Source: Saccharibacillus brassicae (lineage in GTDB: Bacteria; Bacillota; Bacilli; Paenibacillales; Paenibacillaceae). Taken from it: DNA of 64,000 nt. The first letter of the stretch is position 1; every line of letters starts with the position of its first letter. The stretch is taken from contig NZ_CP041217.1 in the NCBI RefSeq assembly GCF_006542275.1, positions 3,271,501 through 3,335,500 of the forward strand, read 5' to 3'. A program made the position numbers and the translations under genes. Below the pieces are notes generated by a model that was not told where the DNA came from, ran no database searches, and worked only from the letters and a program-made list of their open reading frames with translations. Shown piece by piece: positions 1-64,000 of the stretch.

Positions 1-1301
1 ACGTCGGAAGCCTCGCCGCCGAAGCCGGATAGGACGGCCCATGAAGCGGCGCCTTGCGCAGACTTGTATCGCCCGGGAGCCAGATCGGTGCCGACGATAT
101 ACGTGCCGGGGCCGAATTTTTTGTGGAACGCGGCTTTTTGGCCGGGTACGGCTTTCCAGATGCCCGTGCCTGTCGAGATGAAGCCGACGTCGGAGGCTTT
201 GATCTCGACGACGGCCGGTCCGGTCGGTTGGGCGCTTGCGATGCGGTCTGCGGCGATGCCGGATCGGCCGGACGTGCGCTCCCAATAGTCGATTTGGCCG
301 ACGGAGCGGTATAAGCCCGGCTTTACGTGCTGCGCGACGAGGTAATGGCCGCTGCCCGGAAAGGTGGAGCCGTCTCGGGAGCGTTCGGCCGTGCTGTCGG
401 AGCCGGTCCAAGCCGGCGCTTGTGCCGGCCGCTGCGACTCCGGCGTGGACGGGGTAGAAGATTTCGGAGTGCGGTTGCTCTCCGGTGGCCGTTTGGCCGA
501 ATCGCTGTTCGCGGCCGGCTGCTTCGTCGAAGGCCGATTCTGTTCTTCGGCCGCCGGCCGCGAAGTCGATTTGTCGCTGGAAGGGCTGTTGGAGCTGTCG
601 GTCTTCGGCCGACTGCCTTCTTGGACCGATTTGCCGCCGTCCGAAGAAGAGTCGGGGGAGCGTTCGGTTTGGGGCCGGCTGCCTTCTTGGGCCGATTTGC
701 CGCTGTCCGAAGAAGAGTCGGGGGAGCGTTCGGTTTGGGGCCGGCTGCCTTCTTGGACCGGATTGCCGCCGTCCGAAGAAGAATCGGGGGAGCGTTCGGT
801 TTGGGGCCGGCTGCCTTCGGCCGGCATGGCCTGCCCGCTGCTCTCCGCCGCGTCGCCGCTCTGCGGCTCGGCCTCCGGCGCCACCGGCCGGCTGCCCTCG
901 TCCGGCGTGGCCTGCCCGCTGCTCGCCGCCGCGTCTCCGCCTTTTTCCGGACGCGAAGCCTCGTCCGAAGACCCGGAAGACCCGGCCTGGCCGGCCGGAT
1001 CTTCCGCGGGCCGCGTCGTCTCCGCGGCCCCTGCCGTATCGGCATCGGCCGGCCGGACCTGTTCGCCGGTGCGGCTGCTTACGGCCGCCGAAGAGCCGCT
1101 GTCGGCGCCGCCGGAGCAGGCGCCCAGCACGGCGAGCAGCGCCGCCGCAGGCAGAGCCTTCAGCGCGGCTCGGCCGAGCCGGCCGAACAGACCGGCACTG
1201 CTTTGAACCGGCGGAACGTTCAACCGGCTGCCTTTCCGTTCAACGCGTCGTTTATTCGCGGAAAGATCCCCGGCCGCTGCTTCTTCTCCGTGATGCTGCA
1301 T
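1..1301 (-). CDS. Repeat-bearing lipoprotein (3' part outside window)
   Basis: The frame is open from an ATG at 1301 to the window edge, so the C-terminus is missing. An AGGAGG lies about 8 nt upstream of the ATG. A hydrophobic stretch ends in a lipobox L-G-A-C with Cys at about residue 62, so export and lipid anchoring are likely. The 45 residues before it are unusually long; a TTG at 1223 would give a more normal signal peptide. After the lipobox comes a Ser/Pro/Asp/Glu-rich linker with three near-identical 22-residue repeats containing GSRPQTERSPDSSSD. A globular end follows with two copies of a G-x-Y-x-V motif (SGHYLVAQHVKPGLY and GTYIVGTDLAPGRY), seen in many secreted Gram-positive proteins of unknown role. 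No function is assigned. It is divergent from the electron-transfer operon that starts at 1985. Confidence 0.7.
   Translation of the reverse strand, partial: MQHHGEEAAAGDLSANKRRVERKGSRLNVPPVQSSAGLFGRLGRAALKALPAAALLAVLGACSGGADSGSSAAVSSRTGEQVRPADADTAGAAETTRPAEDPAGQAGSSGSSDEASRPEKGGDAAASSGQATPDEGSRPVAPEAEPQSGDAAESSGQAMPAEGSRPQTERSPDSSSDGGNPVQEGSRPQTERSPDSSSDSGKSAQEGSRPQTERSPDSSSDGGKSVQEGSRPKTDSSNSPSSDKSTSRPAAEEQNRPSTKQPAANSDSAKRPPESNRTPKSSTPSTPESQRPAQAPAWTGSDSTAERSRDGSTFPGSGHYLVAQHVKPGLYRSVGQIDYWERTSGRSGIAADRIASAQPTGPAVVEIKASDVGFISTGTGIWKAVPGQKAAFHKKFGPGTYIVGTDLAPGRYKSAQGAASWAVLSGFGGEASD
618..815 (-). repeat. Three tandem 66-bp repeats inside the lipoprotein gene
   Basis: Units start at 618, 684 and 750 on the plus strand, and a fourth, degenerate unit begins at 816. 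Each unit encodes 22 residues in frame, so copy-number change would lengthen or shorten the surface linker without a frameshift. Differences between units are single bases, which suggests recent duplication. Confidence 0.85.
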
Positions 1302-1845
1302 CGTCTGCGCCTCCTGTCCGCTGTTTTGTTTGGCGCGCCTATTGGGGGCGCGCGTCGTTTCCCTATTCTAACAGATTCCGCCTTGTCCGGCAGTCTCCCG
1401 GCTGTGCACGCTGCCGCCGTCCATCCGCGTTTCTGTCGAACACGGCGTCCGGCGCCTGCGTCGCGCTTCGATTCTGTCCGCTCCGCCATCCTGTCCGGCA
1501 GTCTCCCGGCTAGGCACGCTGTCTCCGTCCGTCCGCGTTTCTGTCCAACGCGGCGTCCAGCATCCGCTTTGCACCTGCGTCGCGCTTTGGCATCCGCTTC
1601 GCCGCCCGCTACCCCGCCGCCCTGTCCGGCAGTCTCCCGCCGGACGTCCCCGCCCCAACCCTCCGGCCTGCCGAAGCGGGGGAAGCGGAAGCGCCGGCTT
1701 CCCCCGCGTTCGGCGCCCGTATCCGCACGCCGCCGCTGTCGATCCGCTGCCGTCCGCGTGCCGATCGGGTTTCCCCAAATTTTAATGAAACTTGAGCAAT
1801 TTGTGAAAAGGGCGCAAAACAGGGGACGCGGCTTCCTGCGAAGCA
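1302..1845. other. Gene-free stretch with degenerate direct repeats
   Basis: No open frame here has a ribosome binding site or plausible protein composition. The 18-nt string CTGTCCGGCAGTCTCCCG recurs at about 1383 (first base T), 1491 and 1621, and the first two copies sit in longer similar blocks of about 108 bp that include CCGCGTTTCTGTC. This looks like decayed direct repeats between two divergent transcription units. Confidence 0.5.
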
Positions 1846-1874
1846 TTGTCGAAAACGACAGGCGGGCGTATAAT
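1846..1874 (+). promoter_or_regulatory. Sigma-A type promoter of the eetA-ubiA operon
   Basis: TTGTCG at 1846-1851 and a perfect TATAAT at 1869-1874 are separated by 17 bp. The start codon of the first gene is about 110 nt downstream. A half site TTGTGAA at 1801-1807 lies about 40 bp upstream of the -35. Confidence 0.65.
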
Positions 1875-1984
1875 GAAGGCATCTAAGATTTAGGTATTCA
1901 AAAATGAGTATTTTGCAGCGGGGGCGTCTTTTATCGGCGTTATATGTGAAATTTGGTGCAAAGTACGGGTGAGGGAGCCAGGAC

Positions 1985-2392
1985 ATGAAAGGCAGGATGA
2001 TGAAAAGGGGAGACTGGATTCTGATCGGAATCGTCGTGATCGCGGCGCTTGCGTTCATCGTTCCCCGGTATTGGGGCGGACATGAAAGTGAAAAAAATCA
2101 CATTGAAAAGCGCGTCGTGCATATCGAGGTGAACGGCGAAGCGTACCGGACGCTGCCGCTGACGGACGAGGAGCAGCTGCTCACGATCCGCACGGACGAA
2201 GGCTTCAACCAGATCAAGATTCACGACGGCGGCGTGGAGATGCTGGACGCGGATTGTCCGGACAAGCTGTGCCTGGGCTTTGGCTTCGTCACGCGGCCGG
2301 GACAGCAGATCGTATGCCTGCCGCACCGCGTGTCGGTGTTTATCGGGGTCGAATCGGGAGAGGAGCTGGAAGTCGATGACGTCGTTGGCTGA
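1985..2392 (+). CDS. eetA: NusG domain II membrane-anchored protein (EetA-like)
   Basis: The 135-residue protein has one N-terminal membrane segment (about residues 11-27) and then an extracytoplasmic NusG_II domain with the family signature D-C-P-D-K-x-C followed by G-Q-Q-I-V-C-L-P-H. Listeria EetA, a membrane component of flavin-based extracellular electron transfer, belongs to this family as I recall it. The next gene is the Gx transporter that pairs with it in such loci (EetB). The stop overlaps the next gene by 17 nt, so translational coupling is likely. The family assignment is firm; the role in electron transfer is inferred from context. Confidence 0.85.
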   Translation: MKGRMMKRGDWILIGIVVIAALAFIVPRYWGGHESEKNHIEKRVVHIEVNGEAYRTLPLTDEEQLLTIRTDEGFNQIKIHDGGVEMLDADCPDKLCLGFGFVTRPGQQIVCLPHRVSVFIGVESGEELEVDDVVG

Positions 2393-2930
2393 ACAATCTT
2401 TGCTTCTGAAAAAAACGGTGATCCTGGCGATTTTCGCGGCGGCTGCCGTCGTGCTGGGTATCGTCGAATCGCTGATCCCGCTCGGCAGCTTCATGGTGCC
2501 CGGCGCCAAGCTCGGCCTTGCGAACATCATGATTCTCACCTGCCTCTACTTTCTCGGCGGCAGGGACACGCTGATGCTGGTCGTGCTGAAGACGCTGCTG
2601 ACCGCGATGCTGCTGGGCACGTTCTCGATGCTGCTGTTCAGCCTGTTCGGCGCGGTGCTCAGCTTTGCCGTCATGTACGGACTGATGAAGGTCAGCCGCA
2701 AACGGCTCAGCCTGATCGGGATCAGCGTCGCGGGAGGGATCGCGCACAATATCGGGCAGCTCGGCGCGGCGGCGATCGTGATCGACTCGCTGAATATTTT
2801 CTACTATTTGCCGGTGCTTATGATCGCGGGCGTGGCGACGGGCATCGTCGTCGGCATCGCGGTCCGCTATCTGACAAACGCGCTGGGGCGGATGAAAATG
2901 TTCGCGCCGTTCGCGCCGGATACGTATTGA
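2376..2930 (+). CDS. eetB: Gx transporter family membrane protein (EetB-like)
   Basis: This 184-residue polytopic membrane protein belongs to the family often mislabelled heptaprenyl diphosphate synthase component I (Hpre_diP_synt_I). Its Gly-rich membrane motifs include VPGAKLGLANI and GGIAHNIGQL. I chose the ATG at 2376, inside the end of eetA, because GAGAGGAG lies about 8 nt upstream. The family resembles ECF substrate-binding membrane subunits, and the ECF ATPases and EcfT follow directly. In Listeria the homologue EetB works with EetA to pass electrons from the quinone pool to extracytosolic flavoproteins. That role is inferred here from gene content. Confidence 0.85.
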   Translation: MTSLAEQSLLLKKTVILAIFAAAAVVLGIVESLIPLGSFMVPGAKLGLANIMILTCLYFLGGRDTLMLVVLKTLLTAMLLGTFSMLLFSLFGAVLSFAVMYGLMKVSRKRLSLIGISVAGGIAHNIGQLGAAAIVIDSLNIFYYLPVLMIAGVATGIVVGIAVRYLTNALGRMKMFAPFAPDTY

Positions 2931-2968
2931 ACGCCGCCGCGGGAGCGCGGCAGGAAGGAGGCCAAGCC

Positions 2969-3799
2969 ATGCAACGGGAGACGGCGCCCGCGATCGAACT
3001 TCGGGAGGTCGCGTTCGCCTACACGGCCGAAGAGCCGGTGCTGCACAGCATCGACCTGCGCGCCGAGCGCGGCGAATGGATCGCGATCGTGGGAGCGAGC
3101 GGCTGCGGCAAATCGACGCTCGTCCGGCTGTTCAACGCGCTGCTCCAACCGCAAAGCGGCAGCGTGTCCGTGTTCGGCGAACCGCTGACGGAGCATAACG
3201 CGCCGCTTATGCGCGCCCGGATCGGGATGGTGTTCCAGAACCCGGACAACCAGTTTATCGGGGAGACGGTGGAAGAAGATCTGGCGTTCGGGCTGGAAGG
3301 ATTGTGCCTGGAGCGGGCGGAGATGGAGCGCCGCGTCGCGGAATACGCAGACAAGCTGCGGCTGTCGCCGCTGCTGGCGCGCCATCCGGGCGAGCTGTCC
3401 GGCGGTCAGATGCAGCGCTGCGCGGTCGCGGCGTGCCTGGCGATGGAGCCGGAGCTGCTCGTGTTCGACGAAGCGACGTCCATGCAGGACGAACGTTCGC
3501 GGCGCGAGCTGCTGACGGTCATGCGCGAGCTGAAGGCGCAGGGCACGTATACGATCTTTTCGGTGACGCACGACGTGGACGAGATGCGGGCGGCGGACCG
3601 GATCATCGCGCTGCAGGGCAGGACCATTCGCGCGGCTGCGGCGCCGGACGTTTTTTTCTCGGATGAGCGGCTGCTGCGGGACTGCGGGATCGAGCTGCCG
3701 TTTCGGCTGCGGCTGGACCTTCGGCTGGCGGAACTCGGTATAGACGCAGACCGGGAAATCGGTGCGGAAAAAGAAGGCGAAAGGAGGGATCGATCATGA
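2969..3799 (+). CDS. ecfA1: Energy-coupling factor transporter ATPase EcfA1
   Basis: A 276-residue ABC ATPase. Walker A is GASGCGKST, the Q-loop is in MVFQNPDNQF, the signature is LSGGQMQRCAVA, Walker B is LLVFDEAT and the switch His is in VTHD. The FQNPDNQF string is typical of ECF (CbiO/EcfA) ATPases. The start at 2969 is preceded by AAGGAGG. It overlaps ecfA2 by an ATGA junction and probably forms the EcfA1-EcfA2 heterodimer that drives vitamin (for example riboflavin) transport through EcfT and a separate S subunit. No S subunit is encoded in this window. Confidence 0.93.
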   Translation: MQRETAPAIELREVAFAYTAEEPVLHSIDLRAERGEWIAIVGASGCGKSTLVRLFNALLQPQSGSVSVFGEPLTEHNAPLMRARIGMVFQNPDNQFIGETVEEDLAFGLEGLCLERAEMERRVAEYADKLRLSPLLARHPGELSGGQMQRCAVAACLAMEPELLVFDEATSMQDERSRRELLTVMRELKAQGTYTIFSVTHDVDEMRAADRIIALQGRTIRAAAAPDVFFSDERLLRDCGIELPFRLRLDLRLAELGIDADREIGAEKEGERRDRS

Positions 3800-5184
3800 A
3801 GGCATGGATCAAACGGCAGGCCGGAGCGGCGGGTCGGATCGGAGCAGTGTGGACGGGCCGGGCTTCTGCGCGAAAAAAAGGCGGAGACGCCGGCGGCTTG
3901 GCCAAGCCTGCCGACTCGGCCCGGAGCCAAGCGACTACTGTTATGGAGGCGGCCTCTGGGGCAGCCGCGTCCGCACATTCGGCGCCGGTGACGGCGGCAG
4001 GATCGGCGGCGATGTTCGAATCGACATTGGCGTCGGCATCGGCGTCGGCAGTCCAATCGGCATCCGAATCGGCAGCGGCCGCGATATCCGGTTCTTCAAA
4101 GACTTCGCCGCCGGACCTTGTGATCGAGCTGCGGGACGCGGATTACGCCTATCAGGCGGGCACGCCGTTTGCGGCGGCGGCGCTGCACGGCGTGAACCTC
4201 CGCATCCGCCGCGGCACGCTTGTCGGCATCGCGGGCGGCACCGGCTCCGGCAAGTCGACGCTGCTGCAGCTGCTAAATGGCCTGCTGCTGCCGACCGGCG
4301 GTTCGGTCCGCGTGCTTGACCATACGCTGCTACCCGGCATGCGCCGGCCGAAGCTGAACGATTTGCGCCGGCGCGTCGGCCTTGCTTTTCAACTGCCGGA
4401 ACGGCATCTGTTCGAAGACACCGTCGAGAAAGACCTGATGTTCGGTCCGCTGAACTTCGGTCTGCCGAGCGCGCAGGCGCAGGCCCGGGCGGCGGAAGCG
4501 CTGCGTTCGATGCGGCTCGGCGACAACCTGCTGCCGCGGCATCCGCTGACGCTCAGCGGCGGGCAGATGCGCAAAGTCGCGATCGCTTCGGTGCTGGCGG
4601 CGCAGCCGGAGATCCTGATGCTCGACGAGCCGACCGCGACGCTCGATTCGGCGGCGCGCCGGGAATTGATCGGCACGCTGGCGAAGCTGTGCCGCGAAGA
4701 AGGGCGCACGATTCTGATGGTGACGCACCGGATCGAGGAGCTGATGGAAGTCGCGGACGAATGGATCATTATGCACGAAGGGCGCGCCGTGTTCCGGGGC
4801 GACGCGGACGAGCTCGGCGACCGGCAGGGCGAACTGGAAGGATGGGGCGTGGCGGTGCCGGAGCCGCTGTCGTGCTGGGCGGAATGGACGTCCCGCCTGC
4901 CGCAGCTGGCGGCGCTGCCGATGCCCCGCACGGCGGAAGAGATGGCGCTGCGGATCGCCGAAGCGGTGAGCGCTTCGGGCTGCGTGGCGGCGGCCGATAG
5001 AGCGAACAAGGGGTTGGCGGAAAGTGAAGCCGCGTATCCGCGAAGCGGAAGTTCCGGGGCGAAGCGGCCCATGCCGCCGGAATCGGCTGATCCTGCCGAT
5101 CCCGGCAATCGCGTCGATCCCACCGATCCCACCGATCCCACCGATCCCGCCGAGAGGAGCCTGCGCGTATGCGTGACAAACTGA
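3796..5184 (+). CDS. ecfA2: Energy-coupling factor transporter ATPase EcfA2, with unusual extensions
   Basis: The core ABC ATPase runs from about residue 107 to 390. It has Walker A GGTGSGKST, Q-loop FQLPERHLFEDTV (typical of EcfA2), signature LSGGQMRKVAIA, Walker B ILMLDEPT and a switch His in VTHR. At 462 residues it is far longer than the usual 280-290. The first ~105 residues are an Ala/Ser-rich low-complexity tail, and the last ~70 are another, ending in DPTDPTDPTDP encoded by tandem GATCCCACC units. The ATGA overlap with ecfA1 supports the start at 3796, though internal Met codons at 3942 and 4012 are possible. Its 3' end overlaps ecfT by 16 nt, so the tail is constrained by the neighbouring reading frame. 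Confidence 0.9.
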   Translation: MKAWIKRQAGAAGRIGAVWTGRASARKKGGDAGGLAKPADSARSQATTVMEAASGAAASAHSAPVTAAGSAAMFESTLASASASAVQSASESAAAAISGSSKTSPPDLVIELRDADYAYQAGTPFAAAALHGVNLRIRRGTLVGIAGGTGSGKSTLLQLLNGLLLPTGGSVRVLDHTLLPGMRRPKLNDLRRRVGLAFQLPERHLFEDTVEKDLMFGPLNFGLPSAQAQARAAEALRSMRLGDNLLPRHPLTLSGGQMRKVAIASVLAAQPEILMLDEPTATLDSAARRELIGTLAKLCREEGRTILMVTHRIEELMEVADEWIIMHEGRAVFRGDADELGDRQGELEGWGVAVPEPLSCWAEWTSRLPQLAALPMPRTAEEMALRIAEAVSASGCVAAADRANKGLAESEAAYPRSGSSGAKRPMPPESADPADPGNRVDPTDPTDPTDPAERSLRVCVTN

Positions 5185-6005
5185 TTCTGGGGCGCATGAT
5201 TCCGACCGGTTCGCCGGTGCACGGTCTCGATCCGCGCGCGAAGATCGCGGCGATGCTGCTGTTCACGGCGGCGCTCGTGCTGTCGGACGGCTGGCCGGCG
5301 CTTGCGCTGCTTGCGCCCTGCGCCGCGGCGGTGCTGGCCGCGACGAAGATTCCGCCGCGTACGTATGCGCGGGCGCTGCGTCCGCTGCGCTGGCTGATGC
5401 TGTTCGTCTTCTTGTTCCAGCTGCTCGGCGGAGCGGGAAGCGGCTCGGCGGAACTGCCTGCGGCGGGCGGCGGAGCCTGGGAATGGACGCTCGGTCCGGT
5501 CACGCTGACCGCGGCCGCCGTGTCCGGCGCGCTGCTTGCGGTATGCCGCATGGCGCTGCTGATTCTGTTCACGTCGCTGCTGACGTTCACGACGACGCCG
5601 TCAATGCTCAGCCGGGGCGTCGAAGGGCTGATCAAGCCGCTTGCCCGCCGGGGAACGGGAGCGGAGCGGTTCGCGCTCATGCTGCGGCTTGCGCTGCGCT
5701 TCATTCCGGCCCTGCTGGAAGAAGCGCAGACCATTCTCAAAGCGCAGGCGGCGCGCGGCGCGGACTACGAAGAGATGAACATGCGATCCAAAGCGCGCCT
5801 GCTGCTCTCGCTGCTCGTGCCGGTCACCGTCGGCGCGTTCCGGCGGGCGGAAGAGCTGACGACGTCGCTCGAAGCGCGCGGCTACCGGATCGGGGCGCCG
5901 CGCACGGCTTACCGGCCGCTGGCCTGGCGCGGCGCGGACACGGGATTCATGCTGCTGTTCGTGCTGCTGCCGATCGGAACGCTGCTGCTGCGGCTGGCCG
6001 CCTGA
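5169..6005 (+). CDS. ecfT: ECF transporter transmembrane subunit EcfT
   Basis: This 278-residue polytopic membrane protein carries the two A-R-G motifs of EcfT coupling helices, in QAARGADYEE and LEARGYRIG, which contact the two ATPases. The N-terminus contains the typical HGLDPRAK string. The start lies 16 nt inside ecfA2 after GAGAGGAG, so the three ECF genes are translationally coupled. As a group II ECF module it could serve several S subunits. Beside eetA/eetB, flavin transport or trafficking is the likeliest task, but the substrate cannot be read from these genes. Confidence 0.92.
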   Translation: MRDKLILGRMIPTGSPVHGLDPRAKIAAMLLFTAALVLSDGWPALALLAPCAAAVLAATKIPPRTYARALRPLRWLMLFVFLFQLLGGAGSGSAELPAAGGGAWEWTLGPVTLTAAAVSGALLAVCRMALLILFTSLLTFTTTPSMLSRGVEGLIKPLARRGTGAERFALMLRLALRFIPALLEEAQTILKAQAARGADYEEMNMRSKARLLLSLLVPVTVGAFRRAEELTTSLEARGYRIGAPRTAYRPLAWRGADTGFMLLFVLLPIGTLLLRLAA

Positions 6006-6120
6006 TCACGCCGCTGCTCCAAAGAATTCTTTTGACGCATACGGACTTGAACTTGAATGTGAACTTGGACTTGAACAGGTAAACGGCACGGCTGCAAGCA
6101 TACAAAAGGGGGAAACACAT

Positions 6121-8220
6121 ATGGCACGTTATTTTCAGGGAAGAGAAGTCGAACTGCTCGCTCCGGTCGGCACGTTCGACATTTTCGGGACGGTTATTCG
6201 GGCGAACTGCGACGCGGTCTATTTCGGCGGTCCCGGACTCAATATGCGCATGATGCGCAAAGGCTACAATTTTAGCCGGGAAGACATCGTCGAAGCGGTC
6301 AACGTCGCGCACGGACTCGGCAAAAAAGCGTACGTCACCGTCAACAACATGCTGAGCGAGAGCGACGTATCGGAAGCGGGCGACTATCTCGCTTTTCTGG
6401 ACCGGTCCGGCGTCGACGCGATCATCGCGCAGGATCTGGCGGTTCCGTCGCTGCTGCGCGAACAGGGACTTGCGCTGCCGGTGCACGCTTCCGTCATGCT
6501 CAACGTACATAACGTCGAGATGGTGCGCGCCCTGCAGGAGTTCGGCGTAACGCGGGTCGTGACGTCGCGGGAGATGGATCTGCGCACGGCGCGGATCATC
6601 GAGGAGCAGACGGGCATCGAGATCGAATATTTCGTCCACGGCGATATGTGTTCGGTGCACGGCGCCAACTGCTACATCAGCTCGCACCTGTTCGGAATGA
6701 GCGGCAACCGGGGCAAATGCCTCAAGCCGTGCCGCTGGGATTACCGCATGAAAAAAGACGGCTACGTCTACAGCACCCCTTATCCGCTGGCGGCCAAAGA
6801 CATGAACATGTACGAACATCTGCCGGAACTGATCGACGCGCACGTCACTTCGTTCAAGATCGAAGGCCGCATGCGCGACAAAGAGTTTATCTCGGCGCTC
6901 GTCAACAGCTACGGCGACGCGATCGACCGCTATCTCGATGATCCGGTCGGTTTCGACCGCGGCACGGACAGCGAGGAGCTGCACAAAAACCGCAAGCGCG
7001 ATTTCTCCACGGCGTACGCGTTCGGCCGGCCGGGACTGTCCAACATCAACCGGCGCTACGAAGGTACGGGCAAATTTTACAGTACGGGCAAAGTGTTCAG
7101 CACGCCGACGGCGGAGCGCGAGAGCAGCGAATCGGCGGTGCGTGCGGTGCGGGAAGGACTGCGGCAAGCATCCGGGGAAAAAGCGGCCGGCGCCGCGCCA
7201 GCCCCTGCGCCGCAGCGCAGCGCGCCCAAGCTGACCGTTCGGGTCAACAATATGGAGCAGGCCCGGGCGGCGCTCGAAGCGGGCGTGGACGAGCTGTTCC
7301 TGTCGGGCGACGTACTGCTGCCGGACCGCGCGTTCGGCCGCCGGCAGATCGAGCAGCTGGCGCAGCTCAAAGGAAATACGCGGCTCGTGCTGGCCACGCC
7401 GCGCATGATGGACGAGATGCAGTTCGAGCAGTACGAGACGCTGCTGTCCGGCGGCGTGACGGGACTGGACGCGCTGCTGGTGACGAATATCGGGGCGGTC
7501 CGCCGCTTCCGGAACTTCGGCCTCCCGCTGATCGGCGACCTGTCGCTGAATCTGTACAATCATATGGCCGAGCGGATGTACCGCGAGCTGGGCGTGGAAC
7601 GGCTGACCGCTTCGATCGAAGCGAACCTGCCGGATCTGGCCGCGCTGCTGGGCCGGACGAACGGAGAGCTTGAGCTGACCGTGCACGGAACGCCGGTCGT
7701 CATGTACATGGAACACGATCTGTACGAAAATACGGAAGTCTACGAGCCGATCGCCGAAGAAAGCAACCGTTACGTGCGCGACGACGTGCTCGTGCTGATG
7801 ACGGACAAAGGCGAAAGCCCGGTCTACAAAGACGTCCACGGCCGCTGCCATCTGACGACGTCCAAAGAACTTTGCCTGCTGCCGCTCGTCGGCGAGCTGA
7901 TGGAGGCGGGCATCACGCATTTTCGCGTTGAAGGTTCGACGTATGCGCCGGAACGGCTCGGCGAGCTGCTGGGCTTGTATCGCTTGGCGCTGAACGAGCC
8001 GGAGCGGGCGGCCGATCTTGCCGAACGCTTGGAGCCGGCTTTTGCCGGCTTTACGCTGGGTGCGCTCGCTTTCGGCCGCGCGGACCGCAGCACGCCGGCC
8101 GACCGGCCGGCGGCTCTGGAGGCGGACAACGGCGAAGCCGCGGCAGACGGCGGCGAAGGACAGTCCGAACAGGGCGAAGCGGCAGATGTTCAAGCGGCGC
8201 TTCAGACAACGAAAGGGTGA
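6121..8220 (+). CDS. Peptidase U32 family protein
   Basis: The 699-residue protein has the U32 signature in EYFVHGDMCSVHGANCYIS and conserved Cys in GKCLKPCRWDY. The family comprises collagenase-like putative proteases; several members are now known to support RNA modification (TrhP-type tRNA hydroxylation). The N-terminal half is the U32 core (about residues 10-300). The middle carries a second TIM-barrel-like region typical of the longer family members. The last ~45 residues are a low-complexity Ala/Glu tail. AAAGGGGG precedes the ATG. A 115-nt gap from ecfT contains repeated CTTGAAC units but no clear terminator, so read-through from the upstream operon is plausible. Confidence 0.88.
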   Translation: MARYFQGREVELLAPVGTFDIFGTVIRANCDAVYFGGPGLNMRMMRKGYNFSREDIVEAVNVAHGLGKKAYVTVNNMLSESDVSEAGDYLAFLDRSGVDAIIAQDLAVPSLLREQGLALPVHASVMLNVHNVEMVRALQEFGVTRVVTSREMDLRTARIIEEQTGIEIEYFVHGDMCSVHGANCYISSHLFGMSGNRGKCLKPCRWDYRMKKDGYVYSTPYPLAAKDMNMYEHLPELIDAHVTSFKIEGRMRDKEFISALVNSYGDAIDRYLDDPVGFDRGTDSEELHKNRKRDFSTAYAFGRPGLSNINRRYEGTGKFYSTGKVFSTPTAERESSESAVRAVREGLRQASGEKAAGAAPAPAPQRSAPKLTVRVNNMEQARAALEAGVDELFLSGDVLLPDRAFGRRQIEQLAQLKGNTRLVLATPRMMDEMQFEQYETLLSGGVTGLDALLVTNIGAVRRFRNFGLPLIGDLSLNLYNHMAERMYRELGVERLTASIEANLPDLAALLGRTNGELELTVHGTPVVMYMEHDLYENTEVYEPIAEESNRYVRDDVLVLMTDKGESPVYKDVHGRCHLTTSKELCLLPLVGELMEAGITHFRVEGSTYAPERLGELLGLYRLALNEPERAADLAERLEPAFAGFTLGALAFGRADRSTPADRPAALEADNGEAAADGGEGQSEQGEAADVQAALQTTKG

Positions 8221-8225
8221 GCGGG

Positions 8226-9641
8226 ATGGAGGGACACGAAGTGGGCGAAACGGGATCGGGAACGAGAATCGAAGCGGATGCGGGCAGCATCCCGAGTGCC
8301 GGGCGGCCGACGCTGACGGCGCAGGAAGTGATCGCGCTGCGCAAAGCGCATTTCTTCCCGTGCACGCAGCATTTCTACCGCAATCCGCCGGTGCTGGTCT
8401 CGGGCTCGATGCAGCGAGTGACGGACAGCGAAGGCCGCGTGTATACCGACTTTTTCGCGGGCGTATCGGTCGTGGCGAGCGGCCACTGCAATCCGGCGAT
8501 CACCAAAGCGACGGTGCGGCAGACGCGCACGCTTCAGCATACGACGACGATCTATCTGACCGAACCGTCCGCGCGGTTGGCGCAGCGGATGGCCGGGCTG
8601 CTGCCGGCGTATCCGAAAGTCTTTTTTTGCAACAGCGGGTCCGAAGCGAACGAAGGCGCGCTGATGCTGGCCCGCCGCCATACGAAGCGCAAAGGCTTCA
8701 TCGCGCTGACCGAATCGCTGCACGGCCGCACGGCGCTGACGATGAGCGTGACCGGGTTATCGATGTGGCGGGGCGATCCGTTCCCGGACGAGGACGTCCA
8801 TTTTATTCCCCGCCCGTATGCATACGGCGTGCCGGCGCAGGAAGCGGCGGAGCTGTCGCTGAACGCGCTGCGCGGCGTGCTTCAGAGCGCCGGCGACCGG
8901 ATTGCGGCGATGATCGTCGAGCCGATCCAGGGCAACGGCGGGATGGTCGTCATGCCGGACGGGTATCTGGCCCGCGCCAAAAAGCTGCTGGACGAACACG
9001 GCGTGCTGCTGATCGCCGACGAGATCCAGACCGGCTTCGGCCGGACGGGCGCGCTGCTCTGCTCCGATCAGCTCGGCGTGCAGGCCGATATCGTCACGCT
9101 GGCCAAAGCGCTCGGCGGCGGCATCCCGATCGGCGCGTTCGCGGCGACGGAATCCGTCGCCGCTTCGCTCGATACGCCGTCGGCGTCGACGTTCGGCGGC
9201 AATCCGGTCTCGGCCGGGACGGCGCTGGCCGTCCTCGATTACGTCGAATCGCAGCGGCTGCCGGAACGCGCAGCGCGTCTCGGGACGGCGCTGAAGCTCG
9301 GGCTGGAGAGGATGCGGGCGTTCTATCCGCGCATCCTCTCGGAAGTGCGCGGCCTCGGCCTGATGCTGGGCGCGGAACTGCACGCGGACGAGCCGTCGCT
9401 CGGCGCGGCCGCGGTTGACCGGGTGCTGGAAGAGATGAAGGACCGGGGCTTCCTGATCGGCAAAAACGGCGTGGCCCGCAACGTGCTGGCGTTCCAGCCG
9501 CCGCTCGTAATCGACGCTTCGGACATCGAAGCGATGCTGGAACAGCTGGACGCGGTACTCGGCGGCCTGGAGCAGGATCGTCTCCGCGCCGAGGAACCAT
9601 CCGTGCCGGCCGATTTCCCAAGCGGGGCAGAAGCGCCATGA
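8226..9641 (+). CDS. Class III PLP-dependent aminotransferase
   Basis: A fold-type I, class III (acetylornithine/4-aminobutyrate type) aminotransferase of about 471 residues. The PLP lysine lies in VTLAKALGGG, the class signature is LLIADEIQTGFGRTG, and the phosphate-binding region includes CNSGSEANEGA. I chose the ATG at 8226; a GTG at 8217 overlapping the upstream stop and a GTG at 8241 are alternatives. AAAGGGTGA is well spaced for 8226. The substrate cannot be told. It lies between the U32 gene and the prenyltransferase gene, with only a short overlap or gap on either side, so it is cotranscribed with them. Confidence 0.88.
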   Translation: MEGHEVGETGSGTRIEADAGSIPSAGRPTLTAQEVIALRKAHFFPCTQHFYRNPPVLVSGSMQRVTDSEGRVYTDFFAGVSVVASGHCNPAITKATVRQTRTLQHTTTIYLTEPSARLAQRMAGLLPAYPKVFFCNSGSEANEGALMLARRHTKRKGFIALTESLHGRTALTMSVTGLSMWRGDPFPDEDVHFIPRPYAYGVPAQEAAELSLNALRGVLQSAGDRIAAMIVEPIQGNGGMVVMPDGYLARAKKLLDEHGVLLIADEIQTGFGRTGALLCSDQLGVQADIVTLAKALGGGIPIGAFAATESVAASLDTPSASTFGGNPVSAGTALAVLDYVESQRLPERAARLGTALKLGLERMRAFYPRILSEVRGLGLMLGAELHADEPSLGAAAVDRVLEEMKDRGFLIGKNGVARNVLAFQPPLVIDASDIEAMLEQLDAVLGGLEQDRLRAEEPSVPADFPSGAEAP

Positions 9642-10516
9642 GCGCGGCTTTGCGCAGCGCGCTGACCAAGACGCGCGATTTCGGATCGCTGGTCATGTTC
9701 TCGCACACGCTGTTCTCGCTGCCGTTCGCGATTATCTCGATCGTCTGGGCGGCCGGCGGCCTGCCGGACTGGCGCGTCGTGCTCGCTTCGCTTCTGGCGC
9801 TGGTCGCCGCCCGCAACGGCGCCAACGCGTTCAACCGGTTGGCCGACCGGGAGTTCGACGCGGCCAATCCGCGCACCGCGCATCGCCATCTGCCGCAGAA
9901 GCGGCTCGGCGTGCGGGAAGTATGGATCTTCGTCATCGTCAACTACGCGATCTTCGTCGCGGCGGCCGGCATGCTGAACCCGCTGTGCCTGATCCTGTCG
10001 CCGGTCGCGATCTTCCTCATCTCTTCGTATTCGTACACGAAGCGCTTCACCTGGCTCAGCCATCTGTATCTGGGCTTTACGATCGCGTCGGCGCCGATCG
10101 GCGCCTGGTTCGCCGTGACCGGCACGTTCGCGTTCACCCCGTTCGTGCTCGGTACGATCGTCATGCTGTGGATCGGCGGGTTCGATATTTTGTACGGCAC
10201 GCAGGACATCGACTTCGACCGCGCGCACGGGCTGCATTCCATCCCGAGCGCATTCGGCCTGAAGCCGGCGCTGTACATTTCGCGCTTCCTGCATCTCGTC
10301 ATGGTCGGACTGCTGCTGTTCCTGTTCTTTTTCCGCGATCTCGGCGCTTGGTACCTGATCGGTATCGGGCTGGCGGGGTTTCTGCTCCTGCTGGAACACG
10401 GCATCGTGAAGCCGCATAACCGCCGGCTCATGCAGATCGCTTCGTACAATCTGAACCAAGTGATCAGCCTGCTGATCCTGTCGTTTACGATGCTGGATTA
10501 TTTCTGGATGATCTGA
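9638..10516 (+). CDS. UbiA-family prenyltransferase (quinone synthesis, DmkA/MqnP-like)
   Basis: A 292-residue polytopic membrane prenyltransferase. Two Asp-rich active-site motifs are visible: N-x-x-N-R-x-x-D-R-x-x-D in NAFNRLADREFD, and D-x-x-x-D in GTQDIDFDRAHGLHS. It belongs to the UbiA-like group used in menaquinone or demethylmenaquinone synthesis. The partner enzymes that make the heptaprenyl chain are encoded just downstream on the other strand. In Listeria a dedicated prenyltransferase (DmkA) supplies demethylmenaquinone for extracellular electron transfer; whether this one serves that branch or general menaquinone is open. It overlaps the aminotransferase gene by 4 nt. Confidence 0.88.
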   Translation: MSAALRSALTKTRDFGSLVMFSHTLFSLPFAIISIVWAAGGLPDWRVVLASLLALVAARNGANAFNRLADREFDAANPRTAHRHLPQKRLGVREVWIFVIVNYAIFVAAAGMLNPLCLILSPVAIFLISSYSYTKRFTWLSHLYLGFTIASAPIGAWFAVTGTFAFTPFVLGTIVMLWIGGFDILYGTQDIDFDRAHGLHSIPSAFGLKPALYISRFLHLVMVGLLLFLFFFRDLGAWYLIGIGLAGFLLLLEHGIVKPHNRRLMQIASYNLNQVISLLILSFTMLDYFWMI

Positions 10517-10590
10517 AAAAAGCAGCTTCAAGCACCGACGGTTTCCGTTGGACTCCCCGGCCTCTGCCTATGCGCCCTGCCTGCACACAC

Positions 10591-10627
10591 GAAAAACCCG
10601 ACTCTTCGGAAAAGAGTCGGGTTTTTC
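10591..10627. terminator. Bidirectional rho-independent terminator
   Basis: AAAAACCCGACTCTT and AAGAGTCGGGTTTTT form a perfect stem around a 4-nt loop. It serves the ubiA operon on the plus strand and the UPF0303 gene on the minus strand. Confidence 0.93.
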
Positions 10628-10683
10628 GATGCGTCTGGAGTTTGAGGCGCGGCGACGGCCGATCACACGCTGCGATGCTGCGA

Positions 10684-11166
10684 TCAGCCCTGCTGCTCGG
10701 CCAAAAAGCGGCGGATGCCGGAAGTCACGAGATCGTGATCTTCCTGGTCCGGCAGGCCGGATACGGTAATCGTGCCGATCAGCCCTTCGCCGGCCAGCAT
10801 GAGCGGGAACGCGCCGCCGGCCAGCACGTATTCGTCGTCGCTCAAGCCGTAGTCGCCCGCAAGCGTTTGGTTTTCGCTGCGAAGCTGGAGTGCCGCATGC
10901 CAGGAACTTTTGACGAAACGGGCCACCGTATTGTTTTTGCGGCGAATCCAGTCTTCGTTTTCCGGCGAAGTGCCTTCCATCGCGTGCAGGAACAGCCGGT
11001 GGCCTTGGCGGGTAATATCGACGGTCACCTTTTTGCCGGTCCGGCGGGCTTCCTCGATCAGGGTCAGTCCGAGCGCGAGAGCGGTCTCGGCGTCGAACGA
11101 AACGAAACGCAGTTCTTGTTCTTCCTGCCGCATTTGCGACAGCTTTGTTTCGGGAGTGACGGACAT
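10684..11166 (-). CDS. UPF0303 / heme-degrading-domain (HbpS-like) protein
   Basis: A 160-residue cytosolic protein of the HbpS-like (DUF336) family. Recognisable parts are VSFDAETALALGLTLIEEA near the N-terminus and the Gly-rich GDYGLSDDEYVLAGGAFPL in the C-terminal half. Members bind heme or small cofactors, and most have no proven reaction. The ATG at 11166 follows AAAGGAGAT; an in-frame upstream start lacks such a site. It ends against the terminator shared with the ubiA operon. Confidence 0.82.
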   Translation of the reverse strand: MSVTPETKLSQMRQEEQELRFVSFDAETALALGLTLIEEARRTGKKVTVDITRQGHRLFLHAMEGTSPENEDWIRRKNNTVARFVKSSWHAALQLRSENQTLAGDYGLSDDEYVLAGGAFPLMLAGEGLIGTITVSGLPDQEDHDLVTSGIRRFLAEQQG

Positions 11167-11254
11167 GGGGCGAATATCTCCTTTGTCGGGGGCGTGAATG
11201 CCCGGGTAGTGGAATGCATTCATTTCGACGCCGGGCCGCCTTTTTCCTCTTGTC

Positions 11255-12235
11255 CTAAAATTTCCGTCCGCCGAAATAGTCGGCCAGCTTCAGCAGATCG
11301 GCCGAAGCGGCGTATTCGCCGAGCGAACGGGCGATCTCGCAGGCTCGCTCAAGCTCCTGCGCGCCGAAGCTTTCCGCGCGTTCCAGGGCTCCGCTGCTGC
11401 GGATCTTGTCCAGCAGCGGAGCGATCAGGGCCGGATCGGTATCCCGGCCGACGCTGCGGATCTCCGCCGCGAGCGCGGGATCTTCGAGCGCGTACAACAC
11501 GGGCAGCGTCACCTGCCCGCCGAGCAGGTCGCTTCCCGCCGGCTTGCCGAGCTGCCGGGACGAAGCCGTCAAATCGAGCAGGTCGTCCCGGATCTGGAAC
11601 GACAAGCCCAGATGCTCGCCGAACGCATGCAGCCTGCGGCAGATCTCTTCCGGCGCCCCGGCGGCGCGGGCGCCGAATTCCAGCGAGACGGCCATCAGAT
11701 GGGCGGTCTTGCGGCGGGACTTGGACAAATACTCGTCCAGCCCGAGATCGTAATCGTATGCGTGTTCGAGCTGCTCGTATTCGCCGAGGCACAGTTCGGC
11801 CGTCGCGAACGACGCGAAGCTTGGCCGGTCCGCGCCGGCTTTGCCGTCGGCCTGGGCCATCAGCTCGACGACGCGGGCCGACATATAGCTTCCGACGTAC
11901 AGCGCTTTGGCCGGCCCGATCCGCGTATGCAGCGCGGGTTCGCCCCGCCGCAGCGCCGAACGGTCGATCAGGTCGTCGTGAATGAGCGAAGCGGTATGGA
12001 TAAATTCCGCCGCGGCCGCCAGCTGGAACAGGCGGGGATCGTCGGCGCGTTTGCCGAAGCGGCCGCCGACGAGGACGAGCATCGGCCGCAGCCGCTTGCC
12101 TCCGGCGTCGATCGTGCGCAGCAGCGCGTCGGCCAGCTCGGAGCTGGGCGGAAGGTCTTTGTCGCTTTTGACGATGCGCTTCATCTCCCGTTCGATGCGG
12201 CGCAGGTCGATTCGCAGAGCGTCAGGCAGGTTCAT
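11255..12235 (-). CDS. hepT: Polyprenyl (heptaprenyl) diphosphate synthase catalytic subunit
   Basis: A 326-residue trans-isoprenyl diphosphate synthase. It has the substrate-binding GGKRLRP motif, the first Asp-rich motif in IHDDLID and the second in QIRDDLLDLTA. It elongates farnesyl diphosphate with isopentenyl diphosphate to the C35 side chain of menaquinone. The ATG at 12235 follows AAGGAGG and lies 14 nt inside the upstream hepS gene. The usual menG between hepS and hepT is absent. With the UbiA gene it provides the quinone part of the electron-transfer set; a DmkB role is equally possible. Confidence 0.9.
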   Translation of the reverse strand: MNLPDALRIDLRRIEREMKRIVKSDKDLPPSSELADALLRTIDAGGKRLRPMLVLVGGRFGKRADDPRLFQLAAAAEFIHTASLIHDDLIDRSALRRGEPALHTRIGPAKALYVGSYMSARVVELMAQADGKAGADRPSFASFATAELCLGEYEQLEHAYDYDLGLDEYLSKSRRKTAHLMAVSLEFGARAAGAPEEICRRLHAFGEHLGLSFQIRDDLLDLTASSRQLGKPAGSDLLGGQVTLPVLYALEDPALAAEIRSVGRDTDPALIAPLLDKIRSSGALERAESFGAQELERACEIARSLGEYAASADLLKLADYFGGRKF

Positions 12236-12668
12236 GCGGCCCGGCCTCCTTCGCGTCCGCCAGCGCCCGCTCGAAAGCGGGCAGCAGGGCGATCTCCGCG
12301 CTTCGGCCGAGCGCGCGGGCGATCTGGACTTTTTTGACGAACGGGGCAAGTCCGCGCAGCAGCGATTCTTCCCGGCATTTCAGCGCGTATTGGACGTACA
12401 GGCTGTACAAATAGTCGCCGTCCAGAATGCGCCGCGTCAACTGCGGATCGTCCAGCCGAATCGGTTCGGCGTGGCGGGCGAGCGCGGCATCGAGCAGCGC
12501 ATAGACGGCAAGCAGGCCGGGCTGCCGAAGCGGTTCCACGGCGCAGCGTTCGAACGCGGCCAGCGCGGCGTTCAGCGCCGCCCGGTCCGGCGCGAGCCGG
12601 ATACGCGTAACCGGATCGATCTCGGCCTGCAGGCGTTCCAGCGTTTCCCGGATTATTGTGTCGTTCAT
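12222..12668 (-). CDS. hepS: Heptaprenyl diphosphate synthase component 1
   Basis: A 148-residue non-catalytic partner subunit (HEPPP_synt_1 family), recognised by GDYLYSLYVQYALK and by its position directly before hepT, with which it overlaps. HepS forms a heterodimer with HepT and sets chain length. It is shorter than the ~250-residue Bacillus protein, so it may be a reduced version. AAGGGGTG precedes the ATG. Confidence 0.82.
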   Translation of the reverse strand: MNDTIIRETLERLQAEIDPVTRIRLAPDRAALNAALAAFERCAVEPLRQPGLLAVYALLDAALARHAEPIRLDDPQLTRRILDGDYLYSLYVQYALKCREESLLRGLAPFVKKVQIARALGRSAEIALLPAFERALADAKEAGPHEPA

Positions 12669-12780
12669 TGAAGCACCCCTTGACGGACTAACAAAATACC
12701 GAATCGGCGTACATACCGTATTCACTCGGATTCCTCCACATTATGAGTCAAATTCGTTCATTATGCAAAACGGCGAATCG

Positions 12781-12824
12781 AAAAAAGCGGGGCCATGTGC
12801 GGGGTAAGCTGCACATGACCCCGC
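12781..12824 (-). terminator. Terminator of the pplA-ndh2 unit
   Basis: On the minus strand GGGGTCATGTGC pairs with GCACATGGCCCC (one wobble) and is followed by CTTTTTTC. It lies about 20 nt after the NADH dehydrogenase stop. Confidence 0.85.
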
Positions 12825-12844
12825 CGCAGCGCAGAGCCGGTCGG

Positions 12845-14719
12845 TCAGTCGGTATAGAGGTACCAGCGCTTGGCAAACCAGGTTTTTTTCCAGTGTTTCT
12901 TGAGCCAAGGCAGGACGTAATAGTCGAGTCCGAAGATGCTGCCCGAACCGCCGATAAGGGCGAATGCGGCGAACCAGTACCACCACATATCGGTCGGCGC
13001 CATGCCGGACGACCAGATCATCAGGCCCATGCCGATCGTGGCGATCGAAGCGATGGCCGAGAACAGGCCGACGATCAGCAGGATGCCGAATACGATTTCC
13101 GCGGCGACCATGCCGATTTGGAAAGCGGTCGCCAGCCACGTGTAGCCGCCGTCGCCGGTGTAGAACATCAGATCCATCATCGAGCTGACCATGTCCGAGA
13201 CGAAGCCCGGCACAGGGATGGCCTGCACGGCCTGACCGGCGTTTTCGACCGCGGAAGCGGCCGCCTGGGCATCGACCGCCGTCGCCACGTTGCCGACCGC
13301 TTCGGAAGCGGCACTGACGACGTCGGCATGCGGATCGGGCGGGATGAGGAAAATATGGTTCGGGTCGGCCACGACTTTTTGCAGCTTGTCCCAGCCTTCA
13401 TGCAGCCACATCCAGCCGACGAACACGCGCAGCGGCACGAGCCAGAAGTTCGGCGAGCGCTTCGAGAAGTGTCCGCCGAGGAACGTCCGGCGATCGTGGG
13501 CATGGAAAATCTCGTGCATAAGATACGTCCACACTTTATTGAAGCCGAGCACGGTGAACAGGTACAGCACGTTGATCGCGTGTTTGGCGAACATCGCGAA
13601 AAATCCGGTCAGCGAGAAAAATTTGCCCGGCAGACCTACGCTCGCGACGCCGTACCGGCTGCCGATCGACACCATCATGCCGTGAAAAGCCGGTTTGTAC
13701 GATTTTTTCGTGCCGCCTTTGATATCGGCCGTAATGTTGTGCGCGATCAGCGGAGCGGCATGTTCGGCGTTCTCGACCATCTGCGGAACCGGGCGTTCTT
13801 CGCCTTCCGGAATGAAGAAGATGTTGTCGCCGACGACATACACGTTTTCGTGATCGAGGCTTTGCAGCTTGTCGTTCGTTTCGATGCGCTTGCGGCCTTT
13901 TTGCTGCACATCGAGCTTGTCGAGAATATCTGCGCCTTCGACGCCGGCTGTCCAGATGACCGTCCGCGCCGTCAGCTTCTGGCCGCTGAGGTCCACGCCG
14001 GTGTCGGAGACACCCGTAATCGGTTTGCCGGTAATGATCTCGACATCGAGCTTTTTAAGATACCGTTCGGATTTGGCGATCAATTTCTCCGGCAGCAGCG
14101 GCAGGATTTTCGGAGCCATATCGGCTACGATCATGCGCACTTCGGACGGATCGATATAAAATTCCCGGCACAGTTCGCTGCGGTATTCGGCCATTTCGCC
14201 GATCAATTCGACGCCCGTGAAGCCCGCGCCGACGACGACAAACGACAGTTTCTCCCGGCGGATCGCCGGATCTTTTTCCTGCGACGCTTCGGTGAACATC
14301 CGGCGGAACCGGTCTTTGAGTCTGACCGCATCGTCGTAGGACCAGAGCGTGTAGCTGTGTTCCTGCGCGCCGGGGATGCCGAAGAACGTCGGCTTGGAGC
14401 CGGTCCCGATCACGAGGTAATCGTAAGCGTAGGACGCCTGCTGTCCCTGGAGCGAGCGGGATTCGAAGTCGATGCCGCCGATCTCGTCGAGCACGACGTC
14501 AACTTTGAGGCCGGCAAAAATCTTTTTCAATTCGATTTTGACCGCGTCTTCCGGCGTCCGGTTCGCGGCCACCTCGTGCAGTTCGGTCAGCAGCGTGTGG
14601 TAAGGATTGCGATCGATCAGCTGGATCTGGACATCGGTATTTTTTTTGAAGTTTTTGGCTAATTTCTTCGCCGTCAGGACGCCGCCGTAGCCACCGCCGA
14701 GAATTACTATTTTTGTCAT
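12845..14719 (-). CDS. ndh2: Type II NADH dehydrogenase fused to a DoxX-like membrane domain (Ndh2)
   Basis: A 624-residue flavoprotein. The N-terminal ~410 residues form an NDH-2: FAD-binding GGGYGG at residues 8-13, NAD-binding VVVGAGFTGVE, and the second FAD motif NVYVVGDNIF. NDH-2 oxidises NADH and reduces quinone without pumping protons. The C-terminal ~200 residues add several membrane helices, with WLHEGWDKLQ and FALIGGSGSIFGLDYY resembling DoxX proteins. Ordinary NDH-2 proteins are about 400 residues. Listeria Ndh2, the dedicated entry enzyme of extracellular electron transfer, has the same kind of membrane tail. The start at 14719 is followed directly by KIVILGGG; an ATG at 14740 is possible. 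It lies downstream of the PplA-like gene in the same direction. Confidence 0.92.
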   Translation of the reverse strand: MTKIVILGGGYGGVLTAKKLAKNFKKNTDVQIQLIDRNPYHTLLTELHEVAANRTPEDAVKIELKKIFAGLKVDVVLDEIGGIDFESRSLQGQQASYAYDYLVIGTGSKPTFFGIPGAQEHSYTLWSYDDAVRLKDRFRRMFTEASQEKDPAIRREKLSFVVVGAGFTGVELIGEMAEYRSELCREFYIDPSEVRMIVADMAPKILPLLPEKLIAKSERYLKKLDVEIITGKPITGVSDTGVDLSGQKLTARTVIWTAGVEGADILDKLDVQQKGRKRIETNDKLQSLDHENVYVVGDNIFFIPEGEERPVPQMVENAEHAAPLIAHNITADIKGGTKKSYKPAFHGMMVSIGSRYGVASVGLPGKFFSLTGFFAMFAKHAINVLYLFTVLGFNKVWTYLMHEIFHAHDRRTFLGGHFSKRSPNFWLVPLRVFVGWMWLHEGWDKLQKVVADPNHIFLIPPDPHADVVSAASEAVGNVATAVDAQAAASAVENAGQAVQAIPVPGFVSDMVSSMMDLMFYTGDGGYTWLATAFQIGMVAAEIVFGILLIVGLFSAIASIATIGMGLMIWSSGMAPTDMWWYWFAAFALIGGSGSIFGLDYYVLPWLKKHWKKTWFAKRWYLYTD

Positions 14720-14867
14720 CGGGTCAACCAACCTTTCCATTGACGGTGTTCGCATGCCTGCCGGGTCCGCCGAACGATGCGGGGATCGGGCAGGCAGCGG
14801 TCCGCCCGTTGCTTCAAGTTAAGAGTGAGAGTGGAACGGGTCCGTGCCGCTGCCGGGCAGCGGCGGC

Positions 14868-15779
14868 TTATTTCGCGTCCGCCAGCGCCTGTTCGGCCAG
14901 CTTGAGATAGGAGGCGACATGGATCGTCACGCCGCTGATCGCGTCGGTCGTTCCGTCTTCCTTCGTTTCGACCGCCGCCGGATCTTGTTTTTCGATCACG
15001 TACTGCTCGGCTTTTTCCGCTTCTTCATGCCATTCCGCTTGGGCGCCGCCGGCTTTCATGCCGTACTTGCCTTCTCTGGAATTCGTTTTCTTGTCTTCGC
15101 CGGCCGCATTGCTGCCGCTGAAGTTGATCGCCACGATGCGTCCGGCCGCTACCGTCGCGTCCACGGTTTCTTTCCAGCCGCTTTCGGTATCGAAATCGGC
15201 CGCTTCCGCGTGATACGCGCCGTCCTTGTACGGGCCGGCTTCGACCGGGCCTGCCGCAAGAGCGGTCTCCGCAAGCTTCGTGAAATCGTTCACGTGGATA
15301 GACACGCCGGATACGACGTCGGTATGGCCTTCGGCATCGGTCGTGATCGCCGCCGGGTCCTGCTTGTCGATCAGGAACTGTTCGATTTTCTCCGCTTGTT
15401 CATGCCATTCGGACGAAGCGCCGCCGGCTTTCATGCCGTACTTGCCGGCTTCGGACGTCGCCTTCTTGTCCGGACCGCCGTTGAGGCTGGATGCGCTCCA
15501 GTCGGCGTCGGCAATTTTGCCGCCTGTCACCTGCAGGATCACGTACGGCTGCCAGCCGGATTCCTTGTCCATGTCCCCCTGGGCAAAGTACAGGCCGTCT
15601 TTCCATTGGGAAGCGTCGGCCGCCGTCTCAGCCGCCGGTGCCGCCGCAGCCTCTTTCGCCGGTTCGGCCTGCGCCGCCGGTTCGGCTGTGACCTCGGCCG
15701 TTTCATTGCTTCCGCATGCCGAGAGCGCTCCTGCGAGAAGAACGCCGCACATCCATACGGCCCCGTGCTTTTTGTTCAT
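14868..15779 (-). CDS. pplA: Lipoprotein with two FMN-binding repeats (PplA-like)
   Basis: A 303-residue lipoprotein with lipobox L-S-A-C (Cys22). An Ala/Glu-rich linker is followed by two homologous repeats (about 58-175 and 183-300). Each contains GW-x(n)-KYGMKAGGA, E-W-H-E, and ends in a flavinylation-like motif: SGVS with Ser160 and SGVT with Thr285. In FMN-bind domains an ApbE-type transferase attaches FMN to the last Ser/Thr of such a motif. Listeria PplA, the terminal extracellular flavoprotein of FLEET, also has two such domains and a similar length. Both motifs carry Val where the consensus has Ala. No ApbE gene lies in the window. The gene sits just upstream of ndh2, and a Rex/Fnr-like palindrome is about 180 bp upstream. 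Confidence 0.88.
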   Translation of the reverse strand: MNKKHGAVWMCGVLLAGALSACGSNETAEVTAEPAAQAEPAKEAAAAPAAETAADASQWKDGLYFAQGDMDKESGWQPYVILQVTGGKIADADWSASSLNGGPDKKATSEAGKYGMKAGGASSEWHEQAEKIEQFLIDKQDPAAITTDAEGHTDVVSGVSIHVNDFTKLAETALAAGPVEAGPYKDGAYHAEAADFDTESGWKETVDATVAAGRIVAINFSGSNAAGEDKKTNSREGKYGMKAGGAQAEWHEEAEKAEQYVIEKQDPAAVETKEDGTTDAISGVTIHVASYLKLAEQALADAK

Positions 15780-16163
15780 GTTAACCCCTCCGTCATCTCT
15801 GAATGAATCGTCTCCAAGGGCGACGAATGCGGAAAACGATCACGTAAGATCGGGCTTTCTCCGGTCGGAACTGCCCCGGAAAAGAGTCGATGCACAGGTT
15901 CGATCTCCGTCCGTCACCGTTTTCATTTGAACAATAACATACAATTTGAAGTAATTAAGTGATAATAATCACAAAGTTTGGGGCTTAGGTCTCATTCTGC
16001 GCACAACACGTGAAAATGTGCCCATTTCCTTGCGCCAGGCGGCTCGGGCTTCTCCCTGCCGGGCATTCCGCGTGGGATTCCGTGGGATTCTACAGGGGAT
16101 TCACCGAATAAAGGGAAGGGTAATTCACTTTAAATCGATCCATAACGTAAGGAGCTGAACTCT
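15780..16163. other. Divergent intergenic region with regulatory palindromes
   Basis: This 384-bp stretch separates pplA (minus) from csbD (plus) and holds no gene. An A/T-rich patch at 15,925-15,980 contains the palindrome annotated separately and is the likely promoter area for pplA. Near 16,070-16,095 GTGGGATTC is repeated twice in tandem. No convincing hexamer pair was found for csbD. Confidence 0.5.
15957..15974 (-). promoter_or_regulatory. Rex- or Fnr-like operator upstream of pplA-ndh2
   Basis: On the minus strand the sequence reads TTGTGATTATTATCACTT. TGTGA-N6-TCAC fits both the Fnr box (TGTGA-N6-TCACA) and most of the Rex box (TTGTGAA-N4-TTCACAA, 10 of 14 defined positions). Either would tie pplA-ndh2 to redox state or oxygen. 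The match is seen; the regulator is inferred. Confidence 0.5.
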
Positions 16164-16391
16164 ATGACGAACCCGATCGAAACCAAAGTGATCAAAGGCA
16201 GATGGAATCAGACCCAGCACGAAGCGAAGAAGCAGTGGAGCAAGCTGACGGAAGCCGACCTGGCGTATATAGACGGAGAAAAAGACCGGTTGATCGAGAA
16301 AGTGCGCGAGCGCTACGGGCACGATGCCGAAGCGGCCGAGCTGGAGTACAAATCGTGGGCTTCGGCCTTGACGACGGGTGGCAACCGCTAA
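16164..16391 (+). CDS. csbD: CsbD-family stress protein
   Basis: A 75-residue soluble protein with the family pattern: KGRWNQTQHEAKKQWSKLT, then DGEKDRLIEKVRERYG. CsbD proteins are abundant under general stress in many bacteria, and their molecular role is unknown. GTAAGGAG precedes the ATG. It is followed 74 nt later by a small unknown gene on the same strand. Confidence 0.88.
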   Translation: MTNPIETKVIKGRWNQTQHEAKKQWSKLTEADLAYIDGEKDRLIEKVRERYGHDAEAAELEYKSWASALTTGGNR

Positions 16392-16465
16392 GCGGGCAGC
16401 CGATCTCAACGCACCTCTTGCGCATACTTGTGCCATAACTTTTCGAAAAGAGAGGGGATCAAGCC

Positions 16466-16723
16466 ATGGTGGAATCCCGTGTCGTATCCGGCAGGGTCAT
16501 CGAACGTCGCGGCCATGTCGTCATTACCGTGCAAGGCGATCTCGTCAGTTCCTACGACCTGCGTTATTATACGCTTCCCGAAGAGGAACGAACGGACTTC
16601 GCCGAAGAAGCGGCGCAGATTCCGCCGCGGCCCAAGCGCCCCATTGTGCTTCCTTATTGGAAGCGGCAGGCGCTGCCTCCCCTTTCCGAACCGGACAACC
16701 CAAAGAGTGCCAACCGCGCGTAA
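16466..16723 (+). CDS. Small unknown protein, 85 residues
   Basis: I do not recognise the family. The frame starts with a good site (AAAGAGAGGGG upstream of ATG). The N-terminal half (MVESRVVSGRVIERRGHVVI) looks like a beta-strand pair. The C-terminal half is Pro/Arg-rich. There is no signal or membrane segment. Its stop codon lies in the loop of the terminator hairpin that follows, so the last codons double as the 5' arm of the hairpin. It is probably cotranscribed with csbD. Confidence 0.6.
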   Translation: MVESRVVSGRVIERRGHVVITVQGDLVSSYDLRYYTLPEEERTDFAEEAAQIPPRPKRPIVLPYWKRQALPPLSEPDNPKSANRA

Positions 16724-16745
16724 CGCGCGATTGGCACTCTTTTTC
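16702..16745 (+). terminator. Rho-independent terminator overlapping a stop codon
   Basis: GAGTGCCAACCGCGCG pairs with CGCGCGATTGGCACTC; the 3-nt loop TAA is the stop codon of the preceding gene. TTTTT follows. On the other strand it may also end the GNAT gene at 16774. Confidence 0.92.
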
Positions 16746-16773
16746 GTTCGATCCGGCTGCGGCGGGGCTTGGC

Positions 16774-17442
16774 TTACAGGGGAAGCAGCGCGGCATCGCC
16801 GCCGCGTTCGAGCGATTCCACCATGTCCGTCCATGCCGCCGGCTTCGGTTCAAGCACGCCGTAATACGTGCGCAGGAACCGCGCGACGAATATTCCCGGC
16901 AGCGAAGACTGCCCGGCATAAGGCAGGAAGCACAGGTCGAGCCCGCTTACCGCTTCGCCGTCCTGCTGCCAGGACGGATGGACGTATTCGAAGTCCAGAC
17001 GGCGATAGCCGAGATGGGCCAGCACTTCGCGCCGCACGAACGGGTCCATCGGCTTCACTCCGCCGAATGGATGTTCGTTCGAGCGGTACGGATCGTAGAT
17101 TTCGGCGAACATGCCCTGCAGCGTGCCGCCGGCTTCGGCGGCCAGACGCTTCAGGTCCGCTTCGCGGCGCGACGCGAGGAACGGGCCGATACCGAGTCCC
17201 GGACGGCCGATGATCGTGAAGTCGGTCATGGCGATCTCGTCGTCGGCATAATAGCGGTATTCCGTGGCGCCGACGACTTCCCCTTCATGCACCGCGACGA
17301 AGACGCGGATGCCGGGATCTTCCAGCGGTTCTTTCCAGAGATCGAACGCCAGCACTTCTTCGGGCGGGAAAATCTCGCTCATGAGCCGGTGCAGGCCGGC
17401 GAACAGCGGATCGGCAATATCGGTTACGCGAACATAGTCCAT
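16774..17442 (-). CDS. GNAT-family N-acetyltransferase
   Basis: A 222-residue protein with a GNAT-like fold pattern. Strands appear in VFVAVHEGEVVGATEYRYY, followed by a weak acetyl-CoA loop (IIGRPGLGIGPFLASRR) and an acidic/aromatic C-terminal half. The canonical R-x-x-G-x-G/A loop is degenerate, so activity is less certain than for its neighbour. GGAGGAAT precedes the ATG. The substrate is unknown. It lies downstream of a second GNAT gene in the same direction. Confidence 0.7.
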   Translation of the reverse strand: MDYVRVTDIADPLFAGLHRLMSEIFPPEEVLAFDLWKEPLEDPGIRVFVAVHEGEVVGATEYRYYADDEIAMTDFTIIGRPGLGIGPFLASRREADLKRLAAEAGGTLQGMFAEIYDPYRSNEHPFGGVKPMDPFVRREVLAHLGYRRLDFEYVHPSWQQDGEAVSGLDLCFLPYAGQSSLPGIFVARFLRTYYGVLEPKPAAWTDMVESLERGGDAALLPL

Positions 17443-17569
17443 GTCTGATTCCTCCGATGTATAAATTTAACGGTCTCATAAGGGCGGGTGCGGCCTATCC
17501 AAAAGGCCTATCCCAAAAGACTCTAGTATAGCTTCTATTATAGAAAGAAAAGAGAGGGAGGATAAAAAG

Positions 17570-18259
17570 TCAGGGCTTTAGCAGCGGATTGCGCCATTCC
17601 ATCAGCAGCGCGTGGTCGGCCGATTCCGGGTCGTCCAGATAATCCGTCACGACGGACAGCGGCGTGCGCCCGCAGTGCAGCAGGAAGCCGATCACCGGAT
17701 CGCGGCGGCGGCCGTGCAGAACGTCGTCGACATAAGCTTCCGGCGTCAACTGCGTTCGGACAGCGCCGTAACCGGGCATGCGGGCGCCGCCAAGCAGACG
17801 TACAAGACCCAGTCCCACGACCAGCTCATAGGCCGATTGGAGCATCTGCTTGCCCAGTCCGAGACCGCGCGCAGCCGGCGACACGCTGATGTCGACGACG
17901 TACAGCGTATTACCGAACGGATCATGCGTGCCGATATACCCATTATCGGTCATGTCGCTCCAGCTGTGCTGCGCCTGCTTCGGATCGAACGAGGCGATCA
18001 GTGTCGTGAGCGAGCCGACCAGGCGTCCTTCCACTTCGGCGCACAGCGCCCCGACAGGGAAGATTTCCATATGCCGGAGCAGCTGCTCGCGGTTCCACCA
18101 GAGCTCGGACGGATAAGGCGGCGGGAAGCATTCGCGCTGGATCGCGATCAGGCCTTGTATATCGGCCGGCCCGTAATTGCGGATGCGCAGCCGCTGGGGC
18201 TGTCCTTCGCGGAAGACGTAGCCGGTCTTCTCGTAGCGTTCGACAGGAGGCATGTTCAT
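17570..18259 (-). CDS. GNAT-family N-acetyltransferase paired with a nitrilase-family gene
   Basis: A 229-residue acetyltransferase. The acetyl-CoA loop is clear in SPAARGLGLGKQML, preceded by the strand TLYVVDISV. It starts 5 nt after the stop of the carbon-nitrogen hydrolase gene, so the two are cotranscribed. In Bacillus (YhcX) a GNAT domain and a nitrilase domain are fused in one chain with the GNAT first; here they are separate and in the opposite order. That supports a joint function on an amide- or amine-containing substrate, not identified. Confidence 0.85.
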   Translation of the reverse strand: MNMPPVERYEKTGYVFREGQPQRLRIRNYGPADIQGLIAIQRECFPPPYPSELWWNREQLLRHMEIFPVGALCAEVEGRLVGSLTTLIASFDPKQAQHSWSDMTDNGYIGTHDPFGNTLYVVDISVSPAARGLGLGKQMLQSAYELVVGLGLVRLLGGARMPGYGAVRTQLTPEAYVDDVLHGRRRDPVIGFLLHCGRTPLSVVTDYLDDPESADHALLMEWRNPLLKP

Positions 18260-18263
18260 CGCC

Positions 18264-19121
18264 TCAAGACCAGTCCGTATACAGGTCGGTCCGGCGATCG
18301 CGCCAGGTCGTGACCGAGCCTTTCTGGCGGACCTGCTGGAGCAGGTCCAGATCCAGATCGGCGACGACGATCATGTCGTCGTTGATCTCGCCTTCGGCCA
18401 CGATGCCGCGCGGAGGAAACGGCACGTCGTTCGGCGAGATCATCGCCGCCTGGCCGAAATTGCCGCGCATGAAATCGACCGTCGGCAGCGAGCCGACCGT
18501 GCCGGTCGTCACGACGTAGATTTGATTCTCGATCGTTCGCGCATGGCAGCAGTAGCGGACCCGATGGAAGCCGTGCCGGTCATCGGTGCAGGACGGGCAG
18601 AAGATCACGTCCGCGCCTTTGGCCCGGGCGATGCGAACGATCTCCGGGAATTCGATATCGTAGCATGTCAGCAGCGCGATCTTGCCTTTGTCCGTATCGA
18701 ACACCGATACTTCGTCGCCCTGGGCCATATTCCATTCGTGGACTTCGGTCGGCGTGATATGGATTTTCTCCTGCGTCGCGACGCGGCCGTCGGGATAGAA
18801 GAGGTGCGCCGTGTTGTACAATTTGCCTGCGCGGCGCACGACGTGCGTGCCCGCGATAATGTGCATAGTGGACGACTGTGCGAGTCCGCGAAACAAATCG
18901 AGGTAAGCCTGCGTATAATCAGGGAGACTCTCGATTCCCTGCGCCTGCCCGTGCTCGTCGGGGATGGACAGCAGCTGGGTCGTGAAAAATTCGGGGAACA
19001 GCAAAAATTCGGTTTCGAACTCCAGAGCCGTTTTTACGTAATGTTCGGCCTGCTTGGCAAATTCGTCAAAAGACGAGATCGTATGCAGATGATACTGTAC
19101 AGCGGCTGTACGCATTTTCAT
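18264..19121 (-). CDS. Carbon-nitrogen (nitrilase-superfamily) hydrolase
   Basis: A 285-residue amidase of the nitrilase superfamily. The catalytic triad is complete: Glu44 in LLFPEFF, Lys119 in TQEKIHITPTE, and Cys153 in LLTCYDIEFPE. Such enzymes hydrolyse amides or N-carbamoyl groups. The sequence resembles the hydrolase half of YhcX-type proteins. The start is an ATG preceded by AAGGAGG. It is the first gene of a two-gene unit with the GNAT gene. Confidence 0.9.
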   Translation of the reverse strand: MKMRTAAVQYHLHTISSFDEFAKQAEHYVKTALEFETEFLLFPEFFTTQLLSIPDEHGQAQGIESLPDYTQAYLDLFRGLAQSSTMHIIAGTHVVRRAGKLYNTAHLFYPDGRVATQEKIHITPTEVHEWNMAQGDEVSVFDTDKGKIALLTCYDIEFPEIVRIARAKGADVIFCPSCTDDRHGFHRVRYCCHARTIENQIYVVTTGTVGSLPTVDFMRGNFGQAAMISPNDVPFPPRGIVAEGEINDDMIVVADLDLDLLQQVRQKGSVTTWRDRRTDLYTDWS

Positions 19122-19197
19122 CGGACGAAAACCTCCTTGAAGTCAAGATACCCCAATCATAGCAAATCGGCCGAACCGCGACCACACACAGTTCTTC

Positions 19198-19225
19198 TTG
19201 ACAAAATATGTATCGTATATAAAAA
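19198..19225 (+). promoter_or_regulatory. Possible promoter of the histidine kinase gene
   Basis: A perfect TTGACA at 19198-19203 is followed by A/T-rich sequence with TATATAAAAA. No -10 hexamer sits at exactly 17 bp; the best overlap is a 16-bp spacing. The gene starts about 110 nt downstream. Confidence 0.35.
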
Positions 19226-19336
19226 TTAAAGATCATACGTTCGAATTTTTCGCATACATACTTTTGGGCTGAATCTTGGAGTATGAGAAAGCCGACGACA
19301 ACCGGAGCGGGAGAACCAGGAAATAGAGGCGAAAAA

Positions 19337-20731
19337 ATGGAATTTCCGAAAATGTTCGTGCAAAATATGGCGGTGCTGGTCACCTTCGCCTATGTCGCCA
19401 ACCTGATCTACAAATATGCAATTTTCCGCGCGCCCGGTACGGTGAAATATATAGGTTCCGTTCTGCTGCTTATTGCGGGCGGATGGTTTTCGATGTTTTT
19501 CGGATTCAAGCTGTCCGAAGACGTTATCTTCGACATGCGCATGGTGCCTCTGCTGATCGCCATTTTCGTATATACCCGTCCTTCGATCGTGTTTGCCGTG
19601 GGACTCGGGATCGGCTTGACGCGTTTCTCTTTCGGATGGAGCGACGCGGCCGTGGCCGGCTTCGTCAATCTGGCGATTCTCGGTATGGTGGGAGCGCTGC
19701 TGAACGTGTGGCTTCGCCGCCTGAACTGGGATTTTCTACGCGGTGCTGCGCTCGTCATCGTCGTGATGAACGTGCTCAACAGTCTGAATATCGCGATTCT
19801 CGGCGTGATCCCGACGGGGTATTACTTGTCGCATATCGTTCCGTACACGCTGCCTACCGCCCTGCTGCTGTGCGGGTTGTTCGCTTTGATCCTGCGCGAT
19901 TTCCAGAAGGAACAGCAGCGAACCCTCGCGCTCGCGGAAGCGAACCGCCTGCTCAAGGAGCAGACGGAGGAACTCGGCAAGAACGAGATCGTGCTGGAAG
20001 ACCGGGCCAAGCAGCTCCAGCTCGCATCCCAGTACAAATCGGAATTTCTGGCGAATATGTCGCACGAACTGCGCACGCCGCTTAACAGCATCATCAACCT
20101 GGCGCAGTTTATCTCGGAGTCGGCCGAAGACACGCCGATTGAAGAGACGACGCGTTACGGGCAATTGATTTACCATTCGGGCGAAGACCTGCTCAAGATC
20201 ATCAACGACATTCTCGATCTGTCCAAGGTTGAAGCGGGCAAGCTTGAGATCGTCAACGAAGACATCAGCCTTCAGGAAGTGCCGAGCTGGGTCGGTTCGT
20301 ATTTCGAGCTGACGGCCGAACGCAAGCAGCTGGACTTCAATATCCGCCTGGAGAGCAGCCTGCCGGACACGATCCGTTCCGATCCGCAGCGCCTTCAGCA
20401 GATTCTGCGCAACCTGCTCGCCAACGCGTTCAAGTTTACCGATCGAGGCTCGGTCGAACTGCGCATCTACAAGGCGGAAGAACCGCAGCTCAAAGGGGAG
20501 TGGATCGTGTTCGCGGTCCGCGATACAGGAATCGGGATCGCGGCCGAGAAACATTTCACGATTTTCGAGGCGTTTCAGCAGGCGGACAGCACAATCGGCA
20601 AAAAATACGGGGGTACCGGTCTCGGACTGTCCATCAGCAGCGATCTGTCGCGCCTGCTCGGAGGCTTTATCCGCATGGAGAGCGTCGAAGGCAAAGGCAG
20701 CACGTTTTCGCTGTTCCTGCCGCTCTCCTGA
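19337..20731 (+). CDS. Membrane sensor histidine kinase with 5TMR_LYT-like sensor
   Basis: A 464-residue kinase. The first ~200 residues are six or so membrane helices with the 5TMR-LYT pattern (GFKLSEDVIFDMRMVPLLIA), found in LytS/YhcK-type sensors. A short coiled coil follows, then HisKA with the phosphoacceptor His in NMSHELRTPLN and a full HATPase domain (N-box LLANAFKF, G1 DTGIGI, G2 GGTGLGLSIS). I chose the ATG at 19337 after AGAGGCG; an upstream ATG at 19283 lacks a site. No response regulator gene is adjacent, so it is an orphan kinase. The ligand is unknown. Confidence 0.88.
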   Translation: MEFPKMFVQNMAVLVTFAYVANLIYKYAIFRAPGTVKYIGSVLLLIAGGWFSMFFGFKLSEDVIFDMRMVPLLIAIFVYTRPSIVFAVGLGIGLTRFSFGWSDAAVAGFVNLAILGMVGALLNVWLRRLNWDFLRGAALVIVVMNVLNSLNIAILGVIPTGYYLSHIVPYTLPTALLLCGLFALILRDFQKEQQRTLALAEANRLLKEQTEELGKNEIVLEDRAKQLQLASQYKSEFLANMSHELRTPLNSIINLAQFISESAEDTPIEETTRYGQLIYHSGEDLLKIINDILDLSKVEAGKLEIVNEDISLQEVPSWVGSYFELTAERKQLDFNIRLESSLPDTIRSDPQRLQQILRNLLANAFKFTDRGSVELRIYKAEEPQLKGEWIVFAVRDTGIGIAAEKHFTIFEAFQQADSTIGKKYGGTGLGLSISSDLSRLLGGFIRMESVEGKGSTFSLFLPLS

Positions 20732-20857
20732 GAGCGGCTTTTCGCGTCCACAGACGGGAGAAGCCGTCGGCGGCGTCCGCCCTTGACGGACGGGTTGCCC
20801 AATGACGCTTTAACGCTTAAACTGACTGTATACTTATACCGAAAAGGATGGGATTAC

Positions 20858-21244
20858 ATGTCGCACAGCAAAAAAACGATCGTCACCGATAAAGCGCCCG
20901 GCGCAATCGGACCTTACTCGCAGGCCGTCGCGGCCGGACCGTTCATTTTCGCTTCCGGTCAGCTCGGCGTGCATCCGCAGACCGGCGAATTCCCGGACGG
21001 CGTCGAAGCGCAGGCCAAGCAGTCGCTGGAGAACGTCAAAGCGCTGCTGGAAGCGGCGGGCAGCGGTCTCGACCGCGTCGTCAAAGCGACGATGTTCCTC
21101 AAGGACATGAACGATTTCGCCGCGGCGAACGCCGTCTACGGCACGTTCTTCAGCGAGCCTTACCCGGCGCGCAGCACGATCGAAGTCGCGCGCCTGCCGA
21201 AGGACGCGCTGGTGGAGATCGAAGTGATCGCGCTGGCCGAATAA
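20858..21244 (+). CDS. ridA: RidA-family enamine/imine deaminase
   Basis: A 128-residue protein of the YjgF/YER057c/UK114 family. It deaminates reactive 2-aminoacrylate-type enamines made by PLP enzymes. Family marks are IGPYSQAV, FASGQLG, and the substrate-binding Arg in YPARSTIEV followed by ALVEIEVIA. The start follows AAGGATG. It is a single-gene unit ending at a shared terminator. Confidence 0.93.
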   Translation: MSHSKKTIVTDKAPGAIGPYSQAVAAGPFIFASGQLGVHPQTGEFPDGVEAQAKQSLENVKALLEAAGSGLDRVVKATMFLKDMNDFAAANAVYGTFFSEPYPARSTIEVARLPKDALVEIEVIALAE

Positions 21245-21292
21245 TCGGCCGCTTGCTGCGCCGGCCGGATGTTTGCCGGCCGAGCCGAATAC

Positions 21293-21329
21293 AAAAAAAG
21301 CCGACTGCGGGATGCGGTCGGCTTTTTTT
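21293..21329. terminator. Bidirectional terminator between ridA and the TspO-like gene
   Basis: AGCCGACTGC and GCGGTCGGCT pair around a 5-nt loop, flanked by A7 on one side and T7 on the other, so it works in both directions. Confidence 0.92.
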
Positions 21330-21376
21330 GCTTTTTTTTCGCTAAAGGGCACAGGATTCGGTAAAAGGTACGCGCT

Positions 21377-22126
21377 TCAGTCCCGGTCCCGGATCGAGCG
21401 GATAAACATCCAGACCGCGAACAGCACGAGCACGATCGAGATCACGAGAGCGGTCAGTTCGACGGAGCGAACGGTGTCCGACTGCTCGACCGAGATCGCG
21501 TACAGCGCCCAGGCGAAGACGAGCGGGTACACCCCGTCGCGGAACCGGAAACCGATCGTGAACGCAAGCACGGCGGCGACGATCAGGATGGCGATCGCCC
21601 AGCCGGCATTGCCGAATTCGTATTTGGTGCACAGGGCGGAGATATTGACGATAGTTGCGACACTGATCCAGCCCAGGTACATACTGAACGGCAGCTTCAC
21701 GAACACGATGTCCAGCACTTCCAGGCGTTCCCCGTGCAGGCGGGTACGGATATAGATCATGATGATGCTGAGCAGCAGCAGCAGCATGACGACGACCGAC
21801 AGTTCGATCAGCAGATAATGCCAGCAGAACAACCACGCCATGTTCAGCACGCAGCTGACCGCGAACCACGGCCCGGGAGCGGCGGCGGAAGTCCGGCCTT
21901 TGCGTTCGGCCACGAACGCGTAGATCGCGAAGCCGATCAGCAGCACGTAGATGACTGACCAGATGGAGAAAGCAAATCCCGCGGGAGTCAGCAGATTTTT
22001 GAACATGTCGGAAATTTCGCGCGTGTCGCGGCCGGCGAGCGGCAGCAGCGTCGACAGGGCGTTCACCGCGATTACGGCTGCGAGCAGAACCGCGTTCAGC
22101 CATTTGTACGGATTTTTCGTCGTCAA
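21377..22126 (-). CDS. TspO/tryptophan-rich-sensory-protein-like membrane protein
   Basis: A 249-residue protein with about seven membrane helices. The first contains the PYKWLNAVLLAAVIAVN type start, and TPAGFAFSIWSVIYVLL matches the hallmark of the longer TspO-related proteins. The best start is a TTG at 22126 with AAAGGAG 8 nt upstream; longer frames have no site. Members bind porphyrins or other hydrophobic ligands. No partner gene indicates its role here. Confidence 0.75.
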   Translation of the reverse strand: MTTKNPYKWLNAVLLAAVIAVNALSTLLPLAGRDTREISDMFKNLLTPAGFAFSIWSVIYVLLIGFAIYAFVAERKGRTSAAAPGPWFAVSCVLNMAWLFCWHYLLIELSVVVMLLLLLSIIMIYIRTRLHGERLEVLDIVFVKLPFSMYLGWISVATIVNISALCTKYEFGNAGWAIAILIVAAVLAFTIGFRFRDGVYPLVFAWALYAISVEQSDTVRSVELTALVISIVLVLFAVWMFIRSIRDRD

Positions 22127-22319
22127 AAGAAGTCGCTCCTTTCGGTATGAACATAGGATTTTGTCAACGAATGACCGGCAGGTCATTTCTTCTACAACTC
22201 CTTTTACCCCGAATTCGTCGGCGCGCACCCCCGCTGCCGAAACTTTTCGATTGCGGGGCGGCGAAAGGGATGCCATAATCGGGACAGAAGCAAGCGTTTT
22301 GACCGTATTTTACGAATTT

Positions 22320-22334
22320 ATGCAAACGTTTGCC
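22320..22334. promoter_or_regulatory. Catabolite-responsive element (cre)
   Basis: ATGCAAACGTTTGCC contains the 12-bp palindrome GCAAACGTTTGC and fits the CcpA consensus WTGNAANCGNWNNCW except the last base. A weaker second match (AGCAAGCGTTTTGA) begins near 22289. It lies about 165 bp before the GH31 start, so glucose repression is likely. Confidence 0.7.
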
Positions 22335-22496
22335 CGTATCGGTGCGCGAAAAGGGTCGCCCGCCTGTTCAGACAGGGCAATTCAGGTGAAGTATGTGAGT
22401 ACAAGCATCGCCCGCCGAGACGGCGGCCGCGATATCAAGCCGTCTTCGATCCGCTGCCGGGCGGAGAGGCGGTCACACAAGGAGCTGACGCAAAAG

Positions 22497-24938
22497 ATGG
22501 ATACGAGTGAAGCGATACACCCCGACCGCGTGGGACCGATGATTATTCAGGAAGCGTGGGGCACGATTGGCAAAGCCCTGGCGCTGGACCATATGAACGG
22601 CGTCTACGTCTGTCGCGGAGAGCGAGCGTCGTTGGCGTTCGTGTTCCTCGGCGAAGACCTGTTCCGCATGAAGCTGTTCATGGGCCGGGAACCGGACCTG
22701 TCCACGACGATCGCCGTGCTGCCGCGCGAGAGCCGGCCGCTGGAAGCGGAGATCGAAGAAACGGAGCGCGTCTGGAAACTGAGTGCCGGCCATCTAGTGC
22801 TGGAGATCGAGAAGCAGTCGTGCGCCGTATCGGTGTTCGATCTCGAAGAACGGCTTATTGCCCGCCAGAACAACATCAGCTGGAATCCGCGCGGAGCCAT
22901 TCATTCGGTGTACGACATGCCGGGCGACTCGCACTTTTACGGATTGGGCGAAAAAGCGAGCTTTCTCGATAAGCGCGGCGAACGCTACACGATGTGGAAT
23001 ACCGACGTGTACGCGCCGCATATGCCGGAGATCGAGGCGCTGTACGAATCGATTCCGCTGCTCGTCCATCTGCACGGCCAATGCTCGTACGGCATTTTCC
23101 TCGATAATCCCGGCCGTACCGACTTCGATATGCGCTCGCACGGCATCGCCTACACGATCGGCTGTTCGACGGGCGACTACGACATCTACTTCGTGTACGG
23201 TCCCGAACTCAAAAGCGTCGTACGCGGCTATACCGAGCTGACCGGCCGGATCGCGCTGCCGCCCAAATGGGCGCTCGGCTACCACCAGTCCCGTTACAGC
23301 TACATGGACCAGAACGAAGTGCTGCATCTGGCGCGAACGTTCCGGGAAAAAGAAATTCCGTGCGACGTCATCTACCTCGACATCCATTACATGGACGAAT
23401 ACCGCGTGTTCACGTTCGATCCGGTCCGTTTTCCCGATCCCGAAGCGATGATGGCCGAACTGAAGCAGTTGGGCATCCGTATCGTGCCGATCGTCGATCC
23501 CGGCGTCAAAAAAGACCCGAAGTATTCCGTGTACCGCGAAGGCGTCGAACAGGGCCATTTCAGCCGCAAACTCGAAGGCGACATTTTCTTCGGGGACGTG
23601 TGGCCGGGGACGAGCGCGTTCGCCGACTTCACGAACGACACGGCGTCGGAATGGTGGGGCAACCTGCACAAGTATTACACGGACCTCGGCATCCCGGGCA
23701 TCTGGAACGATATGAACGAGCCGGCCGTCTTCAACGCGTCCAAAACGATGGACCTCGACGTCATGCACGGCAACAACGGCAATCCCAAGACGCATGAGGA
23801 GCTGCATAACCTGTACGGGCTGCTCATGTCCAAAGCGACGTACGAAGGGTTGAAAAGAAATATGGACGGCCAGCGTCCGTTCGTGCTGACGCGGGCCGGC
23901 TACTCGGGTATCCAGCGGTACGCGGCGGTGTGGACAGGCGACAACCGCAGTTTCTGGGAACATATGGCGCTGGCCATGCCGATGGTGCTCAATATGGGCT
24001 TATCGGGCCTGGCGTTCGCCGGACCGGATATCGGGGGCTTCGCGCATCACGCGTCGGCCGAACTGCTCGTGCGCTGGACGCAGATGGGCGTGCTGTTCCC
24101 TTACTGCCGCAACCATTCGTCGATCGGGACGCTGCGGCAGGAGCCGTGGTCGTTCGGTCCGGAGATCGAAGGCATTTTGCGCGAATATATCGGGCTGCGC
24201 TACCGTTGGATGCCGCATCTGTACAATCTGTTCCATGAAGCGTCCGAGACGGGACTGCCGCCGATGCGCCCGCTGCTGCTCGAATACCAGAACGATCCGC
24301 ACGTGACCAATCTGTGCGACCAGTTCCTCGTCGGCAGCGACGTGCTGGCGGCGCCGATCTACCGGCCGGACACCGAACACCGCGCCGTCTATTTGCCGGA
24401 AGGCGACTGGTTCGATTACTGGACCGGCGAGAAGCTTGCGGGCGGGCGCCATATTCTGGCCCATGCGCCGCTGAGCGTCATGCCGCTGTACGTCAAAGCC
24501 GGCGCCGTTATCGCGGAAGGCGAACCGAAGCTCTACGCGGACGACCGGACGGACGAGACGCTGACGCTGCGCGTCTACGGCGCGTCGGCGGAAGAAGGCT
24601 TCAAAGCGTCGTACAGCCTGTACGAAGACGACGGATCGAGCTTCGATTACGCGAGCGGCGTCTCGTCGCTGATCGAGTTCGAGCTGCGCGGGGAAGCCGG
24701 CGGCCTCGAACTGAGCTATCGCTACGAGCGCAGAGGGTATGCGGCCAATCGCAATCTGCTGCGTTTCGCGCTCGTCTGCACGGCGTTCAAGCCGTCGTCG
24801 GTCGAAGGACTCGGCGAGATCACGGCGGAAGACGCGGAGCACGGCCGCGAAGGCTGGTACGTCGACGCGCAGACCGGAGGCCTGATGCTTCAGGTGCAGG
24901 ATACGAGCCAGGGCGCGGTGTTCAAGCTGTGCGGTTAG
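22497..24938 (+). CDS. Glycoside hydrolase family 31 (alpha-glucosidase type)
   Basis: An 813-residue cytosolic enzyme. The GH31 nucleophile is Asp405 in WNDMNEP; the acid/base Asp lies in WTGDNRSFWEH. The N-terminal beta-domain contains GLGEKASFLDKRG, and C-terminal beta-domains follow. It should release glucose (or xylose) from the non-reducing end of alpha-linked oligosaccharides. There is no signal peptide. The ATG at 22497 follows AAGGAG. A cre palindrome upstream suggests CcpA control. No transporter lies beside it. A SUKH gene follows 82 nt later. Confidence 0.93.
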   Translation: MDTSEAIHPDRVGPMIIQEAWGTIGKALALDHMNGVYVCRGERASLAFVFLGEDLFRMKLFMGREPDLSTTIAVLPRESRPLEAEIEETERVWKLSAGHLVLEIEKQSCAVSVFDLEERLIARQNNISWNPRGAIHSVYDMPGDSHFYGLGEKASFLDKRGERYTMWNTDVYAPHMPEIEALYESIPLLVHLHGQCSYGIFLDNPGRTDFDMRSHGIAYTIGCSTGDYDIYFVYGPELKSVVRGYTELTGRIALPPKWALGYHQSRYSYMDQNEVLHLARTFREKEIPCDVIYLDIHYMDEYRVFTFDPVRFPDPEAMMAELKQLGIRIVPIVDPGVKKDPKYSVYREGVEQGHFSRKLEGDIFFGDVWPGTSAFADFTNDTASEWWGNLHKYYTDLGIPGIWNDMNEPAVFNASKTMDLDVMHGNNGNPKTHEELHNLYGLLMSKATYEGLKRNMDGQRPFVLTRAGYSGIQRYAAVWTGDNRSFWEHMALAMPMVLNMGLSGLAFAGPDIGGFAHHASAELLVRWTQMGVLFPYCRNHSSIGTLRQEPWSFGPEIEGILREYIGLRYRWMPHLYNLFHEASETGLPPMRPLLLEYQNDPHVTNLCDQFLVGSDVLAAPIYRPDTEHRAVYLPEGDWFDYWTGEKLAGGRHILAHAPLSVMPLYVKAGAVIAEGEPKLYADDRTDETLTLRVYGASAEEGFKASYSLYEDDGSSFDYASGVSSLIEFELRGEAGGLELSYRYERRGYAANRNLLRFALVCTAFKPSSVEGLGEITAEDAEHGREGWYVDAQTGGLMLQVQDTSQGAVFKLCG

Positions 24939-25020
24939 GTAAAGGCAGCATGCCCTTGGGCCCGTTCGCCGGGCGGCAGGGGCAGGGAGATAAACGCAAG
25001 GAAGCGGAGGTCGGGCGGTC

Positions 25021-25539
25021 ATGTGGAGAATCATCGAAGCTTACGACCGGATCAATAGCTGGATTCGGGCAAGCGAAGGACAATTTATCGAGCTGGACAA
25101 CGGCGAATCGTGCCGCTTTCTCAGGCGGCGTACGTTCACGGGGCAGGGGTTGGACGAGTTCGAACAGACGTCCGGAATAGAGCTGCCGCCCGAATACAGG
25201 CGGTTCCTGATCGGGGTCGGCGCGGTCGAGCTGTTCGCCGGACCGCTTGGCGACGGCGTTCAAGTGCTCGGGCCAGGCGAGATCGAACACTTCTCGCGGA
25301 CGCTGTTCGACGGGCGGGGAGAGAATCCCTACCCGGCACTGCTGCCGGCCGTGGCGATGCCCGGCTCCGGCGCGTTCGGCGCGTTCCGGCCGGCGAGCGA
25401 ACGCGAACAGCGGTACGGCGTGTTCGATTTCCGGCGGCTGCCGGAAGCCGGAAGCGCGGCTCCCGGCTTCGCGTCGTTCGACGATTGGGTAGCCGAACTG
25501 GCCGACAGCCGGGGGAAGTTCGACCGGGCGGGGGATTGA
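25021..25539 (+). CDS. SMI1/KNR4 (SUKH) family protein
   Basis: A 172-residue cytosolic protein. The SUKH core is seen in LDEFEQTSGIELPPEYRRFL, followed by VGAVELFAGPLGDGVQVL. SUKH proteins are often immunity proteins of contact-dependent toxins, though many are solitary and of unknown role. No toxin gene is adjacent; the nearest polymorphic-toxin candidate lies more than 30 kb away. It is a small gene following the GH31 gene. Confidence 0.8.
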   Translation: MWRIIEAYDRINSWIRASEGQFIELDNGESCRFLRRRTFTGQGLDEFEQTSGIELPPEYRRFLIGVGAVELFAGPLGDGVQVLGPGEIEHFSRTLFDGRGENPYPALLPAVAMPGSGAFGAFRPASEREQRYGVFDFRRLPEAGSAAPGFASFDDWVAELADSRGKFDRAGD

Positions 25540-25651
25540 AGCGGGGGAAGGGCGGAAGGTCCGGCCCGCTTCCGTTCCGCGTTTCCGCTTGCTTGGGCGC
25601 GGACAACTCGGGCGCGGACAATCGGACACCGCCGATCCCGTGCAAACATTC

Positions 25652-25690
25652 AAAAAAGGCCGGGCGCATGTAAGGGCGTCCGGCCTTTTT
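25652..25690. terminator. Terminator after the SUKH gene
   Basis: AAAAAAGGCCGGGCGC pairs with GGCGTCCGGCCTTTTT around a short loop. The flanking A and T runs make it usable from both sides. Confidence 0.88.
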
Positions 25691-25776
25691 GGCGCGCTTT
25701 TTTTGGCTGATGCTGACGAATTTTTGAGCTAAAAGAGCGGTTGGGCGGGCAGTATTTTTTCGCGAAAAGACCTCGT

Positions 25777-26253
25777 CTACAGATCGTTCCTGCGGTAGAT
25801 CAGGAAATACAGGAACAGCACGCCGACGGACAGTTTGAACCGCTTCTCGGCGGCGACCCGGCGTCCGGCCAGAAAGCGCTCGGCATCCGACGGTTCGACG
25901 CCGCTGTGCAGCGCAAGCGTCTCGGGCGTGAGGCCGAACTGTTCCGTCAAGCCGTTCATAATGACGCGCAGCCGGTCTTCGGGGAGAATGGCCGGCGTAT
26001 TGATGCCCATGCCGAGAAAGGCGATCAGGCCAAGCGCGGACGAACGGTGCCCGGCTTCCAGATGGTCCAGGTCGCTGTCTCCGCTTGCATAGGCTTCCAG
26101 GTCGATGCGGCCGATTCCGGTCAGTTTTTCCAGCGTTTCCAGCGGGATTTTGTACGTCTCCACCGCTTCGTTGAGCAGGGAACGGTCGCTCGGCGCCGCG
26201 ATAGACGGGAGTTCGTCTTCGAAATCGATTATTCGTTTGTCGGGATCTTTCAT
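25777..26253 (-). CDS. Small protein with predicted helix-turn-helix segments
   Basis: A 158-residue, mostly helical protein. LLNEAVETYKIPLETLEKLTGIGRIDLEAYASG and LTEQFGLTPETLALHSGVEPSDAERF (cut here by position: about residues 27-60 and 102-128) each read like an HTH with a Cro-like pattern, so a DNA-binding role is possible. The C-terminus LSVGVLFLYFLIYRRND is hydrophobic. AAAAGGAGG precedes the ATG. I do not recognise a characterised homologue. Confidence 0.65.
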   Translation of the reverse strand: MKDPDKRIIDFEDELPSIAAPSDRSLLNEAVETYKIPLETLEKLTGIGRIDLEAYASGDSDLDHLEAGHRSSALGLIAFLGMGINTPAILPEDRLRVIMNGLTEQFGLTPETLALHSGVEPSDAERFLAGRRVAAEKRFKLSVGVLFLYFLIYRRNDL

Positions 26254-26310
26254 GGCAAAAGCCTCCTTTTAAAAAAATGGCTCAAAGCGTTCCGATCGTT
26301 CAAACTATCC

Positions 26311-26346
26311 AATCATTCAAATCATTCAAATCATTCAAATCATCCG
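26311..26346. repeat. 9-bp tandem repeat, four copies
   Basis: AATCATTCA is repeated three times exactly and a fourth time as AATCATCCG. Confidence 0.9.
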
Positions 26347-26653
26347 AATCGTCCCAACGTTCAGCGAAAGTGTTGTCGGAAAAGCCCGCCACGCAGTCAG
26401 ATGCAGTCCGGGGAATACGCTCTGCTCATACCCTGCGCACCGGAAAAAGCAGCATCCCGGCCTGAACGACCCGAGCAGCAAAATGTTGACTTTTCGTGCG
26501 GATTTTACGGGTTTGAGCGCTCTTTTTTTATAAATGTGCACATCAAGTCAGCATTTTCGCGGAATTGCGCCGGTTGCGGGCCGAAGGAAGCGGAAATGGT
26601 GACCGGAAGTCAACTTTGCGGCCAAAAGGGACGCGTGCCGAGCGCTTTTGTTG

Positions 26654-26722
26654 ACTTTTCGTTCCTATTTTCGTCTCTATTTTCGTCTCTATTTTCGTCT
26701 CTATTTTCGTCCCTATTTTCGG
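26654..26722. repeat. 12-bp tandem repeat, nearly six copies
   Basis: TATTTTCGTCTC repeats from 26666 with one variant (TATTTTCGTCCC), preceded and followed by partial units. Confidence 0.9.
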
Positions 26723-27178
26723 CTGCGGGGATCGGGATCTCTGCTCGGCCATAGCTTCCGGGCCGGAACCGCCGCGCAGGAACGTCCATTATACCGCAGA
26801 AGTGCGCTTCCGTTAATCGGCTGCATATGTGCCCGGTCTTCCGACCCGCCGTGCCGGCCTGCCGGAATGCGCGATTCGCCGCGGCGTTCCGCATCGGCCT
26901 GGCGGCAGCCGGGCGGCGGACGCAGTCTCGCGAAAAAGGTTCGGGAGCAGGCAGTCGGCAGCGTCTTCGCCCCGATCCGAGCCGGATTCGAAGTCTCCCC
27001 ACGAGGCCGCCGCGGCGCTCCGATTCGGCGGGTTCGACCGCGAAATCGGCAGGGAATCCGCACGCACGTTGCAGAATCAGTCGAAAAATTAGCGAATATC
27101 GTTTAGAATGGGGAGAAGGGCAATTTTGGCTTGTTCATTTTTAAATTTAAAAAAAGCGGACAAAGACGGGGGACAAAC

Positions 27179-30100
27179 ATGAATCAACCGCTTTATGGCA
27201 TATGGCTGGGAGACGTCTTCTTCTGCTTCTCCGGCGAAACGTCGGAGCCGAAGGTGGACGCCTGGACCCGGCAGGCGAGAAAACTGGATATCGGCGGCGA
27301 CAAACCGCTCCGTCAGGCGGCACTGCGCCTGGCCGAGCTCCGCTGGCCGGGCGCGTCTTCGCGCCGGGGCCGCGGACGCGGCTTCGGCGGCAGGACGCTG
27401 GAAGGACTGGCCCTGCCGGCCGCGGCGGCTTTTACGCTGCTGTCGGATTTCGACGAGAAGAAATTTGCCGCGCAGGGCTTCGCGCCCGGCGCGGAGATGC
27501 GATATTGGAGCGCGGCGGTAGGCTTCGCGCGCGACCTGATGGCGGCCGGCTGCTTTGCGCCGGGCGCCGATCCCGCGGCAAGGGTCAGCGCGCGCAGGGC
27601 GTCCGAGCTGACCTTTACCGGGACGTGGAAGCCGCTGCTTGAGCGGCCGGAAGACCTGGAGCGCTTCGCGGCGCTGGCCGCGGCGATGCCGCCGGTAGGG
27701 CTGACGGCGCCCGGCGCGGCGGGCACCGAGGAAGAATCCCCGCCGCTCGGCCGGGCGAAGGAACTCGTGCTGCACTCGTTCCTGTCCGCGCTGATCGACG
27801 GACAGATGCGCGTGCTGCTCGGCGGGATGCGCAGCGCGCTGCCGCAGATGCGGCTGCCTTACCGGCGCGGCTATTCGCCGCTGGCTTCGCTGTGGTGGAA
27901 CAGCCTGCTGGACCCGCAGCGGGAGACCAAAGTGCAGGGCGGCTCGGAAGACGTCGAGGAGCTGGAGCGGCAGATCGCCGCGCTCGGCGGCTCGGTGCCG
28001 GAGAGCCCCGACGAGGGCGAAGCTTCGAGCGCCAGGCTGAGGCTCGGCCTGCGGCTGGAGCCGCGCGTGTCCGATCTGGACGGCGGCGGGGAAGACCGCT
28101 GGCGCCTCGCTTTTCGCGCGGAAGACGAACTCGAAGCCGGGGCTTCGCTGCCGGCTTCGGACATTTGGAGGCTGACCGACGAAGAACTGGTGCTGCGCGG
28201 GCGAAGCTACGCGGAGCCCAAGCGCCAGCTGCTCCGGCTGCTGATCGGCGCCGCGCAGCAGGCGCCGCAGCTTGAGGAAGCGCTCCGGCAGCCCCATCCC
28301 GAAGAAGCCTGGCTCGGCGCGCAGGATATGTTCGATTTCCTGATCGCCGGCGTGCCCGCGCTGCGGGCGGGCGGCGTGCGCATCGAGATGCCTTCGCGCT
28401 TCACGAAGCGCGGCCGCCGCGCCGCGGGCGTGAAGCTCAAAGCCCGGCTCGAACCGAGCCGGAGCGGAGAAGGCGAAGCGGCGCTCGGTATCAAGCAGCT
28501 GGTGGAATTCGATCTGGAAGCGACGATCGGCGATACGACGCTCGGCCTTGAAGAACTGCGGCGGATCGCCGAAGACGGCGTTCCGCTCGTCTTCCTGAAC
28601 GGCGAGTGGGTCGAGGTCGACGTGAAGGAAGTGCGCCAGGTGCTGCGCCTGCTCAAGAAGCAGACGGTGCACGAGATGACGTTCGGCGAGCTGCTCAAGC
28701 TGTCCGCATCCGAAGAAGATTCGGTCTGGAACGGCGTCGGCGTCTCGGGGATCGAGACGTACGGCATGCTGTACGACCTGCTTCGCGGCGGCGGCCGCGC
28801 TTCGGTGGAGCGCGGCGTGCCGGAAGATCTGAACGGCACGCTGCGTCCGTACCAGGAGCGCGGCTACCGCTGGCTCTCGTCCATGCGCGAGATGGGCTTC
28901 GGCGCCTGCCTGGCCGACGATATGGGCCTCGGCAAGACCGTGCAGGTGATCGCCTGCCTGCTCGACCATCCGATGCCCGGGCCGAAGCTGATCGTCTGCC
29001 CGACTTCGCTGCTCGGCAACTGGCAGCGGGAAGTGCAGCGCTTCGCGCCGAAGTTCACGCTGCACGTGCATCACGGCACGCAGCGGCTCAAAGGCGAAGC
29101 GTTTGCCAAGTGCGCCGGCGAGCACGACATCATCCTGACCACGTATCCGCTGATCGGGCGGGACGTGGATGAATTCCGCGGCATCGTCTGGGCGTCGGTC
29201 GTGCTCGACGAAGCCCAGTCGATCAAAAACTACGGGACGAAGCAGGCCCAGAACGTCATGAAGCTGAATTCGCCGCACCGGATCGCGGTGACCGGAACGC
29301 CGGTCGAGAACCGCCTGGCCGAGCTGTGGTCGATCTTCCAATTCATGAATCCGGGGTATCTCGGTTCGGCCGCTTCGTTCCGGCGCCGCTTCGGCGCCAA
29401 CGCGCCGCAGGTGCCGGAAGAGAGCGACAAGCTGCGCACGATGGTCGCGCCGTTCATGCTGCGCCGCCTCAAGAGCGATCCGGACATCCGCAAAGACCTG
29501 CCGGAGAAGATCGAGCTCAAATCGTACTGCGAGCTGACCGTCGAACAGGCCGGGCTGTACCAATCGGTCGTCGGCGAGCTTATGCAGCGCGTCGAGAGCC
29601 GCGAAGCCAGCAGCCGGACCGTCCGGCAGGGCATCGTCCTGTCGGCGCTCACGCGCCTCAAGCAGATCTGCGACCATCCCGCGCTCGTCAAGGACCACGG
29701 CACCGGCGCGTTCAAAGCGGACAAGTCCGGCAAGCTCATGCAGCTCGTCGAGCTGCTCGACCTGATTCGCGACAACGGCGAATCGGTGCTGATCTTTACG
29801 CAGTACGTACGGATGGGCAAGCTGTTGGCCGAAGAATTGAACCGGCGTTACGGCGAGGAACCGATGTTCCTGCACGGCGCGGTCAAGAAGGAAGAACGCG
29901 ACCGCATGATTCGCACGTTCCAGGAAGGCGAAGGCGCGAGCGCGTTCATCCTGTCGCTCAAAGCGGGCGGCCTCGGACTCAACCTGACGCGCGCCAACCA
30001 TGTCGTCCACTTCGACCGCTGGTGGAACCCGGCCGTCGAGAACCAGGCGACCGACCGCGTCTTCCGTATCGGGCAGCAGCGCGGCGTTCAAGTGCACAAG

Positions 30101-30262
30101 CTGATCTGTCAGGGGACGCTGGAAGAGCGGATCGACGAGATGATCGAGAACAAGAAGACGTTGGCCGAACGCGTGACCGGAACCGGCGAACGCTGGTTGA
30201 CGGAGATGTCCAACGAAGAACTGCGTACGCTTGTGTCCCTGCAGGGAGAGCGGATCGAGTAG
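27179..30262 (+). CDS. SNF2-family DEAD/DEAH helicase-like ATPase
   Basis: A 1027-residue Swi2/Snf2 ATPase (YwqA-like). The N-terminal ~560 residues are the SNF2-associated region of bacterial members. The motor follows: motif I DMGLGKT (about residue 582), motif II DEAQ, motif III TGTPVENRLAELWS, and the second RecA lobe with SLKAGGLGLNLT and the arginine-finger motif ATDRVFRIGQ. It should translocate on DNA and remodel protein-DNA complexes; the exact role is unknown. The ATG at 27179 follows GGGGGACAAAC. In Bacillus the next gene encodes a SWIM zinc-finger protein; here a different unknown protein follows. Confidence 0.93.
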   Translation: MNQPLYGIWLGDVFFCFSGETSEPKVDAWTRQARKLDIGGDKPLRQAALRLAELRWPGASSRRGRGRGFGGRTLEGLALPAAAAFTLLSDFDEKKFAAQGFAPGAEMRYWSAAVGFARDLMAAGCFAPGADPAARVSARRASELTFTGTWKPLLERPEDLERFAALAAAMPPVGLTAPGAAGTEEESPPLGRAKELVLHSFLSALIDGQMRVLLGGMRSALPQMRLPYRRGYSPLASLWWNSLLDPQRETKVQGGSEDVEELERQIAALGGSVPESPDEGEASSARLRLGLRLEPRVSDLDGGGEDRWRLAFRAEDELEAGASLPASDIWRLTDEELVLRGRSYAEPKRQLLRLLIGAAQQAPQLEEALRQPHPEEAWLGAQDMFDFLIAGVPALRAGGVRIEMPSRFTKRGRRAAGVKLKARLEPSRSGEGEAALGIKQLVEFDLEATIGDTTLGLEELRRIAEDGVPLVFLNGEWVEVDVKEVRQVLRLLKKQTVHEMTFGELLKLSASEEDSVWNGVGVSGIETYGMLYDLLRGGGRASVERGVPEDLNGTLRPYQERGYRWLSSMREMGFGACLADDMGLGKTVQVIACLLDHPMPGPKLIVCPTSLLGNWQREVQRFAPKFTLHVHHGTQRLKGEAFAKCAGEHDIILTTYPLIGRDVDEFRGIVWASVVLDEAQSIKNYGTKQAQNVMKLNSPHRIAVTGTPVENRLAELWSIFQFMNPGYLGSAASFRRRFGANAPQVPEESDKLRTMVAPFMLRRLKSDPDIRKDLPEKIELKSYCELTVEQAGLYQSVVGELMQRVESREASSRTVRQGIVLSALTRLKQICDHPALVKDHGTGAFKADKSGKLMQLVELLDLIRDNGESVLIFTQYVRMGKLLAEELNRRYGEEPMFLHGAVKKEERDRMIRTFQEGEGASAFILSLKAGGLGLNLTRANHVVHFDRWWNPAVENQATDRVFRIGQQRGVQVHKLICQGTLEERIDEMIENKKTLAERVTGTGERWLTEMSNEELRTLVSLQGERIE

Positions 30263-30335
30263 ACGCGGGTAAGGCGTCCGGAGCGCAAAGCGGCGATCCG
30301 GCCGCAAGCGCACGGCGAAGAGAGGTGATCTGGAG

Positions 30336-31127
30336 ATGAACGACCTGTACGTAGTACAATTGGAAGCGAAGCCGGGCCTGCTGGCCGCCGTCGTCGAGGA
30401 AGCACGACCGGACGGAGGCAGGGAATCGCGGCGGATCGAAATTCCGCTGCGGACCGTCTCGCCGAAGCAGCGTTCGGACTGGCGGCGCCTGGCCGCCCGC
30501 TCGGCGCTCGGCCTGCATCGCCTGATCGAGGAAGCGGGCGAGCTGGCGACGGCCTGGCCGGAACAGGAAGACCGCGCGAGCGAAGCGTCCCTGGCCGGCG
30601 AATCGCTGGAGAGCCGGATCGAAGCGGCGGGCGCGGCAGGCGTTCCGTCCGTGCCTGCCGAGCTGCCGCTCGGCGCCGGCACGGCCGCATGGGAACTGGC
30701 TGCCGCGGAAGCGGGCGGCGGTCCGGAAGTGTGGGCTGCCCTTGACGCGGCGGCCTGCGCGGCCCGGACGCGTCCGGCATTCGGCCTTGTGCTGGCCGGC
30801 GTCGATCCCGGCGAGCTGGCCGACGAGGCGCTGGCCGCCTGGAGCGCCGGCTGGGAAGACGCGGGCGAAGAAGACGCCAGCAAGGCGGGGCCGCGCGCCG
30901 CGCCCGAAGGCGGCGGCCGGGAGATCGCCGAATGGATCGCCGCCGCGGCGGAGAACGGCCTGCTGCATGAGCACGGCCGGCTGCCGGATGAGCCGAAGCC
31001 GGCGAGAAAAGGCGCGGCGCCGCTTGAGCTTGCGCCGTGCGATTTCTCGCTGCTGCCGGACGCTGCTCCGGCAGCGGCGGCGCTGGCCGAGCTGCGCAGG
31101 GCGATGCACGCCCGGCTGGCGCGTTGA
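30336..31127 (+). CDS. Unknown Ala/Glu-rich protein beside the SNF2 gene
   Basis: A 263-residue soluble protein with very high Ala, Glu and Gly content and no motif I recognise. It begins MNDLYVVQLEAKPGLLAAVV and has a conserved-looking helical middle (DWRRLAARSALGLHRLIEEA). There are no Cys-x-Cys or His patterns, so it is not a SWIM finger. GAGAGGTGAT precedes the ATG. It lies 73 nt after the SNF2 gene and is probably cotranscribed, which suggests a partner role. Confidence 0.65.
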   Translation: MNDLYVVQLEAKPGLLAAVVEEARPDGGRESRRIEIPLRTVSPKQRSDWRRLAARSALGLHRLIEEAGELATAWPEQEDRASEASLAGESLESRIEAAGAAGVPSVPAELPLGAGTAAWELAAAEAGGGPEVWAALDAAACAARTRPAFGLVLAGVDPGELADEALAAWSAGWEDAGEEDASKAGPRAAPEGGGREIAEWIAAAAENGLLHEHGRLPDEPKPARKGAAPLELAPCDFSLLPDAAPAAAALAELRRAMHARLAR

Positions 31128-31286
31128 AGGCAGGCCTCGTCCGGCCTGCCGGTTTGACTTAGGGAGGAAGAGTATGGGGCACGGCCCTTTGTAGGCCGAT
31201 GCCCCGAACTTCGTCCGCACACGAGGCGTTTACGCAGGGCGGGCAGCAGCAGGCGGATCAAAGCAGGGCATCAGGGAGGAAGAAGT

Positions 31287-32102
31287 ATGCGAAAATACGC
31301 GGCATCGAAATGGGCGGCGCTCGTGCTCGGCACGGCGCTGACGGCAGGACTGTTGAGCGCCTGCGGCGCGGCCGGCGCATCGGTCGAACCGAAGCCGCCG
31401 GTCCAAAAGCCGGAAAAAGGCGGGGAGGAAGGCACGGCCAAGCCTCCGAGTCCGTTCGCGAAGGATTCCCTTCAGGCGACGATCGAGCAAAAGGACGGCA
31501 AAGCGTTCGTGACCAATCCGGATTCGATGCACGTCGTCGTCAACAAAAAGCGCTATCTGCCCGACGGTTACGAGCCGGCCGATCTGGTCGTGCCGAACGT
31601 CGAATTTTCTTTTGGCGGCACGATAGAGAAAAGTCATATGCGCAAAGAAGCCGCCGGCGCGCTCGAAAAGCTGTTCGCCGGAGCGAAAGAAGCCGGGATC
31701 GATCTGTATGCCGTATCCGGCTACCGCTCCTACAAGCGGCAGAAGTCCATTTACGACAACAACGTAGCCCAGCGCGGCGAAGCCGAAACGGCGAAATTCA
31801 GCGCCCAGCCGGGAACGAGCGAGCATCAGACCGGCTTGGCGATGGACGTGTCCGCGCTCAGCGTACAGAACGAGCTGGAACAGGCTTTCGGCGAGACCGA
31901 AGAAGGACGCTGGGTAGCGGAGCACGCGCAGGACTACGGCTTCATCGTGCATTACCTCGAAGGCAAGGAAGACATTACCGGCTATTCGTACGAGCCGTGG
32001 CATGTGCGCTACGTCGGTCAGGAACTGGCCGAAGCGGTGCACGCGAGCGGCTTGACGCTTGAAGAATATTTGGACGAAGCCAACCTGAACGCGCAGAAGT
32101 AG
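31287..32102 (+). CDS. D-alanyl-D-alanine carboxypeptidase, VanY type lipoprotein
   Basis: A 271-residue lipoprotein (lipobox L-S-A-C near residue 26, then a Pro/Lys/Glu linker). The peptidase M15B domain has SGYRSYKRQ, the zinc motif S-x-H-x(6)-D in SEHQTGLAMD, and EPWHVRY with the second His. It trims the terminal D-Ala of peptidoglycan stem peptides outside the membrane. AGGGAGGAAG precedes the ATG. There are no VanS/VanR or VanH/A/X neighbours, so this is housekeeping wall turnover and not a resistance cluster. Confidence 0.93.
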   Translation: MRKYAASKWAALVLGTALTAGLLSACGAAGASVEPKPPVQKPEKGGEEGTAKPPSPFAKDSLQATIEQKDGKAFVTNPDSMHVVVNKKRYLPDGYEPADLVVPNVEFSFGGTIEKSHMRKEAAGALEKLFAGAKEAGIDLYAVSGYRSYKRQKSIYDNNVAQRGEAETAKFSAQPGTSEHQTGLAMDVSALSVQNELEQAFGETEEGRWVAEHAQDYGFIVHYLEGKEDITGYSYEPWHVRYVGQELAEAVHASGLTLEEYLDEANLNAQK

Positions 32103-32187
32103 CGGGCGGAATCCCGGGAACCCGGGGCATGTCGGCGTCGGTATGTCCTGCGGCATCCTGCAGCCCGCCTATTCCGCGCATCACGGC

Positions 32188-32239
32188 AGCAAAAAGAACC
32201 TTCAGCCCGCTTTTGGCGGAACGGAAGGTTCTTTTTGCT
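32188..32239. terminator. Bidirectional terminator
   Basis: AGCAAAAAGAACCTTC and GAAGGTTCTTTTTGCT form a perfect 16-bp stem around a 20-nt loop. It separates the convergent vanY-like and alarmone-synthetase genes. Confidence 0.93.
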
Positions 32240-32268
32240 GCGCGGAGGCGGCGTTTGGTCGCTCTTTT

Positions 32269-33114
32269 TTAGTCAAAAGCATTTTTGGAAACGCTTCCCT
32301 GCCTGCGCTCGCGTTCGCTGCGTACGGGGGAGGGTGTGGGGGAGGACCCTGCATTCGGATGCTGTCCGTAGCCGCGGCTCACTTCCTCCAGGTCGGACCC
32401 CGCCAACGCGTCTTCTTCGCTGAGGGACATCACTTCGCTGCGCAGGGTCAGCATCTTGCGATCCAGCTCGCCGGCCGCGCCGGCCGCCGAAGACAGTTCG
32501 CGCTCCAGATGGTCCGGCACGCGGCGGTCGTATTTGTACAGCAAAATATGTTCCAGACTGGCCCAAAAGTCCATCGCGAGCGTCCGCATTTGGACTTCGA
32601 CGCGCACCCGGCAGAGCCGTTCCTCAAAAATGACCGGAACGGACAGCAGCACGTGCAGACTGCGGTACCCGTTGCTTTTCGGATTCATGATATAGTCCTT
32701 GATTTGTAAAATGCGCAGGCCTTGATGACGTCCGATACGTTCGAGCAGCAGATAAATATCGGTCACGAACGGGAACACGATCCGCATGCCGGCGATATCG
32801 TAGATGAAGTCGGCCGCATGGTCCGCGGACGGTTCGAGCCCGAGGCGCGACAGCTTGCCGAGAATACTGTCCGGTTCTTTGACCCGCGTCTTGATATGTT
32901 CGATCGGACTGAAGCCTTCGTCGCTTTTCCATTCCCGGCGGATCGCTTCGATCTCGGCTTCCAGTTCTTCCAGCGCCAGCCGGTACAAGTCGGGAGGACG
33001 TACCCAAGCGCCTGCGGGGAAAAGAACGTCGTCTCCCTCCGGACAGGCCGCTCTTTTTAGGGCTTCGCGCTCGGAGTCTTCCGGCGCGATCGTAAACGGT
33101 GTGGTCGTATTCAA
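32269..33114 (-). CDS. Small alarmone synthetase (GTP pyrophosphokinase family)
   Basis: A 281-residue RelA/SpoT-type synthetase without a hydrolase domain. Marks are FIYDIAGMRIVFPF, NGYRSLHVLL and EVQMRTLAMDFWASLEH. It makes (p)ppGpp from GTP/GDP and ATP. The best start is a TTG at 33114 with AGGAG 9 nt upstream; the open frame extends further but without a site. It is longer than RelP/RelQ (~210 residues) because of an N-terminal ~45-residue extension and a Ser/Arg-rich tail. It forms its own unit, ending at the shared terminator. Confidence 0.9.
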   Translation of the reverse strand: MNTTTPFTIAPEDSEREALKRAACPEGDDVLFPAGAWVRPPDLYRLALEELEAEIEAIRREWKSDEGFSPIEHIKTRVKEPDSILGKLSRLGLEPSADHAADFIYDIAGMRIVFPFVTDIYLLLERIGRHQGLRILQIKDYIMNPKSNGYRSLHVLLSVPVIFEERLCRVRVEVQMRTLAMDFWASLEHILLYKYDRRVPDHLERELSSAAGAAGELDRKMLTLRSEVMSLSEEDALAGSDLEEVSRGYGQHPNAGSSPTPSPVRSERERRQGSVSKNAFD

Positions 33115-33448
33115 AATGATCTTCTCCTGATTATGAGCTTCGATTGTGGGATCGGCGCATCTATTGTAAACTGACAAGCATAGGAAACTGCTCTGCGGCA
33201 GAGGACGCCCAAGCGCCCAATGCTTGATTTTACGACTTTGAAGCGGGAATGTCCATGCGCCTTTCCGTCTTATCTTGTAACCGCAATGACGGGGGCGCGA
33301 ATCCTTCGTTCGGGCGGGGACGGACCTCCGCGCGATCGGAGATTTTCGCATGCCGGGGCAAATCGTGTAGAATAAAGGGACGAGAGTGCGGCGCCGGCTT
33401 TTCCGGTCGTGAAAAGCCGCGCCGACCGGGATAGAGGAGGAGACAAGC
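33115..33448. other. Divergent intergenic region
   Basis: No gene. It holds the promoter for the zinc-ribbon gene (annotated) and, on the minus strand, a TTTACAAT at about 33160-33167 that may be the -10 of the alarmone synthetase gene. Confidence 0.5.
33345..33373 (+). promoter_or_regulatory. Promoter of the zinc-ribbon gene
   Basis: TTCGCA (33345) and TAGAAT (33368) are separated by 17 bp, about 75 nt before the TTG start. Confidence 0.5.
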
Positions 33449-34750
33449 TTGAACTTTTTGCAGCGGATCAAGGACGGCGCCGGACGGGCTTCCGAACGCG
33501 CCCAGAGCGCGGTCGAGATCGGCAGATTGAACAGTCACATTTCGGATATTCAGCGAGAGATCGAAGTGCATTACCAGCGTATGGGACAGGTGTTCTACGA
33601 AAGCTACAGCAAGCGCGACACGTCGCCGGCCGAGGACGAGATTATGGAGCTGTGCACCGCCTGCGACCTGCTGACCGAAGAGATCGCCGAACTGCGCGGC
33701 CGGATCGCGGATCTGCGCAACGAGAAGCTGTGCGAGTGCGGAACGCGCCTCGTGGCCGGGACGGTCGTCTGTCCGCACTGCGGACGTCCGGTCGAGCCGG
33801 AAGCCGAAGAAGCGGCGGAAGACAAGCCGGCGGCAGCGGTTGAACTGCGCAAAGAAGCGCCGCCCGCGGGGAACCGGGTGGAAGCGGAGCAGGTGCACGA
33901 TCTCGTGAACGATCCGGCGCCTCTTGCGGAGAGTGACGTTTACGTCGAAGACGTCGGGTACGCGGACGAACGATCCGGTTCGGAAGCTTACGAGGCGGCC
34001 GCTTACGACTCCGGGGCGGATGAGCCGCCGGCTTCGGGCCGCGACCGTCGCGGCATGTACGACGACCGCGAACGGGCTTACGTCGAAGACGAGGCGGAAG
34101 AAGTGTACGCGGCGGCGGCTCCGGCCCGGCGCGACGCATTCGTTCCGCCGCCGGCTCCGGCGGTCGCGGCGCCGGAAGACGCCGAAGACGAGTTGTTCGA
34201 GACGAAGCGATTCGAACTGGGCCGCGAGGAAGACGAAGGGCGCAGCCCGGCGGCTCCGGCTGCGTTCGAAGACGACGATCGGGAAGAGATCGAGTATTCG
34301 CCTTCGCGCGAGCGGTCTGTCCGTTCCGGAGAAGAGACCGCCGAAGAGCGGGAAGAACGCCAGCGGCGCGAGCTGCGGGAGATTCGCAGCCGCGAGCGGC
34401 GCAAAATGAAGGAAGAGCGCGAACGGCAGATGCCTGCCGAAGCGCCCGAAGCGAAGCCGGTCTACGAAGAAGAACCGGTATTGGCACCTGTGCCCGCGCA
34501 CGATCCGGAAGCCGAACGCCGGCAGCGGGAGCGGGTCGAGCGCGAGAAAGAGCGCCAGGACGAGCTGGATCGCCTGATCGCGTCGTGGAACCGCGGCGGA
34601 CAGGACCCCGTCGAAGAAGGGTCCGACGAGCGCGTGGAACCGATCATCGGCCGCCGCCCGGTCGGCGAAGTCGTGCGCTGCCAGGTATGCGGCAGCGGAC
34701 TGCCCAAAGGGTCCAAGTGGTGCCCGCACTGCGCTTCGGAACAGGTGTGA
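33449..34750 (+). CDS. Zinc-ribbon protein with coiled coil and acidic linker
   Basis: A 433-residue protein starting with TTG after AGGAGGAG. Residues 1-95 form a helical coiled-coil-like region (NSHISDIQREIEVHYQRMG). A first zinc ribbon follows, C-x-C-x(11)-C-x-x-C in CECGTRLVAGTVVCPHC. Then come about 270 residues rich in Glu, Ala and Arg with charged repeats, and at the very end a second ribbon, CQVCGSGLPKGSKWCPHC. There is no membrane segment. The architecture suggests a scaffold or nucleic-acid/protein-binding role, not assigned. Confidence 0.8.
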   Translation: MNFLQRIKDGAGRASERAQSAVEIGRLNSHISDIQREIEVHYQRMGQVFYESYSKRDTSPAEDEIMELCTACDLLTEEIAELRGRIADLRNEKLCECGTRLVAGTVVCPHCGRPVEPEAEEAAEDKPAAAVELRKEAPPAGNRVEAEQVHDLVNDPAPLAESDVYVEDVGYADERSGSEAYEAAAYDSGADEPPASGRDRRGMYDDRERAYVEDEAEEVYAAAAPARRDAFVPPPAPAVAAPEDAEDELFETKRFELGREEDEGRSPAAPAAFEDDDREEIEYSPSRERSVRSGEETAEEREERQRRELREIRSRERRKMKEERERQMPAEAPEAKPVYEEEPVLAPVPAHDPEAERRQRERVEREKERQDELDRLIASWNRGGQDPVEEGSDERVEPIIGRRPVGEVVRCQVCGSGLPKGSKWCPHCASEQV

Positions 34751-34775
34751 GGGTGGAGCGTTAAGCCTTGTTCTA

Positions 34776-34941
34776 GGGCGGTTGAGGCTGTAGTTTCGGT
34801 CGTCGCGTCTAGGCCTCGGGCGGTTGAAGCTTGGGTTCCGCTCGTCGCGTCTGTTTCTCGGGCGATCGGGGCTGAGTTTCGGTCTTCAAGCTTGGTTCTC
34901 AAGCGCTTGAGCCCGGCTTTCGGTCATCACGTCTGGTTCGC
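34776..34941. repeat. Four degenerate 42-bp tandem repeats
   Basis: Units start at 34776, 34818, 34860 and 34901 (41-42 bp period). Common core: GGGCGGTTGAGGCT, then TTTCGGTCGTCGCGTCT. They fill most of the 366-bp gap before the next gene; no open frame uses them. Confidence 0.8.
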
Positions 34942-35116
34942 CCTGCTCGTTCGGTATGCTTCAGCCTATCCTCTGCCTTCCGGGCAGGGGATACGTGTTT
35001 TGGCGGCGAATTTGGCGATTCCTGCAACGTTTCGTACGGCGAACCGTATAAAAGGTGTGGATGTGAAAAATAGAGCAAAGTTTTCGGCTTGATTTTATAC
35101 GAAAGGGTGAAGAATT

Positions 35117-35422
35117 ATGGAATGTATCGTACACTTCGAAGTGATGCAGCACGAAGAACTCAAACAGCTTAGAGGCCTGATCCTGATCGAAAAAGGCGAG
35201 CGTCCCGAAGAAGAAAAGTTCGTCAAAATGTTCGCGCGCATGGGATACAAAGTGCGCCTCGACGATGCCGAACAGCGCATCTTCAAACCGGTCGATCCGT
35301 CGTCGCCCTACCAATGGCTGCGTATCCGCGAACTCGACCTGGGCGAAGAGAAAGGCAGCGAATACCGCGAGCTGAACGCGATCGTCGCGAACCTGCTGCC
35401 CAACCGCAATCGACCGATTTAA
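35117..35422 (+). CDS. Small unknown protein, 101 residues
   Basis: I do not recognise the family. It is a compact, charged cytosolic protein beginning MECIVHFEVMQHEELKQL and containing ARMGYKVRLDDAEQRIF. GAAAGGGTGAAG precedes the ATG. It stands alone between repeat-rich gaps. Its balanced composition and good initiation site argue that it is real. Confidence 0.65.
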   Translation: MECIVHFEVMQHEELKQLRGLILIEKGERPEEEKFVKMFARMGYKVRLDDAEQRIFKPVDPSSPYQWLRIRELDLGEEKGSEYRELNAIVANLLPNRNRPI

Positions 35423-35574
35423 TCGGGTCGCGGATTATCGCAATATCGCTGCATGATAGAGCACAATCGCAGATTCTTGCAGCCTGCTCCCCCAAGTTCC
35501 AAACCTGAATCCCTAACTACAAATCCCGCAGCCCGGCAGTCCGGAATCCAGGCTTGCCGGAATGCCGATAAATC

Positions 35575-35604
35575 CCGCTCTCCCAATGGAGGGCGGTTTT
35601 TTTT
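35575..35604 (+). terminator. Terminator downstream of the 101-residue gene
   Basis: CCGCTCTCC pairs with GGAGGGCGG (one wobble) and is followed by eight T. Confidence 0.8.
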
Positions 35605-35879
35605 GCCTATGCTTTATTTGAAGCCAAAGTCCAAAGTCTGCACCCCAAAGCTCGAATCCAAAGTCCGCCGCCCAAACTCCGCAGTCCGAAGCCCGCCGCC
35701 CGACTCCGCAGTTCAAGGCCCGCCGCCCAAACTCTGCATTCCGAAGCTCGTCGCCCCGCCAGCCCGGAATCAAGTCCTTCCCGCCAGTCCTTCCCGCCAG
35801 TCGCTTCCCGCCACTCCCTCCTGCCAGTCGCTTCCACGTTGCTCGGATTTTTATGGCTTGGAGGCCCGGATTCGAAGCG

Positions 35880-36062
35880 TAACGAACCCTCATATCCCTA
35901 TTTGCTGCTATTTCGCGTTTTGAGCGATCTAACGAATCCTCGTATCCTTATTAGACACAATTAGGCTAATAAAGGCCGTTTTCAGGCAAATAGCGTGATG
36001 ACGATTCGTTAAAATTCGTAAAAGCGATCTGGAGCACAAATAGCGTGATTAGGGTTCGTTAG
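35880..36062. repeat. Four-arm palindromic intergenic element A
   Basis: Two direct copies of a ~25-bp unit (35880 TAACGAACCCTCATATCCC; 35929 CTAACGAATCCTCGTATCC) are followed by two inverted copies (35987 and 36037, ending in ATTCGTTAA and GGTTCGTTAG). CCTTATTAG (35946) and CTAATAAAGG (35966) form a central hairpin. The transcript could fold into a nested long hairpin. No terminal target duplication or gene was seen. Confidence 0.75.
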
Positions 36063-36096
36063 GACGGTCGCGTGGACGGGAAAAGCTGCTTTTAAA

Positions 36097-36127
36097 GGAG
36101 TTAGGAGTTAGGAGTTAGGAGTTAGGA
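36097..36127. repeat. 7-bp tandem repeat
   Basis: GGAGTTA occurs four times in a row, with a trailing partial unit. Confidence 0.9.
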
Positions 36128-36352
36128 ATCGGAAATCAGGAAACGGGAATCGGCAGTCCGCGGTCGGAGCCAGGACTGGCGTGCAGTAAGCGGTAAATTT
36201 CCGCACGCCATTCCTGCCGGAAGGCTGGATTCCGGCGTTCTTCGCCACAGCATACGTTCGTCCGGTTTCCCCACACGTTCGTCCGCCGGCCGAACCCGGC
36301 CGACCGGCGGATCTCGCCTTCACCACGCCTTCGCGCGATAAAATTCCGCGCC

Positions 36353-36394
36353 AAAAAAGCCCCGCCCGCTCCCAAGAGCGTTGGCCGGGGCTTT
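36353..36394 (-). terminator. Terminator of mscL
   Basis: On the minus strand AAAGCCCCGGCC pairs with GGCGGGGC and runs into TTTTTTGG. It lies about 180 nt after the mscL stop. Confidence 0.65.
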
Positions 36395-36574
36395 CCTGTC
36401 TTTCTTTCGCATCGAATTTTATGCGTCCACCTACGCGCAGCACGCCTCTCCCGCGCAACTCTGCGCGGCGCTCACCGGCTCTTCGCGCCCCACCGGCTCT
36501 TCGCGCCCCACCGGCGCTGCGCCCTTCGCGGCGCTCCCGCGCAACTCTGCGCGCTCGCGCCTCACTCCCAGCCC

Positions 36575-37060
36575 TTACACCCCCGCCTGAGCCGGAGCAA
36601 GTTCCGACGTGCAGTGCGGGCAGCGGCTGGCTTTGGCCGATATTTCGCTCAGGCAGTGCGGGCAGGCGCGGGTCGTTTTCTCCGGCGCCGGCTTGTCGTG
36701 TTCTTTGCGCTTCAGCATATTGATGCCTTTGACGAGCAGGAAAATGCAGAAGGCGACGATAAGGAAGTCGATCACGTTGTTGATGAACTGTCCGTAGGCG
36801 ACGACCGCGGCACCGGCCTGCTGCGCCTGGGCCAGCGTCCGGATCGGAGAGCCGTCGGCCATGACGATATCGGGATCAAGATTGTAGAACAGGTCGGCAA
36901 AATCGACCCCGCCGAGCAGTTTGCCGATTGGAGGCATGATGATGTCATTGACCAGCGAGGTGACGATCTTGCCGAAAGCCGCTCCGATGATGACGCCGAC
37001 CGCGAGATCGATCACGCTGCCGCGCATGGCGAATTCTTTGAACTCTTTGATGATTCCCAT
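36575..37060 (-). CDS. mscL: Large-conductance mechanosensitive channel with C-terminal zinc ribbon
   Basis: A 161-residue MscL. The N-terminus [20 protein letters not shown] and first helix [14 protein letters not shown] are canonical; TM2 is [21 protein letters not shown]. It opens under membrane tension to release solutes in hypo-osmotic shock. The usual C-terminal helical bundle is replaced or extended by a zinc ribbon, [29 protein letters not shown] precedes the ATG. Confidence 0.94.
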
Positions 37061-37205
37061 ACTTTTCCTCCCATTGAATGAAATGTCGGCTTCGCGCGCA
37101 CAGATGACGAAAAAGCAGAACTGGATTTCGCGCTGGCATTAAACGGTTTTTACCATTGTACATCAGATTGCCGTTTGGAAAACTCACTTTTCATGTAAAT
37201 TTCAC

Positions 37206-37234
37206 TTTTCATTCCGGCGGATTCGGAGTATACT
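37206..37234 (+). promoter_or_regulatory. Promoter of the xpt-pbuX leader
   Basis: TTTTCA (37206) and TATACT (37229) are spaced by 17 bp. Transcription would start near 37241, just before the aptamer. Confidence 0.55.
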
Positions 37235-37250
37235 TCAAACATTATTTCAT

Positions 37251-38272
<1,022 letters not shown>

Positions 38273-38341
38273 ATTTAAGCGGGTTCGGGAGCCGTGCGCA
38301 TTGACAAAGAGAAACGCACATCAGGGGAGGAATTACGTTTT

Positions 38342-39751
38342 ATGAGTTCGGACCGCATTTTCCAAAAACACCGCCATCCGGCGAAAACATTCTCGCTCGG
38401 CCTGCAGCACGTGCTGGCCATGTACGCCGGCGCGATCGTCGTACCGATGATCGTCGGCAATGCGATCGGCATGACCCAGGAGCAGCTCACGTACCTTATC
38501 GCGATCGACCTGCTCGCCTGCGGCGTCGCGACGCTGATGCAGGTCTGGGGCAACCGGCTGTTCGGCATCAAGCTTCCGGTCGTGCTCGGCTGCGCGTTCC
38601 AGGCCGTCTCGCCGATGATCATGATCGGTAACGCGCCGGGCATGGGGATCGGGGCCATTTACGGGGCGATCATCGCTTCGGGATTGTTCATCTTCCTCTT
38701 CTCCGGCCTGTTCGGCCAACTGATTCGCCTGTTCCCGCCGATCGTGACCGGTTCGGTCGTGACGATCATCGGCGTGACGCTCATTCCGACGGCGATGACG
38801 AACCTCGGCGGCGGACAGGGCGCGGCAGACTTCGGCAGCCTGTCGAACATCCTGCTCGGCTTCGGCGTGCTGGTCTTTATCGTGCTGCTGAACCGCGTCT
38901 CGACCGGTTTTATCCGTTCCATCTCGATCCTGATCGGCCTCGTCGTCGGCACGGTTGTCGCGACGTTCATGGGCAAAGTGGACTTCTCGCCGGTGGCGAA
39001 CGCCAGCTGGTTCCACGCGATCACGCCGTTCCATTTCGCGACGCCGGTCTTTAACGTCAGCGCGATCCTCACGATGATCCTCGTCGCGATCGTCAGCGTC
39101 GTCGAATCGACGGGCGTGTTCATGGTGCTGGGACGTATCGTAGGCCGCGACATCGGCTCCAAGGAACTTGCGCGCGGCTACCGCGCGGAAGGCCTTGCGA
39201 TCATGCTGGGCGGCATCTTCAACTCGTTCCCGTACACGACGTATTCGCAAAACGTGGGCCTCGTGCAGATGAGCCGCGTCAAGACGCGCGACGTCGTCGC
39301 CGTGGCGGGCATCCTGCTCGTCATCGTCGGCTTTATTCCGAAGATCGCGGCGACGGCGCAGCTGATTCCGTCTTCGGTGCTCGGCGGCGCGATGGTCGCG
39401 CTGTTCGGCCTCGTGCTGTCGTCGGGCGTGCGCGTGCTGGGCGACCAGGTCGATCTGTCCCGCCACGAGAACCTGTTCATCATCGCCTGCTCCGTCGGCA
39501 TGGGACTCGGCGTCTCGACCGTGCCGGGCCTGTTCGCGGGCCTGCCGGAACAGCTGCGCATTCTGGTGGACAACGGCATCATCGCCGGCAGCTTCACCGC
39601 CATTCTCATGAACCTGCTGTTCAACGGCTTGGGCGAGAAAAACGCGCATCTCAAAATTACCGGCGACGACGACGTATTCGGCGGCGAAACGGCGCCTGCC
39701 GCTTCCGCGGACACGGCTTCGTCCCAAACGGGCGTCGGCCGGATCGGCTGA
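38342..39751 (+). CDS. pbuX: Xanthine permease (NCS2 family)
   Basis: A 469-residue nucleobase:cation symporter-2 with about 12-14 membrane helices. Family marks are GLQHVLAMYAGAIVVPMI at the start, VESTGVFMVLGRIVGR and NSFPYTTYSQNVGLVQ. It imports xanthine for Xpt. GGGGAGGAA lies 10 nt before the ATG at 38342. It is cotranscribed with xpt (69-nt gap) and closed by a terminator. Confidence 0.95.
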   Translation: MSSDRIFQKHRHPAKTFSLGLQHVLAMYAGAIVVPMIVGNAIGMTQEQLTYLIAIDLLACGVATLMQVWGNRLFGIKLPVVLGCAFQAVSPMIMIGNAPGMGIGAIYGAIIASGLFIFLFSGLFGQLIRLFPPIVTGSVVTIIGVTLIPTAMTNLGGGQGAADFGSLSNILLGFGVLVFIVLLNRVSTGFIRSISILIGLVVGTVVATFMGKVDFSPVANASWFHAITPFHFATPVFNVSAILTMILVAIVSVVESTGVFMVLGRIVGRDIGSKELARGYRAEGLAIMLGGIFNSFPYTTYSQNVGLVQMSRVKTRDVVAVAGILLVIVGFIPKIAATAQLIPSSVLGGAMVALFGLVLSSGVRVLGDQVDLSRHENLFIIACSVGMGLGVSTVPGLFAGLPEQLRILVDNGIIAGSFTAILMNLLFNGLGEKNAHLKITGDDDVFGGETAPAASADTASSQTGVGRIG

Positions 39752-39788
39752 TCTCAGCAAATCCTTCACAGCAAAATACTTCCTAACC

Positions 39789-39834
39789 AAAGACCGGCTC
39801 CCGCCGCACAGACGGGATGCCCGGTCTTTTTTTG
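39789..39834 (+). terminator. Terminator of xpt-pbuX
   Basis: AAAGACCGG pairs with CCGGTCTTT, with an inner CCCG/CGGG stem, and is followed by T7. Confidence 0.9.
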
Positions 39835-39920
39835 CCTGCTTTCTATAAATTTGAAAGAGCCTGTCCCGAATTGGGTTACAATAGAGGTAGACAACGAACA
39901 AAAAAACGTACGGATCACCA

Positions 39921-40017
39921 CCTTGTCAACTCTTAATTCGAGGTTTACGTTCCTTTCAAGCGCACACGCTTTAGGTGCGTTTGAAGGGGCGTAACCTTAC
40001 CTTTAGCGTTGACAAGG
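39921..40017. repeat. 97-nt near-perfect inverted repeat ahead of the GH13 gene
   Basis: CCTTGTCAAC at 39921 and GTTGACAAGG at 40008 are exact inverted ends. Inside, AGGTTTACG...CCTTTCAAGCGCAC pairs with GTGCGTTTGAAGG...CGTAACCT, leaving a 9-nt loop (ACGCTTTAG). The whole forms one long hairpin 33 nt before the start codon. It may be a transcribed leader structure or a miniature mobile element; nothing here matches a riboswitch I know. Confidence 0.75.
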
Positions 40018-40049
40018 GATTACACTACTATTCGCTTCGGGGTGACTTA

Positions 40050-41738
40050 ATGAACAAGAAATGGTGGAAAGAAAGCGTCATTTACCAAATTTATCCGATC
40101 AGTTTCAAAGACACGACGGGCGACGGCAAAGGCGATCTGCGCGGCATCATCGAAAAGTTGGATTATTTGCAGGAGCTGGGCGTAGACGCGATCTGGATCT
40201 GCCCGATCTACACGTCGCCGGATTACGATAACGGGTACGACATCAGCGACTATTACGGCATCGATCCCAAGTACGGCACGATGGACGATTTTGACGAACT
40301 GCTTCAGAAAGCGCACGCCCGCAGTATCCGCATCATCATGGACCTCGTGCTTAACCACAGCTCGCATCTGCATGAATGGTTTATCGAAGCGTCGGCTTCC
40401 AAAGACAACCCCAAACGCGATTACTACATCTGGCGCGAACCGAAGGAAAACGGCGGTTACCCGAACAACTGGGAATCGTATTTCAGCGGATCGGTCTGGG
40501 AATTCGACGAACGCACGCAGGAATATTACATGCACCTGTACGCCAAAGAACAGCCGGACCTGAACTGGGAAAATCCCGAAGTGGTCCGCGAGCTGCACGA
40601 CATGGTGAAATGGTGGCTGGAAAAAGGCGTGGACGGCTTCCGGTTCGACGCCATCTCGCATATCGTCAAGGCCGAAGGGCTGCCCGACGCGGACAACCCG
40701 CAGAACCTTCCGGTCGTGCAGGCGTACCACTTTTTCTCCAACCTCGACAAAGTGCATTATTTCCTGCGCACGCTGAACGAAGACGTCCTCGATTTTTACG
40801 ACATCATGAACGTGGGCGAAGTGTCCGGTCTCGGTCCCGAGCAGGCGCTCGATTACGTCGGCGAAGGCCGTAACGAGCTGGACATGATCTTCCAGTTCGA
40901 GCACATGTTCCTGGATGCCAAGTCCGGCGGAACGGGCAAATGGGACATCAAGCCGTGGACGCTGATCGACCTCAAGAAGATCATGAGCCGCTGGCAGACC
41001 GTTCTGCACAAAAGAGGCTGGAACGCCAACTACATGAGCAACCACGACCAGCCGCGCCAGGTGTCGAGATTCGGCAACGACAAAGACTACCGCGTGCGTT
41101 CGGCCAAACTGCTGGCGACGTTCCTGCACACGCTGCAAGGGACGCCGTACATCTATCAGGGCGAAGAGATCGGCATGACCAACGTGCAGTTCGATACGAT
41201 CGAGCAGTATCGCGACGTCGAGACGCTGAACTATTACAAGCAGTGCAAGCAAAAAGGCATGGAAGAACGCGAGATCATGGAGCGCATCTGGAAAAAAAGC
41301 CGGGACAACGCCCGCACGCCGATGCAGTGGACTTACGGCGAACATGCCGGCTTCACGGACGGCGAGCCGTGGATGGGCGTCAATCCGAATTACGCCAAGA
41401 TCAACGTCGAAGCCGCGCGCAAAGACCCGGATTCGATTTTCCACCATTACCGCAAATTGATCGCCCTGCGCAAGAAGCACGAGGTGCTCGTCTACGGCGA
41501 CTACAAACTGCTGCTGCCGCTGCACGAGGAAATCTACGCTTTCGTGCGCACATGGGAAGACGAGAAGCTGCTCGTCATCTTGAACTTCTTCAGCGGCACG
41601 CCTTCGTTCGAATGGCCGGAAGACCTGCGCGCCCTGAAGCCCGAGCTGCTGATCGCCAACTACGAGCCGCTCGAAGACGAAGACGTCTACGACCTGACTC
41701 TGCGTCCTTACGAGGGCCGGGTGTATAAGCTCGTGTGA
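40050..41738 (+). CDS. GH13 alpha-glucosidase (oligo-1,6-glucosidase type)
   Basis: A 562-residue cytosolic alpha-amylase-family enzyme. The catalytic set is complete: nucleophile Asp200 in GVDGFRFDAI, acid/base Glu257 in MNVGEVSG and transition-state Asp333 in SNHDQPR. The start MNKKWWKESVIYQIYP is typical of alpha-glucosidases, trehalose-6-phosphate hydrolases and oligo-1,6-glucosidases; substrate preference is not settled. GGGGTGA precedes the ATG. No transporter or regulator is adjacent. Confidence 0.94.
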   Translation: MNKKWWKESVIYQIYPISFKDTTGDGKGDLRGIIEKLDYLQELGVDAIWICPIYTSPDYDNGYDISDYYGIDPKYGTMDDFDELLQKAHARSIRIIMDLVLNHSSHLHEWFIEASASKDNPKRDYYIWREPKENGGYPNNWESYFSGSVWEFDERTQEYYMHLYAKEQPDLNWENPEVVRELHDMVKWWLEKGVDGFRFDAISHIVKAEGLPDADNPQNLPVVQAYHFFSNLDKVHYFLRTLNEDVLDFYDIMNVGEVSGLGPEQALDYVGEGRNELDMIFQFEHMFLDAKSGGTGKWDIKPWTLIDLKKIMSRWQTVLHKRGWNANYMSNHDQPRQVSRFGNDKDYRVRSAKLLATFLHTLQGTPYIYQGEEIGMTNVQFDTIEQYRDVETLNYYKQCKQKGMEEREIMERIWKKSRDNARTPMQWTYGEHAGFTDGEPWMGVNPNYAKINVEAARKDPDSIFHHYRKLIALRKKHEVLVYGDYKLLLPLHEEIYAFVRTWEDEKLLVILNFFSGTPSFEWPEDLRALKPELLIANYEPLEDEDVYDLTLRPYEGRVYKLV

Positions 41739-41769
41739 GCGGAGAGTTTGGGTGAGTGGAGCGGATTCG

Positions 41770-41808
41770 AAAAAAAGCCTTTCCCTTAATAAAGGGAGGG
41801 GCTTTTTT
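41770..41808 (+). terminator. Terminator of the GH13 gene
   Basis: AAAAAAAGCC with CCCTT pairs with AAGGG and GGCTTTTTT around the loop AATA. Confidence 0.88.
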
Positions 41809-41870
41809 GCTTTGGGTTTGGCGTTTTTTTGGCGTTTTCCGTCCGTGGGGACGGGAGTGGATTCTGTTTA

Positions 41871-41912
41871 GGGAAGAGGGAAGAGGGAAGAGGGAAGAGG
41901 GAAGAGGGAAGA
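41871..41912. repeat. 7-bp tandem repeat, six copies
   Basis: GGGAAGA repeats six times without interruption. Confidence 0.92.
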
Positions 41913-41999
41913 GTGGGCAGGTGGAGGGGTGAACGGGTGAATAGACGCTTGAACGAGAAGAGGAACAAGAAGAGGAACAAGAAGAGGAGCGTTTAAGCA

Positions 42000-42187
42000 A
42001 AATAGCTGCGTAGATCCAACTATTTCGCGTGAATTTAGTCTTTTTAGCGTAATAACTGCCCAGATCCATTTAATTGGCCTGTTTCCCGAAAAAAAGGCCA
42101 CTTATGTGGAAAATAAGTGGCCTGACGCAGTTATTTCGGAGCTGCCCCCGAGAGCATACGGAATAGTTGGATCTAGGCAGTTATTCG
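42000..42187. repeat. Four-arm palindromic intergenic element B
   Basis: Two direct arms (42000 AAATAGCTGCGTAGATCC; 42051 AATAACTGCCCAGATCC) are followed by inverted arms (42127 GCAGTTATTTCGG; 42159 running to GGATCTAGGCAGTTATTCG at 42187). Between them AGGCCACTTAT (42095) and ATAAGTGGCCT (42113) form a perfect 11-bp hairpin. The layout matches element A at 35.9 kb although the sequence differs. Confidence 0.78.
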
Positions 42188-42326
42188 AAACGGGATCAAT
42201 AAAAAGCGGGATAACCGGAGAATACAGTTACTTAAAGCGATGCCGGCAGCTAACGAAATAACCGGCAAGCCCGGTCATTTGGACGTCCGCAGGGAAGTTT
42301 GGGAAAATCGCTTGGCCACCGCCCGA

Positions 42327-43730
42327 TCAGCCGGGAATCTCGGCCGATCTCACGCTCAGATAGCGCGTGATCAGGTCGTCGGCGATCTCGCCGGCGGCAT
42401 TTGCGTTGCCGAGCGCGGCGGATCGTTCGCGGGCGGCGGTCAGCTTCCGCGGATCGCCGAGCAGGTCGGCGATCTGACGGGCCAGCTCGTCGGCGCTGCG
42501 GGAGATGAACGCGGCGCCCTGCTCGGCGAGGTACACGGCGTTGCCCCGTTCCTGTCCCGGCACGGGCCGGAACAGGAAGATCGGGAGCCGGCAGGCGAGC
42601 GACTCGGCGAGCGTGATGCCGCCGGGCTTGGTGACGATGCCGTCGCTCATGCGCATAAGCGACGCGACGCGGTCGGTAAAGCCAAGCACCTGAATGCGAT
42701 CGACGTTCGCGTACTGCTGCGCAAGGCCGGCGCGCATCTCTTCGTTGCGTCCGCATACGACGACGACCTGGATGTCGCCCTGCTCCAGCAGCAGGTCGCA
42801 GACGCGGCGCAGGCCGAGCATGACGCCATAGGCGCCGGCCATGAGCAGCACGGTCTTGCGCGCCGGATCAAGCCGGACGCCCGGAACCGGCGGCTCGCCG
42901 GCCCGCAGCGCACGCGCCGCGGCGTAAGAGAACGGCTTTGCCGCGGCAGCGGCGTCCGGGAGAATCGACCCGGATGCGCGGAGCGAGTCGGCCAGGCCGC
43001 TTTCCGCCGGCTGGCTGCCGGGCTCCGCGGCGAATCCGCCGCGCGCCATCGCATCCGCGCCGCTGCGAGCCGGCTCCGCATCCGCTTGGCTTTGCGCTCC
43101 ATCCTGCGCCTCGCGCTCCACCCAGCCCGCATCCGCCGCCATCCCCACGTCGCTTCCCACTTCCTCCACCGCCCCGAACCCTTCCTTGATCGGAATGCCG
43201 CTCACCGTAATGCGGTTCGGGTCGATGCCGATCAGGGCGGCTTCGCGGCGCATCTCTTCGGTGGCGACGTAGAAGCGGTCCACGTCGGGGTGCAGCCAGC
43301 GGCCGTGCAGGTCGAAGTCGGTGACGACGTTGACGATCGGAATGTCGAGTCCGATCTTGCGGCGAAGCTTGGGCATGACCATCTGCGGGAACGTATGGAT
43401 GACGAGGCCGGGGCGTTCTTTTTTCAGATATTCTTCCAGACGCCGGGTGCCGAACGCATGCAGGATATGCGCGAACGGTTTGTCCGACTTCATGTCTTTG
43501 GTCATATTGTATACGAGGCCGTACAGGCCGGGAAGGGTACGGTAGCTCTGCATGTAGACGAACCGGGTGAGATCGTTGAGCCTCGGGTGCGCTTCGGCCA
43601 TCAGATCCAGCATTTTGACTTTGCGAATGCCCCGGTCGTGCAGGCTTTTCTCTAGCGCTTTCGTGGCCTGGTAATGTCCGTCGCCATAGCTGGCGTACAG
43701 GATCAGGACGTTGGGTTCCTGCGGTTGCAT
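42327..43730 (-). CDS. GT28 glycolipid glycosyltransferase (UgtP/MGDG-synthase-like) with insertion
   Basis: A 467-residue processive diacylglycerol glucosyltransferase-type enzyme. The N-terminal acceptor domain starts NVLILYASYGDGHYQATKAL, and the C-terminal UDP-sugar domain holds GIVTKPGGITLAES. It should transfer sugar from UDP-sugar to diacylglycerol at the membrane face, feeding glycolipids and lipoteichoic-acid anchors. Between the domains (about residues 190-290) is an Ala/Gly/Ser-rich insertion absent from the ~380-residue relatives. GGGAGGAA precedes the ATG. It is a single-gene unit. Confidence 0.88.
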   Translation of the reverse strand: MQPQEPNVLILYASYGDGHYQATKALEKSLHDRGIRKVKMLDLMAEAHPRLNDLTRFVYMQSYRTLPGLYGLVYNMTKDMKSDKPFAHILHAFGTRRLEEYLKKERPGLVIHTFPQMVMPKLRRKIGLDIPIVNVVTDFDLHGRWLHPDVDRFYVATEEMRREAALIGIDPNRITVSGIPIKEGFGAVEEVGSDVGMAADAGWVEREAQDGAQSQADAEPARSGADAMARGGFAAEPGSQPAESGLADSLRASGSILPDAAAAAKPFSYAAARALRAGEPPVPGVRLDPARKTVLLMAGAYGVMLGLRRVCDLLLEQGDIQVVVVCGRNEEMRAGLAQQYANVDRIQVLGFTDRVASLMRMSDGIVTKPGGITLAESLACRLPIFLFRPVPGQERGNAVYLAEQGAAFISRSADELARQIADLLGDPRKLTAARERSAALGNANAAGEIADDLITRYLSVRSAEIPG

Positions 43731-44233
43731 GGGTTCCTCCCTGGTTTTTGCGTGATAGGCTTATCATACCAAGATTCGGCGCGGGGAGCGAATGAAACGG
43801 AAGCTCGGGGCGCGCGGGCGAACCAGCAACTTTTTCGCGTCGATTGCGTCTACACAATAAGGCGGAATACGGGCCGGCCGCGCCTGCCTTTATTTTTTGG
43901 GCAGCCGGGCGATTCTTACCCCATTTCGTCGAAAAATGTTATACTTGTAAGTAAGCATCTGCTTACAATCTGTTTATCAGTCTTCGTTTTTCGTTTGGAG
44001 GAGAGTCGCATCCGGCCAAAGAGAGAGAAGGAAGGGCAAACCGGAAGTGATTCAGTCGGCATTTCGTCGGGTATGTAACACAACAGGTAGATGTTTTTTT
44101 TGAAAGGCGGCGCGCGTTTGTCTTTTTGCAAGACAACGGAGCGCGGCGGACAAGGCGATCACCTCAAGGGGCGTCTGTCGGCAGCAGATTTTTTTGACAT
44201 TCTCGATAACGAAAAACGTTCCGGGAGGGAATT
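43731..44233. other. Gene-free 500-bp region with a palindrome
   Basis: GTAAGCA-TC-TGCTTAC (43951-43966) is a 7-bp-arm palindrome just after TTATACTTG, which could be a -10. A strong TTTGGAGGAGAG near 43,996 has no ATG, GTG or TTG at the right distance in an open frame. TTGTCTT/AAGACAA near 44,118 is a minor hairpin. An untranslated RNA is possible but not shown. Confidence 0.4.
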
Positions 44234-44425
44234 ATGATGGCGACCAAAGGTCATAACGAAGTCAAGGAAAGTCTGCGGGAAATGACTCGTATTTTTCGCC
44301 CGAGCGATCCGAAGAAGTTCGTCAAGGAATATGTTCGGAAGTATCACATCATGGGCGGGTACGAGGAAGAATTGACGCTGGTAGTCGAACACGAGATGGG
44401 CAAGCTCAACTCGTCCGCTTCCTGA
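44234..44425 (+). CDS. Small unknown protein, 63 residues
   Basis: I do not recognise it. The frame begins MMATKGHNEVKESLREMTRI after GGGAGGGAATT, an excellent site with two ATGs in tandem. It is a charged, helical, cytosolic protein ending in VVEHEMGKLNSSAS. It stands alone and is followed by a terminator about 120 nt later. Confidence 0.65.
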   Translation: MMATKGHNEVKESLREMTRIFRPSDPKKFVKEYVRKYHIMGGYEEELTLVVEHEMGKLNSSAS

Positions 44426-44546
44426 GTAACGTTTTGTGCGGTTTGCGCCGCAGCGGGATTTTCGGGTTGGCTTTGCAGCACGCCGTCCGAAAATCCGCAA
44501 GCCGGTAATCCGATCGTATCGGCATTACCGTTCATCGAACATTTCG

Positions 44547-44586
44547 ACCGTCCTTTGCGGCTTCATGCCGGGAGGACGGTTTTTTT
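44547..44586 (+). terminator. Terminator before the ABC/GntR operon
   Basis: ACCGTCCT pairs with AGGACGGT, with inner GC pairs, followed by T6. Confidence 0.88.
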
Positions 44587-44619
44587 GACGAAAAAAAGAC
44601 TTTGTTCACCCGGGTTTTC

Positions 44620-44648
44620 TTGACGGGGCGCCCAAATTCGGGTACAGT
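44620..44648 (+). promoter_or_regulatory. Promoter of the GntR/ABC transporter operon
   Basis: TTGACG (44620) and TACAGT (44643) are separated by exactly 17 bp. The first start codon is about 90 nt downstream. Confidence 0.75.
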
Positions 44649-44676
44649 GTGCTTAACAATATATACAGAAGCACAC
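44647..44676. promoter_or_regulatory. Candidate operator for the YtrA-type GntR regulator
   Basis: GTGTGCTT and AAGCACAC are perfect 8-bp inverted arms separated by 14 nt. They overlap the end of the -10 and the transcription start. Widely spaced arms of this kind fit YtrA-type operators. The cognate regulator is the second gene of the operon. Confidence 0.65.
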
Positions 44677-44735
44677 AGAGACGGAAGTCCGACGCATTAC
44701 GTGGGCGGATCGTCGACACGGAACGGAGGCACAAA

Positions 44736-45455
44736 ATGGGCGGAACCTGGCGTCAAGTCTGGCTGATTCTCGGCCGGGAATTCAAGATCGACCGGTATTA
44801 TCTGATCGGATCGCTGCTGTTTATCGTCTACATGGGCTTTTTCGGCGGTTTGATGATAGGAGGGCTGCAGAAACAACCAGGCTTATCCTTTTTGGCGAAC
44901 ATGATGTTTTGGATTATCGCTTCGATGATCGGCTATTATTTTTCCAGACGGATCGCCAAATACATCGCCGAAGATTCGTACACGAATACGCTCGCTTACT
45001 ACCGGTCGCTGCCGATCGGGATCGAGGCACTGGTGTGGGCCAGAATCGCGCAGCTGCTGCTGGCCACGCTGTTCAACGGTATCGTGCTGTTCGCAATCAT
45101 GTACCTGTCGGCGGACGGGCTGCGCGAACAGCTCGATCTGGGCGCTTACTTCGTGTTCGCCCTGACCTGGACCGGATTCGGACTGCTGCTTAACAGCCTG
45201 TACATCGCGATGGAATTTCTGCTCCGGGGCCGGGCCTACTTCTGGAACAGCCTGATTCTGATGGCCGTGATCATGCTGACGGCGCTGGCGCTGCATTTGT
45301 CGGGGGTACACGTCGTGGCATCCAGCATAAGCATGAGCGCGGAGCGGGGCGCCGCTTCGCCGGCGATGTGGGTCCTGCTCGGACTTGGGGCAGCGGGCGT
45401 CTGCGCGGCATACGGATTCATTAAGCGAGGGGTACCGCGTCGGGATTTGGCTTAA
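44736..45455 (+). CDS. ABC-type membrane permease-like protein
   Basis: A 239-residue membrane protein with about six helices. A cytosolic N-terminus (MGGTWRQVWLILGREFKIDR) is followed by LIGSLLFIVYMGFFGGLMIG. It resembles the ABC-2 type permeases of YtrB/C-like systems. The ATG at 44736 follows CGGAGG. It lies before its GntR regulator, and the ATPase at 45989 is the likely partner. The substrate is unknown; such operons often respond to cell-wall-active peptides. Confidence 0.75.
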   Translation: MGGTWRQVWLILGREFKIDRYYLIGSLLFIVYMGFFGGLMIGGLQKQPGLSFLANMMFWIIASMIGYYFSRRIAKYIAEDSYTNTLAYYRSLPIGIEALVWARIAQLLLATLFNGIVLFAIMYLSADGLREQLDLGAYFVFALTWTGFGLLLNSLYIAMEFLLRGRAYFWNSLILMAVIMLTALALHLSGVHVVASSISMSAERGAASPAMWVLLGLGAAGVCAAYGFIKRGVPRRDLA

Positions 45456-45485
45456 ACGCCCGGCGGGACACAAAGGAGTGAAGTT

Positions 45486-45875
45486 ATGCGGATACCCGTG
45501 CAAATTAACGAGAGCAGCGCCGAGCCGCTGTATCACCAGATCGAGACGCAGCTGCGTTCGCTGATCGTCACCGGACAGATTGCGGAGGGCACGCTGCTGC
45601 CGTCGATCCGCGAATTTTCGGCCGACCTCAAATGCAGCGTGATCACGATTCGCCGGGTCTATCAGGACCTGGAGAACGAAGGGCTGCTTCGCACCCGGCA
45701 GGGCACCGGCACGTTCGTGGCCAAGGTGGACACGGAAGACCGGGAAGCTTATCGCAAACGGATCGTGGTCGAAGCGGTGCGCGAACTGCTCGATACCGCC
45801 AAGTCGGTCGGTTACGGGCTGACGGATCTTAGAGATCTTTTGGATGAAACGCTTCGGGAAGAAGAGCGTAAATAG
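45486..45875 (+). CDS. GntR-family regulator, YtrA subfamily
   Basis: A 129-residue repressor. The winged HTH is GTLLPSIREFSADLKCSVITIRRVYQDLENEGLL (about residues 36-70), preceded by the hallmark PLYHQIETQLRSLI. The short C-terminal helical tail is the YtrA type, which dimerises without a large ligand domain. AAGGAGTGAAG precedes the ATG. It probably binds the inverted repeat over the operon promoter and represses the ABC genes until induced. Confidence 0.92.
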   Translation: MRIPVQINESSAEPLYHQIETQLRSLIVTGQIAEGTLLPSIREFSADLKCSVITIRRVYQDLENEGLLRTRQGTGTFVAKVDTEDREAYRKRIVVEAVRELLDTAKSVGYGLTDLRDLLDETLREEERK

Positions 45876-45988
45876 ACGGGAGCGCTGTCAAAACCCTCTT
45901 TTGCAGGAAAAGAAGAGGAGGGGAAGCGGCAGGTTTCCGGATACAAGGCGGCCGAATCGGCAGCCAACCGGAAAAGGAGTGGGGAACG

Positions 45989-46879
45989 ATGGAGAAGGCG
46001 GCGTTGGAATGGAAGCAGGTCGTCAAGAAGCGCGACCGCATGGTGCTCGGGCCGGTCGACCTGAAGCTGTACGACAACTACGTGACTGCGCTGATCGGGC
46101 GCAACGGCTCCGGCAAATCGACGCTGATGAAGCTGGCCGCCCAACTGATCATGCCGGACGAAGGCGAAGTGACCTGGTACGGACAGTCTTATCCGCAGGG
46201 TCTGCCCACGGACGTGCGCGCGTCGATCGCCTACGTCCCGGAGAACTTCGCGTCCGAAGAAGACAGCCTCAAAATGGACGATGTGGCGGCTTTCCGCGCG
46301 GCCTGGTATCCGAAGTGGGATTGGCAGCGGTTCGAAGAACTGCTGAATCGCTTCGACGTGCCCGGCGGCAAGAAAATGAGCAAACTGTCCAAAGGGCAGC
46401 GGCGCAAGTTCGAGATCGCGGCGGCGCTGGCCATCCGGCCGAAGCTGCTGCTGCTGGACGAACCTTCGTCGGGACTCGATCCGTTTGCCTGGAAAACGAT
46501 GATGAACGAAATCCGCCGATGCGTGGACGAAGATGGAGCTTCCGTGCTGCTGTCGACGCATATCGTGGAAGAAGTCCGGCGGATGGCCGATTATCTCGTA
46601 CTCATCGACAAAGGGCGTTCGCTCGGCCTGCTGGAAAAGGACGCGCTGATGGATCGGGGCCGGGAAATCTGGATCGGACGCGACGACGAGCTGCTGGCGG
46701 AGATGCCGGGCGTCGTCGAATCGGCGATCGAGTCGGAAGGGATGGTCCGCTTCGTTACGCTTGATTACGCGGGCTCCTCGGCGCTGCTCGACGAAGCCGG
46801 GGTCAAGCCGATCCGGGTGCGGGCGCTGGAACTGGACGAAGTGATGGAACACTGGATGAACGGCGGCCTGTCGAACTGA
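45989..46879 (+). CDS. ABC transporter ATP-binding protein (YtrB-like)
   Basis: A 296-residue ATPase. Walker A is GRNGSGKST, the signature is LSKGQRRKFEIA (a K replaces one G of LSGGQ, as in this subfamily), Walker B is LLLLDEPSSGLDP and the switch His is in STHIVEE. It follows the GntR gene and should energise the 239-residue permease encoded before it. AAAAGGAGTGGGG precedes the ATG. Confidence 0.92.
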   Translation: MEKAALEWKQVVKKRDRMVLGPVDLKLYDNYVTALIGRNGSGKSTLMKLAAQLIMPDEGEVTWYGQSYPQGLPTDVRASIAYVPENFASEEDSLKMDDVAAFRAAWYPKWDWQRFEELLNRFDVPGGKKMSKLSKGQRRKFEIAAALAIRPKLLLLDEPSSGLDPFAWKTMMNEIRRCVDEDGASVLLSTHIVEEVRRMADYLVLIDKGRSLGLLEKDALMDRGREIWIGRDDELLAEMPGVVESAIESEGMVRFVTLDYAGSSALLDEAGVKPIRVRALELDEVMEHWMNGGLSN

Positions 46880-46912
46880 CTCTGTACCCCAACAAGGAAG
46901 AGGAGGATGAAC

Positions 46913-47818
46913 ATGACGGAACGATTGATTTTGCAAAACGTGGTCAAGCGCTACGGCGACAAGACGGCGGTGAACGGCATTACGCTTAGTGTAAAAGAGG
47001 GCGAGATCTACGGCCTGCTCGGCGCGAACGGCGCCGGCAAGACGACGACGATGCGCATGGTGCTCGGTCTGATCTACCCCGACGAAGGCAGCATTACATA
47101 CGGAGGCCGTCCTTACGGCGGCGACGTGCAGCGCCTGGTCGGCTATCTGCCCGAAGAACGCGGGCTGTACCCCAAAGTCAAAGTCAGCGAGCAGATTGTC
47201 TATCTGGCCAAGCTGCGCGGCATGGACGGCTCCGAAGCGGAGAAGAACCTGAAGTATTGGATGAACAAGTTCGATGCCGAGGAATACTACGACAAGCGGA
47301 TCGAGGAACTGTCCAAAGGCAACCAGCAGAAAATGGGCTTTATCGCGGCGGTCGTGCACCGTCCCCAGATCCTGATCCTGGACGAAGCGTTCAGCGGTCT
47401 GGACCCGGTCAACGTAGAGCTGCTGAAGCTTGCGGTCAAGGAACTGCGCGACGAAGGCGCAAGCATCCTGTTCTCCACGCACCGGATGGAACACGTCGAG
47501 GAGCTGTGCCGCAGCATCACGATTCTGGATCGGTCGAAGACGGTCATTCAAGGCGATATCCGCGAGATCAAGAACGGGTTCCCGCGCGAGCAGATCCTGC
47601 TCAAGACGTCGTCGGCGGTGACGGGGCTGGAATCCATTCCCGGCGTGACCCGGATAGAAGGCGATCCCGAACATTACGTCATTACGATCTCGGACGAAGC
47701 GTCGGCCGTTCCGGTGCTGACCGAAGCGATGCGCCAGAGCGAAGTCCGTCATTTCGAAGTGAAGGAACCGACGCTCAACCAAATCTTTATCCGATCGGTG
47801 GGTGAACGCCATGAATAG
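46913..47818 (+). CDS. ABC transporter ATP-binding protein (NatA-like)
   Basis: A 301-residue ATPase. Walker A is GANGAGKTT, the signature is LSKGNQQKMGFIA, Walker B is LILDEAFSGLDP and the switch His is in STHRMEH. I chose the ATG at 46913 rather than 46907 because AGAGGAGG then has a 6-nt spacing. It pairs with the permease encoded next, whose start overlaps its 3' end by 8 nt. The pair resembles NatA/NatB-type exporters. Confidence 0.93.
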   Translation: MTERLILQNVVKRYGDKTAVNGITLSVKEGEIYGLLGANGAGKTTTMRMVLGLIYPDEGSITYGGRPYGGDVQRLVGYLPEERGLYPKVKVSEQIVYLAKLRGMDGSEAEKNLKYWMNKFDAEEYYDKRIEELSKGNQQKMGFIAAVVHRPQILILDEAFSGLDPVNVELLKLAVKELRDEGASILFSTHRMEHVEELCRSITILDRSKTVIQGDIREIKNGFPREQILLKTSSAVTGLESIPGVTRIEGDPEHYVITISDEASAVPVLTEAMRQSEVRHFEVKEPTLNQIFIRSVGERHE

Positions 47819-49097
47819 ATTGGGAACGGTCATCGGCTTTACGTTCAGGAACAAAGTGCGCACCAAGTCGTTCGTCATCACGACGCTGCTGCTTGCTCTT
47901 GTCATGACGATCGGCATCCACGTGCCGTTCTTCATCCAGCTGTTCCAGGGCGGCGATGAGGCCGCAGGGAACAAGATCGGCATCGCGGCGGGCGGCCAGA
48001 CGGAGATCGCGCAGCAGATCGAGAATTACGTCGCGGAGCTGCCGGACAACGATATGGAATTCGTGCCGCTCGAAGGCGAAGCGGCGGCCGAGCTGAACAA
48101 GCAGGCGGCCGAGCAGGACCTCAAAGGGTATCTGAAGATCGCGCCGGGTACGGACGGAGCGTTCCCAGCCGTGCAGTACGTCTCCGAAGGCGGCTCCGTG
48201 CCGACCGACGTGCAGGCCGTCCTGCAGCCGGCCCTTGAGAGCGCCAAGACCCGCTTCATTACGGCGGGCGCGCTGAGCGACGAACAGATCGCGCAGCTGA
48301 CGACGCCGGTCCTGCTGGGCGCGTCGAGCTACGACGAGACGTCCGGCACGGGCGCCGCGGGCGCGGACGAAGACAAGTTCAATCCGATGAACTTCATTAC
48401 CGTCTACGTCCTCATGACGCTGTTCTTCTTCTCGGCCATGCTGACGGGCAACATGATCGCGTCCGAAGTCACGTCCGAGAAAAGTTCGCGCGTCATGGAA
48501 ATCCTGATCACGAGCGTCTCTCCGCTGACGCAGATGTTCGGCAAAGTCATCGGCGTCTTCCTCGTCGGACTGCTGCAAATCGCCGTGTTCGGCGTCACGA
48601 TCGCGGTCAATCTGATGCTGCCGTACAACCGGGACGTCCTGGCCGGCTTCGATCTCGACTTCTCGCAGATGCCGTACGACGTCCTGATCTACGGGCTGAT
48701 CTTCTACGTGCTGGGCTACTTCCTGTACGCGCTGCTGTATGCGGCCGTCGGATCGATCGTCAGCCGGACGGAAGATCTCGGCCAGGCGGTGACGCCGCTG
48801 ACGATGCTGTCGCTGGCCGCGTTCTACATCGGGATCTTCAGCTTGAGCAATACCGATTCGCTGCTGATGAAAATCTCGTCGTTCGTGCCGTTCACGTCGC
48901 CGACGACGATGATCGCGCGGATCGGCCTCGGCGAGATCGCGTTCTGGGAAATCGCCGTATCGCTCGTGCTGCTGCTGGCGTCGATCTTCTTCTTCGGCTG
49001 GTTGTCGGCGAAGATCTACCGCACCGGCGTCCTGATGTACGGCAAGCGCCCTTCGTTCAAAGAACTGCGTAAAGCGATGAAGGCGTACAAGATCTAA
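47811..49097 (+). CDS. ABC-2 type permease (NatB-like)
   Basis: A 428-residue membrane protein. TM1 lies in KSFVITTLLLALVMTIG, then a large extracytoplasmic domain (about residues 45-190), then five to six helices. The motif EVTSEKSSRVMEILITSVSP is the ABC2_membrane hallmark of NatB-like exporters. ATG at 47811 overlaps the ATPase gene; a GTG at 47802 is possible. Last gene of the operon, closed by a terminator. Confidence 0.92.
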   Translation: MNRLGTVIGFTFRNKVRTKSFVITTLLLALVMTIGIHVPFFIQLFQGGDEAAGNKIGIAAGGQTEIAQQIENYVAELPDNDMEFVPLEGEAAAELNKQAAEQDLKGYLKIAPGTDGAFPAVQYVSEGGSVPTDVQAVLQPALESAKTRFITAGALSDEQIAQLTTPVLLGASSYDETSGTGAAGADEDKFNPMNFITVYVLMTLFFFSAMLTGNMIASEVTSEKSSRVMEILITSVSPLTQMFGKVIGVFLVGLLQIAVFGVTIAVNLMLPYNRDVLAGFDLDFSQMPYDVLIYGLIFYVLGYFLYALLYAAVGSIVSRTEDLGQAVTPLTMLSLAAFYIGIFSLSNTDSLLMKISSFVPFTSPTTMIARIGLGEIAFWEIAVSLVLLLASIFFFGWLSAKIYRTGVLMYGKRPSFKELRKAMKAYKI

Positions 49098-49120
49098 GCC
49101 GGATTCGGATCCATAGTCCG

Positions 49121-49164
49121 AAAAAGACGAACCCATCCTTCATTCCAAAGGGGTTCGTCTTTTT
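49121..49164 (+). terminator. Terminator of the GntR/ABC operon
   Basis: AAAAAGACGAACCC pairs exactly with GGGTTCGTCTTTTT around a 16-nt loop. Confidence 0.93.
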
Positions 49165-49229
49165 GGCGTTGGATGACCAAGCTTCGGCGGCGTAATCCGT
49201 AATCCGGATAAAAAAGAATAAAATAATAG

Positions 49230-49259
49230 TTGACCGATCGTTCTCAAATGAAATATACT
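49230..49259 (+). promoter_or_regulatory. Promoter of the SDR gene, overlapped by operator 1
   Basis: TTGACC (49230) and TATACT (49254) are 18 bp apart. The 12-bp near-palindrome GACCGATCGTTC at 49232-49243 covers the -35, a common TetR operator form. Confidence 0.72.
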
Positions 49260-49322
49260 ACGTATCAGAAAGAGCGTTTAATGTCGTCGGAGAAGCCACC
49301 TATTATTTTTTTGATTATTTGA

Positions 49323-49334
49323 GAACGATCATTC
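49323..49334. promoter_or_regulatory. Operator 2 in the SDR leader
   Basis: GAACGATCATTC matches operator 1 (GAnCGATCnTTC). The two also belong to a perfect 14-bp inverted repeat (GATCGTTCTCAAAT at 49236 and ATTTGAGAACGATC at 49317). Binding here would block early transcription or allow looping. Confidence 0.62.
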
Positions 49335-49354
49335 AAGAAAAGAGGTTTTTAAAA

Positions 49355-50053
49355 ATGGAGATTTCCAAACAAGTAGCCATCGTAAGCGGCGCGAATCGGG
49401 GATTGGGAAAAGAATTGGCTCTTGAACTTCTGGCAAGAGGAGCCAAGGTGTATGTGGGCGCGAGAAATCCGGAATCGGTCGACCTGCCGGGCGCGATTCC
49501 GCTGCAGCTGGACATTACGAATCCGGAATCCGTGGCGGCGGCTGCCGGGATCGCAAGCGATGCGACTCTGTTGATCAATAACGCGGGCTCGTCGACGGGC
49601 GCTTCCCTGCTTACGGGCAAGATGGAAGACATTCACTTGGAATTCGATACCCACGTATTCGGCACGCTGTCGATGATTCGTACGTTCGCGCCGGTGATCG
49701 AAAGCAACGGCGGAGGTTCGATCCTGAACATCCTGTCCGTGTTGTCGTGGATCAATATCGGATCGGAAGGCGCCTACTCGGCAGCCAAATCCGCTCAATG
49801 GGGCATTACGAATTCGCTGCGCCTGCAATTGGCTCCGAAGAAGATCAAGGTAGCCGGCCTGCACGTCGGATTTATGGATACGGACATGACGGCCGGTCTG
49901 GAAGCGCCGAAGTCGTCGCCGACAGACATCGCGCGTATCGCGATCGACGGGATCGAAGCCGGTCTTTACGAGATCCTTGCCGACGATGTAAGCCGTCAAG
50001 TTCAACAAGGATTTGCCGGAGGCGTGGCTGCTCTGTATCCGGATTTGGCGTAA
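49355..50053 (+). CDS. Short-chain dehydrogenase/reductase
   Basis: A 232-residue classical SDR. The NAD(P) loop is SGANRGLGKE (T-G-x-x-x-G-x-G type), the structural NNAG motif is in LLINNAGSS, catalytic Ser lies in ILNILSVLS, and Tyr-x-x-x-Lys is YSAAK. It reduces an unknown carbonyl. AAAAGAGG precedes the ATG at 49355. The gene lies between paired TetR-type operators and a TetR gene, so induction by a small electrophile or antimicrobial is likely. Confidence 0.92.
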   Translation: MEISKQVAIVSGANRGLGKELALELLARGAKVYVGARNPESVDLPGAIPLQLDITNPESVAAAAGIASDATLLINNAGSSTGASLLTGKMEDIHLEFDTHVFGTLSMIRTFAPVIESNGGGSILNILSVLSWINIGSEGAYSAAKSAQWGITNSLRLQLAPKKIKVAGLHVGFMDTDMTAGLEAPKSSPTDIARIAIDGIEAGLYEILADDVSRQVQQGFAGGVAALYPDLA

Positions 50054-50131
50054 CGAACAGACTCGGCGGACCGGTTCATTCTTCGCTTATCTTTCCCGAT
50101 ATGATACATTGATTTGGGGAGGGGGATATGG

Positions 50132-50716
50132 ATGGCCAGAAGCAAAGAGTTCGAGATTCACGAAGTATTGGATAAAGCCATGATCCTTTTTTGGGAGCAA
50201 GGTTACGAGAAGACGTCGATGAGCGATCTCGTCGAACATATGGGCATTCATCGACGAAGTCTGTACGACACGTTCGGCGACAAACATTCGCTGTTTTTGC
50301 AAGCGATGGATCGGTATATCGGCAAAGTCGAAACGAGGCTTACCCAGGAAGTCAAACAATCCGAGACGGCGACGGAAGCGATGCGGGCCGTGTTCCGATT
50401 TATGATTGCCGAGCAGGATCATTCGCCGTCCGGCTGCATGATCGTCAATTCGATGACGGAATTGGCCGCGCGCGACGCCGAAATCAATATCAAATCTATG
50501 CGTTCTTTGGCTTCGACCGAGGAAATGTTCGAACGGATTATCGTTTGGGGACAGCAGACGGGAGAATTTTCTTCCGGGTGCGAGCCTAAGGAAGCGGCCG
50601 AATATCTTCAAGCTTTGTCGATCGGGATCCGGGCGATGGGACGAACCACGGTCGATACGGAAAAGCTGGTTCGCATCATGAACATGGCGATCCGGTTTCT
50701 GACTCAACCAAGCTGA
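50132..50716 (+). CDS. TetR/AcrR-family repressor
   Basis: A 194-residue regulator. The N-terminal HTH reads ALDK-like DKAMILFWEQGYEKTSMSDLV followed by MGIHRRSLYDTFGDKHSLF (about residues 13-55), with a C-terminal ligand domain (TetR_C, AcrR type) containing GCMIVNSMTELA. The ATG at 50132 follows GGGGAGGGGG. Given the two matching palindromes upstream of the SDR gene 80 bp away, it probably represses that gene and itself. Confidence 0.92.
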   Translation: MARSKEFEIHEVLDKAMILFWEQGYEKTSMSDLVEHMGIHRRSLYDTFGDKHSLFLQAMDRYIGKVETRLTQEVKQSETATEAMRAVFRFMIAEQDHSPSGCMIVNSMTELAARDAEINIKSMRSLASTEEMFERIIVWGQQTGEFSSGCEPKEAAEYLQALSIGIRAMGRTTVDTEKLVRIMNMAIRFLTQPS

Positions 50717-50884
50717 TTTTTTGAGCATACTAGAATTATCGTTCTTGAAAGTGCCGAGAAATCGCCATAGATCAAACCGTACGCATGACGGGCGCTTCTC
50801 GCGAATTCGTCTCCTGACGAATCGGTTCGACGCAGCGGCTCGGGAACAGGACGTTCGGTCCGCGAAAGCAAACCGGCTTTTATT

Positions 50885-50924
50885 AAAAAGGGACGTTTCC
50901 GATTTTTTCGGAAGCGTCCCTTTT
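50885..50924. terminator. Bidirectional terminator between two TetR genes
   Basis: GGGACGTTTCCGA and TCGGAAGCGTCCC pair (one wobble), flanked by A and T runs on both sides. Confidence 0.9.
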
Positions 50925-50938
50925 CGTCGTCGCTGCGC

Positions 50939-51532
50939 TTAGGCTTCATTCAGCGACCTCGCGTTCAAATCCCCCAGCAGATGTTCCAAATAACGCAGCG
51001 TGTCCGCTTTGGAGCAATCGTTGCCGTGCAAAAATCGCCATTCGAGTACCAGAAGAGCCGTGTTGCAATAATGATCGGCAATGATCTCGTGCGGAATCTG
51101 ATCCCGGTAGCGGCAAATGCTGGGATCGAACATTTCCCGTACCCGGGCGCTTAACTGAACGCGGAAATGGAACAGCAAAAAGCTCTCTTTGGTATTGTGC
51201 TTGACGATCCGGTTCAGGGTGCCTTGATGCGCGTCGATAAAATCATAGGCCCGATCGAATAATACGAACAACCGCTGCTCGGGCTCCGATTCTTCGTATT
51301 GTTCCAGCCGGATCTGCTGATTCAGGCAATGCCAGATGTAGTGCAGCAGATCGTATTTATCGTCGAAGTAGTTGTAAAAGGTGGCGCGCGGGTAATTGGC
51401 GTTCTCGCATAATTCGTTCACGGTAATTTGCTCGAACGATTTTCCGGTGAGCGCGTCCAACATGGCCGCGGTAAAAGCATCCAGCGTCCGCTTCGCGCCG
51501 CGGGTCGTTTTTTTCGTCCAATCTCGCTTCAC
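50939..51532 (-). CDS. TetR/AcrR-family repressor, divergent from an Old Yellow Enzyme gene
   Basis: A 197-residue regulator with HTH in LTGKSFEQITVNELCENANYPRATFYNYF (about residues 28-58) and a larger ligand domain of the TetR_C type (HFRVQLSARVREMFDP). The start is a GTG at 51532 with AAAAGGAGG upstream. It is divergent from the flavin oxidoreductase gene. The shared intergenic region holds two similar 16-bp palindromes that are its probable operators. Confidence 0.9.
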   Translation of the reverse strand: MKRDWTKKTTRGAKRTLDAFTAAMLDALTGKSFEQITVNELCENANYPRATFYNYFDDKYDLLHYIWHCLNQQIRLEQYEESEPEQRLFVLFDRAYDFIDAHQGTLNRIVKHNTKESFLLFHFRVQLSARVREMFDPSICRYRDQIPHEIIADHYCNTALLVLEWRFLHGNDCSKADTLRYLEHLLGDLNARSLNEA

Positions 51533-51570
51533 GGGGCATCCTCCTTTTTTTGCATATTTCGCGATCTGTC

Positions 51571-51586
51571 CAAATCCGGACATTTG
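51571..51586. promoter_or_regulatory. Candidate TetR operator, proximal to the TetR gene
   Basis: CAAATCCGGACATTTG has 5-bp inverted arms. It shares CAAAT, AC and TTTG positions with the second site at 51654. TGTCC-N6-GGACA overlaps it. Confidence 0.55.
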
Positions 51587-51641
51587 CACGGATCTGAATC
51601 TTGCCGAAGGTCGGGAGCAAGTTTATCATGAGCATAGGATC

Positions 51642-51669
51642 TTGACAAGTGTCCAAATGTTTACGTTTG
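51642..51669 (+). promoter_or_regulatory. -35 and candidate operator of the flavin oxidoreductase gene
   Basis: A perfect TTGACA at 51642 is followed by the near-palindrome CAAATGTTTACGTTTG at 51654-51669, which covers the spacer and the -10 area. A clean -10 was not found. Confidence 0.55.
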
Positions 51670-51688
51670 TATAAAAGGAGCAGAGGCC

Positions 51689-52912
51689 ATGAATCCCTTA
51701 TTAAAAGTTGCGCAGCCGCTAACGTTGCCGAGCGGAGCCGTGATCCGAAACCGGTTTTTGAAATCGGCGATGAGTGAAGCGATGGCGGATCGTTCCAATT
51801 CGCCCAACCGCCTGCATGTCGAGCTGTACCGAAAATGGGCTGAAGGCGGAACGGGAATCGTTGTGACGGGCAATGTGATGGTGGATCGCGGCGCGCTCGG
51901 AGAGCCGGGGAACGTGGTGGTGGAAGATCGGCGCGATATGGACGGGCTCAAGCGATGGGCGCAGGCGGGAACGCGGGGCGGCGCGCATCTGTGGATGCAG
52001 ATCAATCACCCGGGCAAGCAGTCGCCGCGAACGATGTCCAAGCAGCCCGTCGCGCCAAGTGCCGTTCCGATAGGAGGCAGCTACGGCCGCGCTTTCAACA
52101 CTCCGCGAGAACTGACGAACGCGGAGGTAAAAGGCATCGTGAAGCGCTTCGCCGAGACGGCGCGGATCGCCCAAGAAGCCGGATTCACGGGCGTTCAGAT
52201 CCACGGCGCGCACGGTTATCTGGTCAACCAGTTTTTATCGCCTGCGGATAATCGAAGAAATGACGAATACGGCGGCAGTGCGGAGAACCGGATGCGATTC
52301 CTGATCGAGATTTACGACGAAATGCGCCGCGTGTTGGGAGCGGGGTTCCCGATCGGTTTGAAGCTTAACTCTGCGGATTTTAAGGAAGGCGGGTTTACGG
52401 AACAAGATTCGGAAGAAGTGGTCAAGGCGATGGCGGAGCGCGGAATCGACCTGATCGAGATTTCCGGCGGCAACTATGAAAATCCGAAAATGTCCGCCGA
52501 GGACGACGGCGAAGTGTTTTTCCTGAAGTATGCGGAGCGTATGGCCTCGATCGTCCATGTACCGATCGCGGTGACGGGCGGCTTCCGGTCGAAACTCGGC
52601 ATGGAGGAAGCGCTGGCGGCGGGGAAGACCTCGATGATCGGCATCGCGCGTCCGCTTGCCTTGATCCCGGATATACCGAATCAAATCATGGAGGGCCGGT
52701 ACGAGACGGTTACGACGCAGCGCCTGACGACCGGGTTCCCGTCGCTGGACCGACAATTCGGCGCAATGATCGGACTGAGTTATTACGAGCAGCAGATGCG
52801 GCGCATCGCGCAGGGCAAAGCCGTGAAGCTGCACCGGAACGCCTGGGACCCGCTGCTGCACATGGTGCGCCGGCAGGGAATCGCGGCTCTCTCGCCGCGT
52901 CGTTCGAATTGA
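51689..52912 (+). CDS. NADH:flavin oxidoreductase / Old Yellow Enzyme
   Basis: A 407-residue FMN-dependent TIM-barrel enzyme. Marks are LWMQINHPGKQ, the active-site HGAHGYLVNQFLSP, YGGSAENRMRF and the FMN phosphate loop in VTGGFRS. It reduces activated alkenes (enones, nitro compounds) with NAD(P)H. AAAAGGAG precedes the ATG. Divergence from a TetR gene with two palindromes suggests induction by its electrophilic substrate. Confidence 0.93.
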   Translation: MNPLLKVAQPLTLPSGAVIRNRFLKSAMSEAMADRSNSPNRLHVELYRKWAEGGTGIVVTGNVMVDRGALGEPGNVVVEDRRDMDGLKRWAQAGTRGGAHLWMQINHPGKQSPRTMSKQPVAPSAVPIGGSYGRAFNTPRELTNAEVKGIVKRFAETARIAQEAGFTGVQIHGAHGYLVNQFLSPADNRRNDEYGGSAENRMRFLIEIYDEMRRVLGAGFPIGLKLNSADFKEGGFTEQDSEEVVKAMAERGIDLIEISGGNYENPKMSAEDDGEVFFLKYAERMASIVHVPIAVTGGFRSKLGMEEALAAGKTSMIGIARPLALIPDIPNQIMEGRYETVTTQRLTTGFPSLDRQFGAMIGLSYYEQQMRRIAQGKAVKLHRNAWDPLLHMVRRQGIAALSPRRSN

Positions 52913-53110
52913 GAAGAGCAGACCGAACCATAACATCCGCTTGGGGCTGATCGCGATTTGGTTTAACATAGAGCATAAGAAGGATCGATAGAGATCATTC
53001 ATTTCGATGGATAGTCTTTTTTGTACGGCAAATCAAATGAACGGTTGAACGAAAAGGAGTGAGCGTGCTGTTCAGTACGCACGATCTTGACGAGGGAGGG
53101 GAACGAACGT

Positions 53111-53728
53111 ATGCGTATTCTCATATTAGGTGCAACGGGGCGCGTCGGCAGCTTGATCGTCAATCATGCGTTAAGAGACGGACATGAAGTGACGGTGCTG
53201 GTACGCGATCCGGGTAAAGTTCAAGCCTGCGAAGGACTGACGGTCCATGAAGGAAATGCGTGTAACGCCGCGGACGTTCGGCGGGCCGTCGAAGGGCAGG
53301 ATGCCATAATCAGCGCGCTGAACACGGACAAAACGACGACGCTCAGCGACAGTATGCCGCTCATCATCGAAGCGATGCGAGAATTTGACGTTCGGCGCAT
53401 CGTGACGGTGGGTACGGCCGGTATCCTGCAAAGCCGCACGGAGCCGGAGCTGCTGCGCTACCAGTCGAACGAATCCAGGCGCCGCCTGACCCGGGCGGCG
53501 GAGGAGCATCATCGCGTCTATACGCTGCTGCAAGCGTCGACGCTGGACTGGACGATCGTCTGTCCGACGTATTTGCCGGACGGCGAATACGTCGGCAAAT
53601 ATCGGACGCAGCGCGACTATTTGCCCGAAGGCGGGACCGAAATATCGATCTTCGACACGGCCGAATTCACGTACGGCCAAATCGGCGATCTTCGGCACGT
53701 GCAGGCGAGGGTAGGCATCGCTTACTGA
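53111..53728 (+). CDS. NAD(P)-binding NmrA/SDR-a5-type oxidoreductase
   Basis: A 205-residue Rossmann-fold protein. The nucleotide loop is LGATGRVGSLIV at the start and the motif DAIISALNT follows. The catalytic YxxxK is not obvious, as in many atypical SDR proteins that act as NAD(P) sensors or reductases. GAGGGAGGGG precedes the ATG. It has no clear operon partner. Confidence 0.88.
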   Translation: MRILILGATGRVGSLIVNHALRDGHEVTVLVRDPGKVQACEGLTVHEGNACNAADVRRAVEGQDAIISALNTDKTTTLSDSMPLIIEAMREFDVRRIVTVGTAGILQSRTEPELLRYQSNESRRRLTRAAEEHHRVYTLLQASTLDWTIVCPTYLPDGEYVGKYRTQRDYLPEGGTEISIFDTAEFTYGQIGDLRHVQARVGIAY

Positions 53729-53741
53729 AGACCGAAGTCGA

Positions 53742-53789
53742 CAAGGGGCTGTCCCAAGCCGGAATTCCGGCTTTTGGGACAGCCCCTTG
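53742..53789. terminator. Strong hairpin between convergent genes
   Basis: CAAGGGGCTGTCCCAA and TTGGGACAGCCCCTTG pair perfectly, with an inner AAGCCGGAATTCCGGCTT palindrome. There is no long T run, but the position between convergent stops fits termination. Confidence 0.7.
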
Positions 53790-53798
53790 CTGCGAATC

Positions 53799-55160
53799 TT
53801 ATTCGTTCCGGCATGCGGGCAGCGTGACGACAATCGTCGAGCCCGCTTCGGCCGCGCCGCCCAGCTCGATGCGGCCTTGATGCAGCGAGACGATTTTTTG
53901 CACGATGGCCAGTCCGAGACCGTTTCCCTTGGGGCTTCCGTGCTGCGGCTTGTCCAGCGTATAGAAGCGTCGGAAGACGGCGTCAAACTCTTCCGGAGCG
54001 ATCCCTATGCCGGTATCGCGGACGGTGACGACGATCTCGGCCGCGCGTCGGTCGATACGGACCGCGATGCGTCCGCCTTCGGGCGTGAACTTGATGCTGT
54101 TGCCGATCAGGTTCATCCAGACCTGCTGCAGCTGGTCTTCGTCCCCGACGATAAGGACCGCTTCGGGCAGTTCCAGCTCGATCTCAAGGCTGCGGGCGGA
54201 CCACTGCGGTTCGCAGGTCACGGCGATCATGCGGATCTGCTCGTCGAGCCGGAATTCGACCGCGGCAAAAGGGTGCTGCTCGGAATCGAGCGAAGCCAGC
54301 TTCAGCAAATTGTCGCTCAGCCGCGACAGGCGCTCGCTCTCCGCGATAATAATCTCCACATAATCGCGGCGTTCTTCTTCGGCCATCCAATCGGGGCTGC
54401 GCAGCGCTTTGGCAAAGCCGGAAATGGAAGTCAGCGGCGTCTGGATCTCGTGCGACACATCGGAGACGAAGTCCTGCCGCATCTGCTCAAGACGCTTGAG
54501 TCCCCGCGCCATCTCCGTATAGCTCTGCGTCAGCTCCCCGAGCTCGTCGGTGCGGTTCACGGCCAGCTCCACGTCAAAATCGCCGCGGGTCATTTTTCGG
54601 GTAGCGCTCGTCAACGCCTTGATCGGCTCCACCACATACCGGGCGGCCGCAACGATGCAGGCGCTGCCCAGCACGAGCACGAGCAGCAGCACGAACAGCA
54701 TCATCCGGTTGACGATCTGTTCGTTTTCGGCCGAATACTGCAGGAACATCGCCCGCGCTTCTCCGTTGAGCGTAACCGGCATGCCGACGAACGTATCCGC
54801 GTCTGCCGCGCCGGAACGATAGGTCTGCCCCAGCAGCACCTGCCGGACCGCTTCGGAAGGGATCGTAGCGGCCGGTTGATCCGGCAGACCGTAAAACGCC
54901 CGTTCGCCGGACGGACCGTACAGCTGGATCGGATGCGCCGAGACGATCACCATCCCGCTCAGGAATTCGTCCGGATCGGCAGGCGCGGCTTCTTCATACC
55001 GGTGCATGATCTCCCGGCCGACCGCGATCATGTCGCGTTGTCCTTCCTGCCGGAACCCGCTCTGGAACACATGCAGGCCGATAACAAAAGAACAGGTCAG
55101 ACTGAACAGGATAATGCCGAGAAACGTGAGAATCACGCGAACATACAACGTCTTGATCAT
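53799..55160 (-). CDS. Sensor histidine kinase (OmpR-type partner)
   Basis: A 453-residue membrane kinase. TM1 is residues ~8-30, an extracytoplasmic domain runs to ~150, TM2 follows, then HAMP (ARYVVEPIKALTSATRKM), HisKA with His in VSDVSHEIQTPL, and HATPase (N-box NLIGNSIKF, DTGIGI, GNGLGLAI). The first codons overlap the response regulator gene by an ATGA junction, so they are translated together. The signal is unknown; the neighbouring extracytoplasmic serine hydrolase may be a target or part of the sensing path. Confidence 0.93.
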   Translation of the reverse strand: MIKTLYVRVILTFLGIILFSLTCSFVIGLHVFQSGFRQEGQRDMIAVGREIMHRYEEAAPADPDEFLSGMVIVSAHPIQLYGPSGERAFYGLPDQPAATIPSEAVRQVLLGQTYRSGAADADTFVGMPVTLNGEARAMFLQYSAENEQIVNRMMLFVLLLVLVLGSACIVAAARYVVEPIKALTSATRKMTRGDFDVELAVNRTDELGELTQSYTEMARGLKRLEQMRQDFVSDVSHEIQTPLTSISGFAKALRSPDWMAEEERRDYVEIIIAESERLSRLSDNLLKLASLDSEQHPFAAVEFRLDEQIRMIAVTCEPQWSARSLEIELELPEAVLIVGDEDQLQQVWMNLIGNSIKFTPEGGRIAVRIDRRAAEIVVTVRDTGIGIAPEEFDAVFRRFYTLDKPQHGSPKGNGLGLAIVQKIVSLHQGRIELGGAAEAGSTIVVTLPACRNE

Positions 55161-55840
55161 GGTTCGGGGATCAGCCGGTAGCCGAGGCCGCGGGCGGTCT
55201 CGATCCGAAAAGGCTCGTCGCGGCCGCCGAACTTCTCTCTCAGCCGGCTGATATGCACGTCCACCGTCCGGCCGTCTCCCGCGTAATCCAGACCCCAGAT
55301 TTGCCGGATCAGCTGCTCCCGGGTGAAGATCTGCCTCGGATGGCTGGCCAGCAGAAACAGGAGATCGAATTCTTTTAACGGCAGCGTGACCGCCGCTCCG
55401 CCGCGCGTCGCCTGAAAAGTCCGGCGGTTCAGCGTCACGCTGCCGATCTCCACGGATTGGGACGTGACGACCAGCGAACGCTTGAGCAGCGCTTTGACCC
55501 GCAGGACCAGTTCCGCCGGATCGAACGGCTTGGTCAGGTAATCGTCGGTGCCGAGCTGAAACCCTTTGATTTTATGGGCGGATTCCGCTTTGGCCGTCAC
55601 CATGAGGAGCGGCAGATTGGCATCGGACCGCCGGATGGCCCGGCACAGCTCCCAGCCGTCCAACCCCGGCATTCGAATATCGAGAATGACCAGATCGATC
55701 CGGCCGTTCTCCACGATGGACAAAGCCTGCGTGCCGTCTCCGGCTTGTTCGAGGCCATACCCGGCCTGGCGCAGGTATAGCGACATCAGCTTCCGAATAT
55801 TGTCGTCGTCATCCGCGATCAGTATAGTCGCCACGTTCAA
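55157..55840 (-). CDS. OmpR/PhoB-family response regulator
   Basis: A 227-residue regulator. The receiver has acidic cluster ADDDDN, phospho-acceptor Asp54 in VILDIRMPG and Lys in YLTKPFDP; the winged-helix C-terminal domain contains LPLKEFDLLFLLA and TVDVHISRLREKFG. Start is TTG at 55840 or GTG at 55834, both near GGAGAGAAGG. It lies 16 nt after the serine hydrolase gene and overlaps the kinase gene by 4 nt. Confidence 0.94.
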   Translation of the reverse strand: MNVATILIADDDDNIRKLMSLYLRQAGYGLEQAGDGTQALSIVENGRIDLVILDIRMPGLDGWELCRAIRRSDANLPLLMVTAKAESAHKIKGFQLGTDDYLTKPFDPAELVLRVKALLKRSLVVTSQSVEIGSVTLNRRTFQATRGGAAVTLPLKEFDLLFLLASHPRQIFTREQLIRQIWGLDYAGDGRTVDVHISRLREKFGGRDEPFRIETARGLGYRLIPEP

Positions 55841-55856
55841 CCTTCTCTCCGCGACG

Positions 55857-57830
55857 TCATCCGAACTGCCAGCCGAGCAGATTCCAATAATGGAAGAAGC
55901 ACACGACCCCGACAGCCGAAAGCGTCACTAACGTGTAATGCACCCGTTTCCACACCTTCCAATCTTTGCTGCGCCATACCCGGATCGTCGCTACCGACAG
56001 CGCCGCGGTCAAGCCCGCCGTAACAAGCGGCATCGCCAGACCGAGAACGAGCAGGGGACTGATCCCGCCGAGCTTTTGCATGACGTCCATGGACATCACG
56101 ATCGCGAACATGGCGAAGACCGACAAGAGCGCCCAAGCCGAAGTGCCCGCCGATAAGCGAATATTTCGTTTTTGCGCCGGCGTCATCGCTTTGAATTTTT
56201 TTCGAAACAGAAGAGGACCCGGCAGTGCCGTCAGGAAGATCAGGGCCGACGCTCCGACGACGATCAGCCAAAATCCGCTCCGATCGAGCAGCGGCGTACG
56301 CTCCAGCGGCATGTCCGGGGCGATGTCCAGCATCATATGCGTGACCTGGCCGGACGGATTCGTGCGGAAGCCGATCAGGTTCGACCCGCCTTCAAGCCGG
56401 AACAGGTTCGGACCGACCTCCCGGTACGACTGCCGCTCGCTGCCGCTCCCCAAGGATAACGTATTGCCTGCCGCGGCGATATTCAACTGGGCAAAAAAGT
56501 TAAAAAACTTGTCGATGTCGCTCGCGTTGCGGCGCGTAAAGCGGTAGGCACCGGCATATTTGCGCACGGACTCCGCGGATGCGTACACTTCGGCCGGGGC
56601 AGCTTCCGAGGCGGGATGATACCGGTCGAACAAGTCCTGCACCAGCTCGGCCGCGGCTTCGCTGCCCGGACCGCCGTTATAGGACAAGAAAATGCCCAGC
56701 CGTTCGGCCGGCGCGAGATACAATTCCGTATTGAACAGCGGATCGGAGCCGCCGTGCGCAATCAAAGAGACGCCGTTGATCATTTTCTCCGAGAATCCGA
56801 GGGTAACGCCCGGCAGGCGCTTGTCGAATTGAAAAGCCGTGGCGTGCATCAAGGCTGCCGTCTCCGGCTTCAGGATCTGGCGGTCGCCGTATTTTCCGTT
56901 CTCCAGATGCGCAAGCATGAAATGCGCCATGTCGACCGCGGACACGGTGCCCGAGCCGGCAGGCCGAAAGCCGCCTTCGAAGGTAGGGACGCCGCGCGTG
57001 AAGCGGCCGTTCCCGGCTGCGTACCCGACGACCCCGTAAGGGAGAAAAGCAGCCGGCAGCGGTTCCGCGACCGTCGAATGATCCATGTCCAGCGGTTCGA
57101 ACAGATGCTTGCGAATATAATCGTCGTAAGGCATCCCGCTGACTTCTTCCACGATCAGCCCCGCAAGCGCGGCTCCGTAATTCGAGTAGGCACTCATCTC
57201 GCCGGGCGGCCGAATTCGCGCGAGCTTGTGCCGGTTCAGCGTCTCCGCGATGGAACCGGGCAGCGCCGCCGGGTCCGTCGTGATCTGGTAGCCGACGCCG
57301 CCTTCTTCGAATCCCGCGGTATGCGTCATCAAATGGCGCATGGTGACCGGTTCGGGATACGTGGCGGGAATCGTCACGGAACGAAGGTACGTGTTGACGT
57401 CCGCGTCGAGATCGATCTTCCCTTGTTCGACGAGCTGCATCACCGCGGTCCAGGTGAACAGCTTGGTCGTCGAAGCGATTCGGAACATGCTCGTCGCCGC
57501 GTCGACCGGAAGATCTTGTTCCAGATCCGCCTGTCCATACCCTTGGCTCAGAAGAATCCTGCCGTCCTTGACGATGGCGATCACCGCTCCCGGAATGCGC
57601 AGGCGCTTCATCTGCTCGTCCATCCTCTCCTGCACAAACTCCGCCAGACCTGCCGTATCCTCAAGCATGGCCGGGATTTCGACCCTGGCTTTCGGCGGCT
57701 CGGCCTGCTTACTCCCGGTCTGCGCCTGCGCCGGTCTCCCATGCAGCATCAGCCCCGCTCCGGCCCCGAGTCCCAGCACCGCCACCAGCGCCAACCCGAC
57801 GACCCGCTTTTTTTTCGAAAATAAGACCAT
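55857..57830 (-). CDS. Beta-lactamase-family serine hydrolase with membrane C-terminus
   Basis: A 657-residue protein. An N-terminal signal/anchor (RVVGLALVAVLGLGAGAGL) precedes a class C beta-lactamase/D,D-peptidase-like domain: nucleophile S-T-T-K at residues 120-123, Y-S-N in AYSNYG and H-G-G in LIAHGGSD. After about residue 470 there is a beta-rich domain, and then four to five C-terminal membrane helices from about residue 540. It probably acts on the outer membrane face on peptidoglycan peptides or a related ester/amide. GGAAGGAA precedes the ATG at 57830. It is first in an operon with a two-component system. Confidence 0.9.
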   Translation of the reverse strand: MVLFSKKKRVVGLALVAVLGLGAGAGLMLHGRPAQAQTGSKQAEPPKARVEIPAMLEDTAGLAEFVQERMDEQMKRLRIPGAVIAIVKDGRILLSQGYGQADLEQDLPVDAATSMFRIASTTKLFTWTAVMQLVEQGKIDLDADVNTYLRSVTIPATYPEPVTMRHLMTHTAGFEEGGVGYQITTDPAALPGSIAETLNRHKLARIRPPGEMSAYSNYGAALAGLIVEEVSGMPYDDYIRKHLFEPLDMDHSTVAEPLPAAFLPYGVVGYAAGNGRFTRGVPTFEGGFRPAGSGTVSAVDMAHFMLAHLENGKYGDRQILKPETAALMHATAFQFDKRLPGVTLGFSEKMINGVSLIAHGGSDPLFNTELYLAPAERLGIFLSYNGGPGSEAAAELVQDLFDRYHPASEAAPAEVYASAESVRKYAGAYRFTRRNASDIDKFFNFFAQLNIAAAGNTLSLGSGSERQSYREVGPNLFRLEGGSNLIGFRTNPSGQVTHMMLDIAPDMPLERTPLLDRSGFWLIVVGASALIFLTALPGPLLFRKKFKAMTPAQKRNIRLSAGTSAWALLSVFAMFAIVMSMDVMQKLGGISPLLVLGLAMPLVTAGLTAALSVATIRVWRSKDWKVWKRVHYTLVTLSAVGVVCFFHYWNLLGWQFG

Positions 57831-58028
57831 GATTCCTTCCGCCTCCTCTTGATCGTTCAGATGGGATCGCACCCGCCTAACAGGTCTAGAGCGTAGCAGG
57901 GGAATGTGAATAGGAGGTTAACAAAACGGAATTTTTGGGATTGGGTCAGGAGTGGAGGTCTTAGCATGGATATTAATTAAATGTTTAAAATTGAAAATAA
58001 TTTTATATATATTCGTTGCTAGCTATGT

Positions 58029-58034
58029 TATAAT
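58029..58034 (+). promoter_or_regulatory. Possible -10 of the secreted-protein gene
   Basis: TATAAT lies 49 nt before the TTG start in a strongly A/T-rich stretch; no good -35 is at 17 bp. The sequence composition changes here. Confidence 0.3.
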
Positions 58035-58082
58035 TCAAAATGAAAATGTCCTATATTATAGAAATAGAGGAGGTTAAAGGTC

Positions 58083-59261
58083 TTGAGAGTGTCTAAAAGA
58101 AATATTTTTCTGTTAAGTACAACAATATTGGTCGGCAGCTTCGGAGCAACTACTACGGCAGCGAGCAGTGTACACCCGGAAACCGTACAGGAGGCATCGG
58201 AAGACAGTCCTTTTACCGAAGTTCAGACTTATGGAGAATTATTGAAAAACGGAGATTTCTCCATTTTTACGTCGGGCAGCGATATGGCGGAGAACTGGAT
58301 ACTGGAACAGGATACGCCAGGCTCTGCACTTGCCGTTGCGAATGATAAATTGAAAATGGGCAGACAACAATTGATTACGCTTGGACTAAAAGAAGCTGAA
58401 CAAGTACGTCTGATACAGGAAGCAAAAGTAATGGGCAATCAACTGTACAGTTGGAAGGCTTGGCATACTTCGCTCGGCAGTAAGGCCGACCTTTATTGGG
58501 AAGCACTATTTCTGGATGCCGACAAGAAAATCATTGATCGCGTTAAACTTCAAGATGCCACAATGAACGCGCAGCCCCAAACGGGAAAAACGCCTGCTAA
58601 TACGTCGACCGTAAGAGTTCAACTGATTGTGGCGGGAGCTCGCAGTTCTAACAATGTCTTGGAAGTCAAAAAAGCCAGTTTCGTCGTCTTTAAAAAGGGT
58701 ACCCCTGATCCCAATATTCCGAGTAAATACAAATATACTTACGATGCGAATGGACGCCTAACCCTTGTGACTACAGGAAAAGCAAAAATACGTTACACCT
58801 ATGATTCTAACGGGAATGTGCTCCATAAGACGGTTGAAGAATTAGTTGAGGCGCCGATTCCAGAGCCGGACAAACCAGCCGTACTGCCCAACATAGGTGG
58901 GATCACGAGTACAAACACTTATAGCTTCTACAGCGACAACGGTTATTCGATGCCTATGAAAGGAATTAAATTGGTCTTTAAAGGTTGGTACCTGAGCCAA
59001 AAAGAAGTTAGCAGAGTTGATTATGTCGCGGACAATGCTCTATTCCTAGGTCAATCTGCATATGGATTGAACGACGAAATCACTTACTTTAATCATCCGG
59101 AGTACGGTAATCATAATGCAGGGTTTAAATTGACGGTCGATATGGGAAGTAAGATTGATAGTTTGAACCCTGGACTGCACAAGCTCAGCGTATATATTCA
59201 TCACAAGGACGGTAGTGTCCATAAGCTAGAACAAAAAGTGAAGGTCGAAATCGCAAAATAA
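58083..59261 (+). CDS. Secreted protein with two YD-like motifs
   Basis: A 392-residue protein starting with TTG after AGGAGG. A signal peptide (FLLSTTILVGSFGATTTAASS) is followed by a carbohydrate-binding-like beta domain (about residues 50-205). Two YD-repeat-like motifs, YTYDANGRLTLV and YTYDSNGNVLHK, come next, then a Pro-rich hinge and a C-terminal beta domain ending VKVEIAK. YD motifs are the repeat unit of the RHS protein encoded next, so it may be an accessory or a remnant. The codons are A/T-richer than the chromosome to its left. Confidence 0.78.
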   Translation: MRVSKRNIFLLSTTILVGSFGATTTAASSVHPETVQEASEDSPFTEVQTYGELLKNGDFSIFTSGSDMAENWILEQDTPGSALAVANDKLKMGRQQLITLGLKEAEQVRLIQEAKVMGNQLYSWKAWHTSLGSKADLYWEALFLDADKKIIDRVKLQDATMNAQPQTGKTPANTSTVRVQLIVAGARSSNNVLEVKKASFVVFKKGTPDPNIPSKYKYTYDANGRLTLVTTGKAKIRYTYDSNGNVLHKTVEELVEAPIPEPDKPAVLPNIGGITSTNTYSFYSDNGYSMPMKGIKLVFKGWYLSQKEVSRVDYVADNALFLGQSAYGLNDEITYFNHPEYGNHNAGFKLTVDMGSKIDSLNPGLHKLSVYIHHKDGSVHKLEQKVKVEIAK

Positions 59262-59345
59262 AGCAAGGAATCATATGAATAATAAATTTCCTGAAAATTT
59301 TAATTAACAGAAATTCATTATACTTTTGAAATGGAGAGCCCCCTT

Positions 59346-62300
59346 TTGAAATCAAAAATTAAGAAAAGCCTATCCCTCATAATGATCGTAGCTCTGCTCG
59401 CAGGAATGTTAGGGAATACAGCGCCTTCGACTGCATACGCCGAAGGAACGGAACAGAGCGCCTCGCCTGAGACCCTTCAAATTCTCATTGATTACTTCGG
59501 CACTACGGAGACGTTTATTCAAGGTTACCTGGATCAAGGATATAATCTTAACGAGTTATCAGCGGCCTTTTATAAAGTAAAAGAAAGCGCCGTATCGTTC
59601 GATGAAGCTTTGCTTGCCATTCGTCCCAAAGAAGTCAATGAATCCGCGAGCGTAACGAGCGAAGTGTATAAAGATCCGATTATTGAGCTTAAAGCGCCCA
59701 TGACCAGTACCGAAGCAGACCAATCGGGAATCATGCAGCGCCATGAGACCTTTACCGTAACGGAAGAGGTTTATTCGGAAGTCGGCAAAAAGCCGGGTGA
59801 GGTTGAACCTGATGCCGAAGAGAAACCCGGGCCTGCCCCGGAAAATCAGCATGAAGAAACACCTGCTAAAACTGACAAGGATGACCCGGAAGAGAGTGCA
59901 GGAAATCCGCAATCGACGGATAAATCCGAAGACCCTAAAAAGACAGATGAAGAGCAGGTCGAAGCAAGCGAAGATCCAGAGACGACGGCTGTTCGTTCTT
60001 TTTCCACGTTTGCGAGTGTATCGGATCCCGGTAAACATATCTCCGAAAAAGCGCCTGTCTTTAGCCGGAAATCTTTTAATGAAGCTCCCTATAAGGTAGG
60101 CGAAAACGGGGAAACGATATCGACCCTTAGCGGGGGTCTTATTCTGGAGCATGCCGATGCTGCCCTGCCTGGACGAGGAGGAATGGCGTTCTCGCTGGAG
60201 CGGCAATATAATTCCAGCTCTTCTCAGTTTTACGATATGGACGTAGGTTATAACACTTACGAGTATCCGATTTATCAATATTTCGTTACTTACAATGCCG
60301 TCAAAAGAAAGCAAATCCCCGTGTACCACGTTAAATATACGGAAAATGAGTGGATGGAGTGGGATCGGAACGGGGATGGTATATCGGATGACCAAACCGC
60401 GATCGTAGAGCAAAAGACGATCCATAAAGGTACGTATAAAACGGAAGCTGAAGCTAAGCAAGTAGCCGATCAACGGATTGTATATTACACTAGTCCGCAA
60501 TCGGTTTTGGTTCAAAAAATGCAATATAATAATCAAAACAATTTTTCTTCAAGCCTGTTCTACAATGCAAACGAGTTTAGCGGTACATTGACCAGATCAG
60601 GAAATGCTCAAGTGGTATCCGGTGAATATAGACCTGCACAAACGATTGCGGCTTCACAACAAACGTGTACCAACAGTATTGAGGGCAAATACGACGCTAG
60701 AGGAAATTGGGTGCAAACCGGGTCGGACAGCCCTTGTTCGCAAACGAAAACAACGATGATACAGGGACACACCGTTACATTGAATCGTTCTTCGGTCATC
60801 AATACGAAGTCTTGTCCTTCACCGAATCGGGCAAGCAAAAACTATCAATGTACCAAGAAATGGGTCGCCACTTATGACGGTTCCGTGCACATTCCGGCGT
60901 CGGATACGCGCAGCTATTCCCAGTTGTATACAGGAACAGTAACCAAACCGGGAGCTTACTCATCGCGAAGATTTGGTGACTGGGTAGATATGGGCAAAGG
61001 GTACAGGGAGCGTAAAGCATACAACGTAAATGAATTGCCTTGGGTAGAGATCCAGATTACGGAAGGCAGTCCGGAAGCGGCAACATTGGCTACCGATGGC
61101 GGAGAATGGTCAGCGGCCAATGAGATGAGAACATTTGTTAACTCCAATTCCGGCCGATTTTTTAGAGCCGACAATGGGTATAAATATTACTTTGCCAACA
61201 AACCCGTTGCAGAAATAAAAGCGTATCAAGCAGGCAGCGCTAAGGACATTACCTATTACAATAGAACCCTGCCTACGGCGAGCGAGAAACGCGCACCTCT
61301 CGGAAAAGGGTGGTCTTGGAAGCTTCCCTACATCGAAAAAGAGAACGGGAAATCATTCGCCGTCGTTGCGGATGGAAGTCGATATGAAATTGTAGGCACT
61401 ACGCTCAAGGGCACCGACTGGGAAGGAACTACCGTAACTCCGGATACGTCGGTAACGGTCAACGAAGAGACTTCCCAGCAAGTGATAACCTCAGCAGACG
61501 GTCTGTCGAAGCAATACTATACGGCAGACGGGCGATTGCTGCTTCTGTCGGATTCCCGCCAAAACGATATTCAATTCTATTATGAGCAAAATGCGGCATA
61601 CCAGAGCAAACTTCTTACCCAGGTGAAAGATGCGGTCGGTAACACGATTCAGATCGAGTATACGCCTTCGGCGGTAACGATCAAGCAGAACGATCGGACG
61701 GTCACGTATCAAAAGAAAACCCAAAACGGAGTCGAACTTCTCGATTCGGTCATTGATCCTCTGGGACGCAAGACTACTTATTCTTATAAGCTTGCAGATG
61801 CCAAATTTAACTTGCTGGGCTTTAGCCCCGAACGTGCGGTTGGCAACCCGTATGCGTTGTTGACGTCTGTTCAGCACCAAACGGGAGCCAAAACCTTTTA
61901 CGAATATGAAAACGTTCCGGTAAAGCGCTATATTGGAGCCGACTCGTCGAACGAAGCTTATCGCGTATGGGCTCGTAAAGATCAGTTAACGTACGAGAAC
62001 GGAACGACCGAAGACTATAATCGGCAGACGGTAAGTTATACGTCGGACCTGGGTGTGAGCTTCGGACAGAAGATGACTTTGGGATCGACCCTTCGCAACG
62101 GACTGACGGAGACGCAGTATACGTACCGCAAAGAAGTCCTTAATGCAGACACGCCGGCAGCTTATTATCTGGATCGCACGACCGTAAGCGCCGAAGGCAA
62201 GACGCAAACGACAAGCTACACGTATGGGAAGACAGTCAACGGTCGGAATTACGCTGCAGCCACGCCAACTACGGTGACCATGACGGACAACCAGACCAAT

Positions 62301-64000
62301 GATACTTTTACTACAACTAGCCAGTACGACGATTACGGCAATGTCACGTCCCGGACCGAGCCGAACGGGAAGACGATGGCAGCTACCTATGATGCTACCA
62401 AGCATTGGTTGACGAGTTCGACAGAAACCGTAGATCAGAACAACAAACAAGTGAGCAGCCTAACTTATAATGCGCAAGGTGACGTCACGCAAATCGTAAG
62501 CCGCCAAAATAGCAGCAGCGGCGAAATGGTGAATCAAGCGGACTATACCTACGATGCATTCGGTAATTTACTCACGCAGCGTCTGAAGAACGGAACTCAA
62601 GATCGTACCACAACCGTTCAATACGATCCTATGTATCAGCAGGCCTTTCCAACTCAGGTAAGTACCGCAGTAACTGACGCGGATGGGAATAAGAGCACGA
62701 TTACAACGTCGTCAGCTTACCAGCTTGCAACCGGGGATTTGAGCAGTTCCGTTGATGCATCCGGACGGTCTACCCTTTACGGATATGATCTTCTTGGCCG
62801 AACCATTCAAGTGACACAGCCGGATAACAGCATTTTGCTCGCGTCCTATGATGATATCGGCAATCGGATTACGGTCACGGATGAGAACGGGCAGAAGCGA
62901 GTTATGAAATGGAACGCGCTTGGCCAGCAAATTGAGACCGGTTATTACCAAGGGGATCAATATGTAGTAGTCTTACGTGTCGGGTATGACCCGTATGGCC
63001 GCCCGATTTGGAACGAAGATGCGCTGGGGAACCGAACACGATTGGACTACGATGCATGGAGCCGCGTTGTCTCGACGACCGGAGCGGATAGTTCGGCAAC
63101 AACGGTCAAATACAATGATGCAGCCCGCACCGTAACCACAACAGATCCGGAAGGTTATGCCAAAGTTCAAACGGCGAACCGTTGGGGCCAGATCGTTCAG
63201 GTTCAGGAAAGAGCGTCACAGGAAAGCCAACTGAATGTCCTGCAAAAAAAGACGTATGATTCGATTGGCGGAAACGTACTGACAGAGACGGACGGTAAGG
63301 GACAGACCACGTCGTTCCTTTATGACAGTCAAGGACAGCTGACCCTAGTGAGCGAAGCAAATGGCGAGCAGACTCGTCATCACTACGACATGTTGGGCAA
63401 TCTTGTTCAGACGACGGACGCAGCCGGGAATGTCAAACGAAATCGCTTCGATGAGATCGGACGTCGTATTCAGACCACGGATAAATCGGGGAATGCGACA
63501 AAAAGTTATTACAACCCGGATGGTACGCCGGATCGTTTTGTCGATCGGAACGGCAATACGTTCACGTATAAATACGATGCGCGCGGAAGCTTGATCGCCC
63601 AGGTGAGCCCGGACGAAACCGTTCGCTTCACAGTAGACCGGATCGGCAAGCGGACAAGCATGATCGATCAGAACGGTACGACGACTTATGCGTATAACGA
63701 AGCTACCGAACAATTAAAGAAAATCGTCTATCCGGATGGCTTGCAGACGAGCTTCGAATACGACGTCAGTGGCAGACGTACTTCAATGACGGGACCTTTC
63801 GGGACAAAGGTATATTATGGACATGATAAGATGAACCGCTTGACCTCTGTAGGGACATCGCCAAATGTTCCGGATACCCAGTACAGCTACAAACGCAACG
63901 GGTTGACACACGAAGTCAATTCCCAAAACGGAGTTCAGACGCTGCCGACGTATCGAGGCCTGGACCTGGTTGGCCTGAATCAGGTTAGAAATCAGGAGAA
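59346..64000 (+). CDS. RHS/YD-repeat secreted protein, WapA-like (3' end outside window)
   Basis: The frame is open from a TTG at 59346 (GGAGAG 9 nt upstream) to the edge, at least 1551 residues. A signal peptide ends at about Ala32 (TAYA-EG). An acidic linker (Glu/Pro/Lys-rich, ~140-220) follows. The RHS entry region has TISTLSGGLILEHADAALPG and LERQYNSSSS. Many YD repeats follow, for example YTYDAFGNLLTQR, YGYDLLGRTIQV, LDYDAWSRVVSTT and FTYKYDARGSLI. Such proteins form a hollow shell that delivers a C-terminal toxin to neighbouring cells; the toxin and immunity gene would lie beyond 64,000. Wall or carbohydrate anchoring is not visible. A/T-richer composition suggests lateral acquisition. 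Confidence 0.9.
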   Translation, partial: MKSKIKKSLSLIMIVALLAGMLGNTAPSTAYAEGTEQSASPETLQILIDYFGTTETFIQGYLDQGYNLNELSAAFYKVKESAVSFDEALLAIRPKEVNESASVTSEVYKDPIIELKAPMTSTEADQSGIMQRHETFTVTEEVYSEVGKKPGEVEPDAEEKPGPAPENQHEETPAKTDKDDPEESAGNPQSTDKSEDPKKTDEEQVEASEDPETTAVRSFSTFASVSDPGKHISEKAPVFSRKSFNEAPYKVGENGETISTLSGGLILEHADAALPGRGGMAFSLERQYNSSSSQFYDMDVGYNTYEYPIYQYFVTYNAVKRKQIPVYHVKYTENEWMEWDRNGDGISDDQTAIVEQKTIHKGTYKTEAEAKQVADQRIVYYTSPQSVLVQKMQYNNQNNFSSSLFYNANEFSGTLTRSGNAQVVSGEYRPAQTIAASQQTCTNSIEGKYDARGNWVQTGSDSPCSQTKTTMIQGHTVTLNRSSVINTKSCPSPNRASKNYQCTKKWVATYDGSVHIPASDTRSYSQLYTGTVTKPGAYSSRRFGDWVDMGKGYRERKAYNVNELPWVEIQITEGSPEAATLATDGGEWSAANEMRTFVNSNSGRFFRADNGYKYYFANKPVAEIKAYQAGSAKDITYYNRTLPTASEKRAPLGKGWSWKLPYIEKENGKSFAVVADGSRYEIVGTTLKGTDWEGTTVTPDTSVTVNEETSQQVITSADGLSKQYYTADGRLLLLSDSRQNDIQFYYEQNAAYQSKLLTQVKDAVGNTIQIEYTPSAVTIKQNDRTVTYQKKTQNGVELLDSVIDPLGRKTTYSYKLADAKFNLLGFSPERAVGNPYALLTSVQHQTGAKTFYEYENVPVKRYIGADSSNEAYRVWARKDQLTYENGTTEDYNRQTVSYTSDLGVSFGQKMTLGSTLRNGLTETQYTYRKEVLNADTPAAYYLDRTTVSAEGKTQTTSYTYGKTVNGRNYAAATPTTVTMTDNQTNDTFTTTSQYDDYGNVTSRTEPNGKTMAATYDATKHWLTSSTETVDQNNKQVSSLTYNAQGDVTQIVSRQNSSSGEMVNQADYTYDAFGNLLTQRLKNGTQDRTTTVQYDPMYQQAFPTQVSTAVTDADGNKSTITTSSAYQLATGDLSSSVDASGRSTLYGYDLLGRTIQVTQPDNSILLASYDDIGNRITVTDENGQKRVMKWNALGQQIETGYYQGDQYVVVLRVGYDPYGRPIWNEDALGNRTRLDYDAWSRVVSTTGADSSATTVKYNDAARTVTTTDPEGYAKVQTANRWGQIVQVQERASQESQLNVLQKKTYDSIGGNVLTETDGKGQTTSFLYDSQGQLTLVSEANGEQTRHHYDMLGNLVQTTDAAGNVKRNRFDEIGRRIQTTDKSGNATKSYYNPDGTPDRFVDRNGNTFTYKYDARGSLIAQVSPDETVRFTVDRIGKRTSMIDQNGTTTYAYNEATEQLKKIVYPDGLQTSFEYDVSGRRTSMTGPFGTKVYYGHDKMNRLTSVGTSPNVPDTQYSYKRNGLTHEVNSQNGVQTLPTYRGLDLVGLNQVRNQE

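Follow-up and report, generated by a model that had tools for sequence, protein, structure and literature searches.

Most work on electron transfer to the outside of Gram-positive cells has been limited to a flavin-mediated route, FLEET, according to the available sections of PMC9769522. In the iron reducer Paenibacillus sp. Cedars, a FLEET operon includes ecfA1-ecfA2-ecfT (PMC10373932, consulted in part). The eetB gene clusters of Firmicutes likewise include eetB-ECF operons, and eetA lies beside eetB in 3,328 of them (PMC9973259, consulted in part). In L. plantarum, the available sections of the published work report that dmkA and dmkB are not required for current, and that their loss lowers iron reduction only slightly when DHNA is supplied. 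Thus, a dedicated quinone may be optional.

A related locus lies at positions 1985-15779 of the window, the whole stretch of 64,000 nucleotides analysed here from the single-contig, 5.62-Mb genome of Saccharibacillus brassicae. It consists of two converging units in which all of the following parts are intact frames, with the start sites of eetB and hepT corrected to about 2376 and about 12235.

1985..2392, + strand: eetA, NusG_II protein (PF07009, 94 bits)
2376..2930, + strand: eetB, S-type subunit of an ECF system, proposed to export FAD (PF07456, 148 bits)
2927..3799, + strand: ecfA1 ATPase (best NCBIfam model ECF_ATPase_1, 283 bits, cut-off of 315 not reached)
3796..5184, + strand: ecfA2 ATPase with long extra ends (best NCBIfam model ECF_ATPase_2, residues 110-367, 285 bits, cut-off of 330 not reached)
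5169..6005, + strand: ecfT transmembrane subunit, FmnA role (PF02361, 118 bits)
6121..8220, + strand: U32-family gene, cassette gene 1 (PF01136, 294 bits)
8217..9641, + strand: class-III aminotransferase, cassette gene 2 (PF00202, 327 bits)
9638..10516, + strand: second UbiA/MqnP-like prenyltransferase, cassette gene 3 (PF01040, 189 bits; TIGR01475, 278 bits, cut-off 180.8)
10684-11223, - strand: HbpS-like gene (family search)
11255..12235, - strand: second hepT, polyprenyl diphosphate synthase, DmkA role (PF00348, 202 bits)
12222..12725, - strand: hepS-like small subunit, remote assignment (remote profile match)
12845..14755, - strand: ndh2, type II NADH dehydrogenase, C-terminal tail hydrophobic (PF07992, 124 bits)
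14868..15779, - strand: pplA, lipoprotein with two FMN-binding repeats (lipo_FMN_PplA, 58 bits; 2kzx, E 2e-32)

The plus-strand order is eetA-eetB-ecfA1-ecfA2-ecfT-U32-aminotransferase-ubiA, and the minus strand carries pplA-ndh2-hepS-like-hepT followed by the HbpS-like gene. Neighbouring genes from eetA to ecfT overlap by 17, 4, 4 and 16 bp; a 115-bp gap precedes the U32 gene, which overlaps the aminotransferase gene by 4 bp, as does the aminotransferase gene with ubiA. In 18 of 20 loci from relatives, including all seven from Saccharibacillus, the pplA unit and the ecf or cassette unit point towards each other; of the two exceptions, the units share a strand in L055, and the pplA unit alone is seen in L057. 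Identities to the window proteins in these loci are 50-79% for PplA and 59-94% for Ndh2. Given this conservation, the arrangement of the locus is not due to chance. The original prediction of a nearly complete FLEET module in two facing units is therefore borne out by the intact frames, by the family matches and by the gene order in Paenibacillaceae, a comparison that it had proposed. The run of eetAB, a full ECF operon and a prenyltransferase on one strand is also as described there, but the HbpS-like gene had been overlooked, as had the most distinctive feature of the locus, its U32 and aminotransferase genes. The HbpS-like gene was rejected as a core part, since among the loci read it was found only in Saccharibacillus. 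An RNA regulator within the locus was likewise rejected: Rfam at gathering scores gave nothing in the locus, and its sole match was a purine riboswitch at 37 kb.

The candidate surface electron carrier, PplA, has a lipobox and matches the NCBIfam model lipo_FMN_PplA over residues 16-297 (E 8e-16) without reaching the cut-off of 325 bits. It is its second repeat that matches the solved structure 2kzx. With Pfam FMN_bind (PF04205) the protein scores 16 bits, under the cut-off of 22. The expected lipoprotein with two FMN-binding repeats is thus present, at scores below both family cut-offs. Its motifs are DVVSGVS and DAISGVT, so that neither repeat fits the strict pattern D-x-x-[S/T]-G-A-[S/T]; both have Val for Ala and retain the Asp and the Ser/Thr. 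The same substitution is general among the relatives. In an alignment of 38 rows (the window protein and 37 distinct sequences from 57 matches, after removal of duplicates and short rows), the canonical Ala of repeat 1 is replaced by Val in every row, and repeat 2 has Val in 28 and Ala in nine of the 37 rows that contain it. The PplA motif is therefore mostly SGV[ST] and not SGA[ST]. Every aligned motif retains the Asp, and the Ser/Thr acceptor is lacking from a single row, in which Pro takes its place in repeat 1. Among the genomes of group g6, 14 have a PplA match that spans one repeat only. In another protein, an Ala-to-Val change in the motif gave about 50% flavinylation, according to the consulted part of a review. 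Flavinylated proteins have been searched for by the [S/T]GA[S/T] motif and PF04205, as described in the available parts of the literature; the present counts suggest that such searches would miss or underscore a whole PplA family.

Ndh2 is matched by solved NDH-2 relatives down to E 2e-70, and the membrane tail predicted for it is seen as hydrophobic stretches beginning at residues 540 and 559. A predicted structure of EetB, built from seven sequences, had a pLDDT of 82.7. A structure search with this model placed the riboflavin S subunit TmRibU at ranks 1-4 (rank 1 with TM 0.67 by query and 0.72 by target) and other ECF S subunits down to rank 11, with a best E of 0.0097 and no match at 0.001 or better. 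The modelled fold agrees with the published EetB result. The window holds the ECF-T and ECF-A subunits together with this S subunit, and ecfT is one of five CbiQ-family genes in the host genome, so that the EetB operon carries its own T subunit in addition to four others. As to the two heptaprenyl diphosphate synthase subunits that had been predicted, HepT is confirmed by its family match and is 35% identical to the copy adjoining mqnA (see below). The HepS-like protein has no Pfam match, and its name rests on its position, its orthologues and a remote match to the HepS adjoining mqnA (hhalign E 0.00086, probability 23%).

ApbE and a riboflavin S subunit had been noted as absent from the window, and both were found elsewhere in the host genome. 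The single ApbE is at G000:C1:4178904 (4.18 Mb), about 0.9 Mb from pplA, and has an LGGC lipobox. Its nearest solved structures are PDB entries 7esa to 7f39 (E 3e-71), of which 7F39 is the Listeria FmnB according to the consulted part of a review. The objection 'no ApbE, so no FLEET' is thus rejected by this one gene, and the FLEET reading, for which a search for ApbE had been proposed as a check, holds as an inference from its presence and its nearest PDB relative. In several relatives (e.g. L055, L056, L058, L068-L072, L074 and L106-L111), apbE is the divergent neighbour of eetA or eetB; rearrangement or replacement of such a linked gene may have given rise to the unlinked apbE of Saccharibacillus. 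At about G000:C1:50 kb, adjoining other ECF genes, lies an ECF S subunit of the riboflavin type (PF07155, E 6e-51). In the available parts of the published Listeria work, RibU is dispensable after relief of flavin auxotrophy, and EetB is the S subunit for FAD export. A riboflavin S subunit would therefore be unneeded for export, and RibU was rejected as a missing part; a PF07155 S subunit is present in any case.

By family assignment, all FLEET part types are present in this genome except a MenA-type DmkB, and for that reason the locus is filed as a FLEET variant. The DmkB of Listeria is of the MenA type. The host genome was searched whole for UbiA-family genes, and none of the three found was assigned as a MenA-type DmkB. 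A UbiA prenyltransferase in the locus had been correctly predicted, but it is not of the MenA type seen in the loci of some relatives, with which it has no meaningful similarity (E 0.028 and 0.40). A second UbiA adjoins an MqnA-family gene (PF02621) at about 193 kb, together with HepS- and HepT-like genes, and the third, at 1.61 Mb, we take from its sequence to be heme O synthase. The window UbiA and the copy adjoining mqnA are 43% identical and both pass the broader TIGR01475; on the MqnP model they score 267 and 321 bits, respectively, under the cut-off of 430. The host genome also has two matches to the MqnC model. Given these MqnA and MqnC genes and the set adjoining mqnA, the UbiA, HepT and HepS of the window are second copies in a futalosine-type host.

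The U32 protein has 699 residues and two U32 stretches. Cysteines C177, C184, C200 and C204, with the spacing CX6CX15CX3C, are present in all 19 rows of an alignment (the window protein and 18 of 27 matches, after removal of duplicates and short rows), and they fit the four-cysteine pattern CX6CX15CX3/4C of U32 Fe-S proteins. According to the available parts of the literature, a pattern of this type recurs in most U32 families and is read as indicating a [4Fe-4S] cluster, whereas in the quinone hydroxylases UbiU and UbiV the cysteines are spaced differently. Among NCBIfam models, the best score was that of TrhP, a tRNA hydroxylase (152 of 534 bits), and UbiU gave 131 of 440 bits; as both are far under their cut-offs, the U32 protein is filed as neither. 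No solved structure was related to it by sequence at E 0.01, and its predicted structure had a mean pLDDT of 53.7. The aminotransferase is nearest to acetylornithine-type enzymes. Searches of the open-access literature returned no published account of a U32-aminotransferase-UbiA cassette.

In many relatives' loci, this cassette lies between hepT and ecfT. Six PplA genomes are without the window-type UbiA: in four of them (G016, G017, G052 and G072) a MenA-type prenyltransferase lies beside ecfT, and in the other two (G010 and G288, the latter with U32) the locus is broken off at contig ends. The search for MenA-type genes covered fetched stretches from 32 genomes, some spanning part of the locus; the stretches read from the 26 genomes with the window-type UbiA showed none. 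These observations suggest that the cassette and the MenA-type gene replace one another in the same slot. In six genomes, pplA to apbE lie together with neither the cassette nor a MenA-type gene; the cassette is on another contig in five of these (G216, G245, G226, G082 and G230) and 3.2 Mb away in G265. Linkage alone therefore cannot explain the co-occurrence of the cassette with pplA.

Among 295 genomes of the family, PplA was detected in 111, the window-type UbiA in 108, U32 in 108 and the aminotransferase in 107. UbiA and U32 coincide in 107 genomes, and each occurs alone in one. The window-type UbiA is found in 105 of the 111 PplA genomes against three of the 184 others, and U32 in 106 against two. 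ApbE was matched in 211 genomes at E 1e-10, 114 of them at 1e-80 or better. At the stricter cut-off, which was picked after the table had been seen, it is present in 110 of the 111 PplA genomes and four of the 184 others; at E 1e-10 the contrast is weaker (110/111 versus 101/184). Fisher tests of co-occurrence gave p < 1e-67, values that ignore shared ancestry. A fairer view than these family-wide p-values comes from comparison within one genus. Eight of the 16 Saccharibacillus genomes have PplA, and all eight have strong ApbE, U32, aminotransferase and UbiA. The other eight have no PplA, U32, aminotransferase or UbiA at the same thresholds, and ApbE is found in only one of them (G007, E 1e-51). 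Three genomes of the family (G086, G128 and G150) have the window-type UbiA and strong ApbE with no detected PplA, and these count against a strict link. The apbE neighbourhoods read in G086 and G128 showed no further part of the locus. G150 has UbiA in the slot and retains the remainder of the locus, and is without U32, aminotransferase and a detected pplA.

The exchange of cassette and MenA-type gene was also compared with the menaquinone background. MqnC is present in 195 of 197 genomes surveyed, in 193 of them above the curated cut-off and more weakly (about 1e-107) in G104 and G173. The two without it, G017 and G185, are the only two of the 295 genomes with MenD, and G017 has the MenA-type gene. 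Since G016, G052 and G072 have MqnC and the MenA-type gene and no MenD, the exchange is not simply tied to the menaquinone pathway. The proposal that the cassette simply tracks the futalosine pathway was rejected as fitting only in part, these three genomes contradicting it. No paper treating the futalosine pathway and eetB together was found in the open-access literature, as far as its available parts extend, and there a barley-soil study was the only one found to combine Saccharibacillus with iron reduction.

We consider it probable, on balance, that the locus encodes a variant FLEET pathway in which the cassette does the job of the MenA-type DmkB in the quinone branch. The enzymatic steps and electron transfers of this scheme are deduced from gene content and order, co-occurrence, the alternation in the slot, the cysteine motif and the variant flavinylation motif. 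Ndh2 would oxidize NADH and reduce a membrane quinone, from which electrons would pass to FMN on the surface lipoprotein PplA and then to ferric iron, free flavins or other acceptors outside the cell. EetB, with EcfA1, EcfA2 and EcfT, would export FAD, and the unlinked lipoprotein ApbE, in the role of FmnB, would use this FAD as the source of the FMN that it attaches to PplA. The second HepS/HepT pair would provide the side chain and the second UbiA would attach it in making the quinone for the pathway, with the U32-aminotransferase-UbiA cassette standing in for the MenA-type DmkB of some relatives. One possible function of the U32 protein is oxygen-independent hydroxylation of the quinone. 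A bolder extension, which we regard as rather unlikely, is that the cassette and the second HepS/HepT produce a novel quinone reserved for extracellular electron transfer. Here a ring from the futalosine pathway or elsewhere would be prenylated by the second HepS/HepT and UbiA, hydroxylated by U32 and aminated by the aminotransferase, and these changes would tune the redox potential of the quinone for electron handover to PplA. The U32 protein shows the general cysteine spacing instead of those found in UbiU or UbiV, which lowers the standing of this proposal. If true, the change from MenA-type DmkB to cassette would mean that unrelated genes have taken over one FLEET step, beside a naturally occurring SGV[ST] motif.

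Other explanations accept less of this scheme. The FLEET core may be real while the cassette serves another end, for instance additional supply of ordinary menaquinone or hydroxylation of an RNA, its retention by the same lineages being incidental. The best U32 score, to TrhP, would fit such a role, as would the cassettes without detected PplA in G086 and G128, those standing alone in L080 and L081 and the current retained by the dmk mutants of L. plantarum (in the sections available). We nevertheless judge it unlikely: the association of UbiA with PplA across the family holds also where the two are unlinked, the cassette alternates with the MenA-type gene in one slot, the 4-bp overlaps tie its genes to ubiA, and the genome with L080 has a pplA locus elsewhere (L111). 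The conserved order and overlaps, together with the near-complete coincidence of U32 and UbiA, also make it highly improbable that the FLEET locus is an ordinary one, with its second UbiA and HepS/HepT no more than duplicates of housekeeping menaquinone genes and its U32 and aminotransferase genes passengers, even if the identity of the window UbiA to the copy adjoining mqnA, and the retention in G150 of UbiA without the other two genes, are what duplication would leave.

The variant motif raises a different doubt, that SGV[ST] is not flavinylated, that PplA has another role and that the locus exports electrons poorly or not through PplA. The prevalence of Val in both repeats, the one acceptor replaced by Pro and the halved flavinylation reported for the Ala-to-Val change elsewhere (in the consulted part of the review) all point that way. 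Yet the Asp is invariant and the acceptor nearly so, strong ApbE accompanies PplA in all but one genome, and the host genome has no other FMN_bind protein at E up to 0.1; we therefore hold this explanation to be very unlikely, and return to the variant FLEET pathway as the reading that best joins these observations. To our knowledge, the quinone used by FLEET in vivo is not settled, and the alternation of MenA-type gene and cassette within one family would offer a genetic handle on it, in the form of three genes whose loss should alter a single quinone. In addition, the cassette gives a possible home to a U32 protein and an aminotransferase of unassigned role.

With the U32 hydroxylases UbiU/UbiV, TrhP and RlhA, the window protein shares the U32 domain and the CX6CX15CX3C pattern common to most U32 families. 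It differs from UbiU and TrhP in scoring far under their cut-offs and in its 699 residues with two U32 stretches, and from UbiU/UbiV in cysteine spacing. The consulted parts of the survey of Firmicutes eetB clusters (PMC9973259) mention neither the cassette nor Paenibacillaceae. Paenibacillus sp. Cedars is alike in family-level lineage, judged by name, and in having FLEET genes with ecfA1-ecfA2-ecfT in one operon; the available parts of its description (PMC10373932) differ in placing seven of eight genes in one operon and dmkA elsewhere. An ECF operon joined to FLEET genes was thus already known from these two sources, so that of the differences from Listeria originally proposed, the two units and the ECF ATPases in the operon stand as differences, and the ECF operon arrangement does not stand as new. 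The comparison supports as new the apparently replaced quinone branch and the variant PplA motif. With the FLEET system of Listeria monocytogenes, the locus and its host share PplA, Ndh2, EetA, EetB, ECF-T, a polyprenyl diphosphate synthase and an ApbE nearest to FmnB. They differ from it in having the ECF ATPases in the same operon, two converging units, an unlinked ApbE, a UbiA/MqnP-like cassette in place of the MenA-type DmkB, and the SGV[ST] motif.

The second repeat of the window PplA (14868-15779, minus strand), a lipoprotein with two FMN-binding repeats, does not reach the Pfam cut-off of FMN_bind, and it matches HutF_N at 27.9 bits, above the Pfam cut-off of 25; this HutF_N match is probably misleading. 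Among the aligned PplA rows, one, which we infer to belong to the relative's locus L013, reads DVVSGVP in repeat 1, and so has lost the flavin-acceptor residue of that repeat. The ecfA2 gene (3796-5184, plus strand) encodes about 100 additional residues N-terminal to the ATPase domain as well as a long C-terminal tail; the ecfA2 frames read in the relatives' loci span approximately 280-320 residues.

Two further elements of the window are as follows:

10684-11223, minus strand, HbpS-like gene (PF03928), downstream of hepT
37234-37333, plus strand, purine riboswitch (Rfam, 67 bits)

Among the loci read, an HbpS-like gene 3' of hepT occurs only in those of Saccharibacillus. Nothing else in the window matches an Rfam family at gathering score.

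In three surveyed genomes (G136, G186 and G208), a single open frame 750-878 residues long contains the U32 match in two pieces, which looks as though an insert separated the halves. The cassette of U32, aminotransferase and ubiA genes stands isolated in Paenibacillus faecalis (L080, 6495-10870) and P. dakarensis (L081, 6529-10861), with no ecf or pplA genes in the 10-kb flanks. In three other relatives' loci where the cassette is located elsewhere, related proteins with a CGxC motif and a hydrophobic stretch at the N-terminus are encoded between hepT and ecfT:

L106, 9919-11097, CGxC protein
L107, 10177-11373, CGxC protein
L110, 8906-10123, CGxC protein
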